In this document: positions 1 through 41,338 of the stretch, one piece after another
Layout: each line of letters begins with the position of its first letter
How positions within the stretch are numbered: the stretch's first letter is position 1
Assembly: GCA_902770245.1 (NCBI GenBank)
Contig: CACXSS010000013.1
Span: 1 to 41,338, forward strand
Direction of reading: 5' to 3'
Length of the DNA: 41,338 nucleotides
Source of the DNA: an uncultured Planctomycetota bacterium
GTDB taxonomy: Bacteria > Planctomycetota > Planctomycetia > Pirellulales > Thermoguttaceae
Notes under the pieces: model-generated
Database searches by the model: none
Told to the model about the DNA's origin: nothing
What the model saw: the letters and a program-made list of their open reading frames with translations, nothing else
Position numbers and translations under genes: made by a program

Positions 1-459
1 ACTGTAGTTGTCAGTCACGTCGATTCCGCCGCCAATACAGTTCAATGGGCGAAAGTCAACGGTCAGCTGACAGAACAGGCGACAGGAAAAAAGCTGTCGA
101 TTCGCTGGCTGACAGAGGACGCAGAACGGTTTGTTTTAAGAGAACTCAAACGAGGCAACGCCTACAACGCGTTTATTCTCGATCCGCCCAGTTACGGTCA
201 CGGAGCAAAAGGAGAAATCTGGAAAATCGCTGACGCCCTGCCCCGTCTACTGGACGAGTGCATGGAACTAACCAACGGCGCGCCGGAATACGCTCTATTA
301 ACGGCGCACACGCCAGAATTCCCCGCGGATGAACTGGCGCGACTTTTAGAACAGCGTTTGCCGGACGGCTATCGATTCGAGTCGGGCGCAATGCGTCCGT
401 ACAGCGTCGACCTGCCGCCGATGCCCTGCGGGGAATTCGTTCGGGTTGTTAAACGTTAA
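1..459 (+). CDS. Class I SAM-dependent methyltransferase, C-terminal part (RlmI/RlmK-like), 5' truncated by window edge
   Basis: Frame 1 is open from the first base to the TAA at 457-459, so this is the last ~152 residues of a longer protein. Visible features: an N-terminal VVSHVD stretch followed by VQWAKVN, which matches the acidic loop after strand beta-2 that binds the SAM ribose, and an ILDPPSYGHG motif (about residues 61-70), the DPP[SF]-type motif IV of RlmI/RlmK-like and related N-methyltransferases acting on rRNA or other nucleic-acid bases. The end, GEFVRVVKR, is a typical last beta strand. The family identification is firm; the substrate is inference. An internal ATG at 262 should not be taken as the start, because conserved motifs lie upstream of it. 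Only 6 bases separate its stop from the convergent gene that follows. Confidence 0.82.
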   Translation, partial: TVVVSHVDSAANTVQWAKVNGQLTEQATGKKLSIRWLTEDAERFVLRELKRGNAYNAFILDPPSYGHGAKGEIWKIADALPRLLDECMELTNGAPEYALLTAHTPEFPADELARLLEQRLPDGYRFESGAMRPYSVDLPPMPCGEFVRVVKR

Positions 460-465
460 AATCTG

Positions 466-1491
466 TTACGCGTTAAAAGCGTCCAAAAGCGTCTGACGGC
501 ATTTCGGCAGCGCGGTCATGGAGGATTCTTTGCCTTCAAACTCGACGGAAATGTAACCCTTGAAGTTTGCCTTGCGGAGAATCTGGGCGATGCGATTGTA
601 GTCCATATCGAGCGTGTAATAAATTCCGCCGCCGTAATAGAATTTGGCGTGAACGAAACAGGCTTTCGCCGCCAGGGCTTCCATCTGTTCGTAACGGTCG
701 TCGTCGAGCAGGTTGCCGGTGTCGAGAATAATCTTCATCCAGGGCGAATCAATCTCGTTGACGATCTTCAATGCGCCTTCAGCCCGGCGAGCCAATCCCC
801 AATGGTTTTCCAAACCGAGAATGACGCCGCACTTTTCCGCAACCGGCAAACACTTTTCCAGGCTGTCGATAACCCACGGGAAACCGTCTTCATCTTTGTA
901 CCCTTCCAAAGCCGGTTCGATGCCCTTGTGGTTCATCAAATCCATAAAGGACTTCGACGTTCCCCAGCGTCCCGTGTTGACGCGCAAGACGGGAATTCCC
1001 AACGCATAAGCGGATTCAATCCCGGCAATGGTCGTCTTGATGTTCTTTTCGCGGAAATCTTCGCGGGGATCGAGAAAACTTTGGTGAGTTGCATATCCAC
1101 ACAGAGAGACGCCGTTTTCAAAAGCGTACTTTTTCAAATTGCGAAGGTAGTCGGGATTCGTTTCGTAAGTTTGAAACATCTGCCCGCCGCCGGGAATGAC
1201 AGAGGACGTAATCTTGCCCGCCTTCGGGTTGAGATACATCTGCTTTTCGAGGATTTCCAGCCCTTCAAAGCCCATTTCAGACGCCCAATCGATGCACTGT
1301 TCCATCGTCGGGGCGTCTTCCGAAACCCAGTAGGAATACGAAGACACGGCAATCGGGTTGACGTACTTCGCCTTCTTTTCAGTCTTTTCATCAGCCGGGG
1401 CGTCGTCTGCCAAAGCGGCTCCAGACAACGCCGAAATCGCCGCGCCTATGCCTGCGGCGGTCATGCTTTTTAATGCTGTTCGTCGATTCAT
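466..1491 (-). CDS. Tat-exported TIM-barrel sugar isomerase/epimerase (xylose-isomerase-like fold)
   Basis: 341 residues from the ATG at 1491; a further ATG 18 bases upstream (1509) is in frame, but starting at 1491 puts the twin-arginine signal MNRRTALKS right at the N terminus, followed by an Ala/Gly-rich stretch and an ALA cleavage site near residue 28. The body is an AP-endonuclease-2/xylose-isomerase-like barrel: the likely metal ligands are E228 (GLENHWG), D257 (ILDTGN), H281 (FVHAKF) and E317 (SVEFEG). Such enzymes interconvert or epimerise sugars or keto-sugars, and planctomycetes often export them with Gfo/Idh/MocA oxidoreductases; one of those lies at 39624-40859. The exact substrate cannot be read from sequence. 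Convergent with the methyltransferase gene. Confidence 0.85.
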   Translation of the reverse strand: MNRRTALKSMTAAGIGAAISALSGAALADDAPADEKTEKKAKYVNPIAVSSYSYWVSEDAPTMEQCIDWASEMGFEGLEILEKQMYLNPKAGKITSSVIPGGGQMFQTYETNPDYLRNLKKYAFENGVSLCGYATHQSFLDPREDFREKNIKTTIAGIESAYALGIPVLRVNTGRWGTSKSFMDLMNHKGIEPALEGYKDEDGFPWVIDSLEKCLPVAEKCGVILGLENHWGLARRAEGALKIVNEIDSPWMKIILDTGNLLDDDRYEQMEALAAKACFVHAKFYYGGGIYYTLDMDYNRIAQILRKANFKGYISVEFEGKESSMTALPKCRQTLLDAFNA

Positions 1492-1509
1492 GATTAAATC
1501 ATTATTCAA

Positions 1510-2212
1510 GAGAGGTTAGTAAAACTTTTATCATTATACCGGATATTTTGAATTATATTCTGATTTTTAATTTTTTTCAAGAGTTTAAGAGAAGAAATAA
1601 ACAAAAAAGCAGAAATAGCTCCTGTTCAATTTTAATACAATTGTTCAATTTTGCTGCATTAAAATTAAACAGACGTAAAAACAACGCTTGAAATTGCCTT
1701 TACGTCTGTTCGGTCGGAAGCTGTATTACGTGATTTTTCGAGTTCGCAATACGGTAACTCTATATTCAACCGGAGTTTACGTTCTCGTTACCCATAAACG
1801 CCAGGTGGAATCCGGAGGAGGTCAAAAAATCCCCGACGGAACTTGGGGGAGAAACCGCCGGGGATTGAGGGGGGTGACATCGCTTAAATATTACAAACTC
1901 GGCGGTCGAAAGGAGCGACGACGCGCCGAAAAAAAACAGGGAAGAAACAACGGAAGGAAAATTCTTTCCTGTCAGTGTTATTATAATTGCAAATTCCGTG
2001 CCAAAAGACAAAAAATTAAAGAATTGTGGTTCTTCCGGCAAGTCCGTACCTGTGAGCTAAAATAAGGTTTATTTAGGGTCTATCAAGTCCCACACGGAAA
2101 ACACCGATGAGACGGATTCACACCGATTGTTTATTTTTCATACTTGCATTATTGGCAAGACTTGATTTCCTTTGTATTTTTAATAAGTGTATTTTTGTCG
2201 ATAATTTATGAA
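1510..2212. other. Long AT-rich intergenic region with a strong hairpin and repeat fragments
   Basis: No convincing gene. At 1628-1672 there are repeated GTTCAATTTT / AATTTTAAT words. At 1828-1866 a G/C-rich hairpin stands out (separate entry). At 2095-2135 there is an ACGGATTCACACCGATTG word related to the repeat family at 2213-2410 and 12872-12975. A 125-codon open frame at 1688-2065 has unnatural composition (Arg/Lys/Gly-rich, no recognisable motif) and crosses the hairpin, so I do not call it a gene. Confidence 0.6.
1828..1866. other. GC-rich hairpin in the intergenic region
   Basis: The arm 1828-1839 (AATCCCCGACGG) pairs with 1855-1866 (CCGCCGGGGATT), giving 12 positions with a single A.C mismatch and a 15-base loop that is itself G-rich (ACTTGGGGGAG). 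It is followed by more G runs. There is no T tract on either side, so it is not a standard intrinsic terminator. It may be part of a structured RNA, a decayed element, or a cruciform site. Confidence 0.5.
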
Positions 2213-2410
2213 CTTAAATTAACCAATCGGTGACCGACAAGGTCGGCTCCTGATTGGAAGTGGGGAGCGCCAAAACCAGCGTCTTCGGAGACATAACCTC
2301 GTCCTTTCCGCTCGCGCGGCTTCGCGCTCCGTTTAATCCGTCAAATCCGTGAACGGACTGACCTGCTCAAAAACTGTTAGGTACGCAGTTGCCGAATGAA
2401 CCAGAATTGT
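2213..2410 (+). repeat. Intergenic repeat R, copy 1, interrupted by an inserted ~100-base element
   Basis: The outer parts, 2215-2232 (TTAACCAATCGGTGA word) and 2331-2405 (TTTAATC..., CAAAAACTGTTAGG, CAGTTGCCGAATGAACC), match the reverse complement of 12872-12975 closely and in the same order. Copy 2 runs straight from GGTGA to ATATCCGTTTAATC. Here those two sides are separated by a three-hairpin element (2234-2331). The right end runs up to the stop codon of the metallopeptidase gene at 2425. Confidence 0.7.
2234..2331 (+). repeat. Three-hairpin element, copy 1 (candidate structured RNA or small insertion element)
   Basis: Aligns over its whole length with 3618-3712. Hairpin 1: CCGAC (2234-2238) with GTCGG (2242-2246). 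Hairpin 2: GCGC (2267-2270) with GCGT (2279-2282). Then an identical GAGACATAACC linker (2288-2298). Hairpin 3: GCGCG (2314-2318), loop GCTT, CGCGC (2323-2327). In the other copy hairpin 3 is GTGCG/CGCAC, so the second base pair changed from C-G to T-A on both sides. That is a compensatory change favouring RNA or cruciform structure. Confidence 0.55.
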
Positions 2411-2424
2411 CCAGTTTGACCAAT

Positions 2425-3162
2425 TCACTGCCGGGAAACGCCCCAGATTTTTTCTATCATTTCGAAGCCGACAGGATCATGTCGACGGAATTCTGTTTTG
2501 ACAAACGGGTAGAAGTCGTTTTCTCCAAAATAACATTCCGTCAGTTCAGCGAAATATTCCATTGGGTTGGTTGTCGCGTAGGCTTTTTCTTCCAGCTGAA
2601 AATAGTTCAAAACGCGGTCGTAGAGTTTGTTTTCCATCGCGTTTTTATAAGCGTGAAGAATAACCTCGTTGTTGTACCCATTTTCGACAGTTCGGAAATG
2701 ATATCCATGAGCCAGTTCATGGAGCAGCATCATGGGCTGACGATCGTATTCGCTCAAAAAATACCGGGCGTTGGGAATATCAATTCCAAAAGTTTTATCC
2801 GGATTGACGCCATGAGTTTCAAGCCATTCTCTGCTGACGTGATAGCACGGAATCGTATACGTTGGGTCTTTTTTCTGAATCCAAATGGGCGTCTTCTGAA
2901 GCTCTTTAACCGTTTTTTCAGGAAGGAGAACCTGAATCTGAGTCAGTTGAAGGGTAATTGATCTCATCGACTTCTTATCCAGTTCCGGATTGGCTCTTAA
3001 GTCGGCGGCAACGTAAACCGTCCACCCGCAAATGTCGCGAGCTTCATACTCAGACGTCGGAACGTACGGAGCATAGGTTTTCTTTTCTTCGCTGCGAGCC
3101 GACGTCGTCAACGCCAAAAGCGTCAAACAAAACAATTCCATAAGGATAACAAGGCGTTTCAT
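2425..3162 (-). CDS. Secreted zinc metallopeptidase, gluzincin-like (HELAH motif)
   Basis: 245 residues from the ATG at 3162, chosen because it gives a clean signal peptide (MKRLVILMELFCLTLLAL...SARS); 12 in-frame codons upstream have no signal character. HELAHGYH at about residues 148-155 is a HExxH zinc motif, and NPMEYFAELTECYF about 50 residues later supplies candidate third ligand glutamates (E202 or E206). This spacing and the EYFAE helix are gluzincin-like, resembling the catalytic domain of the anthrax lethal-factor (ATLF-like) group. Substrate unknown; likely periplasmic or extracellular. Its stop codon lies close to the end of repeat R. No operon partner. Confidence 0.75.
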   Translation of the reverse strand: MKRLVILMELFCLTLLALTTSARSEEKKTYAPYVPTSEYEARDICGWTVYVAADLRANPELDKKSMRSITLQLTQIQVLLPEKTVKELQKTPIWIQKKDPTYTIPCYHVSREWLETHGVNPDKTFGIDIPNARYFLSEYDRQPMMLLHELAHGYHFRTVENGYNNEVILHAYKNAMENKLYDRVLNYFQLEEKAYATTNPMEYFAELTECYFGENDFYPFVKTEFRRHDPVGFEMIEKIWGVSRQ

Positions 3163-3333
3163 AATTTGCGTATATTGTCTATTTTGGATGTTTTCCAAAC
3201 GGCAGAACCAAAACTCAAAAATTGCTCTTTACACCGCAGGAATATTTTGCTATTATCCCATGCCGTTGTTTTTTTGCAAGGGGGCGCGGACGCCTTCTAA
3301 AACAATTCCATAATCTGCAATCGGAGTAAAAAT

Positions 3334-3600
3334 ATGAACTTTAATTTTTTTAACTGGATTCGCCAGGGCGTTAAGCAGTCGGTTTTAATGGGCGTTCACG
3401 ACGCGGTTGAATGCATCGGAACTCCGGTTGAAACGGACCAGGTCAAAGAGACGCTGCTTCAGTTTGCGGGAAACGAAGAAAACGCAGTAACGACCGTTGA
3501 CGTTCGCCGACTTCCCAGCTCGACGCCTCGCACCTCTGGCAAACTCGGGCGCCGTCTGAGCGACACGCTCAAAAAAGCGGACGAAACAAAGTCCGAGTAA
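3334..3600 (+). CDS. Small hypothetical protein (88 aa)
   Basis: ATG at 3334 after the weak purine stretch CGGAGTAAAAAT. The product begins MNFNFFNWIRQGVKQSVLMG, an amphipathic helix-like start, and ends in a Ser/Thr/Arg/Lys-rich hydrophilic tail. There is no signal peptide, full membrane segment or known motif. It is coding-like in composition and has its own strong terminator at 3727-3761, which supports it being an expressed unit. Function not recognised. Confidence 0.6.
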   Translation: MNFNFFNWIRQGVKQSVLMGVHDAVECIGTPVETDQVKETLLQFAGNEENAVTTVDVRRLPSSTPRTSGKLGRRLSDTLKKADETKSE

Positions 3601-3617
3601 TCACCAGAATTCAGAAA

Positions 3618-3712
3618 CCGACAAGATCGGCTTCTGCGTGGATGTGGGGTGAGCCGAAATCGGCTTTTTCAGAGACATAACCTTTTCCACCCGCCTGTGC
3701 GGCTACGCACCC
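3618..3712 (+). repeat. Three-hairpin element, copy 2, in the 3' untranslated region of the small gene
   Basis: Same order of parts as 2234-2331. Hairpin 1: CCGA (3618-3621) with TCGG (3627-3630). Hairpin 2: AGCCGA (3652-3657) with TCGGCT (3660-3665). Identical linker GAGACATAACC (3672-3682). Hairpin 3: GTGCG (3697-3701), loop GCTA, CGCAC (3706-3710). It lies between the stop at 3600 and the terminator at 3727, so it should be part of the 3334-3600 transcript. Confidence 0.55.
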
Positions 3713-3726
3713 GGAACCAAATCAAC

Positions 3727-3761
3727 AGAGCGCGACTTTTGACAGCCGCGCTCTTTTTTTT
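3727..3761 (+). terminator. Intrinsic terminator after the 88-aa gene
   Basis: AGAGCGCG (3727-3734) pairs perfectly with CGCGCTCT (3747-3754), with a 12-base loop, followed directly by a run of T from 3754 to 3761. A classical Rho-independent terminator for the plus strand. Confidence 0.85.
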
Positions 3762-3855
3762 ATTTCATCAGATTCCAACTTACCGGATGAGCCAAAAGTT
3801 TTTTGTGTCAGCTTTTTTTCAGGACGATGCAGTATTCCGAATTACACATTCCGAA

Positions 3856-6800
3856 TTACTCCAGTCCGTAATAGCCGTGCGGTCGGACGCCGCCCATGGA
3901 ATTGCTCAGAGACCCTTTGGGAAGAAACCGCGGTTCGATGGTTAGCGTAAAGCCGTAGTCGTCTCGCGTCGCGTCAGCGTAAAAGCCCGTACGGACGATA
4001 AGCGATTCTCCAACCCGGGTAATTGCAAAGTTCTGACCGATGTTGCCCTGTCCGGAGATGTCAAATTCGCTCCCGAAAGAGAAGTGCCATTTCGGACTCA
4101 TCCAGTATTTGGCGTTGACGTATAAAACCGTGTTGCGAACGGGACTGGAAATCCAGTAAACGCCGGCGTTGAGTTCTCCGCGACCGGGTTTAATCAGGCG
4201 TCCGCCGACGCTGCACGCATGAATTCCATCGTCGAAAAAGTCCCACATTCCAGAAGACGTAACGGCAAAGCGGTCGCCCAGCTGCCAGGTGAAATCGTAG
4301 TTGAGCAGTCCAATTCCTTTGCCGAAGTTATCCCGGCTGGCGTTGGGAAACAGCGTTACGCCGGCATCGAGCGTAATCCAGTCAACGGGGACAGCCGATC
4401 GGCGTTTAGTTTGCCAACGCTGATTGACGTTAAGCCGGACGATGTGCAAATCGTCCAAAATTTCCAGTCCCGGCGAGGTTACGTGATTGCCCAGCCCGCT
4501 TCGCAAAGCGTAGGAGCGTTCGTCAAACCGCCACGGAATCGGTCCGCCAAAGACGGTTTTGCCGAACATGTGCCGATACTGGATAATCGACTGTTCGTCC
4601 AGCATGTCATACATGGGCATTTCCGCCATATTGCGCGACGAAAAACCGATATACCATTCCGCTTCAAAGCTGACTTTATGCACCAATCCGTGGACGTCAA
4701 ACAGATCGCTGTTGAAACATGGGTACGCTTTCCACATAGGCAATGACGCACGGACGCCGACTTGACTATAAAATCTGTCGACAGACTTCGTCTCGCTGGC
4801 GCCCCACCATCCGGCTTCGCCCATTAAGTATGGAACCAGTTTAACGGCTCCCGCCTGGAAAGGCAAATCCAGTTCGTGCCGAGTCGTAAATCGTCCGCCG
4901 GTATTGCCCTGTTCCCAACTAAGGTAATCGAAAAACTGCTGGTTTTCAGGAGCTTCCGGATACGAACCGGGGCTGAGATTATATAGTCCTGCTGTTGAGG
5001 CGCTGTACCACGTCAACATATCGCCCAGGAGGCTTTCTCCCAGCCAGTAGACGTTAAGACGAGGTATTTGCTGAGATTCTGTATAAAAACCGTTGACTTT
5101 GCCTTGAACCGCAACGTCCCACGAGAAATTCCCGATTTCCTGTCGAAGCTGAATTCTGGTCCTAGGAGTTGGCTTTGTATACCAGTCGTCGCGATAATAC
5201 TCTTCCATAAAATCACGGTCGGAAATCAGCCCCACTTCCCCGGTAAGCTCCAGCCCGTTGCTGAACTGATGGATAAAGTTCCCAAAGAGTTTGTAACGGT
5301 ACCTGACTTCCGGAACGACGCTTCGCCGTCCTTCGCCCAGGTTGTCTTTGCCCCAGTCGTAGATGCCCCAGAAATCAACATTGCCTTTAATTGGTCCGGA
5401 AAACAGACCATAGTCTATAGCGCGGTCAAATTTGAAATCCGCTCCGTGTCCAATGCCGCGATTGGAGAACGGATCCAAATGCAGCGTCAGATCTGTTCCC
5501 TCCGGTGGATTGATGCAGTTAAACAGTTCGTAAGCGTTCCAGCCGGTAAACATCTGGAATCCGTATACGCTGTCGGACCCAACGCGAAGCGAAGACAGGT
5601 ACGGAGTCGGTCGTTCCAGACGCGTTCTCATTGACGGCCAACGGAATATCGGCGTGTCAGAAACGTAAATGGAAGTATTATTGCCGGTAACGTATTGTTG
5701 GTGTTTTGTTGCTGGAATCCAATAATCGTCCGTCTTTGGTTTACCGGTTATTGCGTCAATATCCTCTGAAACCTGGTCTGTAATATACATATCGTCCATT
5801 TGGATGCGATACGTTGGTTTCCCCATAAGACTGGATGTTATATACGCATTTTTCGCATAGAATTCACGTTGATTGAGCTGATGAACAGTATCAGCGTTAA
5901 TTCTCAGCAAACCGTCATACCCCTCAGCGGGCGTCGTAATTTCGGTATTGAGAATAGTTCCCTTGTTGCTCTTTAAGTCATAAAACATTCTATCGGCGCG
6001 AATTGTTCGACCGTTGTCTGCTCTGTCTTCATTCGTCCGATTGTCATTCAGTCGATTGCCATGTTTGAAAACAATATTTCCTTCCATGTAAAATTCAATT
6101 GGCTGATCGGCAGAATAAGGCTGCTTTCCATTCAGGTCAAGCGGCTGCGTTCCGGTTGTCCAAATGACCAGTTTATCAGTCGATATTTCCAGCGTATCCG
6201 GGCTGTCGCCGCTTTCTATAACAACTGTAATTCCACCTGTTACAACGGCAACAGACTGATTTGTTTCAGGATAATGTTTCCATGACGTATTGGCGCCGCT
6301 GTCATATCGCGGAGTTAATGTGATTCTTCGTTGACCCGCTCCTAATTGAACGTTACTATCGTAAGTCCCCCATTCGTCTGAGGCGGAACTAAACTCGTAC
6401 CCCCCTGAAGAATAATCCATAATCGAATTCGCATTTTGACCAACTGCATTGTATACAGGCGCGACTTGCGTCTTCTGATCGGAAAGAATGGAATTGACTC
6501 TGGTTGCTGCGCTGAGTTCGCGTTTCTCTTGAAGTTCTCTGCAGCGCTGCGCTCGCCAATATAACTCCGGCGTCGTTCCTGGAGTTGACCGTTTAATATT
6601 AACAGTGATTTGAGGTCTGTTAAACAGCAGGAACTCGCCCAGCCAAACGTAATCGTTGGGGTCGGAAGATTGAGCGTTGTCTTCTTTCTGATTGATAAAT
6701 CCTTTGCTCAGCGACGGCGCCGCTTTAACCTGACCTTCCATATAGATTGTCAAACAGTATGAACCGTTTGAACTGCCTGTAACAGGCCGTTGGTCGTATT

Positions 6801-7101
6801 CAAGCCACAGCGACATCTCCGCAGATTCCGCTATCGGACGTCCGCTTTCTAACAGCTGGCAGTTATTGCGAATAATCCAGACTTCACGCTTTCCCTGCTG
6901 GTACGTAAAGGCGACGTCGCCTTGAACTGTAATGGGCTTTTGTTCTGAAAACTGAACGATTTGCGCTTTGGCAGCGTTACAGAAAAGCAAGCCAAAGACG
7001 ACAAACAGAACTTTAAGCACATATCCATACACGCGCAGTCCGGCGACAGAATGACCCGTCGACGGCGAGAAAAACTCGGCAGCATTATGGATTTTTATCA
7101 T
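3856..7101 (-). CDS. LptD/OstA-like outer-membrane assembly protein
   Basis: 1081 residues. An N-terminal hydrophobic segment (about 22-46, VLKVLFVVFGLLFCNAAKAQ) looks like a signal peptide; the start at 7101 is the furthest upstream and an internal start is possible. Next comes an OstA/LptA-like jellyroll region with repeated features such as ITVQGDVAF, GNIVFKHGNRL, TIRADRMFYD and LRINADTVHQ. It is followed by a long C-terminal region of alternating residues and aromatic-rich strands (RWPSMRTRLERPTPYLSSLR, then repeated barrel strands) ending in GYYGLE, typical of a beta barrel. LptD inserts lipopolysaccharide into the outer leaflet. Planctomycete homologues are divergent, so the cargo is inference. 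No other lpt gene is in the window. Confidence 0.78.
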   Translation of the reverse strand: MIKIHNAAEFFSPSTGHSVAGLRVYGYVLKVLFVVFGLLFCNAAKAQIVQFSEQKPITVQGDVAFTYQQGKREVWIIRNNCQLLESGRPIAESAEMSLWLEYDQRPVTGSSNGSYCLTIYMEGQVKAAPSLSKGFINQKEDNAQSSDPNDYVWLGEFLLFNRPQITVNIKRSTPGTTPELYWRAQRCRELQEKRELSAATRVNSILSDQKTQVAPVYNAVGQNANSIMDYSSGGYEFSSASDEWGTYDSNVQLGAGQRRITLTPRYDSGANTSWKHYPETNQSVAVVTGGITVVIESGDSPDTLEISTDKLVIWTTGTQPLDLNGKQPYSADQPIEFYMEGNIVFKHGNRLNDNRTNEDRADNGRTIRADRMFYDLKSNKGTILNTEITTPAEGYDGLLRINADTVHQLNQREFYAKNAYITSSLMGKPTYRIQMDDMYITDQVSEDIDAITGKPKTDDYWIPATKHQQYVTGNNTSIYVSDTPIFRWPSMRTRLERPTPYLSSLRVGSDSVYGFQMFTGWNAYELFNCINPPEGTDLTLHLDPFSNRGIGHGADFKFDRAIDYGLFSGPIKGNVDFWGIYDWGKDNLGEGRRSVVPEVRYRYKLFGNFIHQFSNGLELTGEVGLISDRDFMEEYYRDDWYTKPTPRTRIQLRQEIGNFSWDVAVQGKVNGFYTESQQIPRLNVYWLGESLLGDMLTWYSASTAGLYNLSPGSYPEAPENQQFFDYLSWEQGNTGGRFTTRHELDLPFQAGAVKLVPYLMGEAGWWGASETKSVDRFYSQVGVRASLPMWKAYPCFNSDLFDVHGLVHKVSFEAEWYIGFSSRNMAEMPMYDMLDEQSIIQYRHMFGKTVFGGPIPWRFDERSYALRSGLGNHVTSPGLEILDDLHIVRLNVNQRWQTKRRSAVPVDWITLDAGVTLFPNASRDNFGKGIGLLNYDFTWQLGDRFAVTSSGMWDFFDDGIHACSVGGRLIKPGRGELNAGVYWISSPVRNTVLYVNAKYWMSPKWHFSFGSEFDISGQGNIGQNFAITRVGESLIVRTGFYADATRDDYGFTLTIEPRFLPKGSLSNSMGGVRPHGYYGLE

Positions 7102-7376
7102 AGTTTAAATAGTAAAGACTCGCCGACCAGAACGAAAAACTCGCTCTGGGCATACTTCGGCGCTAAATACTTTGATGAGGGAGTATAGAGATTCTTGGAA
7201 AATAAATCAAGAGCGAAATTGTTTATTGAAGACAACATTGACAAATTGAATTTTGTACAGCGTTATGTATTAAGATGGAGAGTTTTCACGAAACAGGAAA
7301 GATGACAAAAATACAAGATATGATTTCATTCATTGAGTATTCATCGCTGGCAAGTCTGGATTATTCTATATCCAGG

Positions 7377-7721
7377 CTAATCAATGACTTTGCTGTCCTG
7401 AATGATTTCATTCTGGCTTTCGGATGAGCCTATTGTTACATACTTCCAGATGTTTCTGGTCGTTTCAAATCGAAAGATTGCAAAAATAATTAAAATTGTC
7501 AACAAAAACGATATAACGCAAGATCCAAATTCTGACGCGTGCAAAAGTCTTGAAAGAAAATAGAAAGTTAAATACAATCCCCAAAACAGAGTCCAAAACA
7601 AACCCCACGCCCAACCGGATTGTTTATAAACGTTACAAAGCATTGCAATAACAGTAAGGACTCCAATTATATGGATCAACGTTCGATAAAGGTTGTCGTT
7701 TTTGAGATTCTGTACAGTCAT
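7377..7721 (-). CDS. Small multi-pass membrane protein, unknown function
   Basis: 114 residues from the ATG at 7721 (MTVQNLKNDNLYR...). An in-frame GUG/ATG further up at 7835 would overlap the shikimate kinase gene by 62 bases and add a basic tail, so I prefer 7721. Three hydrophobic segments are visible: LIHIIGVLTVIAMLCNVY, WGLFWTLFWGLYLTFYFL and SCVISFLLTILIIFAIFRF. The tail is hydrophilic. No family recognised. It lies 52 bases downstream of the shikimate kinase stop in the same direction, so co-transcription is likely. Confidence 0.55.
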   Translation of the reverse strand: MTVQNLKNDNLYRTLIHIIGVLTVIAMLCNVYKQSGWAWGLFWTLFWGLYLTFYFLSRLLHASEFGSCVISFLLTILIIFAIFRFETTRNIWKYVTIGSSESQNEIIQDSKVID

Positions 7722-7773
7722 TGCAACATTATCTGTTTTTTTGGGAATAAGGGCTTTTGAAATTTCGCGGCGT

Positions 7774-8307
7774 CTATTCTGAGACTTGAGCTTTGTACTG
7801 TTGAATAATCCAGTCCGCGATCTGTTCTGCGGCAAGAGCGTTCGTATCGACGCTGACGTTGGCGGTTTGCTCGTACCAGGATTGTCGCATGTTGAGCATT
7901 TTAACTATTTCTTCAAATGGAGCACTGTCCGTTAACGCCGGTCGACGAGTTGCGGTCGTTTCGTCTGAATACATGCGATTGTAAATCGTTTCCGCAGACG
8001 CTTTAAGCCAGACGACAAACGCGGTCTGCTTTAATCGTTCTCTGTTTTCCGGGCGAATTACGACTCCGCCGCCGGTTGCGATAATCGTTTGAGGGCGCAA
8101 AAGCAGTTCCGCTGTAACGGTTGACTCCAAATCGCGAAATCCGGATTCCCCGGACTGCTGAAAAATCTGAGCGATTGTTTTTCCCGCCGCCCGTTCAATT
8201 TCAACGTCGGCGTCGACCCAGTTCCAGCCGGGAAGTCGGCTTGCCAGCTCTTTGGCGACAGTCGTTTTGCCAGTTGCGCGATAACCGATTAAAGCAATGT
8301 TTTTCAT
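7774..8307 (-). CDS. aroK: Shikimate kinase
   Basis: 177 residues, normal length for AroK/AroL. It phosphorylates shikimate to shikimate-3-phosphate in aromatic amino-acid synthesis in the cytoplasm. Walker A is GYRATGKT (8-15). D32/D34 in VDADVEIER and R58 in GFRDLE bind shikimate and magnesium. GGG (79-81) is the shikimate-binding glycine motif, and the lid region has RRPAL (121-125). All key residues are present. It lies about 100 bases downstream of rpsA, beyond the rpsA terminator, so it probably has its own promoter or depends on readthrough. Confidence 0.93.
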   Translation of the reverse strand: MKNIALIGYRATGKTTVAKELASRLPGWNWVDADVEIERAAGKTIAQIFQQSGESGFRDLESTVTAELLLRPQTIIATGGGVVIRPENRERLKQTAFVVWLKASAETIYNRMYSDETTATRRPALTDSAPFEEIVKMLNMRQSWYEQTANVSVDTNALAAEQIADWIIQQYKAQVSE

Positions 8308-8341
8308 TTTGAGAGAAACGTATTAAACGAGGTTTTAAAAT

Positions 8342-8392
8342 AAAAAAACGGTAAGCTGTCAAGAGAACGTGTTTTTTTCTGACAGCTTACCG
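8342..8392 (-). terminator. Intrinsic terminator of rpsA
   Basis: A perfect 13-base inverted repeat (CGGTAAGCTGTCA at 8349-8361 and its complement at 8380-8392) with an 18-base loop. Read on the minus strand, it is followed by a seven-T run (8342-8348). It sits 17 bases after the rpsA stop codon. Confidence 0.92.
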
Positions 8393-8409
8393 CGAATCAG
8401 CGTTAGAAA

Positions 8410-10230
8410 TTATTCTTTGCTGTTATCGTCATTATCCGGGTTGAGGGAGAACAAGGGCTTGCCATCGCCGCCGCCCAAACCGCCTTTGAGTTCGGTTGCC
8501 GGTGTCGACTTGGCGCTCGGAGCGGCTCCTTCTTCGGCAGCTTCCTGAGCGGCTTCTTCTTCGTTCGACCATTCAACGCGTTTGCGGGACAGACCAATCT
8601 TGCGTTCGTCAATGTCAACGCGAAGAATCTTGACTTCGATTTCTTCGTCAACGTGAACGACTTCTTCCGGATTGTCAACTTTGTGATCCGCCAGTTCGCT
8701 GATGTGCAACAAACCTTCCAGACCGTCTTCCAAACGAACGAAAACGCCAAAGTTGGTAATCTTGGTAACTTTGCCCTTGACCAGCTGACCTGCGGCAAAG
8801 CGTTTCGGAATATCGGAAGTCCACGGATCTTCGGTCATCTGCTTGAGACCCAAAGCAATGCGGCGGCTCTTTTCGTCGACCGACAGAACTTTGCATTCGA
8901 TAACCTGATCTCTCTTAACCATTTCAGACGGATGGCTGACTTTGCGAGTCCAGGACATGTCGGAAACGTGAAGAAGACCGTCGATGTTTTCGCGAATCTG
9001 AATGAACGCGCCGTAGTTGGTAAGGTTGCGAACCGTACCGGTAACGACTGATCCAACCGGGTATTCCTGAGCAACTTCTTTCCAGGGATCGGGAGCGGTC
9101 TGCTTCATGCCCAAAGAGATTTCCTTCTTCTCTTTGTTGATACCCAGAACGACAACTTCGACTTCGTCGCCGAGGCTGACCAGTTCGTTTGGATGGTTGA
9201 TGCGCTTCGTCCAGGACATTTCGGAAATGTGAATAAGTCCTTCGATTCCTTCTTCCAACTTGGCAAATGCGCCGTAATTGGTGATGCTGACGATCGTTCC
9301 CTTGACTTTGGCGCCAACGGGATACTTTTCGGCAACCTGTTCCCACGGGCTGGGCTGCTTCTGCTTCAGACCGAGAGAAATCTTTTCCTTTTCGCGGTCG
9401 ATGGACAGAATCTTGACTTCGATCTGATCGTCAATCTTGAGCATTTCAGACGGATGGTTAATGCGTCCCCAAGACATGTCTGTAATGTGGAGCAGACCGT
9501 CGATGCCGCCCAGGTCGACAAACGCGCCGAAATCGGCGATGTTCTTGACCGTACCCATGCGAAGCTGACCTTCCTGAAGTTCGGAGAGAAGCTTCTGTTT
9601 TTGTTCTTTGCGTTCTTCTTCAATCAGAGCGCGGCGGCTGACAACGATGTTGCGGCGCGCTTCGTCAATTTTGAGAACGACGCACTTGATCGGCTTGCCG
9701 ATGAAATCAGCAATGTCGCTGGGACGACGAATGTCAACCTGAGACGCCGGCAAAAAGACGTTGACGCCAATATCGACCAGCAAACCGCCCTTGATTTTGC
9801 GGGTAACTTCGCCTTCGACGATGTCGCCTTCGTGAACCTGTTTCATGACGTTTTCCCAAGCTTCGATCTTTTCAGCCTTGCGCTTGGAGAGCATAATCAT
9901 GTCGCGGCTCTCTTGAGGTTTTTCGTCTTCTTCATCTTCTTCGATGAGCGCTTTGACGACTTGACCGATTTGAGGCTCTTCTTCATCTTCGCCCCATTCA
10001 TCGCGTTTAATTGCGCCTTCGCTCTTGGATCCGATGTCAACAAGGACAAATTCTTTATCAACGCGAACGATAACGCCTTCTACGATGCGGTTTGCGCCAA
10101 ATTCTTCCGGCGTGCGCCACTCTTTACCAGCATCCAGATCCTGATTTTCCAACGCCTGGTTGAGTTCTGTTTCCCAATCCGCAAGGTGAGCGGCTGCGTC
10201 CAAATTGTGCACCAAATTACGATTAACCAT
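8410..10230 (-). CDS. rpsA: 30S ribosomal protein S1
   Basis: 606 residues with six S1 (OB-fold) repeats at roughly 46-115, 133-200, 222-292, 307-378, 394-465 and 481-552. Repeats 3-6 carry the classic G-x-V-x-N-I-T-[ND]-[FY]-G-A-F pattern and GLLHISEMSW-type motifs. S1 binds mRNA and helps load it on the 30S subunit, which matters most where Shine-Dalgarno sites are weak, as is common in this window. The C-terminal tail is low-complexity (EEEAAQEAAEEG..., ending DNDDNSKE). The ATG at 10230 is preceded by AGGTAA, a weak ribosome-binding site. Single-gene unit with its own terminator. Confidence 0.95.
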   Translation of the reverse strand: MVNRNLVHNLDAAAHLADWETELNQALENQDLDAGKEWRTPEEFGANRIVEGVIVRVDKEFVLVDIGSKSEGAIKRDEWGEDEEEPQIGQVVKALIEEDEEDEKPQESRDMIMLSKRKAEKIEAWENVMKQVHEGDIVEGEVTRKIKGGLLVDIGVNVFLPASQVDIRRPSDIADFIGKPIKCVVLKIDEARRNIVVSRRALIEEERKEQKQKLLSELQEGQLRMGTVKNIADFGAFVDLGGIDGLLHITDMSWGRINHPSEMLKIDDQIEVKILSIDREKEKISLGLKQKQPSPWEQVAEKYPVGAKVKGTIVSITNYGAFAKLEEGIEGLIHISEMSWTKRINHPNELVSLGDEVEVVVLGINKEKKEISLGMKQTAPDPWKEVAQEYPVGSVVTGTVRNLTNYGAFIQIRENIDGLLHVSDMSWTRKVSHPSEMVKRDQVIECKVLSVDEKSRRIALGLKQMTEDPWTSDIPKRFAAGQLVKGKVTKITNFGVFVRLEDGLEGLLHISELADHKVDNPEEVVHVDEEIEVKILRVDIDERKIGLSRKRVEWSNEEEAAQEAAEEGAAPSAKSTPATELKGGLGGGDGKPLFSLNPDNDDNSKE

Positions 10231-10629
10231 TGAAAATTACCTATGAAACCGATGACAGGGCGCGTCTAACGGTTCCGACTGTTTTATCTTGGGGACGCCC
10301 TTCTTTTTCGGCGGCTCGCTTTGACCCGCAATACGAAAAAGAGCATTTATGTTTTATGGCTGCGATTAAATATATTGAGAACTCCTCAATTATATCGCAA
10401 ATATAAAGTCCACTAAATATACCAGATTTGACGTTTTTCTCAAGGGGGTAGAGTTATTTTTTTGAAAAAAATTAAAAAATAATTCAAAAAATACTCAAGT
10501 TGAAAAGCTTTGTCAGACTTGTGTTAATATAGGTAAAATGAGACGCTCTGAAAAATGAACCTATTCATCAGTTTCCTGTGTATGCAAAGTTGAAGAAGAA
10601 CAACTTTTAAGGCGTTTTAAAATAGAAAA
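10231..10629. other. Intergenic region upstream of rpsA
   Basis: Contains the 5' leader of rpsA (minus strand), then a very AT-rich stretch (10360-10500) with T and A runs where its promoter would lie. A 20-codon Arg-rich frame at 10284-10346 (minus) has no ribosome-binding site and is not called. Nothing else recognised. Confidence 0.5.
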
Positions 10630-10704
10630 TGGGCGTGCATGGACTCGAACCATGGACCTCGTCCTTATCAGGGACGCGCTCTAACCAAACTGAGCTACAC
10701 GCCC
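10630..10704 (-). tRNA. tRNA-Ile (GAT anticodon)
   Basis: 75 bases including discriminator A73 at 10630; no encoded CCA. The acceptor arm GGGCGTG pairs fully with CACGCCC, the D arm is GCTC/GAGC, the anticodon stem CGTCC/GGACG encloses CTGATAA, and the T arm is CATGG-TTCGAGT-CCATG. All stems are perfect. Confidence 0.95.
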
Positions 10705-10990
10705 GCAATGTTTATTTCAAGAAGATTTTTCTTCAAGATTTTTATAGGATAAACTTTTTTGAGAAATTGTCAATGGGGAGGGGAGAAAGATTTAAAAAAG
10801 GGGAGGAATTTACCCGGTTTTTCGATGTGAAGCTGTAAAATCGTCTGTCTTAACAGAAACGTTTGACGAAAATTTGCTTTTTTTCCGTTCTTTGCTCTGT
10901 ACTTTGTTGGAATTATACGTTATAATTATGAATCGAAAAGTGAGAAGGACAGTTTAACACGTCAAAACATTTCTCGCAGCTCGCGGTTTA
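10705..10990. other. Intergenic region between tRNA-Ile and murB-like gene
   Basis: AT-rich with no gene seen. A short frame at 10629-10838 reads through the tRNA and is spurious. Near its right end lies a candidate promoter for the murB-like gene, and from 10991 a heptamer-periodic stretch begins. Confidence 0.5.
10898..10926 (+). promoter_or_regulatory. Candidate promoter for the murB-like gene
   Basis: A perfect TATAAT at 10921-10926 with a weak -35 (TGTACT) 17 bases upstream. It lies about 100 bases before the start codon at 11026. Only the -10 box is strong. Confidence 0.4.
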
Positions 10991-11025
10991 ATTATTAACT
11001 TTCCATTATCCATTTATCAATCAAC
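10991..11025 (+). repeat. Heptamer-periodic stretch abutting the murB-like start codon
   Basis: Five consecutive 7-base units, ATTATTA, ACTTTCC, ATTATCC, ATTTATC, AATCAAC, end exactly at the ATG at 11026. On its own this would be weak, but the same 7-base phasing recurs at other gene boundaries in the window. Confidence 0.4.
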
Positions 11026-11901
11026 ATGTGGTACGATCCGTTTAAATCGATTATTCGTCGAGACGAACCGTTAGCTATGCACACGTGGTTTCAAGCCGGC
11101 GGCATGGCGGAATTCTACGCTCAACCAGAAACTCAAACCCAGGCTGCAGAGCTGGTTGCCGCAGCGTCAGAAGCCGACATTCCGATTCGATTGCTGGGCG
11201 AAGGTTCAAACGTTCTCATTCGCAACGACGGCGTTTCCGGGCTGGTTATCAGTTTGGACAGTCCAGAGTTTCAGAAAATCGTTATTGAAGGAAACTGTAT
11301 CAAGGCGGGGGCGGCGGCTCGATTGGGGCGCGTTGTTACTACTGCCGTCCATGCCGGATTGGCGGGGTTGGAAGATTTTATCGGCGTTCCCGGATCTGTT
11401 GGAGGAGCGCTGCATGTTCACGTCGCCGCCAACATGACAAAAGTCAGCAGATGCCTCAGATCAACAACGGAAATGGATTTTCAGGGAAATACGTTTGCCA
11501 AATCTGCGGAAGAACTGGCAACAACGTATCAAGATAAGTCCCTCAACTCACTTATTATTCTTGAAGCGACTTTTGAACTGGAACCGGACGATCCCAAAAC
11601 GCTTGCTCAACAGATGCAAAAACGCTGGATTTTGAAAAAATCCCAGCAGCCGATGAGCTTCCAATGCTGCGGACGAATTTTTAAAAGTCCTACAGGCGCC
11701 TCTGCCGGCGAATTAATCGATCGCGCTGGACTTAAAGGCGCTCGCATCGGCGGAGCAGTCATTTCAGAGCGGCATGCAAACTACATCATTGCAGAACCGG
11801 AATGTTCGTCTGAAGATATTATCCGCCTTATTGACCTCGTTCGAGATCAGGTTCATAAACGAACGGACGTCTTGTTGGATCTGGAACTGGAAATTTGGTA
11901 A
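11026..11901 (+). CDS. murB: MurB-like UDP-N-acetylenolpyruvoylglucosamine reductase, with unusual active-site positions
   Basis: 291 residues. The FAD-binding part is clear: TWFQAGG (20-26), LGEGSNVLI (57-65), GLEDFIGVPGSVGGAL (114-129). The C-terminal domain has SAGELIDRAGLKG (226-238), GGAVISERHANYI and the terminal LELEIW with E287/E289. MurB reduces enolpyruvyl-UDP-GlcNAc to UDP-MurNAc in peptidoglycan synthesis. By memory alignment, two residues central to the E. coli enzyme are replaced: the Arg of FGYRxS is Q169 (TTYQDKSL), and the Ser/Cys of AG[SC]xFKNP is R217 (CCGRIFKSP). The usual NAGA[YH]G motif is also altered (HVHVAANMTK). It could be an active variant, a decayed copy, or a repurposed paralogue; family membership is firm, activity is not. 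Confidence 0.82.
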   Translation: MWYDPFKSIIRRDEPLAMHTWFQAGGMAEFYAQPETQTQAAELVAAASEADIPIRLLGEGSNVLIRNDGVSGLVISLDSPEFQKIVIEGNCIKAGAAARLGRVVTTAVHAGLAGLEDFIGVPGSVGGALHVHVAANMTKVSRCLRSTTEMDFQGNTFAKSAEELATTYQDKSLNSLIILEATFELEPDDPKTLAQQMQKRWILKKSQQPMSFQCCGRIFKSPTGASAGELIDRAGLKGARIGGAVISERHANYIIAEPECSSEDIIRLIDLVRDQVHKRTDVLLDLELEIW

Positions 11902-11912
11902 TGGAGGCGTAA

Positions 11913-11995
11913 CAATTAGCAATTAGCAATGAGCAATTAGCAATTGACAAAAAACGCTTCAATAATTGCTAATTGATAATTGCAAATTGCTAATT
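11913..11995. repeat. Heptamer fold-back array A
   Basis: CAATTAG, CAATTAG, CAATGAG, CAATTAG, CAATTGA (11913-11947), then a 16-base core containing AACGCTTC, then AATTGCT, AATTGAT, AATTGCA, AATTGCT (11964-11991). The right arm is the inverted complement of the left. The period is exactly 7 throughout. It fills the gap between the murB-like stop and the next gene together with the following stretch. Confidence 0.85.
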
Positions 11996-12000
11996 CTCCC

Positions 12001-12036
12001 TACCCCCTATTCCCCACTCCCTATTTCCTATAATTC
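12001..12036 (+). repeat. Heptamer stretch abutting the TolQ/ExbB-like start codon
   Basis: TACCCCC, TATTCCC, CACTCCC, TATTTCC, TATAATT (12001-12035), then C and the ATG at 12037. Exact 7-base phasing; a different heptamer family from array A, which ends six bases upstream. No other ribosome-binding site is visible, so the array forms the immediate 5' leader. Confidence 0.65.
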
Positions 12037-12846
12037 ATGCGACTATTATTCATTCTCCTGTTGACGCTTTCAACCAGCGCGATGGCTCAAGACGCCGATC
12101 CTGACGCAGCGCCAGCTCCCGCAGAGACTGTTCAACAGCAGGCGCCTGTTCAAGCGTCTCAACCGGAAGTTCAAACTCAGTCCACTTTTTGGACGATTAT
12201 CAGCGCTGGCGGAACAATCGGCTTACTGATTTTTGCTTTGTCGATTGCCAGTTTGACGCTGGCGATTGACCAGCTCCGAAAGCTTCGAAAGTCAGCGTTT
12301 ATGCCGGACGGGTTGGCTCAGCAAACGCGCGAGTTGATTTCTCAGGGACAGCTGTTACAGGCGGATCAGTTGTGCCGCCAGTCGCCTTGCTGTTTGTCAT
12401 ACGTTATTAATGCGGGTTTGACGGAAGCTGACGGGGACTGGACGGACATCGAAAAAGCTCTGGAAGATTCGCTGGCAGAGCAGTCGGCGCAGTGCGGGCG
12501 AAAAATTGAGATATTGTCAGTAATCGGAAACATCGCCCCGATGCTAGGACTGTTGGGAACGGTTGTTGGCATGGTATACGCCTTTAGCGAGCTGGCAAAC
12601 ACACAAGGAACCCCCAAGCCGGCTGAATTGGCTCAGGGCATTTATCTGGCTCTTGTTACAACGGTCGAAGGGCTGATTGTCGCTATTCCTTCTTTGGCGG
12701 CGTTCGCCTATTTCCGCAGCCGTTTGGATCAGATTATTACAGAAGTCGCATTTCAGGCGCAGTACGTTTTCATTCCGTTAAAACGACAGCTTCGCGCCGG
12801 TCGCCGCGTTGGGACAACCGTTCAGGCGCCGCCCAAAAAGAGCTGA
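12037..12846 (+). CDS. MotA/TolQ/ExbB family proton-channel protein
   Basis: 269 residues. A signal peptide (MRLLFILLLTLSTSAMAQ) and a Pro/Gln/Ala-rich linker precede three membrane segments at about 52-76, 160-184 and 202-227, the TolQ/ExbB arrangement. The conserved core GNIAPMLGLLGTVVGMVYAF and the third helix with ALVTTVEGLIVAIPS (pore Thr residues) are intact. These proteins use the proton gradient with an ExbD/TolR partner to energise outer-membrane transport or cell-envelope maintenance. No ExbD/TolR gene follows, which is unusual; downstream is a repeat-rich gap. The N-terminal signal plus Q-rich extension is common in planctomycete members. Confidence 0.88.
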   Translation: MRLLFILLLTLSTSAMAQDADPDAAPAPAETVQQQAPVQASQPEVQTQSTFWTIISAGGTIGLLIFALSIASLTLAIDQLRKLRKSAFMPDGLAQQTRELISQGQLLQADQLCRQSPCCLSYVINAGLTEADGDWTDIEKALEDSLAEQSAQCGRKIEILSVIGNIAPMLGLLGTVVGMVYAFSELANTQGTPKPAELAQGIYLALVTTVEGLIVAIPSLAAFAYFRSRLDQIITEVAFQAQYVFIPLKRQLRAGRRVGTTVQAPPKKS

Positions 12847-12871
12847 CGCAATCAAGATAACCTCTAAAAAC

Positions 12872-12975
12872 AATGGCTCATCCGGTAACTGAGCGCCTAA
12901 CAGTTTTTGAGCGGGTCAGTCCGTACACAGATTTGACTGATTAAACGGATATTCACCGATTGGTTAACTGATAAA
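12872..12975 (-). repeat. Intergenic repeat R, copy 2 (uninterrupted)
   Basis: Its reverse complement matches 2215-2232 plus 2331-2409: TTAACCAATCGGTGA, CCGTTTAATC, ACGGACTGACC, GCTCAAAAACTGTTAGG, then CAGTTACCGGATGAGCC. It lacks the three-hairpin element found in copy 1, so it shows the presumed empty site. Confidence 0.7.
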
Positions 12976-13006
12976 TCAATAATCTTTTGTGAATCATTCG
13001 ATTTTT

Positions 13007-13124
13007 AAACACGAAATACGCAAAATAACGCGAAAATCACGAAAAGTTTAAGATTATAAAATAACCCTTTCGTTTGTTATGTTCTTTTCGTGTATTTTGT
13101 GTTTTTCGCGTTCTCCTCGTGTTT
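13007..13124. repeat. Long imperfect inverted repeat
   Basis: The left arm (13007-13046, beginning AAACACGAAATACGC) and right arm (13084-13124, ending CTCCTCGTGTTT) are imperfect inverted complements of about 40 bases separated by 37 AT-rich bases. The word CACGAAA / TTTCGTG recurs within each arm. No coding capacity; looks like a small fold-back element. Confidence 0.6.
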
Positions 13125-13375
13125 AATAAGACAATGATGTGCAAATGATACGGATTGACAACAACTAATCCTCAATTGGTTTGCCTCTAAACGTCTTTCC
13201 AACGGCGTTGTAGAGAGTTTTAACAACAAGGTAAAATTGACAGTAAGAAAAAACTATGGGTTAGGCAGCGATGAAGCGCTGCCAACTGCTTTATTCCATA
13301 CGCTTAGGAAATTGTCTGAACCAAAACTTACCCACAGATTTTGTTAGAGAGCCTTATATATAATGTATGAACGCA

Positions 13376-14506
13376 CTAGCGCTTTCCTTTTTCTTTTGAC
13401 AGCAAAGTAATAACGCGTTGATGGACTGCGTTTTCTATCTGTCGAGCGCAGGTTTGATAGAATTCCATCGTGCCGCCGTAGGGGTCTAAAATATCGACGT
13501 TTTCCGGGTTGAGCAGCCGAATTCTCGATTCTGCCTGAGGATACGCAGCGACAAGCGCTCTCCGGTGAGACTCGCAAAGCGTGAAAATATAGTCGGCATA
13601 GCGAATAAGCGTTTCTGAAACGCTTTGGGCGGCGTGACTGGACAAATCCAGACCTCTTTGTTTCATAACCGCCTTGGCGAAATCGGACGCTGGCATTCCT
13701 GCAATGGCGGATAAACCGCACGACAGCGCAAACCAACCTTTTTCTTCCAACCTGTCGGGAGAGCATTTGAGTTGGTCAGCCATCTCTTTTCGGAAGAGCG
13801 TTTCCGCGATAGGAGAGCGGCACGTGTTGCCAGAACAAACGAACAGAACAATATTTGACGAAATGCGTCGAATCTGAGCTGGCGACAGCGCCCCGGCGCG
13901 GAGAATGGTCGGCGTGGCGCCGTCAAACCTGACAACGGTAGACGACTGTTTCCAACGGGTCATTCCATCGTCAACAATAATATCGACGTCGTTTTTAAGG
14001 TCGTCGATAACCTGTTTGCCGTCCAATGGGTCTGGAACGCCATGATGGTTCGCGCTGGTAAGCAAAAGGGGAAGGTCGATAATCCGCAAAATTTCCAACG
14101 TCAGCGGATGATCCGGAATGCGAATTCCAACAGTTCCCTTAGGGGCGCACGCTTGAGTTGCAATTGGCGGGAAGGCGTCTAACGCTCCCTGTCGAAGCGG
14201 CAGAACGAACGTAATCGGACCAGGACAAACGCGACGAAACAGCTTTTCCACCTTGGATTTCCACGGAGCCGCCAGCTGTCGGGCAGATTCAATATCTTGA
14301 ACGACCAGAGAAAAAGGGCTTTCCGGCGTTCGATCCTTGAGGCGGCTGAGCCGTTCGATAGCAAAAGTCGACGTTGGTGCGGCGGCGACTCCGTAAACCG
14401 TCTCCGTTGGCAGAGCGACAAGCTCTCCGGACTGGATAGCTTTCGCCAGCCGCTGCGCCTGATGTTCCAGTTTCGACGGTTCAAATTGGAGTATTTCCGC
14501 TGACAT
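13376..14506 (-). CDS. Fusion of Sua5/YrdC (threonylcarbamoyl-AMP synthase, TsaC-like) and low-molecular-weight protein tyrosine phosphatase
   Basis: 376 residues. Residues ~15-205 are a YrdC domain: ALPTETVYGVAA (31-42), LSRLKDRT (KxR, 53-60), SPFSLVV, CPGPITFVL (94-102), VGIRIPDHP (126-134), LLTSANHHG (148-156). This domain makes threonylcarbamoyl-AMP for tRNA t6A37. Residues ~217-372 are a low-molecular-weight phosphatase: P-loop VCSGNTCRS with C224 and R230, and the general acid in DPYGG (D341). Both active sites look intact. The phosphatase half could act on phosphotyrosine, arginine-phosphate or arsenate; sequence does not settle it. The protein is long enough to hold both complete domains in one frame. 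Confidence 0.88.
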   Translation of the reverse strand: MSAEILQFEPSKLEHQAQRLAKAIQSGELVALPTETVYGVAAAPTSTFAIERLSRLKDRTPESPFSLVVQDIESARQLAAPWKSKVEKLFRRVCPGPITFVLPLRQGALDAFPPIATQACAPKGTVGIRIPDHPLTLEILRIIDLPLLLTSANHHGVPDPLDGKQVIDDLKNDVDIIVDDGMTRWKQSSTVVRFDGATPTILRAGALSPAQIRRISSNIVLFVCSGNTCRSPIAETLFRKEMADQLKCSPDRLEEKGWFALSCGLSAIAGMPASDFAKAVMKQRGLDLSSHAAQSVSETLIRYADYIFTLCESHRRALVAAYPQAESRIRLLNPENVDILDPYGGTMEFYQTCARQIENAVHQRVITLLSKEKGKR

Positions 14507-14811
14507 TATAAAGGGATTGGTAGTTATGAGTATACTATATATAGAGTTACTCGAACCCTGCTCTATATATTATATATTGTAGCCAAGGAATGGTTTATAG
14601 TCAAGACCAAAAAAAAGAGTCGCTAACCGTATAAAATTCTTTGACTTAAGCCACTTTAATACATTATAAAGCAAATAATCGTTTTCTTTCCCCTGTTTTT
14701 TAGAAAAAAATAAAAAATTTCGCGTCCCCTCCCTTGCAAAGATTGAAATATATGATAGAATGATTCACGTAAGTTTGAGGAACGACTGTAATTTACAGTT
14801 TCCCTTTAACA
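14507..14811. other. AT-rich divergent intergenic region
   Basis: Between the Sua5-fusion start (minus) and tRNA-Asp (plus). Contains a 10-base hairpin just upstream of the fusion gene, ATATATAGAG (14537-14546) with CTCTATATAT (14561-14570), and the tRNA promoter candidate at 14734-14761. No gene seen. Confidence 0.5.
14734..14761 (+). promoter_or_regulatory. Candidate promoter for tRNA-Asp
   Basis: TTGCAA (14734-14739), 16-base spacer, TAGAAT (14756-14761), about 50 bases ahead of the tRNA. Upstream is A/T-rich (14700-14720), like an UP element. Confidence 0.5.
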
Positions 14812-14885
<74 letters not shown>

Positions 14886-14896
14886 ATTTACAAAAA

Positions 14897-14925
14897 AACA
14901 GACGCAAAAAGCGTCTGTTTTTTTT
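14897..14925 (+). terminator. Intrinsic terminator after tRNA-Asp
   Basis: AACAGACGC (14897-14905), loop AAAAA, GCGTCTGTT (14911-14919), then a T run to 14925. There is also an A run on the other side, so it may act in both directions; the minus-strand gene stop at 15000 is 75 bases away. Confidence 0.9.
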
Positions 14926-14999
14926 ATTGTACATTAGACTGTTCGAGTTTATCTCTGCTTTGACTTCTTATCGATCCAAAGCGTCTTCGATTTCTTTGA

Positions 15000-16796
15000 T
15001 TAAAACCGTCCTAACAGAAAAGCATACGAATTCTTTTCCTGGGCGTACGAAACGCCTTTATTGGCAAAAGGTCCCGACGAGGAAAACTCTGCGATATAAC
15101 AGCTTGGACAAAGAGAGTTGGCTTTTTTGTGTATGTTAACAGAATACTCGTTAAAGTCCCATCGCAGCGTTGAAATACAATAACAAAACATCGGTTCATT
15201 GCTTTGTTTATTATCGTCGAGTTTATCAACTGGCGACAGACTCGCTTTCTGACCGGCGGCAATATTTTCCGCTTTCCAGAGGGCGCCTTTAGCGTCGCAA
15301 ACAAAAAGTTGTTTAACGTCTTTTCCCAGCCCATTGACAACGTATGAGTTTTCTCCATTGAAATCAAAATCCAGCTTGAGACGAGTCGTTCCCGCTTTTC
15401 GAATTTTATAATAGGCGGGTTTTCGAACAGCTGCAAAACGAGAAGGAATAACCTGTTTTCCGCTTGTCCAATCAATGTTAAATCGATCGTCATCGTTGAA
15501 GTCGGAAATGTTTAATTCGTCGTCGGAATCGAAAACAACGTTTCGAGGCGTCGTTCTGGCGTAAATCCCGTATTGAATTAAAGAGGAATACGTTCCAGAA
15601 CGCTGATCCAGATACGCTCCTGAAGCAATACGCACGTCTGTATTAAAACCGTCCGCCAATATTACATACATAAGAATTGCGCCTGCAAAGAGAAAAGAGA
15701 GAGCCGGGACTGTTACGAGTAACAAAATTCGTTTGTTATACATAGTCAAAAGGAACAGATTAATCGGCCCGGCAAGTATAACAAATAAAAGTATTACAAT
15801 GCTGATTCCCAAAAGCGGGATGCTAAGATCGGATACAACCGGAAACCATTTTTGCATTTCGTTTATACTGTCCTTTTCAAACCAGGAAGGCTTTGAATCA
15901 AAATTACTGAGTAAGCCCTCGAAAAAAGTTTTATCTGACAGATTGTCAGCCGACATGAGTTGATTGAACTGATTCTCTAACGCGGCTCTGTCTGTCAAAG
16001 CAACAACGCCAAAACCGAACGGGTATTCTATAACTTTTGAATTCTGAGACGAATTCTCTTTAGGCGCAGTCTCTTTTATCAGCTGAGCTATCCACTCAAC
16101 TTTGTCAAAATGTGGAGCGCCGCTTTCAAGCAGCCACAATATGCCGCCGCTGAGAACGAACTGTTTCAGCGCCGTCTGAACGCCTTCCGGAGCGGCTGCC
16201 AGTTCTTCTGGTGTAAGGAGGATAAAGTCCAAACAGCTGTAGTCCATACGGTCCTGGGGCCAGTACTTGCAGTCCTTTTCAGCGAAGATGCACTCCACTT
16301 CGGCAAAACGCTTTCGCAAAGAGCGGCAGATTAAAAATGTGTTGGGAATCAAATCATCACCCGGTGAGTATGTAACAAATCGAGATCTATAATGCGAAGG
16401 AAACGACGTAATCCCCTGACGCATGGGGCAGGGAACGGTGTATAATTTTCGATTGTCGGCATGAACCTGGACGTCGGCGCCGAAGTCGGGATTTGTAACA
16501 GGCAGCGGCAATGAGGCGTTTATCGTTTCACCGGGCTGAAGATCAAAACTTTTTGAAGCGACGTTGGAACACGAAAGTTTAACCTTGTGCGGCTTCACGT
16601 CCTGATTTTGAATCTTGCAGCGAAAAACAAAATAACCATGAGAAAGACGTTCCTGAGTCATAAACGGTTGAGCGTCTACGCGAATGAGCTGCTCTAATTT
16701 GAATTCGCCCGGCGCTTGAGCAAACAACGCGTTTGAAAGCGTCATGCAGAAAAATAGAGCTAAAAGAATCGTAGAGGAGCGTTTATGATTATTCAT
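15000..16796 (-). CDS. Membrane protein with N-terminal extracytoplasmic domain, unknown function
   Basis: 598 residues. Signal peptide at 1-26 (MNNHKRSSTILLALFFCMTLSNALFAQ), then a beta-rich domain to ~120. Residues ~135-275 resemble a class-I glutamine-amidotransferase-like fold (DFILLTPEEL, FVLSGGILWLLESG) without a visible catalytic triad. Two membrane helices lie at about 325-351 (containing LAGPINLFLL) and 357-381 (a [GP]-P-x-N-x-F-L-L plus R/K-x-x-L-L pattern seen in planctomycete envelope proteins), followed by a C-terminal beta-rich domain (~385-598). The function is not known to me. It is flanked by a terminator on each side, so it is probably a single-gene unit. Confidence 0.7.
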   Translation of the reverse strand: MNNHKRSSTILLALFFCMTLSNALFAQAPGEFKLEQLIRVDAQPFMTQERLSHGYFVFRCKIQNQDVKPHKVKLSCSNVASKSFDLQPGETINASLPLPVTNPDFGADVQVHADNRKLYTVPCPMRQGITSFPSHYRSRFVTYSPGDDLIPNTFLICRSLRKRFAEVECIFAEKDCKYWPQDRMDYSCLDFILLTPEELAAAPEGVQTALKQFVLSGGILWLLESGAPHFDKVEWIAQLIKETAPKENSSQNSKVIEYPFGFGVVALTDRAALENQFNQLMSADNLSDKTFFEGLLSNFDSKPSWFEKDSINEMQKWFPVVSDLSIPLLGISIVILLFVILAGPINLFLLTMYNKRILLLVTVPALSFLFAGAILMYVILADGFNTDVRIASGAYLDQRSGTYSSLIQYGIYARTTPRNVVFDSDDELNISDFNDDDRFNIDWTSGKQVIPSRFAAVRKPAYYKIRKAGTTRLKLDFDFNGENSYVVNGLGKDVKQLFVCDAKGALWKAENIAAGQKASLSPVDKLDDNKQSNEPMFCYCISTLRWDFNEYSVNIHKKANSLCPSCYIAEFSSSGPFANKGVSYAQEKNSYAFLLGRF

Positions 16797-16915
16797 GATT
16801 TCAAAAGAACGATTATCGTTATCAGAGTAAGAGGATTGATACGGGAAACGAACGAACAGGAATTGTCAATAAAACGATTTGGTCGTCAACCGTCGTTTTA
16901 CTATCCATATTAAGA

Positions 16916-16955
16916 TGAAAAGCCTTCCCTGTATAAAACAGGCGCAGGCTTTTCA
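16916..16955 (-). terminator. Hairpin between the DUF1598 gene and the membrane-protein gene
   Basis: TGAAAAGCC (16916-16924) pairs perfectly with GGCTTTTCA (16947-16955), and inside it CCTGT (16928-16932) pairs with ACAGG (16938-16942). It lies 59 bases after the DUF1598 stop. There is no long T tract beyond it, so it could be a terminator with the U-rich part in its own stem, or an RNA-stability element. Confidence 0.55.
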
Positions 16956-17013
16956 ACTTAAAAAGAAAGGAAATATACCAGTTAGACTCTAAATGAAATA
17001 TTCAGAGCGTTCC

Positions 17014-18269
17014 TTAGTTATTCCACCACCACTTTCCTTCCGGAAGCTGGCTGACTTTTGCAAACTTGGCGTTGTTGTCAACGAGATTTTCGTCGTTCAA
17101 GGCAACTTGAGGCTGAATTTGGACGCCGCCGCCGGTCGGGGTCATCAGACGTCCGCCTTTAGATACAACGTTGCAAGCCGCCGGAGCGAACTTCAAAGGC
17201 GAGCAGGTTTCAATCGAGTACTTGGTTTCGTCTCCCAAAGTCGGCATCGTCCATTCCGCTTTGGCAAAAATGCCTTCCTGATTCAAATAAGCGGCAACGA
17301 TGGCAATGTCAATCAGGTTGCGGAGCTCTGCATAAACTGGCGAAACCATGGAAACTTTTTCATATCGATCAGTAAAGCTGCGAGTGAATGCGCGGCTGGC
17401 AGGGTTCTGAGAACCGCCGGTCAGAGCGCGAGAACCGTCAGCGGCTATAACTTCATCTTCGCCAACCAGTTTGACGCCTTGCCCAACCAGCTGAATGGCG
17501 TTGCCGTCGTCGCTCATTTTAACGCACTGATAATTGGGAACGAAGTACCAGCGGCACAGAGCGTTCTGGGCAACGTCTGACGCCGAGGCGGCTGAAATGA
17601 AGCTTCGAACGCCGGCGGGAGCGTTTTCAAGACCAATGCCGATAAGTTTCATGCGGTAGTCCGCTTCAACGAGAACTTTGGCAAAATGGGTATTTGGGCT
17701 AACTCCGTCTATGCGAACGTTGTAGTTTCCAATTGAGGACGTCATGCCGTTGCGAATCTCGGAAATTGACATTCTGTACGGGTTGACCGTTCGGACGTAC
17801 TGCTGTACAGACGAAGAGCGGCAACGAGGTCTTCCAGACGAACGACCGGACGACCGGATTTAATGCCGACAACGCGGTCAAGTTCCGGATAAACTACCCA
17901 GTTTTCCGCAGGACCGGCAATAATAACGTCTTTTGTTTCCGGATCAAAGAAAACGTATTCAATACGCGTCAGACCGGCGAGGTATTTCATTTCTTCGGTC
18001 AAAGCGTAGTTGTTGGCTTCGATCGCCTTTTCCAGAGCGCGCAAAGAGACACAGCGCATTTCAGTCGTTTCATTTGCGGCTGACCCCAACGATTTTCGGG
18101 CTTGGAGCGCGATGGCTTTGATGCTGTTGTCTCGAACAGTGTTCATTTTCAGCTCGCCCGAGGCGTTGACTTGAATACCTGCGTTTTGGTTCTGCGCGTA
18201 GACTGTCGAAGCAAAGAACACAAAAGCGACAGCCAATACGGTCAATAATAATGCCGAACGTTTCAACAT
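17014..18269 (-). pseudogene. DUF1598-family secreted protein interrupted by a frameshift near 17801-17815
   Basis: Two frames together make one protein of the planctomycete DUF1598 type. The upstream part starts at the ATG at 18269 with a strong ribosome-binding site (AGGAGA, 8 bases before) and a signal peptide (MLKRSALLLTVLAVAFVFF...YAQ), and runs to GRPVVRLEDLVAALRLY before leaving frame and stopping at 17742. The downstream frame picks up as QQYVRTVNPYRMSISEIRNG and continues through HFAKVLVEADYRMKLIGIGLE and RLMTPTGGGVQIQP to EGKWWWNN at 17014. Joining LRLY to QQYVRT needs a single extra base at CTGTAC|AGCAG (17801-17810), so a 1-base deletion, an assembly error or programmed slippage are all possible. 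The rest of both halves is well preserved, favouring a recent event or a sequencing error. Function of DUF1598 is unknown; the signal peptide implies export. Confidence 0.78.
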
Positions 18270-18720
18270 ATTAATTTTCTCCTGATATATAACTTTTATC
18301 CAGCTATAAGAGGTTTCCTGTTTACAAAACACAATTCTGTAAACATCAAGTGTAAACCACTTTCTGCTATCATACATATAAATTGTAATTAAAGATTCTG
18401 TTTTCATCAGGGATTTTCCTCTATAATTTTGAAAAAATCTCCAAATTCTTGCGGTACCATCGAAATAATCGGTAAATTTCCTCACAATTTACTATAAATA
18501 CGGAATAAATCTGAGCAGTATTAATCTGATTAATATATGATATTATCCATAAAAAAGCTTATTATATTTTATCTATCCGCTCTATAGCTCCTAATTCATC
18601 TATAAAAATTTTGTCGTCTTTATGTGAATTTCTGGTATTTTTCTGCATACGTTAAACTATTAGTTTCTATTAGCCGATAAAATTTATCGGGTATTTCCAT
18701 ATACTAAAGGATTTTATAAC
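18270..18720. other. Divergent intergenic region with a perfect palindrome
   Basis: AT-rich 450 bases between the DUF1598 gene (minus) and the WD40 gene (plus). The palindrome at 18674-18690 is listed separately. No gene is supported; an open frame reaching back to 18485 on the minus strand is just an upstream extension without a ribosome-binding site. Confidence 0.5.
18674..18690 (+). promoter_or_regulatory. Perfect 8-base palindrome upstream of the WD40 gene (possible operator)
   Basis: CCGATAAA, one A, TTTATCGG. It lies about 30 bases before the ATG at 18721, between the likely promoter and the AAAGG ribosome-binding site (18706-18710). Position and symmetry suggest a binding site for a dimeric regulator or an RNA hairpin in the leader. 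Confidence 0.45.
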
Positions 18721-19701
18721 ATGAGCGCTTCAAAAAGATACTGGATTTTACTGCCGTTATTACTTATTTTTATTGCGTCAACGACGCAAGCGCAAGAGGT
18801 TATTAAGCCTCTGAAAAAACTGCAGCTTTCAGAAAAGACGCCTGCTGACCAGGTTCCTGTATGGACTGGCGTGGCGGTCGATTCCAAGTTGAGGGCATAC
18901 GTAGGCGGAGACGATCATAAAATTCGTCTTTGGAACCTGCAAACCGGGGAAATTGAAAAGAAATTAGCTCGCAACATTGACTGGATTAAGGCGGTTCGTC
19001 TTCGTCCAGACGGTTTAATATTGTTATCTGCTGACATGGGCGACGTCGGATTGATGTGGGAAACCGAAAATCCGGAAAACGCATTTACGTCTCTCAAGGG
19101 TATTGAAACGGCTGTAACAAGCGCTGCGTTTACCAAAGATGGAAGCAAAGTCGCTATCGGAACCTTTGGAGGCGGCGTTTTTGTTTTCGACGCTAAAACC
19201 GGAGCGGCTCTCAATCGTTTGTCGGTTGGCGTAGGAACGGCAGACGCTGTTGCGTGGTCTGACGACAATCGGTATCTGGCAGCTTCCGGACGCATGGGCG
19301 TCGTTCGCGTTTGGGATTTTAACAACGATGTTAAATCCACTGACCTTGTCGGACACATTCGTCGAGTTCACGCTTTGACGTTCCAGGAAGACGGCATGCT
19401 CGTTTCCGGCGGAGAAGACAATCGTCTGTACCTCTGGAATCCGGCAGACGGCAAAGTTCTCGGATCTATTGAAAATCTGCCAGGAAAAGTTCGCTGCATT
19501 ACCACCGTTGGTTTGAATAAAGTTGCCGTTGGCATGTGCGATAATTCATTGGGCGTCTGGAGTTTCGACTCTGGATCTCAAACATATAAAATGGAAGGGC
19601 ATACCGGCACGATTGCTGATATGCAGTGGGTTGAATCTCAAAAATGGCTGGTAACAGTCGGATTCGACAGTTCCATTTGCGTCTGGGTCTTGAATAAATA
19701 A
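18721..19701 (+). CDS. Secreted WD40-repeat beta-propeller protein
   Basis: 326 residues. Signal peptide at 1-24 (LLPLLLIFIASTTQAQ). About seven WD-type repeats follow: DHKIRLWNLQTGE, MGDVGLMWETENPE, GGVFVFDAKTGA, MGVVRVWDFNN, EDNRLYLWNPADGK, DNSLGVWSFDSG, DSSICVWVLNK. A full propeller fits the length exactly. Such propellers are binding scaffolds; here probably periplasmic. AAAGG is a modest ribosome-binding site. It is followed 170 bases later by the giant surface protein in the same direction, but that gene has its own long leader. Confidence 0.85.
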   Translation: MSASKRYWILLPLLLIFIASTTQAQEVIKPLKKLQLSEKTPADQVPVWTGVAVDSKLRAYVGGDDHKIRLWNLQTGEIEKKLARNIDWIKAVRLRPDGLILLSADMGDVGLMWETENPENAFTSLKGIETAVTSAAFTKDGSKVAIGTFGGGVFVFDAKTGAALNRLSVGVGTADAVAWSDDNRYLAASGRMGVVRVWDFNNDVKSTDLVGHIRRVHALTFQEDGMLVSGGEDNRLYLWNPADGKVLGSIENLPGKVRCITTVGLNKVAVGMCDNSLGVWSFDSGSQTYKMEGHTGTIADMQWVESQKWLVTVGFDSSICVWVLNK

Positions 19702-19820
19702 CAAATACCAGAAAATATTGCGTAAGCAATACGGATTGTAACAACTATAGCGATTGTTCCGTTTTCGTCCAACCTGAAATTGAAATTAATCGCTGCAAAT
19801 ATTAAAAACAAGGGAGCCGA

Positions 19821-19838
19821 GACATTCGTTAGAATGTC
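19821..19838 (+). promoter_or_regulatory. Hairpin in the leader of the surface-protein gene
   Basis: GACATTC (19821-19827), loop GTTA, GAATGTC (19832-19838). It lies 113 bases before the GTG start at 19951. A short stable leader hairpin; role unknown. Confidence 0.4.
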
Positions 19839-19950
19839 AAACGGAGAGAAACAGAATCAATAACACACAGCGTTGGGGGCTGAAAGAGGCTTAAATCTTC
19901 AATCAGCCAACGTCAAACGCAAAAACAACCTTTATTTTGGGAGGTTTGCC

Positions 19951-22900
19951 GTGAGCAAGTCAAAAATCAGCAAAAAGAATCGCAAATTCAATCATCCGTG
20001 CACAGTAGAATCGTTGGAAGAACGTCTGCTGCTCTCGGTAGCCCCTGCGGACGTTGACGCTCTTCAGGTCGGTTCCTTGTACATCGAAGGCACGTTCGGA
20101 AGCGACCAGCTTACCGACGACTCCTACGGCGACTATCTGGAAATCTCATACAACGGCGGCGTTCAGGGAACGAATCTCGACAAACTGGAAATCAACCTCG
20201 ATAAAAACGACAACGGTCAGGTTGACATCAACGAGGCGTTCTTCCACTTGGCGCCTGGCAATCCCGAATACGGCGCTTACAACAGCGTCAAGTTTGAAAT
20301 CGTCGACGCCAACGGGACTATCAAAACCGGCGACGTCAAGTGGACGATTTCCAATAACAATCAATTGCTGACCATGGAGTTTGAAGACTTCGAATCCGGC
20401 GATAAACTGGTTTGTCGGTTCGACGTTGACTTCTACAAAGGCGTCAGCCCGATTTACGACGAAGACGGCGACATCATCGACCGCAAAGAATCGTCCAACG
20501 TTACCGTCAACGGCGACGACTTTGAAGGTTCCAGAATCAAAGCGTATTTCAGCGCCGACAACTACGAAGACGTTTCGATTGAAAAAACGTATGTCGATAA
20601 CTATGGAACTGTCAAGTATGGTCTTGACCTGAACGAAAACGCCTACTTCCCGGAAGACGTTATATCCGCAGAAGAATACGTTGCCGGCGCGTTTGGGTCC
20701 ATCGTTCAGACGCCGGTTATCAACACGATTTCCGGTTACGTCTATGACGACATCGACGGTTCTCTGACGCTCACCCCGGCAGACGAACTTTTGTCAAACG
20801 TTACATTAACGCTTTATGAACAGGACGATACGGGAGCATACGTCTCCACCGGTTTGACGACGACCACTGATGCGAACGGCTTCTATGAATTCACCGACCT
20901 GCTCAATGGAACGTACATGGTTCTGGAAACGCAGCCGGAAAACTACACTGCCGTCTGCGCCAACGCCGGTTACGTGCCATTAACAACGCAGGTTTCGACC
21001 GTTCGCGATTTGAATTGCATTTACAAGATTGAACTCAAGGGCTATCAGGACAGCATTCAAAACAACTTCGGTCAGAACTCGCCTGGACAGCTCAGCGGCA
21101 TCGTTTGGCTGGACGTCAACCTCAACGACCTTTACGATGCTGACGTTGACACTCTGCTCAAAGACGTTACCGTCAATTTGTATGACGAAGACGGCGATTT
21201 TTTGGCGACAACCAAAACCGACAGCAACGGCTACTACGAGTTTACCGACTTGATGCCGGGTCTGTATATTGTTGAAGAAGAATGGCCGACAGAATACATT
21301 CACTCCGGCGAAATCCCCGGTACAACAGGCGGATTTGTCGATCCTGAAGGAACCCCAGGCTTCATTTACGGTATTACGATTACCTCGCGCGGCATTTCCG
21401 AGTCCAACAACTTCTGGGAAATTCTGCCTGGCATGATCAGCGGTTACGTCTTTGAAGACAACCAGTCCATTACCCGCAATCCGGACGGCTCGCTTCCGGA
21501 TCAGTACAAGATTACCACCGGCGTTAAGACGCCAGACAGCGTTCCGATTCCAGGCGTTACACTTGGTCTGTACAATATCGACGGCACGGTTGCCATTACC
21601 GACGCGTTAGGCAATCCTCTGACGACGACTACCGATGAAAACGGCTACTATGAGTTCACTCACCTTATGCCGGGCGCATACTGCGTTATTGAAACGCAGC
21701 CCAAAGATTATATTGACGGTTTGGATACGGCAGGTTCCGGCGGCGGCTGGGCGTTTAACCCGACCGACGATCAGTATGAAGTAACAGTCAAACAGTTTGG
21801 AACGGACAGAAACAACGACGCGATTATTCGCATCAGCGTCAAGTCCGGCGAGAACTCGGCGCTCAACAACTTCGCGGAAGTCAACGTTGTTGACCCGACG
21901 CCTACTCCGCCCCCGGGCGGCGGAGAAAAGATTCCGAAAGTCTCGTATCCGCACGTAACGAACTCGTCCGGCGGCGGATTCCAGTCCATTCCGTACATTC
22001 CCGCTTACATGAGCCACGGCATTTCCGCCCTGTACGGCGGCGGAGGCGGATCCGGCGTTTCCGCATGGCATTTGTGCAGCCTCAACGCCGGCATGGCGCG
22101 ACGTTTGGGCGACGGCGTCGTCCTCAACGGTCTTCAGGGCGAAGGGCTGACAACCGACATGATGTCCGCCAGCGGTCTGATTGCCAACGGTCTGATTAAA
22201 GAAGGCTATGGAATGGAAGCGCTGATCAATATGTTCTCGCCGATTTTCGACCCGATCAACTGGAACGGTCGAACGGATCCGGAACTGGCGTGGCGCATGG
22301 CGGACTGGCGCGACGGGACCGTTACCTTTGTCGGAGAATACGGCGTCATGGAAGGCATTCCGCTTACCGGAGACTTCAACGGCGACGGCAAAGACGAGCT
22401 GGCTGTTTTCGTGGACGGCGTCTGGTTCATCGACATCAACGGCAACGGCATTTGGGACGCTGACGACCTTTGGGTTCAGCTGGGCGAAAAAGGCGACCAG
22501 CCAGTGGTCGGCGACTGGGACGGCGACGGAAAAGCGGACATCGGCGTTTACGGCAAAATCTGGGCGGGCGACTGGGACCTGGTGGAACATGATCCGGGTC
22601 TTCCGGACGCCGAAAACCTCACCCGCGGCGTATACAAGAACATGCGTCCTCGCGTTGCGGTCAAGACGGCGGCTTCCGGCTTCTCCAAGCTGACCAGCCA
22701 CGGCGCCATTTACGAAAAAGCCATTGACCACGTCTTCCACTTTGGAAACCAGGGCGATCGCGCCGTTACCGGCGACTGGAATGGCGACGGCGTCGACAAC
22801 ATCGGCGTGTTCAGTAACGGGAACTGGTATCTCGACGTTGACGGCAACGGCCGCTTGACCGGCGCCGACCGCGGATACGAATTCGGCGCGCCGGGCGACA

Positions 22901-23118
22901 TCCCCGTTACCGGCGACTGGAACGGCGACGGCGTTACCAACATCGGCGTTTATCGCAACGGCAAGTTCATTCTGGATACCAACGCCAATGGCGTTATGGA
23001 CAGCTCCGATGCGGTTGTTGAATCCGGAGAAGCTGGCGACATCCCGATTTCCGGCGACTTCAACGGCGACGGCGTCGACGAAGTTGGAACCGTCAAACTG
23101 TCGGGCATTCGCCAATAA
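19951..23118 (+). CDS. Large extracellular surface protein: LEERLLLS N terminus, three SdrD-like B repeats, five FG-GAP/VCBS-like repeats
   Basis: 1055 residues from the GTG at 19951, preferred over an upstream ATG at 19873 because GGGAGG lies 7 bases before it and it places the motif near the N terminus. LEERLLLS (22-29) after a basic stretch is the planctomycete exported-protein signature. A beta-rich domain follows (35-250) with calcium-type loops (DKNDNGQVDINEAF). Three SdrD/Cna-B-like repeats begin near 260, 380 and 495, each ending in a GFYEFTDL/GYYEFTHL...Y.V.E-type strand. A Pro/Gly linker (PTPTPPPGGG) lies near 646 and a GGGGSG stretch near 695. From ~807 five repeats of the form GD[FW][ND]GDG...[ED][LI][AG]V[FY] form an FG-GAP/integrin-like calcium-binding region. 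GC content and Gly/Asp codon use are visibly higher than in neighbours. Probably an adhesin or cell-wall/S-layer protein. Confidence 0.88.
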   Translation: MSKSKISKKNRKFNHPCTVESLEERLLLSVAPADVDALQVGSLYIEGTFGSDQLTDDSYGDYLEISYNGGVQGTNLDKLEINLDKNDNGQVDINEAFFHLAPGNPEYGAYNSVKFEIVDANGTIKTGDVKWTISNNNQLLTMEFEDFESGDKLVCRFDVDFYKGVSPIYDEDGDIIDRKESSNVTVNGDDFEGSRIKAYFSADNYEDVSIEKTYVDNYGTVKYGLDLNENAYFPEDVISAEEYVAGAFGSIVQTPVINTISGYVYDDIDGSLTLTPADELLSNVTLTLYEQDDTGAYVSTGLTTTTDANGFYEFTDLLNGTYMVLETQPENYTAVCANAGYVPLTTQVSTVRDLNCIYKIELKGYQDSIQNNFGQNSPGQLSGIVWLDVNLNDLYDADVDTLLKDVTVNLYDEDGDFLATTKTDSNGYYEFTDLMPGLYIVEEEWPTEYIHSGEIPGTTGGFVDPEGTPGFIYGITITSRGISESNNFWEILPGMISGYVFEDNQSITRNPDGSLPDQYKITTGVKTPDSVPIPGVTLGLYNIDGTVAITDALGNPLTTTTDENGYYEFTHLMPGAYCVIETQPKDYIDGLDTAGSGGGWAFNPTDDQYEVTVKQFGTDRNNDAIIRISVKSGENSALNNFAEVNVVDPTPTPPPGGGEKIPKVSYPHVTNSSGGGFQSIPYIPAYMSHGISALYGGGGGSGVSAWHLCSLNAGMARRLGDGVVLNGLQGEGLTTDMMSASGLIANGLIKEGYGMEALINMFSPIFDPINWNGRTDPELAWRMADWRDGTVTFVGEYGVMEGIPLTGDFNGDGKDELAVFVDGVWFIDINGNGIWDADDLWVQLGEKGDQPVVGDWDGDGKADIGVYGKIWAGDWDLVEHDPGLPDAENLTRGVYKNMRPRVAVKTAASGFSKLTSHGAIYEKAIDHVFHFGNQGDRAVTGDWNGDGVDNIGVFSNGNWYLDVDGNGRLTGADRGYEFGAPGDIPVTGDWNGDGVTNIGVYRNGKFILDTNANGVMDSSDAVVESGEAGDIPISGDFNGDGVDEVGTVKLSGIRQ

Positions 23119-23157
23119 GACAACAATTAGCGTCTAATAGCATCAAATAACTAAAAG

Positions 23158-23197
23158 CAGCGAGTTGCGATATATTGTAACAACTCGCTTCTTTTAA
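23158..23197 (+). terminator. Terminator after the surface-protein gene
   Basis: AGCGAGTTG (about 23159-23167) pairs with CAACTCGCT (about 23183-23191), followed by TCTTTT. It lies 40 bases after the stop at 23118. The words GCGAGTTG/AACTCGC also belong to one of the heptamer families (32822-32856). Confidence 0.7.
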
Positions 23198-23215
23198 TTT
23201 ATAACCTCCAATATA

Positions 23216-24151
23216 ATGCTTATCAAACTGCTTTTTCCCCGCGGATTTTGCGCGGGCGTCTATCGGGCGACAAGCGCTTTGAACGCTGCGTTGAACAAAT
23301 ACGGAACGCCTGTATACGTCTATCATGAAATCGTTCACAACAAGTGGGTTGTAGACTATTTTCAACAGAAGGGAGCTGTGTTTGTCAATTCCCTGGACGA
23401 CATTCCAGACGGCTCTGTTACGCTTTTTTCCGCTCATGGCGTCTCGCCTCAAATAGAACGACAGGCGCAAGAAAAAAACTTGCGTTATATAGACGCCTCC
23501 TGTCCTCTGGTTCAGAAAGTCCATCGGGAAGCTAAACAGTTTGTTCAGCAAGGTTACTCTGTTCTTCTTATTGGACACCCCCATCATGACGAAGTTGTTG
23601 GAGTTCAAGGGGAAGCGCCGGATAAAATTTTCATCGTTAAATCGAAAGAGTCAATAGACTCGCTGCCGCTGACGGCTAAAGATAAAGTTGCCTACATCAC
23701 TCAAACAACCCTTTCTTTGGACGAATCAGCAACAATTATTGAATATTTAAAGTCAAGATTTCCCAACATTGTTGGACCGGCAATTAAAGATATCTGTTAC
23801 GCAACTCAAAACCGTCAAAATGCAATCAAAACGGCCGCAAATAAATATAATCAAAATAAAAAGAATGTAAAAGCAATCGTTGTCGGCAGCGCGAACAGTT
23901 CTAACAGTATCCGACTGAAAGAAATTGCTTTACAACACGGCATTCCCGCCGTTCTAATTGACAGCCCGTCAGATATCAATCCTGATGATTTTACGGGCGT
24001 TGACGTTGTATTATTAACAGCGGGAGCGTCTGCTCATGAATATGTCGTTAAACAGGTTACTGAGTACTTTCAATCAACATTTAACGCACAAGTTGAAGAA
24101 GAGCGCACTTGTGAAGAAAATACTGTTTTTCCGATACCATCCATGCCTTAG
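23216..24151 (+). CDS. ispH: 4-hydroxy-3-methylbut-2-enyl diphosphate reductase (IspH/LytB)
   Basis: 311 residues, normal length. The last enzyme of the MEP isoprenoid pathway, an iron-sulfur enzyme forming IPP and DMAPP from HMBPP. The three cluster cysteines are present: C12 (GFCAGV), C96 (DASCPLV) and C194 (DICYATQNRQ). H41 (EIVHN), H74 (SAHGVS), H124 and E126 (HPHHDEVVG) form the substrate pocket. The SANSSNS motif near 225 binds the diphosphate. Start ATG at 23216 fits the family N terminus exactly. Single gene, convergent with the regulator at 24169 with a 17-base gap. Confidence 0.95.
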   Translation: MLIKLLFPRGFCAGVYRATSALNAALNKYGTPVYVYHEIVHNKWVVDYFQQKGAVFVNSLDDIPDGSVTLFSAHGVSPQIERQAQEKNLRYIDASCPLVQKVHREAKQFVQQGYSVLLIGHPHHDEVVGVQGEAPDKIFIVKSKESIDSLPLTAKDKVAYITQTTLSLDESATIIEYLKSRFPNIVGPAIKDICYATQNRQNAIKTAANKYNQNKKNVKAIVVGSANSSNSIRLKEIALQHGIPAVLIDSPSDINPDDFTGVDVVLLTAGASAHEYVVKQVTEYFQSTFNAQVEEERTCEENTVFPIPSMP

Positions 24152-24168
24152 AACATGCGGAAAAGAAC

Positions 24169-24867
24169 CTAACCCAATACAGGAACGTCTTCCATAGCAA
24201 GTCCCAGTTTTTGAATCAAGTCCGCAAAGGATTTCGCCTTCATGGTTTTCATAATCATTGAACGGCGATTTTCAACTGTACGAAGTTTTCTGCCGGAAGC
24301 GGCAGCGATGTCGTTATTCGTAAGCCCCTGATATACAAGCCGGGCAGTTTCCTGAACTGGCGGCGAAAGCTGTTTGAAAAGCTGTTTTGCTTCATATTTG
24401 GAGTTTAATCGTTGTCTTTTGCGTTCCGATTTTTCAAGCCAGCTTAAGATTACGTCGGTCAATTCTGATTTGTCTCTGGTGAATTTCCCTATAATGTCGT
24501 CCGCGCCGTATCGAAGATAATTCAGAGCCGCCGGTAAATTGGGATAATTCATATAGACAATAATCGGCGCTGACAAACAAAGGCTTTCAACAGACGACTT
24601 CAAATCGGTTAGCAGTTCTTTAGCAGACCGAACGCCGGATTCTTCCAGAAGCAAAAGAATGCACCCGGCTCGAGAACGATCAAAAGACGCTAAAACCTGT
24701 TCACTTCGAAAGTAGGTGTCAACGATTATACCCCTGGACTGCAAACTCATTGTCAAGGCGTTGTCATAATCCAGACTCTCAACCAAAACGTAAACCCGCG
24801 GCGCGGATTCGTTGTATGTAACGGTATCCGCGGTCTGCTTGTCTGCCGAGATTAGATGATGTCTCAT
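24169..24867 (-). CDS. LuxR/FixJ-type response-regulator-like protein with degenerate receiver domain
   Basis: 232 residues. Residues ~23-145 have the receiver-fold pattern of FixJ-type regulators (VYVLVESLDYDN, AGCILLLLEESG, APIIVYMNYPN, YGADDIIGKFT), but the phosphorylated Asp position is L73 and the acidic pair after strand 1 is missing; K128 is kept. Residues ~165-225 form a LuxR-type HTH (LSPPVQETARLVYQGLTNNDIA, RTVENRRSMIMKTMKAKS). It is therefore probably a phosphorylation-independent DNA-binding regulator. Its ATG overlaps the stop of the M48 peptidase gene (ATGA at 24864-24867), so the two are translationally coupled. Confidence 0.82.
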   Translation of the reverse strand: MRHHLISADKQTADTVTYNESAPRVYVLVESLDYDNALTMSLQSRGIIVDTYFRSEQVLASFDRSRAGCILLLLEESGVRSAKELLTDLKSSVESLCLSAPIIVYMNYPNLPAALNYLRYGADDIIGKFTRDKSELTDVILSWLEKSERKRQRLNSKYEAKQLFKQLSPPVQETARLVYQGLTNNDIAAASGRKLRTVENRRSMIMKTMKAKSFADLIQKLGLAMEDVPVLG

Positions 24868-26912
24868 AATGAATAATCGGTCTTTGAACTGCCTGCATGG
24901 ATGTTACAGGGCTGATTAAGACACGCGCCGATAACATTAACCAGGTCTTCTTCTTTGGGAGTGATTTTTCCGTCGTAATTAATGCAGGCGACAACAGCTT
25001 TGAAAAACAGTTCTCGAACTTGCATCGAAGCGGATTGAATTTTCATTAATGAATTCGCAAACGTTCCCATTGTGCAGGACAATTTGTCTGGCAAAGACAT
25101 TTTCAAATTCGCCAGATTGGCAGCCGCTTCAAAAGCGTTCGCGGCATCCTGGTCGCTGTCTGCTCCCTGCCATGCCAAATATCCCAATGCAAATTTGAAT
25201 TCCGTTGAAAGGCGTTGAGCGCTGTCGTATTTAACAACGCTCTTTTTCACGCCAAAAGAGACGTCCAGTCGTCCTGTAAGAATCGTTCGCAGGGCGAACT
25301 CAAACAGATCGATTTTCTTGTCTGCCTCTGTTAAAGCGACTATATTGGCGCGAAACGTTTGGTATTGTTCATGCGACATTTGACGCAAAGCGGAAACGCT
25401 CAATTCTGCCATGCGAATTTTATCAGCGCATGTCAATGACGCCACGCGAGGAATGAGACGTTCAATCAGTTTGAGCATATATTCTTTTTGGTTGCCGCGA
25501 AGAACGTCCCATTGCAAATTTTGAATCTCCGGCGATGAATCCATCAAAAGGGCGTAAATAACCCCGTGAACGGAATACTGATCGTGAATCAAATCGTTTA
25601 ACGATTCCGATTCGTCCGGCGGCAAAACGGCAGAATCTATTCCCAAACCGCCTAAAATGGAGCCCCCTAAACCGGGAATATGAGTCTGACGCATCTGCTC
25701 CGGCAAACGCTGTCTGATTTCATCCAAAGGATTCGTTTTCTTCTTTGATTCTGTTTCTTCTGATTCTCGCAATCCTGGCGGATTTTTCAAATCTCGAAGA
25801 ACGCTTTGCGGAACTTTCCCGTTATACTGCGGTAAAATTCGCTTGATGCGTTCATTCAACGGCGGGTGAGAATCCATAAGATTGGTAATATTGACGCTGG
25901 CGAAAAAGAAATGTCCGCACGCAGACGCGTTGGGATTGGTAATTGGATTTTTGGCGTTTATCTGACCAATTTTAATCAAAGCGTATCCGATTCCTTCCGG
26001 ATTTCGGGTAAATTGAACCGCTGAGGCGTCTGCAAGGTATTCTTTTTGACGAGAAATTGCCATACGAATAACATTAGCCGCAAACTTGCCAATATAACCA
26101 ATAATCATTATGATTATACCGGCAAGCATAAGAACAAAAAGAACTGCAATTCCTTTGCCGGAATCTTCATTCTTGTTGCTTGACGATGAGCGGTTAGAGT
26201 TGGATACAAATTCAAGCATAAGCCTGAAAAAGAAGTAGCCAACAAGAAAAATCAGCTCCAGACCGAATAAAAGCCCCACCATACGCATGTCGACAGTCAT
26301 ATCGCCGTTGAGAATGTGACTGAATTCATGCCCTATAACGCCCTGGAGTTCATCTCGGGTAAAGTATTCCAGAGAACCGCGAGTAACAGCAATCGCCGCT
26401 TCGTCTGTATTCCATCCGGAAGCAAAAGCATTAATTGACTTTTCGTTGTCCAAAATATAAACTTTGGGCATTGGAACTCTGGAGGCAATCGACATCTCTT
26501 CCACGATGTTGAGCAGCTGTCTCTCCTTGCGATCGGTTGTATTGGCAGCCACCAAACGTCCGCCGAGCGATTCCGCAACTTGTCCGCCATTGAGACTTCG
26601 AAGTTGGCTGGAACGGATTCCAGCTCCGCTAAAAATAAGCAGAGAGGAAATCCCGGTTATAATCGCCGCTGCGCCCGCAAGTTCATCAGCCGTTGGAGCG
26701 GCTGTATATGAAGAGGTTTCAGCCGATGAATCGGTATATGAAGAACTTCCAGAGAAGTCTGAATTTGCTGACTCAACGGTTAAAAACAACCCTATCAGAC
26801 AGACGTTCAAGGCGATAATCACAAACAAGACCGCAAAAAAATAGTAGAAGTACAACTTGCGAGTTGCGCTTCTGGCGCGGTCTTGATGTTCAAAAAAATC
26901 CATCGTGGACAT
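24864..26912 (-). CDS. M48-family (HtpX-like) membrane zinc peptidase with a long C-terminal TerB-like extension
   Basis: 682 residues from the ATG at 26912 (another ATG at 26903); an in-frame TTG at 26927 falls inside a repeat array and is unlikely. Two N-terminal membrane helices (FYYFFAVLFVIIALNVCLIGL; AAAIITGISSLLIFSGAGI), then the catalytic motif HEFSHILNGD near residue 195, two more helices (LFGLELIFLVGYFFF; VLFVLMLAGIIIMIIGYIG) and a downstream SRQKEYLADASAVQFT with the third zinc ligand Glu. HtpX degrades misfolded membrane proteins. The extra ~300 residues include alpha-helical segments ending in FKAVVACINYDGKITPKEEDLV, a TerB-like acidic-loop pattern. Upstream neighbour is lemA, a common partner of M48 peptidases. 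Confidence 0.85.
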   Translation of the reverse strand: MSTMDFFEHQDRARSATRKLYFYYFFAVLFVIIALNVCLIGLFLTVESANSDFSGSSSYTDSSAETSSYTAAPTADELAGAAAIITGISSLLIFSGAGIRSSQLRSLNGGQVAESLGGRLVAANTTDRKERQLLNIVEEMSIASRVPMPKVYILDNEKSINAFASGWNTDEAAIAVTRGSLEYFTRDELQGVIGHEFSHILNGDMTVDMRMVGLLFGLELIFLVGYFFFRLMLEFVSNSNRSSSSNKNEDSGKGIAVLFVLMLAGIIIMIIGYIGKFAANVIRMAISRQKEYLADASAVQFTRNPEGIGYALIKIGQINAKNPITNPNASACGHFFFASVNITNLMDSHPPLNERIKRILPQYNGKVPQSVLRDLKNPPGLRESEETESKKKTNPLDEIRQRLPEQMRQTHIPGLGGSILGGLGIDSAVLPPDESESLNDLIHDQYSVHGVIYALLMDSSPEIQNLQWDVLRGNQKEYMLKLIERLIPRVASLTCADKIRMAELSVSALRQMSHEQYQTFRANIVALTEADKKIDLFEFALRTILTGRLDVSFGVKKSVVKYDSAQRLSTEFKFALGYLAWQGADSDQDAANAFEAAANLANLKMSLPDKLSCTMGTFANSLMKIQSASMQVRELFFKAVVACINYDGKITPKEEDLVNVIGACLNQPCNIHAGSSKTDYSL

Positions 26913-26916
26913 GATG

Positions 26917-27084
26917 ACAATTATCAATTAGCAATTAGCAATTTTCAATAGACGCAAAGCGCCACAATAATTAGTAATTATCAATTATCAATCAGCAATT
27001 AACAATTGGCGCAAGCGTCTGAGTAAACTCTTATGAGAAACGCGAAGCGTAATTGCTAATTGCTAATTACTAATTGCTAATTAG
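26917..27084. repeat. Heptamer fold-back array B (between lemA and the M48 gene)
   Basis: Left arm ACAATTA, TCAATTA, GCAATTA, GCAATTT, TCAATAG (26917-26951); core ACGCAAAGCGCC (26952-26963); second arm in the same orientation with units ending AATTA (about 26967-27007); second core GGCGCAAGCGTC; a third core CGCGAAGCG; then the inverted arm TAATTGC, TAATTGC, TAATTAC, TAATTGC, TAATTAG (27050-27084). The last unit supplies the lemA stop codon (27081-27083), and the first unit begins 5 bases before the M48 ATG. The whole intergenic space is array. Confidence 0.85.
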
Positions 27085-27737
27085 AACTTAACCTTGGGAG
27101 CTTCTTTTTCGGACGGATTTTCAATGACGAATTCTGTTGACGGCAGGAATCCGCACAGTCCGGCAATCAAATTGGCGGGGAAAACCTCGCGCTGTGTGTT
27201 GTATTTCATAACAACGTCATTGTACGCCTGACGAGCAAAACTGATTTTGTTTTCTGTCGAGGTGAGTTCTTCCTGAAGTTGCATAACGTTCTGGTTTGCT
27301 TTCAGTTCCGGGTAGTTTTCAAAAACGACCATCAAACGTCCCAGCGCTCCGCCCAAATTGGATTCTGCAGCGGAAAGGCTTTTCATCGCTTCCGGATTCG
27401 TCGGGTCGGCAGCGGCGGCTTTATTTGCGTTAAACGCAGCGGCGCGAGCGGAGATAACAGCTTCAAGCGTGCCCTTTTCGTGTCCCATATATCCCTTGAC
27501 CGTTTCCACCAGGTTGGGAATCAAATCGTAACGACGCTTGAGTTGAACGTCAATCTGGGAAAAGGCGTTCTTGACCTGGTTTCGAAGCCCGATAAGGCCA
27601 TTGTAAACGCCAATCCCCCAAAAGAAGAACATGGCAAGAACAGCCAACGCGCCGCAGCAAATAATGCCGCCAATCATCAACAACGACGATTGTGAACCAT
27701 CAACAGACTGCGCCAACAAAAACATACTCTCGTTCAT
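27081..27737 (-). CDS. lemA: LemA family protein
   Basis: 218 residues. A short N-terminal stretch, one membrane helix at ~19-42 (LLMIGGIICCGALAVLAMFFFWGIGVY), then the signature LRNQVKNAFSQIDVQLKRRYDLIPNLVETVKGYM and helical repeats (TLEAVISARAA, ENKISFARQAYNDVVMKYN), ending with FPANLIAGLCGF. LemA proteins form a membrane-anchored four-helix bundle and are usually encoded next to M48 peptidases or TPM-domain proteins; the exact role is uncertain. AGGAGGCAT before the ATG is a good ribosome-binding site. First gene of the lemA-M48-regulator operon. Confidence 0.93.
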   Translation of the reverse strand: MNESMFLLAQSVDGSQSSLLMIGGIICCGALAVLAMFFFWGIGVYNGLIGLRNQVKNAFSQIDVQLKRRYDLIPNLVETVKGYMGHEKGTLEAVISARAAAFNANKAAAADPTNPEAMKSLSAAESNLGGALGRLMVVFENYPELKANQNVMQLQEELTSTENKISFARQAYNDVVMKYNTQREVFPANLIAGLCGFLPSTEFVIENPSEKEAPKVKF

Positions 27738-27786
27738 TTGTATGCCTCCTTAAAAATGTTTTTTTGAATATAAAGCGAGTTTATTT

Positions 27787-27905
27787 AGTTAGGAGTCAGG
27801 AATGAGGAGTGCATAGTACTTAGTGCATAGTACTTAGTACGCAAGCGCTCCTCTCCTATGCACTATGCACTAATACCACTCTCAACTCGCTACTCGCAAC
27901 TTCCC
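27787..27905. repeat. Heptamer fold-back array C (upstream of lemA)
   Basis: AGTTAGG, AGTCAGG, AATGAGG, AGTGCAT, AGTACTT, AGTGCAT, AGTACTT (27787-27835), then a core with ACGCAAGCGCTC (27839-27850), then TATGCAC, TATGCAC, TAATACC, ACTCTCA, ACTCGCT, ACTCGCA, ACTTCCC (27857-27905). Seven-base phase is kept within each arm, and the arms are inverted complements near the core. It starts ~50 bases upstream of the lemA ATG, so it lies in or near the operon promoter. Confidence 0.85.
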
Positions 27906-28099
27906 ATATTATACAACAAAAATTATTTATTTACAACACCCCCCGCCAACCATTGACAACCAGGGACGTTTAAGGTATATTGAACTCGTTCAGAAAAACT
28001 CTATTGTTTTTCCTTGAACTTATTAATACGAAATTTGGTTTCAAAAAGTAACCGTTGATTTGACATTTTCAATTTTACTGTTTCCAGAAAGCCTAAATC

Positions 28100-29908
<1,809 letters not shown>

Positions 29909-30098
29909 AATTATTCTTCGGTTAGACTCAAGAAAGCAATCAAATCAGACGATAAAAACAACAACAGATTGTATCGATTTTCGGTATTATTGTGGAATTA
30001 TAGTATTTCCAGCCGAACGAATCCCACTGAATAAACCGTTATCTCCGGGAAATGAATTCGATACGAAGAAAACATTTAAATATTTTTGGAGTCTTGCC

Positions 30099-30317
30099 AT
30101 GAGAACGCTGTATTTTGCCGGTTTACTGCTTACGATAACGCTTTTAAGCGTTATGAATGTCGGTTGCCAGTCCACCGTTGGCGGCATGACGTTGCCCAGC
30201 CCCTATTACCTGGAAGACGATACGCAGTATTTCCCCGCCGGTTCGGAACAGCCGTTGTATAATGAACGCGCTGCGCTGCAGAAAGCCTCTGAAGAAGAAA
30301 CCATTAAGAGACTCTGA
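30099..30317 (+). CDS. Small planctomycete-type lipoprotein
   Basis: 72 residues. A lipoprotein signal with lipobox ending MNVGC (Cys at residue 23), followed by QSTVGGMTLPSPYYLEDDTQ and a Glu/Ala-rich C-terminal helix. The TLPSPYYLEDDxQYFPAG segment is one I associate with a conserved group of small planctomycete lipoproteins of unknown function. Anchored to a membrane by the lipidated Cys. Probably expressed with the next gene, whose start lies 17 bases beyond the stop. Confidence 0.8.
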   Translation: MRTLYFAGLLLTITLLSVMNVGCQSTVGGMTLPSPYYLEDDTQYFPAGSEQPLYNERAALQKASEEETIKRL

Positions 30318-30319
30318 TT

Positions 30320-30387
30320 AGTGAGGAGTGAAGAGTGAAGAGCGAGGAGTTAGGAAGCCTTGTCGCTTACCGCTTAACGCTTAAAAC
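30320..30387 (+). repeat. Heptamer array E, forming the 5' end of the next gene
   Basis: AGTGAGG, AGTGAAG, AGTGAAG, AGCGAGG, AGTTAGG (30320-30354), a 12-base core (AAGCCTTGTCGC), then TTACCGC, TTAACGC, TTAAAAC (30367-30387). The GTG start at 30335 lies inside the third unit, and the array encodes the first ~17 residues of the protein. Confidence 0.75.
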
Positions 30388-30895
30388 TTTCAGCGGCGTT
30401 GCGTTGCTGGTATGTATTTACATTCTTCTGAGCTTTAGCTTTGCATCGACGAGCTGGGGAGAAGAAAATATAAATTCAGAATCCATAGAACAAAATTCGG
30501 AATTGGAAAATGTTGCCAATTCCGAATCGTCTGTTTCGAATGAAGACGCCCCAAACTCTGAACAAGTCAGGAACGGATTTAAGGAATGGAACAATAACGC
30601 CGTTCCAATGATGAGCCGCCTGTTTGTCTGGATCGGCTTTATTATGTCAATCGGTCTGACGGCAAAAATTCTAACTGCTTTTAATGACCGTCAAATAGGA
30701 TTGATGACAGTTATTTTTGTCGGCTGCGTTGGCGCGCTGACAAGCATGATTCTTTTACCGATGGTCTACATTGCCGGAGATTTCAAGCCTGTTTCACCGC
30801 TTGGATTTGGCGTAGCCGTCCTGGCAGCGTTTTTAATTCTGCTCTTTTACAGCAAAATACTGCATCTGTTCGGGCAGGACGAGCAAGGGAAATAA
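30335..30895 (+). CDS. Hypothetical membrane protein
   Basis: 186 residues from GTG at 30335; a TGA at 30329 rules out any longer form, and no later start keeps the first hydrophobic segment whole. After an array-encoded basic N terminus (KSEELGSLVAYRLTLKTFS) comes a signal-like helix (GVALLVCIYILLSFSFAS), an acidic Ser/Asn/Glu-rich linker (~45-80), then three helices: MSRLFVWIGFIMSIGLTAKI, MTVIFVGCVGALTSMILLPMV and FGVAVLAAFLILLFYSKIL. No family recognised. Likely in one transcript with the lipoprotein gene. Confidence 0.65.
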   Translation: MKSEELGSLVAYRLTLKTFSGVALLVCIYILLSFSFASTSWGEENINSESIEQNSELENVANSESSVSNEDAPNSEQVRNGFKEWNNNAVPMMSRLFVWIGFIMSIGLTAKILTAFNDRQIGLMTVIFVGCVGALTSMILLPMVYIAGDFKPVSPLGFGVAVLAAFLILLFYSKILHLFGQDEQGK

Positions 30896-30976
30896 GACTC
30901 CGTAGAGACCGCGTCATATTTTCTGTCTAACCGCAAACTCAGCAAGCTGTCAGCGATTAGTAAGACTGTCTGACGT

Positions 30977-32776
30977 TTATTCTTCTTCCCGAACGGAGAA
31001 TTCCAGCTTCCATTTGTCGGGCGAGTTGACGGACTGACACCACAACTCGAACATGCCCAGTTCTGTTACGACGGAATGGAATTGAATCGGGACAAAATCG
31101 TCTTCGGCGTCTCCCGATGCGGCAAGCGTCGTTTCGAGCGAGTCCGTTTCTTCCAGCTCGTCTGGCGACCAGCGAGTCAACAGCGTGCCCGGCTTGTCGT
31201 CTTTTCGGGTTGAAGAGCTGAAAATCCGGAACTTCTCCGGCTGACCGACCGCTAAGCCAATTTCCATGGTTGTAGACGGGACGTCCGTTTCCGTTCCTTC
31301 TTCCATGCCCATCGGGGCGACGCACAGCGCGTTCATCGGGCGCGGCATGCCGGGAATCGCCAGACCTGCCGTTTCAATCCCGACGTAGTACGACCGTCCG
31401 GTTCCGCCTTTGATTCGGATGCCGCCGTTGTTTTTCGCCCAGGCGTAATACGCAGCGCCAAGAGCAACGGAGTTGTCCAGATCGCTTTGCGCTTCCAGCA
31501 GATTGAAAGCTGTTTCGGACGATTCCGCATTTTCCGGCGCCCAGGACGCGATAGTGTCGAACATCCGGTTTTTCAAAACGTTTGACTTGAACACGCCGCC
31601 GTTAAACAGAACGTGCGTCGGGAACCGTCCGTCTGAAAGATGGTCTTGCAGAAACGCGCTCAAGTGGCGCGTAACCGCCGCATCGGATTCGTACGGCAAT
31701 CCCAGCTGACGGAACCCGCTGAGCCGATTGCGCTGCGGTCTGTCGGTGGAAGCGCAGATGGGGAAAAAGCCTTCCTGAAGCAGGTTGAGGATTTCGTCTT
31801 TTGTAACCTCCACAGAGACGTTTGACGCGAACAGCTTTCGCCCCCGCCCGGCGATGGCAATTGTATGGGAATCCGGCGCGTTGTCTGACAGAAGCCGTTC
31901 TTTGGCGTTGCGAGCGGCGTGCTGCAAGGCGGCGTTTTGCCACGGGTCGAGCGTAACGCCTTTTTCCGCAAACTTTTGCGAGGCGAAATACGCCGTTGCC
32001 AAATCCATATTGTCGCCGCCAACCAGCAGATGGTTTCCAACTGCCAAGCGGTTGAGATACAGCTCGCCGTCTTCCTGTTCAACGTTGACCAGGGAGAAGT
32101 CTGACGTGCCGCCGCCGACGTCGCAGACCAGCAGGACGTCGTTTTCCTTGAGTTGTTTTCGCCACTTGTCGCCCGTCTTTGCCAGCCAGGCGTAGACAGC
32201 CGCTTGTGGTTCTTCCAGCAGGGTGAAGTTCTCCGGCAGCCCAGCCGCCAAAGCCGCTTCTCGGGTCAGCTCTCGAGCGGCGGCGTCAAACGAGGCGGGA
32301 ACGGTCAAAACAACCGTTTGCTTAGACAGCGGCGCTTCCGGGTGAGCGTAATTCCACGCGGACGCCATGTGTTCCAGGTACCGTCTGGACGCCTCGACGG
32401 GGGAAATTTTGTCAATCTGCTCCCCGTCTGGAGACTGCCCGTCGTTGAACGGCAGGAGCGCGTCGTGCCGGTCAACCCGATTATAGCACAGCCACGACTT
32501 CGCCTTGTCGACAACCCGATGGGGCTGGGAATCCGACAGACGCGTCGCCCAGCGCCCGACGGCGTAGCTGCGATCTTTCGCCCACGGAAGACTGTAGACG
32601 TCCGAAGGTTCCGACGCCAGATAAACAAACGACGGCAGCGACGTCCGCCCCTCAATCGTCGAGGCGTCGACAAGCTGGTCGATGGAAAACAATTTCAGTT
32701 CAGGCGATTCGTCTGACTGTTCCGTATACGCCAACACACAGTTGGTCGTTCCAAGGTCAATTCCTATATAATACAT
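30977..32776 (-). CDS. Hsp70/DnaK-like ATPase
   Basis: 599 residues. The actin-like ATPase domain is clear: phosphate-1 GIDLGTTNCVLAYTE (4-18), connect motif with EEPQAAVYAWL, phosphate-2 LLVCDVGGGTSDFSLV, adenosine motif THVLFNGGVFKSNVLKNRM. The C-terminal ~150 residues (after GTGRSYYVGIETAG) are beta-rich and shorter than the DnaK substrate domain plus lid; no EEVD-like tail. It is therefore an Hsp70 relative rather than canonical DnaK. In several phyla such proteins are encoded in pairs with a larger Hsp70-like and a DUF2760 protein; neither is next to it here. No dnaJ or grpE nearby. Convergent with the membrane gene at 30335. Confidence 0.85.
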   Translation of the reverse strand: MYYIGIDLGTTNCVLAYTEQSDESPELKLFSIDQLVDASTIEGRTSLPSFVYLASEPSDVYSLPWAKDRSYAVGRWATRLSDSQPHRVVDKAKSWLCYNRVDRHDALLPFNDGQSPDGEQIDKISPVEASRRYLEHMASAWNYAHPEAPLSKQTVVLTVPASFDAAARELTREAALAAGLPENFTLLEEPQAAVYAWLAKTGDKWRKQLKENDVLLVCDVGGGTSDFSLVNVEQEDGELYLNRLAVGNHLLVGGDNMDLATAYFASQKFAEKGVTLDPWQNAALQHAARNAKERLLSDNAPDSHTIAIAGRGRKLFASNVSVEVTKDEILNLLQEGFFPICASTDRPQRNRLSGFRQLGLPYESDAAVTRHLSAFLQDHLSDGRFPTHVLFNGGVFKSNVLKNRMFDTIASWAPENAESSETAFNLLEAQSDLDNSVALGAAYYAWAKNNGGIRIKGGTGRSYYVGIETAGLAIPGMPRPMNALCVAPMGMEEGTETDVPSTTMEIGLAVGQPEKFRIFSSSTRKDDKPGTLLTRWSPDELEETDSLETTLAASGDAEDDFVPIQFHSVVTELGMFELWCQSVNSPDKWKLEFSVREEE

Positions 32777-32821
32777 TTTTAGCAGAAAATAGAAAATGGG
32801 AGTTAGAAGCTCTTTCGCGCC

Positions 32822-32856
32822 TTCTCGCTACTCGCAACTCGCTTCTCGCAACTCAT
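32822..32856. repeat. Heptamer array F
   Basis: TTCTCGC, TACTCGC, AACTCGC, TTCTCGC, AACTCAT (32822-32856), preceded by TTTCGCGCC and a degenerate left part (GGGAGTTAGAAGC). Mostly one-sided; lies 45 bases upstream of the Hsp70-like gene's ATG. GCGAGTTGCGAG at about 28217 in the OleC-like gene is the complementary word. Confidence 0.75.
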
Positions 32857-32966
32857 TATTATTATATCGCTAATCCAAATATCGGGAAGGACGTTGGCGG
32901 TAAAACTTTATTAATTCTGTCAATAATCGCGTTTAAACGTCTAAAAACGAATCCTTTTAAATTTTT

Positions 32967-32996
32967 TTGAAAATAATTCCTCATTTTTGGTAAGAT
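32967..32996 (+). promoter_or_regulatory. Candidate rpoD promoter
   Basis: TTGAAA (32967-32972), 18-base spacer, TAAGAT (32991-32996). The A/T-rich DNA just upstream could act as an UP element. It implies a leader of roughly 370 bases before the rpoD start. Confidence 0.4.
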
Positions 32997-33290
32997 AGCA
33001 GGAATATTTTTACTCTCTTATGCGTCTTATAGAAAGGCAAACAATCTAGGGCAAGGATTTAATAAGCTAATTAAAGAAATTTCGAAAATTTTTTAACCTG
33101 ATTTATCTTTGTAAGTCTATACTTATCAACCACTTACAGAGTATCTTATCAAGAGAAAATTTAAAAAATTCAAAAATTTTTACAACAAAAATAAAAAAGT
33201 AAGCTAGGCTGTATAGGCAAGATGTATCGATAAGATAAATTTTGTCAGCAGTCCAACGATTCAATTCAGCTTGAACGGAGGGCAAAAAAG

Positions 33291-33374
33291 TTGAGTGAAT
33301 TGGTTCGTGGAAGGAAATATAAACAAAACGAACTGACAAATCAAATAAAACATTTATTTCGTTCAAAGGGGTAA
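33291..33374 (+). CDS. Possible 27-residue upstream ORF (leader peptide) of rpoD
   Basis: Starts with TTG at 33291, 8 bases after a strong GGAGGG ribosome-binding site (33277-33282), and ends TAA at 33372-33374, four bases before the rpoD GTG (33379). The product would be (M)[17 protein letters not shown] plus IKHLFRSKG, basic and soluble. The rpoD ribosome-binding site (AAAGGGG) lies in its last codons, an arrangement typical of translational coupling. No homologue recognised; the strong SD in a window where SDs are usually weak is the main support. Confidence 0.42.
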
Positions 33375-33378
33375 ATTC

Positions 33379-35115
33379 GTGCATAAAGAAATAGAGTCAT
33401 CGGAATTAATTGGGCGCAGCGTATATTCCATTGACGATCAGGATTATAACGCCGACGGGGCGAAAGGACGACAAAGAGCGTGTTCTTGCCGACCTGACGG
33501 GGCGTATTCCATCGGGGAGGATAATCCGTACGATTCTATGGAAGTGGATACGGATTTGCCGTATGATTTTGAATCTTCTGATTCCGAAGAGTTTACCGCT
33601 GATCAGTTCAAACAGGCTCAGCAGTTTGAAAAGGACGTTGAAATCCTAACAGACGACCAGATTGACGATCCGATTCGCATCTATTTGACCCAAATGGGTG
33701 AAGAGCCCATGCTTACCCGAGAAGAAGAAATCCAGGTTGCAAAACTGGTCGAACGCCGGCGAAGCCGCTATTTTTGCTATTTAATGTCTAATGACTATCT
33801 GCTTCGTCAAGCGTTAGAAATATTAGAAGGGGTTAATAAAGGGGAATTGCGGTTGGACAGAACTTTGGAAGTTTCTGTAACAAACGCTGAAACAAAATCC
33901 CGGTACGTCAATATTTTGGAACCGAATCTGATAACGCTTCGCAGTCTGGTTCAGAGATCAACCCAGTTTTTTAAAGTCGCTTTTAACAAGTCGTATTCTT
34001 CCAAACGCCGTCACGACGCCTGGAAAAAGATGGTGTTCATCCGATTCAAAGCAGCGCGTCTGATTGAAGAAACGGGCTTAAGAATGGAACGTCTGGAAGA
34101 CGCAATTCGTCAGTTTCGGGAAGTAGCTGACAAAATGGATTATCTGCAAAAGCAGATACAAACCTGCCAGAACGACCCCAAAAAAGAAACGTTTCAGAAA
34201 AGTCTGCGGGAAGAGCTTCAGTATTTTATTGAACAAACTCATGAAAGCCCGATTACGATGGCTCGGCGCATGAAAAAGATTCAGAAATATGAAAATCTGT
34301 ACGATCAGGCAAAGCGGCGCTTGTCGTCTGGAAACCTGCGTTTGGTCGTATCAATTGCCAAAAAATTTCGGAATCGCGGCGTGAGTTTTCTGGATTTGAT
34401 TCAGGAAGGCAACACCGGTTTAATGCGCGCAGTAGAAAAATTTGAGTCCAATCGCGGCTATAAATTCTCCACCTACGCTACATGGTGGATTCGCCAGGCG
34501 GTTATGCGCGCCACAACAGACTACGGTCACGCCATTCGCATTCCCATTCACATGATCGACGCCATTCGTCGGGTTCGAGCTGCCAGGCATGAATTACAGA
34601 TGGAGCATTACATTGATCCCACTGTTGAAGAAACCGCCAAACGCGCAGGGTTGGATTCCAAACTGACGTATAATATCATTCAAATGTGCCGAACGCCGCT
34701 GTCCCTTGACCAGCCCGTTGGAGACAATGAAGATACATATTTCGGCGAGTATCTGTCAGACAGTCACACTGAAGACCCGCTGGAATCCATCAACACAAGT
34801 ACGCTTCGGGAACGAATCAACGCGGCTTTGAAGAGCCTGACGTATCGGGAACGGGAAATTATCCGGCTTCGATATGGACTCCTTGACGGCAACGCCTATA
34901 CGCTGGAAGAAGTCGGCAGAATTTTCGACGTAACTCGAGAACGAGTTCGTCAGATTGAAGCTAAGGCAGTGCGTAAACTTCAGCGTCCAGAACGATGCCG
35001 ACAACTGTCGCCCTTTGTCCAGCGCGGCGACGAAGACCCAATGGAAATTCTCAAAAAACGAAAAAATCGAAAGCGAAAGATTGCGAAAAAAACAGCGCCC
35101 GAACCAGCTGTTTAA
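33379..35115 (+). CDS. rpoD: Principal RNA polymerase sigma factor (sigma-70/RpoD/SigA)
   Basis: 578 residues from the GTG at 33379. The N-terminal ~90 residues are acidic and unlike the usual region 1.1. Region 1.2 is at ~95-130 ([21 protein letters not shown]), a non-conserved helical insert at ~130-300, region 2 at ~305-390 with [30 protein letters not shown] and [18 protein letters not shown] (core binding and -10 recognition), region 3 at ~395-460 ([21 protein letters not shown]), region 4 at ~475-545 with [42 protein letters not shown] (-35 recognition HTH). A Lys/Arg-rich tail follows region 4 ([17 protein letters not shown]), not usual in sigma-70. Housekeeping transcription initiation factor. 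Confidence 0.93.
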
Positions 35116-35116
35116 T

Positions 35117-35238
35117 AAGCTGCTAGCTATTAGCTACTAGTTATTAGCTTTGTTACCAGTAGTTCTCGGCTTTAATTGTTAAAGCGTGAAGCTAAAATAA
35201 CCGAGCTAGAAGCTAAAAGCTAGGAGCTAGGAGCTTAA
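35117..35238. repeat. Heptamer fold-back array G (after rpoD)
   Basis: TAGCTAT, TAGCTAC, TAGTTAT, TAGCTTT (35124-35151), a ~50-base core that includes AAAGCGTGAAGC, then AGCTAGA, AGCTAAA, AGCTAGG, AGCTAGG, AGCTTAA (35204-35238). The right arm is the inverted complement of the left. It starts 2 bases beyond the rpoD stop and could fold into a stable 3' hairpin. Confidence 0.85.
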
Positions 35239-35243
35239 TTAAG

Positions 35244-35268
35244 GCGCCAACTTCTCGGATGAACCTCT
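35244..35268 (+). repeat. CCGGATGAGCC-type motif copy
   Basis: GGCGCCAACTTCTCGGATGAACC, related to 2388-2405 (CAGTTGCCGAATGAACC), 3776-3796 (AACTTACCGGATGAGCC) and the minus strand at 12872-12893 (CAGTTACCGGATGAGCC). Copies at 2.4 kb and here lie within about 20 bases of a minus-strand stop codon. Confidence 0.5.
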
Positions 35269-35272
35269 TTTT

Positions 35273-37699
35273 TTATTCTTCCCGAATCTGGAAAGAAAAG
35301 CGACCGTCTGGCGCGGCGTCGCCGTACTTGTAGAAGTCTAAAATATCGGGCAGCAGCGCTTTTGAATCTTCGTTCTCTGGACGGAATCCGTTGTCAACCC
35401 ATTTAAATCGGAGTGAAATCGGCTTGTTCGCAGTCAGCCCCAACGCGGAACGTTCAATTCTCAATTCCAGACGGTTCCCCGTAACGCGGTAATCGACTGC
35501 AGAAACTCGTTCCCAATTCCAACCGCCCTTTGAGCGTTCCAGAACAGCTTTCTCCCCTGGAGACATCCGATTGACAACGTACTCAAACTCGTACCAGGAA
35601 GGCACGTTGGAATCGTCTGTTACAGAAATAAACAACTGCATCCAGTTGCGGTCAGAGGATGGCGTCAATTTGTCGTGCGTTTCGACCATAAAATAGACGT
35701 ACTTGTCGTCTCGGGCGACTTTTGAAAGAACGATGTCGTTGCGTCCGGAGTTGTCTGTATAGAGAATTTGAGCGTAGCCCTCAGCGTTACGGGACATAAC
35801 GTCTCCGCGATAATCTCGAAATGTCGGTTCGACGGTTTCCCACAGATCGGACGTCACGCCCAAGTTTGAATCAAACGGAATTGTAACAGCTTTGCCAAAC
35901 TTCGGAACGGGGCGGACGCCCTTGAACTGTCGAACTTTGGCGACCAGCTGATTGTAGTAGATGTCTCGCAGTTCTCCGTCGCACGGCTCCACATCCCGGC
36001 TGAACCGCTGATCGTATTCATCCGGGAAGGCGTTGACCTGTCCCTGCCAAACCGGGTATCGTCCTGCAATCCATTCGTTCCAGCCTGTAACAAAGACGAA
36101 CTGCGGATCAAGCTGATAGGCTCTATCCCATTGCTGTTCGAAGTTCAGCCCGTATTTGAACGCGTCCGGGCGCGGGTCTTTTTCTTTGCCGACCTGCCAG
36201 GCGCGCCCGAAAACGTCGCGATCGTTCATCGCCGCCAAGCCGGAACTGCCGTCGCGCTTGTTCTCGGAATGATTCTGCGCTACTCCGACGCAAATCATGT
36301 CGTACGTTCCATCCGCTCGCTTTCCGTAACCTTTTTGAGGATAGACTTCCAGCCACGACCAGTTGTCCGGGCGAAGCGGTCCGCACGTATAGCCGGGCTG
36401 TCCGGGACGAAAGGCGAAAAAGCTGCGAATGGCTTCCCATTCCTGTTTTTCTTCGCCGGACGTTTCAGCAATCTTTTGATCGACAACGTCTGGAATAGCA
36501 TAAATTAACGGCTTGCCCTGCCAGTAAAACCAGAGTTCCTGATATTTACCGTCCCGATAAATGTCACGGTACAGCTGACGCAAGTCAACGGCGGTATAGT
36601 TCCAGTCCCAGAAGGGAAGCATAAACGCGATTTTAGGCGTCTTGACGCCGTCTTTGCGGGCTTGAGACCATGTTTCCAGCAGCGCCCATGTGGACTCCAT
36701 CCAGGTCATCGTTGCGTTTGTGCAGTCAAAAATCGCGACGTCAATTTGAGCGTTGGCGAGCATTTGAGCGTGCTTTCTCAAAACCCACTTGTCCGTCGAT
36801 TTGTAGTAGTCCAACAGTGGCTTGTCCCAATGATGAGGACGATGCATTTCACCCCACGCGGGATCGTCCGGACGTTCTTCGATTCCCGGGTTGTCGCGAA
36901 TGGTTTGAGTGTTGTTATAAACGCGGCTGTGACTGGTATGTCCTCCCTGATGCCACGTCCAGTAAAAAATCCCGACCAACTTTTCCGGTCGAACGGGACC
37001 GACGGCATCCTGTTCTGGAAGCGTTCTGCCCAAATCGTCTGTTGCAGCGAAACAGTCCGGCTGAACGTCGTATTTCAGAATTGGGTCGTCGTCTTTTAAC
37101 TTTGGTTCCGGCGGGCAGGACGCAGGCGCGGAAGCGAGTTTGTACTTTTCCCACGTTCCCTTGAAGGGAAACGGAGACAAACGGGGAGTGAGCCAACAAA
37201 TTTGAATATTCTGATCCATTGGCTTGCCATTGAAGAAGCATTGAACGGCGCCAGGGTTGACGGGATTGCCCTGCGTCCAGACGCCAACCTGTTCTGTTCC
37301 TTTATCGACAACAAGCAGATACTCTCCTGCTGAAAACGGCGTTTTCGGCGGAGTTCTCAACTCTAAATGCTCGTTGTCACGGAAATTGACAAACGTCTGA
37401 CGAAGCAGCGGCTTTTCAGCAATCGTTTTTTCGTAATTGTCTGTCCAGCGGAACAACGACAGCCGCAGCGATCCAACGTTATTGGAAAAGCTGGGGCAGC
37501 AAACCATAACAGACGTAAACGATTCAGCCGCCTTGAATCGAGCCGCAGCAGAGTCTTTTTCTTCGATTTTAAGCGGCTGATGCGGTTCACCCCAGTGCGG
37601 GGCGAACTCAAAGATTTCCGCCTCATAAACCGGCTCAGACGCCAGCGCTGAAATTGACAAGGCAATACCAATAAACGTTAAGAAACAGAGTCGATTCAT
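35273..37699 (-). CDS. Secreted GH71/GH99-like TIM-barrel protein with C-terminal CBM9-like domain
   Basis: 808 residues. Signal peptide at 1-20 (FLTFIGIALSISALAS). Residues ~25-200 form a beta-rich domain. A catalytic-type barrel follows with LVGIFYWTWHQGGH, KHAQMLANAQIDVAIFDCTN, KIAFMLPFWDWN, ELWFYWQGKPLIY and FVFVTGWNEWIAGR. The last two motifs are shared with glycoside hydrolase families 71/99 and related glycan-processing proteins. The C-terminal ~190 residues (from about VTSDLWETVEPTFRDY, with DIVLSKVARDDKYVYFMVET) resemble a CBM9/DOMON-type carbohydrate-binding domain. Likely hydrolyses or binds a polysaccharide outside the cytoplasm. Third gene of the minus-strand exported set. Confidence 0.72.
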   Translation of the reverse strand: MNRLCFLTFIGIALSISALASEPVYEAEIFEFAPHWGEPHQPLKIEEKDSAAARFKAAESFTSVMVCCPSFSNNVGSLRLSLFRWTDNYEKTIAEKPLLRQTFVNFRDNEHLELRTPPKTPFSAGEYLLVVDKGTEQVGVWTQGNPVNPGAVQCFFNGKPMDQNIQICWLTPRLSPFPFKGTWEKYKLASAPASCPPEPKLKDDDPILKYDVQPDCFAATDDLGRTLPEQDAVGPVRPEKLVGIFYWTWHQGGHTSHSRVYNNTQTIRDNPGIEERPDDPAWGEMHRPHHWDKPLLDYYKSTDKWVLRKHAQMLANAQIDVAIFDCTNATMTWMESTWALLETWSQARKDGVKTPKIAFMLPFWDWNYTAVDLRQLYRDIYRDGKYQELWFYWQGKPLIYAIPDVVDQKIAETSGEEKQEWEAIRSFFAFRPGQPGYTCGPLRPDNWSWLEVYPQKGYGKRADGTYDMICVGVAQNHSENKRDGSSGLAAMNDRDVFGRAWQVGKEKDPRPDAFKYGLNFEQQWDRAYQLDPQFVFVTGWNEWIAGRYPVWQGQVNAFPDEYDQRFSRDVEPCDGELRDIYYNQLVAKVRQFKGVRPVPKFGKAVTIPFDSNLGVTSDLWETVEPTFRDYRGDVMSRNAEGYAQILYTDNSGRNDIVLSKVARDDKYVYFMVETHDKLTPSSDRNWMQLFISVTDDSNVPSWYEFEYVVNRMSPGEKAVLERSKGGWNWERVSAVDYRVTGNRLELRIERSALGLTANKPISLRFKWVDNGFRPENEDSKALLPDILDFYKYGDAAPDGRFSFQIREE

Positions 37700-37739
37700 G
37701 GGCGTTGAGAAAATTAATGAGTGTTATGTGAAAAGAAAA

Positions 37740-37795
37740 CAGTAGGCAATATCAACTTACTACTGCCTATTGCCTACTGCCTATTGCCTACAGTC
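37740..37795. repeat. Heptamer array H (between the GH99-like and DUF6807 genes)
   Basis: CAGTAGG, CAATATC, AACTTAC, TACTGCC, TATTGCC, TACTGCC, TATTGCC, TACAGTC (37740-37795). The first unit plus CAAT is the inverted partner of ATTGCCTACT at 37769-37778. The last bases overlap the stop codon (37795-37797) of the DUF6807 gene. Same heptamer family (TACTGCC) as array D, 8.3 kb away. Confidence 0.8.
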
Positions 37796-39525
37796 TACTC
37801 TTTGTCTTTAATAACAATCTTATATGCGGCGGTAATCGACTTGCCGGGTTCGAGCAGAATCGGGTTTTCGTGAACGCGCATCGTCGCGCCCATATAGGCG
37901 AACGCCTTCCAGCCGTCGCCCATGGAATAACCGGTCATCGGGCGCGTGTTGCCGGGCAGGTCTTCGATTGTTACAGAAATCGGGGCGCCGTCTACGATTC
38001 CAGTCGCGTTAATCCACTGACAATCCTTGAGTCGTTCGTCTCCGCGAACAATTGCGCCATCGTGGGCGCCGGTACTGTTGGAAAATCGAACGGTCGTATT
38101 CATGTCCTTGGCGAAACGCATTCCCAAACCGAAATAGTAGCGTCCGTTAATTGTAATCGCTTTGTCGCCGGCGGGCGTGAGAACGGATTTCCAGTTCAGA
38201 ACGTTGGCGCCGTCAACGGACGCAACGGAAATCTCGCGAACCTCTTTGGCGATAACCGTTCCGTCCGCAGCAATCCAATTGAGTTCCGCATTGATGGCGG
38301 ACGAGTCCTCGGACAGTTCGCACTTCGTTAAAACTTCCTGACTGCAATTGTCGCCGTATTCGCCCCAGAACTCGAAGCCGTCAACGCTTAAAGAGTACAT
38401 CAAACCGTGATGATGAACGTGGTCAGCGGGCGAATCTGAAAGAACCTGAACGCCGAGTGGCGTGAACAACTGTTCAATATATGGCTTGTACTTCCCGGCT
38501 GTCTGAAACTGGGCGACGACTTTGCCGTTGGCTTTGAGCGGGAGTCTCGTTTTAAGCTGACCGTCAACCAGTTCAGCGGATTTCCCGTCGGCGGAAATGC
38601 GATACAGACCGTCAATCGTGCGAGCGTAAATCGTATACGTTCCGTCTGCGTTTGGAGCTGTTACAACGGAGACGAATCCGGTCATGTCCTCAGCCAGCGT
38701 CGTCCACTCTTTGGCGGTTCTGTCATACTGGCACAGCGCACCGTCTTTATCGACGGCAATCAAAACGTCTTTGTCCGTCCCTTTGCCGACTGTCATACAT
38801 TTAACGACTTTGTCCAGCGGATCAACCTTTTTGCCGATAAGAATCCAGGTATTGTCTTCCCCGGCGGCGATAATTTCATCTTCCTTGGTTGTCGGAACGA
38901 AGTTGCCGCAAATGGTTGCTTTTACGTTCTTCCCCATGAACTTTTGAGAGTAAACATTCCAAACCGGGTTGTACGTGTAAACGTCTCCGTTGGTAATGGC
39001 AACAAACTGACACGGCATGTTCGCCTTGATTTTCCCGGCGGAAACCTGATCAAAATCGCCGGAAATAGGCGGCCAGCCTTTTTTGTCGTAATCTTTGTTC
39101 CACAAATAGGAGGAGCCGGAATACGTTGAGGCGATAAGCGTACTTCTGGCATCGTCTTTAGTAATCACGCCGGCTGAAATCGCTTTGACGTTGCTTCCGT
39201 TCGGTCCGGACAGAACAACCGCTTTGCCGGTTTCAATCGTCTTTTCCGCATCGAGAATGTAGAGAGCTTTTATGTCCTGACTGATAATCGCCAGGCAGTC
39301 TTTGCCGGAGCCGTCGTTGTCGAAAGCGACAATCTGATGACCTTTTTCGTAGAACCCCATCAGACGAACGCTTTTCTGCCCGTCGAAAAGGCGAATTTCA
39401 CCCGTGGAGTCAAGCCACGCAACGCCAAACGTTCCGCCTGCCATGTTGTGACAGGCATTCTCTGCCGCAAAAGCGGGAAGAGCAAATACAAGCGCTAAAA
39501 GCAGCGCAGCAATTGTATGTTTCAT
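37795..39525 (-). CDS. Secreted DUF6807 (PmoA-family) protein with N-terminal propeller-like region
   Basis: 576 residues from the ATG at 39525, where a good signal peptide begins (MKHTIAALLLALVFALPAFA); the in-frame extension to 39603 is translated heptamer array I and is rejected. Residues ~25-330 contain repeated short strands (GVAWLDSTGEIRLFDG, KALYILDAEKTIE, VAITNGDVYTYNP, GEDNTWILIGKK, AVDKDGALCQYD), like a beta propeller. The C-terminal ~240 residues match the DUF6807 pattern: LFTPLGVQVLSDSPADHVHHHGL (His cluster), WGEYGDN, and a closing ILLEPGKSITAAYKIVI. Often next to Gfo/Idh/MocA oxidoreductases, as here. Probably periplasmic sugar-related; reaction unknown. Confidence 0.78.
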   Translation of the reverse strand: MKHTIAALLLALVFALPAFAAENACHNMAGGTFGVAWLDSTGEIRLFDGQKSVRLMGFYEKGHQIVAFDNDGSGKDCLAIISQDIKALYILDAEKTIETGKAVVLSGPNGSNVKAISAGVITKDDARSTLIASTYSGSSYLWNKDYDKKGWPPISGDFDQVSAGKIKANMPCQFVAITNGDVYTYNPVWNVYSQKFMGKNVKATICGNFVPTTKEDEIIAAGEDNTWILIGKKVDPLDKVVKCMTVGKGTDKDVLIAVDKDGALCQYDRTAKEWTTLAEDMTGFVSVVTAPNADGTYTIYARTIDGLYRISADGKSAELVDGQLKTRLPLKANGKVVAQFQTAGKYKPYIEQLFTPLGVQVLSDSPADHVHHHGLMYSLSVDGFEFWGEYGDNCSQEVLTKCELSEDSSAINAELNWIAADGTVIAKEVREISVASVDGANVLNWKSVLTPAGDKAITINGRYYFGLGMRFAKDMNTTVRFSNSTGAHDGAIVRGDERLKDCQWINATGIVDGAPISVTIEDLPGNTRPMTGYSMGDGWKAFAYMGATMRVHENPILLEPGKSITAAYKIVIKDKE

Positions 39526-39547
39526 TATAATAATCCTCGTATTGATG

Positions 39548-39621
39548 AGTGCATAGTACCTAGTGCATAGTGCATAGTGGAAGGCGCTTTGCGTACTACG
39601 CACTATGCACTACGCACTATA
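39548..39621. repeat. Heptamer fold-back array I (between the DUF6807 and Gfo/Idh/MocA genes)
   Basis: AGTGCAT, AGTACCT, AGTGCAT, AGTGCAT, AGTGGAA (39548-39582), core GGCGCTTTGCGT (39583-39594), then inverted units ending ACTACGC, ACTATGC, ACTACGC, ACTATAA (39595-39622). The core is the exact complement of the ACGCAAAGCGCC core of array B, 12.6 kb away. Same AGTGCAT family as array C. It ends 2 bases before the Gfo/Idh/MocA stop codon. Confidence 0.88.
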
Positions 39622-39623
39622 AT

Positions 39624-40859
39624 TTAATTCAGAACAAACGACTGCGTTTCCTGATCGAACAGGACGACTTTGCTTTCGCGATGGGAGATAATACCCATGC
39701 TCAACGGAGCCTGAACGCGAACGGCAGTTTGGATGTCGCTGAACGGCTTTTCACGCGTCTTGACGCAGGTGAGCAGGTTCCTCCACAGTTTGCTTGTGTC
39801 GCCCATGCCAGCCCACGGGATGCGAATTTCTTTTGCGCCTTTGGCGAACGGAACGATTCGAATGCCGGAGTTGCCTTTGCCGAGTTCTTCCCAGATAATA
39901 ACGCCGTCGGTTCCGCGAATAACGGTGTCAGACGGACGATAATTAGACAGCGAGTTGCACATGACAACCGAGGGACCGTCTTCGTAGTCCGCGATGATGT
40001 TGCACTGATCCGGGACTTCGCGATTGTACTGGAACGTTCCGCCGCCGCCAAAAACGCGCGTCGGGTAATCCAGACCCAAAACGCAGAAGACCGGCGTGAA
40101 CATGTGCACCAGCAAGTCGGTAGACGGACCGCCGGCGTAGTCCCACCACAGACGCCACTGGAAGAATCGTGAAACGGAGAACGGGACTTTGGGCGCGTCG
40201 CCGAGGAATCGTTCCCAGTTCAGATCCGGACCCGGTTTGGCGTTGGGATCTGGAATGGTCATGCGTTCGCCCCAGTCGCCGCGGCGGAAATAGCTCAGCT
40301 GAACGTGAACCGGTTTGCCGATGATGCCGTCCTGAATCATCTTGGCAACTTTCGGGAAGTTGTCGTCTGCCATGTACTGCGTTCCAACCTGAACGAGTCG
40401 ATTGTTCTTGTCAGCCGCTTCTTCAATTTTCTTTGCCATTTCAAACTGCGCCCAGTGGGTCAACGGCTTTTCGCAGTAAACGTCTTTGCCGGCGTTGAGA
40501 GCGTCAATTGCCAGCGGAGCGTGAAGACGGTCAGGGGCGGCAATGCAGACGACGTCTACGTTGGGGTCAGCGAGCAGGTTCTCGTGTTCGTCGTACATCT
40601 TGCAATTGCCCAGGTTTTGGGACGCCGCCTTCAAACGCGGGCGATAGACGTCGCAAACGGCAACCGGTTCTGCAATCCCTTCCTTCTGGAAGTTCTTGAT
40701 AATGCGCTGATGTTCGCCGCTTCGTCCGCCAACGCCAATAAAACCAACGCCAATGCGTTCGTTAGCCCCTGCGGCAGAGACAGGAACGATGTCAATAGCG
40801 GGAATGACAGCCGCCGCTGCAACAGCGGACGTTTTCAAAAAATCTCGTCTGGTTGTCAT
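39624..40859 (-). CDS. Tat-exported Gfo/Idh/MocA family oxidoreductase
   Basis: 411 residues. Twin-arginine signal MTTRRDFLKTSAVAAAAVI (RR at 4-5). NAD(P)-binding Rossmann motif GVGFIGVGGRSG (37-48), EKPLTHWAQFEMAKKI (the conserved EKP near 135) and a C-terminal alpha/beta domain with RFFQWRLWWDYAGGPSTDLLVHMF, giving the His typical of the catalytic region. These enzymes oxidise or reduce sugars and inositols; Tat-exported members usually carry their cofactor folded from the cytoplasm. First gene of the exported minus-strand set with DUF6807 and GH99-like proteins. A purine-rich AGGAGAG lies just upstream of the ATG at 40859, a good ribosome-binding site. Confidence 0.92.
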   Translation of the reverse strand: MTTRRDFLKTSAVAAAAVIPAIDIVPVSAAGANERIGVGFIGVGGRSGEHQRIIKNFQKEGIAEPVAVCDVYRPRLKAASQNLGNCKMYDEHENLLADPNVDVVCIAAPDRLHAPLAIDALNAGKDVYCEKPLTHWAQFEMAKKIEEAADKNNRLVQVGTQYMADDNFPKVAKMIQDGIIGKPVHVQLSYFRRGDWGERMTIPDPNAKPGPDLNWERFLGDAPKVPFSVSRFFQWRLWWDYAGGPSTDLLVHMFTPVFCVLGLDYPTRVFGGGGTFQYNREVPDQCNIIADYEDGPSVVMCNSLSNYRPSDTVIRGTDGVIIWEELGKGNSGIRIVPFAKGAKEIRIPWAGMGDTSKLWRNLLTCVKTREKPFSDIQTAVRVQAPLSMGIISHRESKVVLFDQETQSFVLN

Positions 40860-41338
40860 GAATAATCTCTCCTGAGGTATGAGTAAAACAAATAAATCTC
40901 TTTATACAATTGGGCGGGATTAGCTATTCAGTCAACGCGCCCCCCCTTTATATGTTCATAATTGTACTCTGTTCGAAAATGAATTACAAGGGGGAAAACG
41001 TTTAATTTTCAACAATGATGAAAATTGAAAGTTTTGTTAGTTTTAGAAAGGGGAAAACGTCTTTAGATGCGTAGAAGCAACGATTTAGCAGGCTAATCGT
41101 TCTAAACTGTCTGGATCGCAGGAGCATCGCTTGCTAAAGAAAAATTTTAAATGACGCTAAAGCTTTTTCGTTAATATTCCGATTTGTATACTATCTCAAA
41201 CGGATATTGATTTTATGACGAAAAATCGAATTGAGATTGACGCGAGTAACGGATAGCGTCATATTATTGCTGAAACTCTCTTTCCGACGTCTTAGTCGGC
41301 ATCCACTTAAAGGCGGTTTTCAGCGAGTAAAACCATTT
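40860..41338. other. Intergenic region at the window end
   Basis: No gene found. Two hairpins are visible: AATTTTCA/TGAAAATT (41004-41026) and AACGATTTAGC/GCTAATCGTT (41079-41101, one bulge). No T tract follows. The Gfo/Idh/MocA promoter should lie in the left part (minus strand). Confidence 0.5.

Follow-up and report, generated by a model that had tools for sequence, protein, structure and literature searches.

A unit of about 93 nt with a small hairpin at either end, called H here, is very probably a non-autonomous DNA element that is still mobile, or was so until recently, and that is confined to a single genus of the Thermoguttaceae. It is found in other repeats, in itself, in intergenic DNA and in genes. 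The window, by which we mean the whole stretch of 41,338 nt that was analysed, comes from a 4.06-Mb metagenome-assembled genome (MAG; G000) of the Thermoguttaceae, Planctomycetota, and was compared with three congeners (G001 to G003). The host genus comprises planctomycete bacteria of the ruminant gut, the congener MAGs being from goat and water buffalo. All the genomes compared are fragmented MAGs, in which repeats break contigs. Repeats were mapped in the genome by searches and in selected stretches, and H was modelled with a covariance model built from 28 copies.

A filled and an empty copy of repeat R

The preliminary description of the window held that a repeat, R, is continuous at 12872-12975 (minus strand) and is interrupted by a hairpin element at 2213-2410, a second copy of the element being at 3618-3712. 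Direct reading of the sequence bears this out. The empty R, whose whole stretch runs to about 12999, reads ...TTAACCAATCGGTGA/ATAT/CCGTTTAATCAGTCAAATCTG... along the minus strand from 12975 to 12872. In the filled copy (plus strand), the left part of R (2213-2233, CTTAAATTAACCAATCGGTGA) and its right part (2329-2410, CCGTTTAATCCGTCAAATCC...GAATGAACCAGAATTGT) flank a 95-nt H at 2234-2328 that starts with CCGACAAGGTCGG and ends with GGCTTCGCGCT, the junctions being ...TTAAATTAACCAATCGGTGA/CCGACAAGG...GGCTTCGCGCT/CCGTTTAATCCGTCAAATCCG... in the order R, H, R. Thus 95 nt stand in place of 4 nt (ATAT), a net gain of 91, between R arms that are 87% identical in the two copies over 76 nt. The covariance model matches this H at 2234-2329 (107.5 bits, E 2.8e-32). 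Similarity to other R copies extends leftward to about 2090, and the same left flank recurs in R copies without H (L008, L012, L022) and with H (L002).

The second H (3618-3712, plus strand) stands alone and scores 93.9 bits against the family model; it is 79% identical to the first over 72 nt. It lies 17 nt past the stop codon of a small ORF (88 aa; 3334-3600, plus strand) and precedes a terminator-like hairpin. The ORF is conserved in the congeners and anchors the orthologous site, which in G002 is empty (GAAA-CC-AACCAA vs GAAA-[H..CCCGG]-AACCAA), with flanks about 87% identical to those of this genome and a net insert of about 95 nt.

R is itself dispersed, with at least about 40 matches in each of the four congeneric genomes; the G002 locus orthologous to 12.9 kb lacks the entire R stretch, as far as about 12999. 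A long palindromic module of AAACACGAAA-type repeats adjoins R at 13002-13105 of the window and is kept at that G002 locus, where R is absent. Around the filled copy (2005-2438), the gene order departs from that of the congeners exactly at R+H, which reflects either a rearrangement at the repeat or a misjoin, and the contig join there could accordingly be a repeat-mediated misjoin. Since the same R-H-R structure is present independently on C278 (93% identity), the nesting is real whether or not the window contig was misjoined.

Among the matches listed, R is interrupted exactly at the H position in this genome only (C13, C158, C166, C209, C235, C278), and truncated R+H matches occur additionally on C48 and C131. 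About six to eight R copies here carry H or a remnant of it, and at least a dozen long copies do not. None of the listed R matches of G001-G003 that cross the H position is interrupted by H. As R without H is present in all four species and R with H is seen only here, the empty site is ancestral and H, on this comparative reading, entered R in this lineage. The opposite polarity, in which H belonged to R from the start and was deleted from the 12.9-kb copy, could appeal to the several R copies here that share both the position of H and its diagnostic bases. That reading is already refuted by the congeners and we consider it practically excluded: most H copies stand alone or in unrelated contexts, and R without H is the majority form here and the sole form seen in G001-G003 among the matches listed. 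The preliminary description would have fallen had most genomic copies of R contained H, and it survives this test.

The R-borne H copies have diagnostic bases in common (GCGTCTTCGGAGACATAACCTCGTC), and the two full-length R-borne copies pair in the H tree (support 0.95). These features make a single insertion of H into R, followed by spread of the composite, the most likely history, as far as can be inferred from the sequences. The other host-repeat classes, M, N and P, are intermixed in the tree, which suggests gene conversion or poor resolution. For some of these H-in-repeat families, recombination or gene conversion of the composite, and not movement of H itself, could account for the spread.

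Dispersal of H and its place in protein-coding genes

At least 67 covariance-model matches to H were found in this genome, about 60 of them full length, a number that is not due to chance; the three congeners have at least 38, 47 and 78 matches. Outside the genus, the model gave only one marginal match in 36 genomes from the family and order, and no H was found in 196 further genomes from a wider draw on the order. The exact left-end pattern of H, searched in 84,980 genomes, was found only in three Thermoguttaceae congener MAGs (the records of the window itself possibly lay outside this search), and no match to H was found in phages, plasmids or IMG/VR. Nor was a longer parent element with the ends of H seen among the left-end matches listed for the own genome, all 17 of which belong to full-length H copies. 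One H is nested in another (G000 C7:3758-3891), and head-to-tail pairs occur at C90:3400-3589 and C231:5355-5542; one of these nested or tandem arrangements is in frame within a 797-aa ORF. Genome-wide mapping thus separates R and H as two dispersed families. The filled and empty pair in the window, offered earlier as evidence of a mobile element, is now joined by the empty orthologous site at 3618 and by at least 22 further independent comparisons in genes.

The larger finding, which formed no part of the preliminary description, is that H also inserts in frame into genes. Of 119 distinct full-length copies, 59 are located in ORFs 180 aa or longer, although some such ORFs are not genes. Comparison with uninterrupted relatives confirmed 22 sites at which dispersed H copies sit in frame inside unrelated protein genes. 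When 15 filled genes were used as chimeric queries with H left out, contiguous orthologues or paralogues were recovered in the congeners, mostly 75-95% identical. The filled genes include those for GlgC, a P-type ATPase, a glutamate-synthase-like protein, an RNA methyltransferase, an MBL hydrolase, an NYN-domain protein, a 3-hydroxyacyl-CoA dehydrogenase, a rhamnogalacturonan lyase and RtcB, among others (only glgC and rtcB were checked against Pfam, and the other names are our reading of the sequences). In G002, GlgC is longer by exactly 31 residues, which are found in none of three congeners, and the insert interrupts its Pfam Hexapep_GlmU match; an AlphaFold model of GlgC with H gave no usable structure (mean pLDDT 33). 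In the MBL gene, the position of H differs between two species (L027, L189), and in one gene family H is at the same site in all four (L082, L148, L192, L161).

It could be asked whether filled sites are artefacts of metagenome assembly through repeats: only MAGs are available, several contigs end inside R+H, and the R+H copy of the window lies at a synteny break. We judge this very improbable, because at all 22 sites in genes the sequences to the left and right of H align, in frame, with one and the same uninterrupted gene in a relative, and because the family with H at one common place was recovered from four independently assembled genomes. Only slightly less improbable is the view of H as a conserved functional RNA or protein module (a terminator, a riboswitch or a domain) that does not move. 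The terminal hairpins are conserved and copy 2 directly follows a gene, as such a module would have it; yet H has no match in Rfam, the peptides read from it match no Pfam or NCBIfam family, and it occurs in either orientation and in several frames inside unrelated genes whose orthologues lack it. A mobile element remains the preferred reading.

The sizes of the inserts follow a rule in genes that does not hold elsewhere. From nucleotide comparison of filled with empty sites, the net insert at the 22 independent coding sites is 93 nt (15 sites), 90 nt (6) or 87 nt (1), in all cases a multiple of three. Two sites depart in detail: L183 gives 92 in one comparison and 93 in another, and L125 gives 94 on a contig with ambiguous bases. 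In non-coding host repeats, the net inserts are 91 (R), 89 (P), 91 (Q) and 91 (N), and the range including the 3618 site is 89-95 nt. That lengths divisible by three are the rule in genes but not elsewhere points to selection on the outcome rather than to an insertion process that senses the frame.

In 20 of the 22 coding copies, H is read on the strand whose consensus is open in all three frames, two of which are used (GCEAARAEGRGYASEKAGFEDTHVQSGTDLVG-type at 11 sites, GAKPHGQKDEVMPPNKPVSALPTSNQEPTLSG-type at 9); GYASEKAGFEDTHVQSGTDLVG is an example of the peptide predicted from reading through H. The openness of this strand in all three frames is mildly unusual compared with shuffled sequences (p 0.03), and the openness across all six frames is not (p 0.49). 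In the gene flanks, dN/dS against uninterrupted relatives ranges from 0 to about 0.27, and is mostly below 0.2, for 15 of the 16 genes tested; the highest of these values, 0.27, is from one paralogue comparison, and the exception, L099, has low divergence. As judged by these substitution patterns, with no data on expression or activity, the interrupted genes demonstrably remain under purifying selection in their flanks. From the multiple-of-three inserts, the stop-free strand and the purifying selection, we infer that the genes are read through H and that the proteins would be longer by about 31 residues. The production and function of such proteins have not been shown.

Proteins could also stay unchanged if ribosomes bypassed H or if H were spliced out. 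Mobile translational bypass elements exist, the byps of yeast mitochondria, and skipping or splicing would account for the tolerance of H in enzymes such as GlgC and RtcB. Neither process needs a length in multiples of three or a stop-free frame, and yet 22 of 22 sites have such a length and 20 of 22 use the open strand; we find this alternative barely credible and retain translation through H.

Other repeats are also found in long open frames in this genus. A second family, with the peptide LTQATNGSDSCQSRGSADWERRLAA, occurs at L201:640-3338 and in other ORFs (423-1047 aa), and in one case an uninterrupted congener version is available (L214). Heptamer tracts, (TACTGCC)n and (GCAACTC)n, are in frame in a P-type ATPase and a rhamnogalacturonan lyase (L015, L050), where they are read as NPNYCLLPAAYCLKS and RNSQLATRNS. 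The window itself has families of 7-base tandem repeats (AATTAGC, CTACTGC, GTGCATA and others), which are reminiscent of the cyanobacterial STRR repeats, at 11912-11995, 26917-27096, 27789-27872, 29439-29480, 37746-37801 and 39543-39620.

Ends, fold and possible mode of movement

The exact ends and any target-site duplication had been left to be defined, and the filled and empty pairs now allow this. At the cleanest sites (L185 vs L209, L055 vs L216), a 93-nt unit, CCGAC...GCAC, is simply added, and no pair has a target-site duplication of more than 2 nt. The host often has CC just after H, which leaves room for a 2-nt CC duplication at such sites; there is none at L149 and L099. At some insertions, 2-6 target bases were lost, and the gain is then a little below 93 nt. 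H has no terminal inverted repeats and its left flanks hold no strong target motif (at most 0.36 bits per position). A MITE of a DDE transposon was rejected as a candidate, given the lack of both terminal inverted repeats and a fixed-length target duplication (at most 2 nt, and sometimes 2-6 nt lost). A preference for hairpins in the target was not seen either: perfect stems across the junction average 3.10, against 3.11 at control positions. The folding energy at junctions is slightly lower (p 0.016), a difference confounded by GC content, and no such preference is claimed.

The consensus of H folds into two terminal hairpins of 5 bp with two small stems between them, and 98.7% of the cells pair; only one compensatory pair is convincing (82-93, in the right hairpin). 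The earlier label of a three-hairpin element is thus roughly right as regards the consensus, but a single copy need not fold in this way.

What moves H can only be proposed. Insertion would be blind to the reading frame, and selection would retain those insertions that are in frame, stop-free and tolerable, as for the palindromic elements of Rickettsia; both steps are inferred. H would depend for its movement on a host or transposon enzyme, as yet unidentified, that acts in trans on the hairpin ends, and the movement would probably be via a single-stranded copy, since terminal inverted repeats and a target duplication of the usual length are lacking. A trans-acting, hairpin-recognising, single-strand mechanism is our best guess and not a result.

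A specific form of this proposal makes H the non-autonomous partner of an IS200/IS605-like Y1 (HUH) transposase, in the manner of REP/REPIN-RAYT or PATE elements. The hairpins at both ends, together with the same lack of inverted repeats and of the usual duplication, would suit it, and Y1_Tnp genes exist in all four genomes. Nevertheless, no H was found in stretches of about 3 kb around 20 Y1_Tnp genes, the left flanks hold no conserved target tetranucleotide, the loss of target bases at some sites differs from the exact insertion of IS200/IS605, and Y1 genes are also present in relatives without H (G005, G024). We regard the partnership as unlikely without discarding it; membership of the REP/RAYT or IS200/IS605-derived families was not accepted, for want of H at the 20 loci and of a target motif.

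Comparison with known elements

REP/REPIN-RAYT and the GTAG or CGTC repeats resemble H in being short hairpins of high copy number, and they have been reported in Planctomycetes too (PMC3733652). REPs are 20-40 nt long, extragenic and tagged by GTAG or CGTC (PMC3733652), whereas H is 93 nt long, often intragenic and not beside the Y1 genes examined. The enterobacterial RU/ERIC and YPAL elements are small non-autonomous repeats, some of them in frame in genes, and empty and filled sites are known for YPAL (PMC2229807, PMC2759123). They differ in that target duplications have been reported (3-26 bp in YPAL; PMC2229807, PMC2759123), against none above 2 nt for H, and in being mainly intergenic, whereas about half of the full-length H copies examined lie in long open frames. 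In the open-access literature, we found no report of elements like H in Planctomycetota.

Most of what is known of protein-coding palindromic elements comes from the Rickettsiales, which are obligate intracellular bacteria. There, orthologues are reported to share the site of insertion (PMC3767692), which makes the ends and the mode of insertion hard to read directly. The many exact before-and-after pairs in conserved planctomycete genes make it possible to measure the ends, the lack of the usual duplication, the frame rule and how fast H spreads, and offer a test of how proteins gain new segments. A bolder view, which we put forward only tentatively and think somewhat less probable than its negation, is that an unknown insertion machinery places stop-poor elements of 93 nt, or 31 codons, and apparently several other repeat families, in genes at a high rate and without the usual duplication, leaving a sizeable set of enzymes with recent 30-residue segments. 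If true, it would amount to an ongoing natural experiment in protein insertion outside the Rickettsiales.

The closest parallel is with the palindromic elements of Rickettsia (RPE) and Wolbachia (Ogata et al., 2000, 2002, 2005; reviewed in PMC2229807, PMC10969869). RPE, like H, are hairpin-forming repeats of about 100 nt in many copies, both intergenic and in frame in unrelated conserved genes; the peptide is tolerated, the elements are restricted to one lineage and the mobiliser is unknown (PMC2229807, PMC10969869). The differences are that H belongs to an unrelated phylum, that it has a constant length of 93 nt and small hairpins at its ends while an RPE is a single long palindrome (105-146 bp) bounded by terminal inverted repeats, that most insertions of H are confined to one species and have exact empty sites in the congeners, and that H uses two frames of one strand about equally. 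By analogy, and with no kinship of sequence shown, H behaves like a Rickettsia palindromic element.

Follow-up and report, generated by a model that had tools for sequence, protein, structure and literature searches.

The element at positions 30320–30384, one copy of a repeat abundant throughout a genus of Thermoguttaceae, belongs to a family of palindromes with heptamer arms, and its type D arm appears to supply the Shine-Dalgarno motif, the start codon and the leader of the membrane-protein gene beginning at 30335. Judging from sequence and its comparison between species, we give this reading a probability of about 0.65. The window, i.e., the whole stretch of 41,338 nucleotides analysed here, is contig 13 of a 4.06 Mb metagenome-assembled genome (MAG) from the rumen, referred to below as the own genome. 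Three congeners (G001, G002 and G003), all Thermoguttaceae MAGs from ruminant gut, served for comparison.

All features around the proposed start lie on the forward strand. As the original prediction had it, an array of period 7 is present: the left arm (30320–30355) consists of five AGTGAGG-type (type D) heptamers, and a second array, the right arm (30364–30384), has three CGCTTAA-like heptamers and is in part the complement of the left one. The 8 bases between the arms (30356–30363) lack the canonical core mini-hairpin. The proposed GTG (30335–30337) lies in the third heptamer, as predicted from the sequence, and a Shine-Dalgarno-like AGGAG (30324–30328), itself within the array, is located 6 bases upstream of it. 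This GTG opens a reading frame of 186 aa (30335–30895) encoding a membrane protein with no Pfam match. An in-frame TGA was found two codons upstream, where it had been expected, and is the nearest upstream in-frame stop. A small upstream gene of 72 aa (30099–30317) ends in a TGA (30315–30317) located 2 bp 5′ of the array, and its end is conserved in four species. The claim that the GTG is the only possible start proved too strong because an in-frame TTG, the next start candidate, occurs at 30404–30406, though it has no Shine-Dalgarno motif. Residues 2–18 counted from the GTG (KSEELGSLVAYRLTLKT) derive from the element, which agrees with the proposal that the first ~17 residues come from the array; comparison between species makes their translation probable. 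A start at the GTG predicts the peptide KSEELGSLVAYR, and a start at or after 30404 excludes it.

The proposed mechanism follows from the heptamer itself. Since every AGTGAGG repeat sets AGGAG six bases 5′ of a GTG, a type D arm placed between two genes would act as a ready-made ribosome-binding site with a start codon. AGTGAGG alone produces this AGGAG-N6-GTG spacing among the 20 heptamer units tested on both strands, and in the genus studied the region upstream of ATG genes shows its maximum of SD-like motifs at −15 to −11. In a pure AGTGAGG array the frame stops after five codons; at 30335 two unit variants abolish this stop, so that the frame would continue without an in-frame TGA via the right arm into the membrane-protein gene and the element would encode the first ~18 residues. 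By our own reading, these residues may form a charged leader preceding a hydrophobic stretch resembling a signal peptide. The predicted RNA fold of the element (−22.3 kcal/mol, z −2.89) places the GTG inside a helix, and such burial counts against the array serving as a start. An element-made start seems to be a rare case, as the survey produced at most one other candidate (G002:C32:253943); since the home-made gene finder misses small genes and did not call the 30335 gene itself, other such starts may be missed.

Homologues of the 30335 gene in the three congeners are 74–79% identical and align from residue 19 or 22 onward; in more distant homologues the match is confined to the C-terminal part. 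The end of the upstream gene and the body of the 30335 gene are conserved in 4/4 species, and between them lies a variable stretch which differs in every species, retains heptamer remnants and gives four different N-termini. The best GTG candidates, with starts chosen by us, yield MKSEELGSLVAYRLTLKTFSGVALL... in the own genome, MNSVALRLVRLLMCV... in G002 and MSGATQPRLSQLITRNFALL... in G003, and the G001 counterpart has several candidate starts. Comparison of the congeners thus supports the array as the most likely source of the start and N-terminus of this gene. A point against an array-made start is that the GTG candidates of G002 and G003 lie in degenerate sequence merely resembling type D.

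The alignments beginning at residue 19 or 22 would also fit translation from the downstream TTG at 30404, which is in frame in both the own genome and G001, with the element serving as a mere untranslated leader. This is what PMC3733652 argues for many REPs at the 5′ ends of ORFs, warning that N-terminal REPs may be untranslated. We consider such a start rather unlikely: no Shine-Dalgarno motif precedes the TTG, the leader it would give carries no positive charge ahead of the hydrophobic stretch, an ATG, GTG or TTG is missing there in G003, and G002 offers only a GTG four codons 5′ of the anchor or an ATG at the anchor. Another explanation, to which we give about one chance in four, is that the GTG start and a signal-peptide leader were there first, and the element expanded or inserted around them. 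A GGAGTGA-like context at the candidate GTGs in 4/4 species points in this direction, as does the finding that elsewhere starts mostly predate arrays (16/17, see below). It is opposed by the N-termini 3′ of the GTGs, which cannot be aligned between species, and by GTG-to-body distances ranging from 12 to 35 codons, so that a common ancestral start is not demonstrable. The array-supplied start is our preferred reading.

The arrays of the family to which the element belongs are no product of chance. Period-7 segments number 102 in 441,338 bases of the own genome and 78 in 390,000 bases of G002, and Markov shuffles of the two sequences contain 0; no other period from 4 to 13 yields more than 21 segments, the harmonic period 14 gives 74 and 47, and period 15 gives 6 and 11, respectively. 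Merged, these segments form 75 elements in the own genome and 59 in G002. The full sample of the own genome comprises the window, the first 20 kb of contigs 1–12 and 14–21, and contigs C30, C39, C43 and C132 (two whole and two partial, picked for orthology), 545,259 of 4,059,633 bases in total. Arm length has its mode at 31 bp, or about four heptamers, with 152 arms of 30–33 bp. The left arm follows the pattern NNARTNN and the right arm its complement; 37 of the 43 two-arm elements are inverted, and 28/43 carry the same heptamer type in both arms, against 6.2 expected from shuffling. A CGCAARCG-like mini-hairpin core occupies 59 of the 112 spacers (4.2 expected). There are about nine heptamer types in the own genome, as assigned by eye and then by k-mers. 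An RNA hairpin as the defining function of the whole family was set aside, as arm types differ in 15/43 two-arm elements; the copy at 30320 does fold.

Heptamer-arm elements are common in the genus studied and nearly absent from related genera: exact type E arrays occur in 5 and type F arrays in 9 of 101 family genomes, mainly in this genus and in one genome of another. The latter, G068, contains 55 exact matches to the type F array, which suggests transfer or separate expansion. Elements of the AGCTA type (type I), found 3′ of the sigma-70 gene stop (35118–35235, unstranded) and at the G002 counterparts, have a different GGTTAC/GTAACC-like centre and do not follow the ART pattern; they are perhaps a separate family. 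At L054:18355–18615 there are four consecutive arrays with similar spacers, perhaps the low-complexity linker region of a protein.

Several other elements, listed without strand, are found in the window. A compound A-type element (26918–27082) occupies the space between the M48 peptidase start and the lemA stop. Its first TAA is indeed the lemA stop at 27081, which the original prediction had credited to the array; the same TAA is present in G001, where there is no array. The C-type array at 37760–37798 overlaps the DUF6807 stop (37795) as described, with a TAG at the same codon in G002. An A-type element with an F-type right arm (11910–12031) lies between the murB-like and TolQ/ExbB-like genes, where G001, G002 and G003 have other heptamers. 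Two exact junctions proposed here were not confirmed: the sequence preceding the murB-like ATG (11026) is below the array threshold, and the array found before the TolQ/ExbB-like ATG (12037) stops at 12031, 5 bases short of it rather than 1. The element at 27787–27901 looks nested, with type D outside, type B inside and type E outside; an outer arm pair enclosing another pair is seen also at the 11910 site in the congeners. A B-type element (39548–39619) has the same site and type in G002.

Clustering at gene boundaries was evaluated by uniform placement within each intergenic gap (20,000 simulations, overlaps included for stops). In 50/89 cases an element edge is found no more than 5 bp from a stop, versus 20.0 expected, a value reached in 0 of 20,000 simulations, and random intergenic placement is rejected for stop codons. 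Edges within 5 bp of a start show no significant excess over all gaps (14/95 versus 11.5 expected, p 0.21). Restricting the count to gaps with 60 bp or more to spare gives 17/42 versus 1.5 expected for stops and, within 10 bp, 12/64 versus 3.4 expected for starts (p 0.0001). The view of gene boundaries as preferred targets thus stands for stops, and for starts only in these roomier gaps. TAG terminates 38 of the 69 genes with stops near elements and 145 of 526 called genes overall. Among the listed flanks other than those of the AGCTA type, arms after stops almost all run in the ART direction and arms before starts in the complementary one. Most ART-direction arms contain stops in all three frames, and most complementary-direction arms contain none; an element against a stop codon would therefore probably be nearly harmless, and one that covers the final codons would just provide a new stop, which may be why elements gather at gene ends.

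Orthologues lacking an array often bear another repeat after the stop, similar to TGGAAGGCGGTAAYGGAGTGA (e.g., the G002 counterparts of own L053:6369 and C30:19439), which may constitute a further family of gene-end repeats. At own C43:16411 (L118) and in the G002 and G003 orthologues, the GC-rich repeat GGCGGCGAGGCGCCGCTCCCAG comes after the stop in each of the three species.

Comparison with array-less orthologues at 65% identity or more indicates that boundaries are usually older than arrays. The set comprised 110 stop and 48 start cases, and those beyond the counts given here have no array-less orthologue in the sample; the comparisons are not independent, one site being counted from several species. 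Of 16 genes with an array upstream of the start, 15 have the start codon unchanged, and the single start overlapped by an array is unchanged too (1/1). Stops with an array downstream are unchanged in 23/25 cases, with one mixed and one changed. Stops overlapped by an array are unchanged in 12/24, changed in 10 and mixed in 2, with shifts of −9 to +5 codons. In one clean change a gene ends in GRDF in the element-free own genome and in GRLE plus an element-supplied TAG in three congeners. The suggestion that the element reshapes gene boundaries accordingly fails for most starts (16/17 unchanged) and applies to about half of the array-overlapped stops.

Arrays also reside inside genes: 22 of 214 elements lie within called genes, the samples of four species being pooled. 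In 26 of 32 in-gene orthologue comparisons the length differs, in 25/26 by a multiple of three, although these counts come from about eight distinct sites and are not independent; for intergenic length differences the fraction divisible by three is 21/95. At the sequence level, in-gene arrays are thus demonstrably kept in frame. An example is the AMP-binding ORF (28100–29908), which carries an in-frame element on the forward strand at 29398–29476. Its inserted peptide is nearly the same in the own genome and G001, and longer and mostly different in G002 and G003, with all four frames open and nearly identical flanks. Mapping by flanks gave 205 comparisons; with 60 array-less targets and 1 unassigned set apart, 144 remained, 50 of which share no heptamer type (17/26 in genes, 33/118 elsewhere). 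Orthologous sites thus demonstrate that one heptamer type is often replaced by another, and this change may be exchange, repeated insertion or in-place conversion, which the data do not distinguish. We tentatively raise the possibility of fixed docking sites with exchangeable heptamer cassettes, in which flanks stay unmoved, even in the same protein loop, with type D cassettes serving as portable modules for starting translation that can capture a gene start, as at 30335.

How the elements arose is considered here under two explanations, both of which we regard as doubtful. They may be REP-type palindromes mobilised by Y1 (RAYT) transposases: the own genome has nine Y1_Tnp matches, a 7-bp duplication occurs at one empty site (own C30:30659), and REPs likewise lie at stop codons, supply TAG stops and occur within ORFs, according to PMC3733652. 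By inspection, TAG-rich arms and GCGTC cores are seen among the elements. In a check for target-site duplication of the kind left by a MITE, the duplication is the only 7-bp case in 23 apparent empty-site comparisons and may be a heptamer-like target. Against this origin, 3 arrays across 8 Y1 loci (21 kb) equal the genome-wide density, and Y1_Tnp occurs in 69/101 family genomes but arrays in few; linkage to RAYT is not supported, as array density at Y1 loci is background and the two are not co-distributed among the 101 genomes. Alternatively, heptamer-like seeds at gene ends could have grown into arrays on the spot through replication slippage, and one or two heptamers do occur at some array-less sites (the lemA site in G001 and the G001 C12:4094 site). 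Slippage, equally improbable in our estimate, is at odds with an arm length peaked at 31 bp rather than open-ended, with both arms being of the same type in 28/43 elements, and with the recurrence of the same few types at unlinked sites.

A literature search found no paper mentioning Thermoguttaceae together with tandem repeats; PMC6749651 is a survey of satellites. In the portions of the literature covered, we found no frame-conservation evidence for heptamer arrays, no exchange of heptamer types at many sites between congeners, and no heptamer with its own SD and GTG. Frame conservation and orthologue comparison show that this genus routinely translates a selfish-looking heptamer element as part of its proteins; the mechanism offered is that one heptamer type can supply both a ribosome-binding site and a start codon. 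Gene annotation should allow for stops adjacent to arrays that differ by a few codons from species to species. Same-site heptamer exchange is now testable in four sequenced species.

The closest parallels are the heptameric repeats of Xanthomonas and Nostoc (GGGAATC, GGGGAYT; Rehm et al., PMC4692102). These form four units in convergent pairs, sense strand near stops and antisense near starts, with some overlapping stops, and 7–11% of those in Xanthomonas are intragenic. The elements studied here share the 7-base unit, the preference for four units (mode 31 bp), the inverted pairs (37/43) and the strand bias at gene ends. They differ from the G-rich, quadruplex-capable GGGANTN unit, which only type F fits (30320 being type D), and in having about nine types, a core mini-hairpin, in-frame use and same-site type replacement. 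The TAACTGA repeats of Beggiatoaceae, cyanobacteria and Bacteroidetes (MacGregor, PMC4679880) lie just 5′ of starts and overlap stops and, read in one direction, they too have a stop in every frame. Unlike our two-arm elements, they are direct repeats of one unit, with one indirect repeat in the main genome, and a two-arm element is not described for them in the part of the paper covered.

In the Nostoc trnL intron, as described in PMC3488679 and PMC4476775, complementary heptamer runs form the stem of the P6b hairpin and one repeat class is replaced by another. Both the complementary heptamer stem and the repeated class replacement at one site resemble our observations, but P6b is one intron site rather than hundreds at gene ends and in proteins. 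PMC3733652 and the review PMC10969869 describe REPs that furnish TAG stops and lie within ORFs, as well as Rickettsia palindromic elements (RPE) lying in frame within proteins; in the passages covered, neither kind is described as a run of heptamers. REPs are palindromes of 20–40 bp bearing GTAG or CGTC tags, and those with GTAG are often found beside RAYT genes. Our elements are like both in being short palindromes at gene ends that supply stops and lie in frame in proteins, and the likeness to RPE, by description, extends to in-frame residence within conserved genes, with 25/26 length differences divisible by three.
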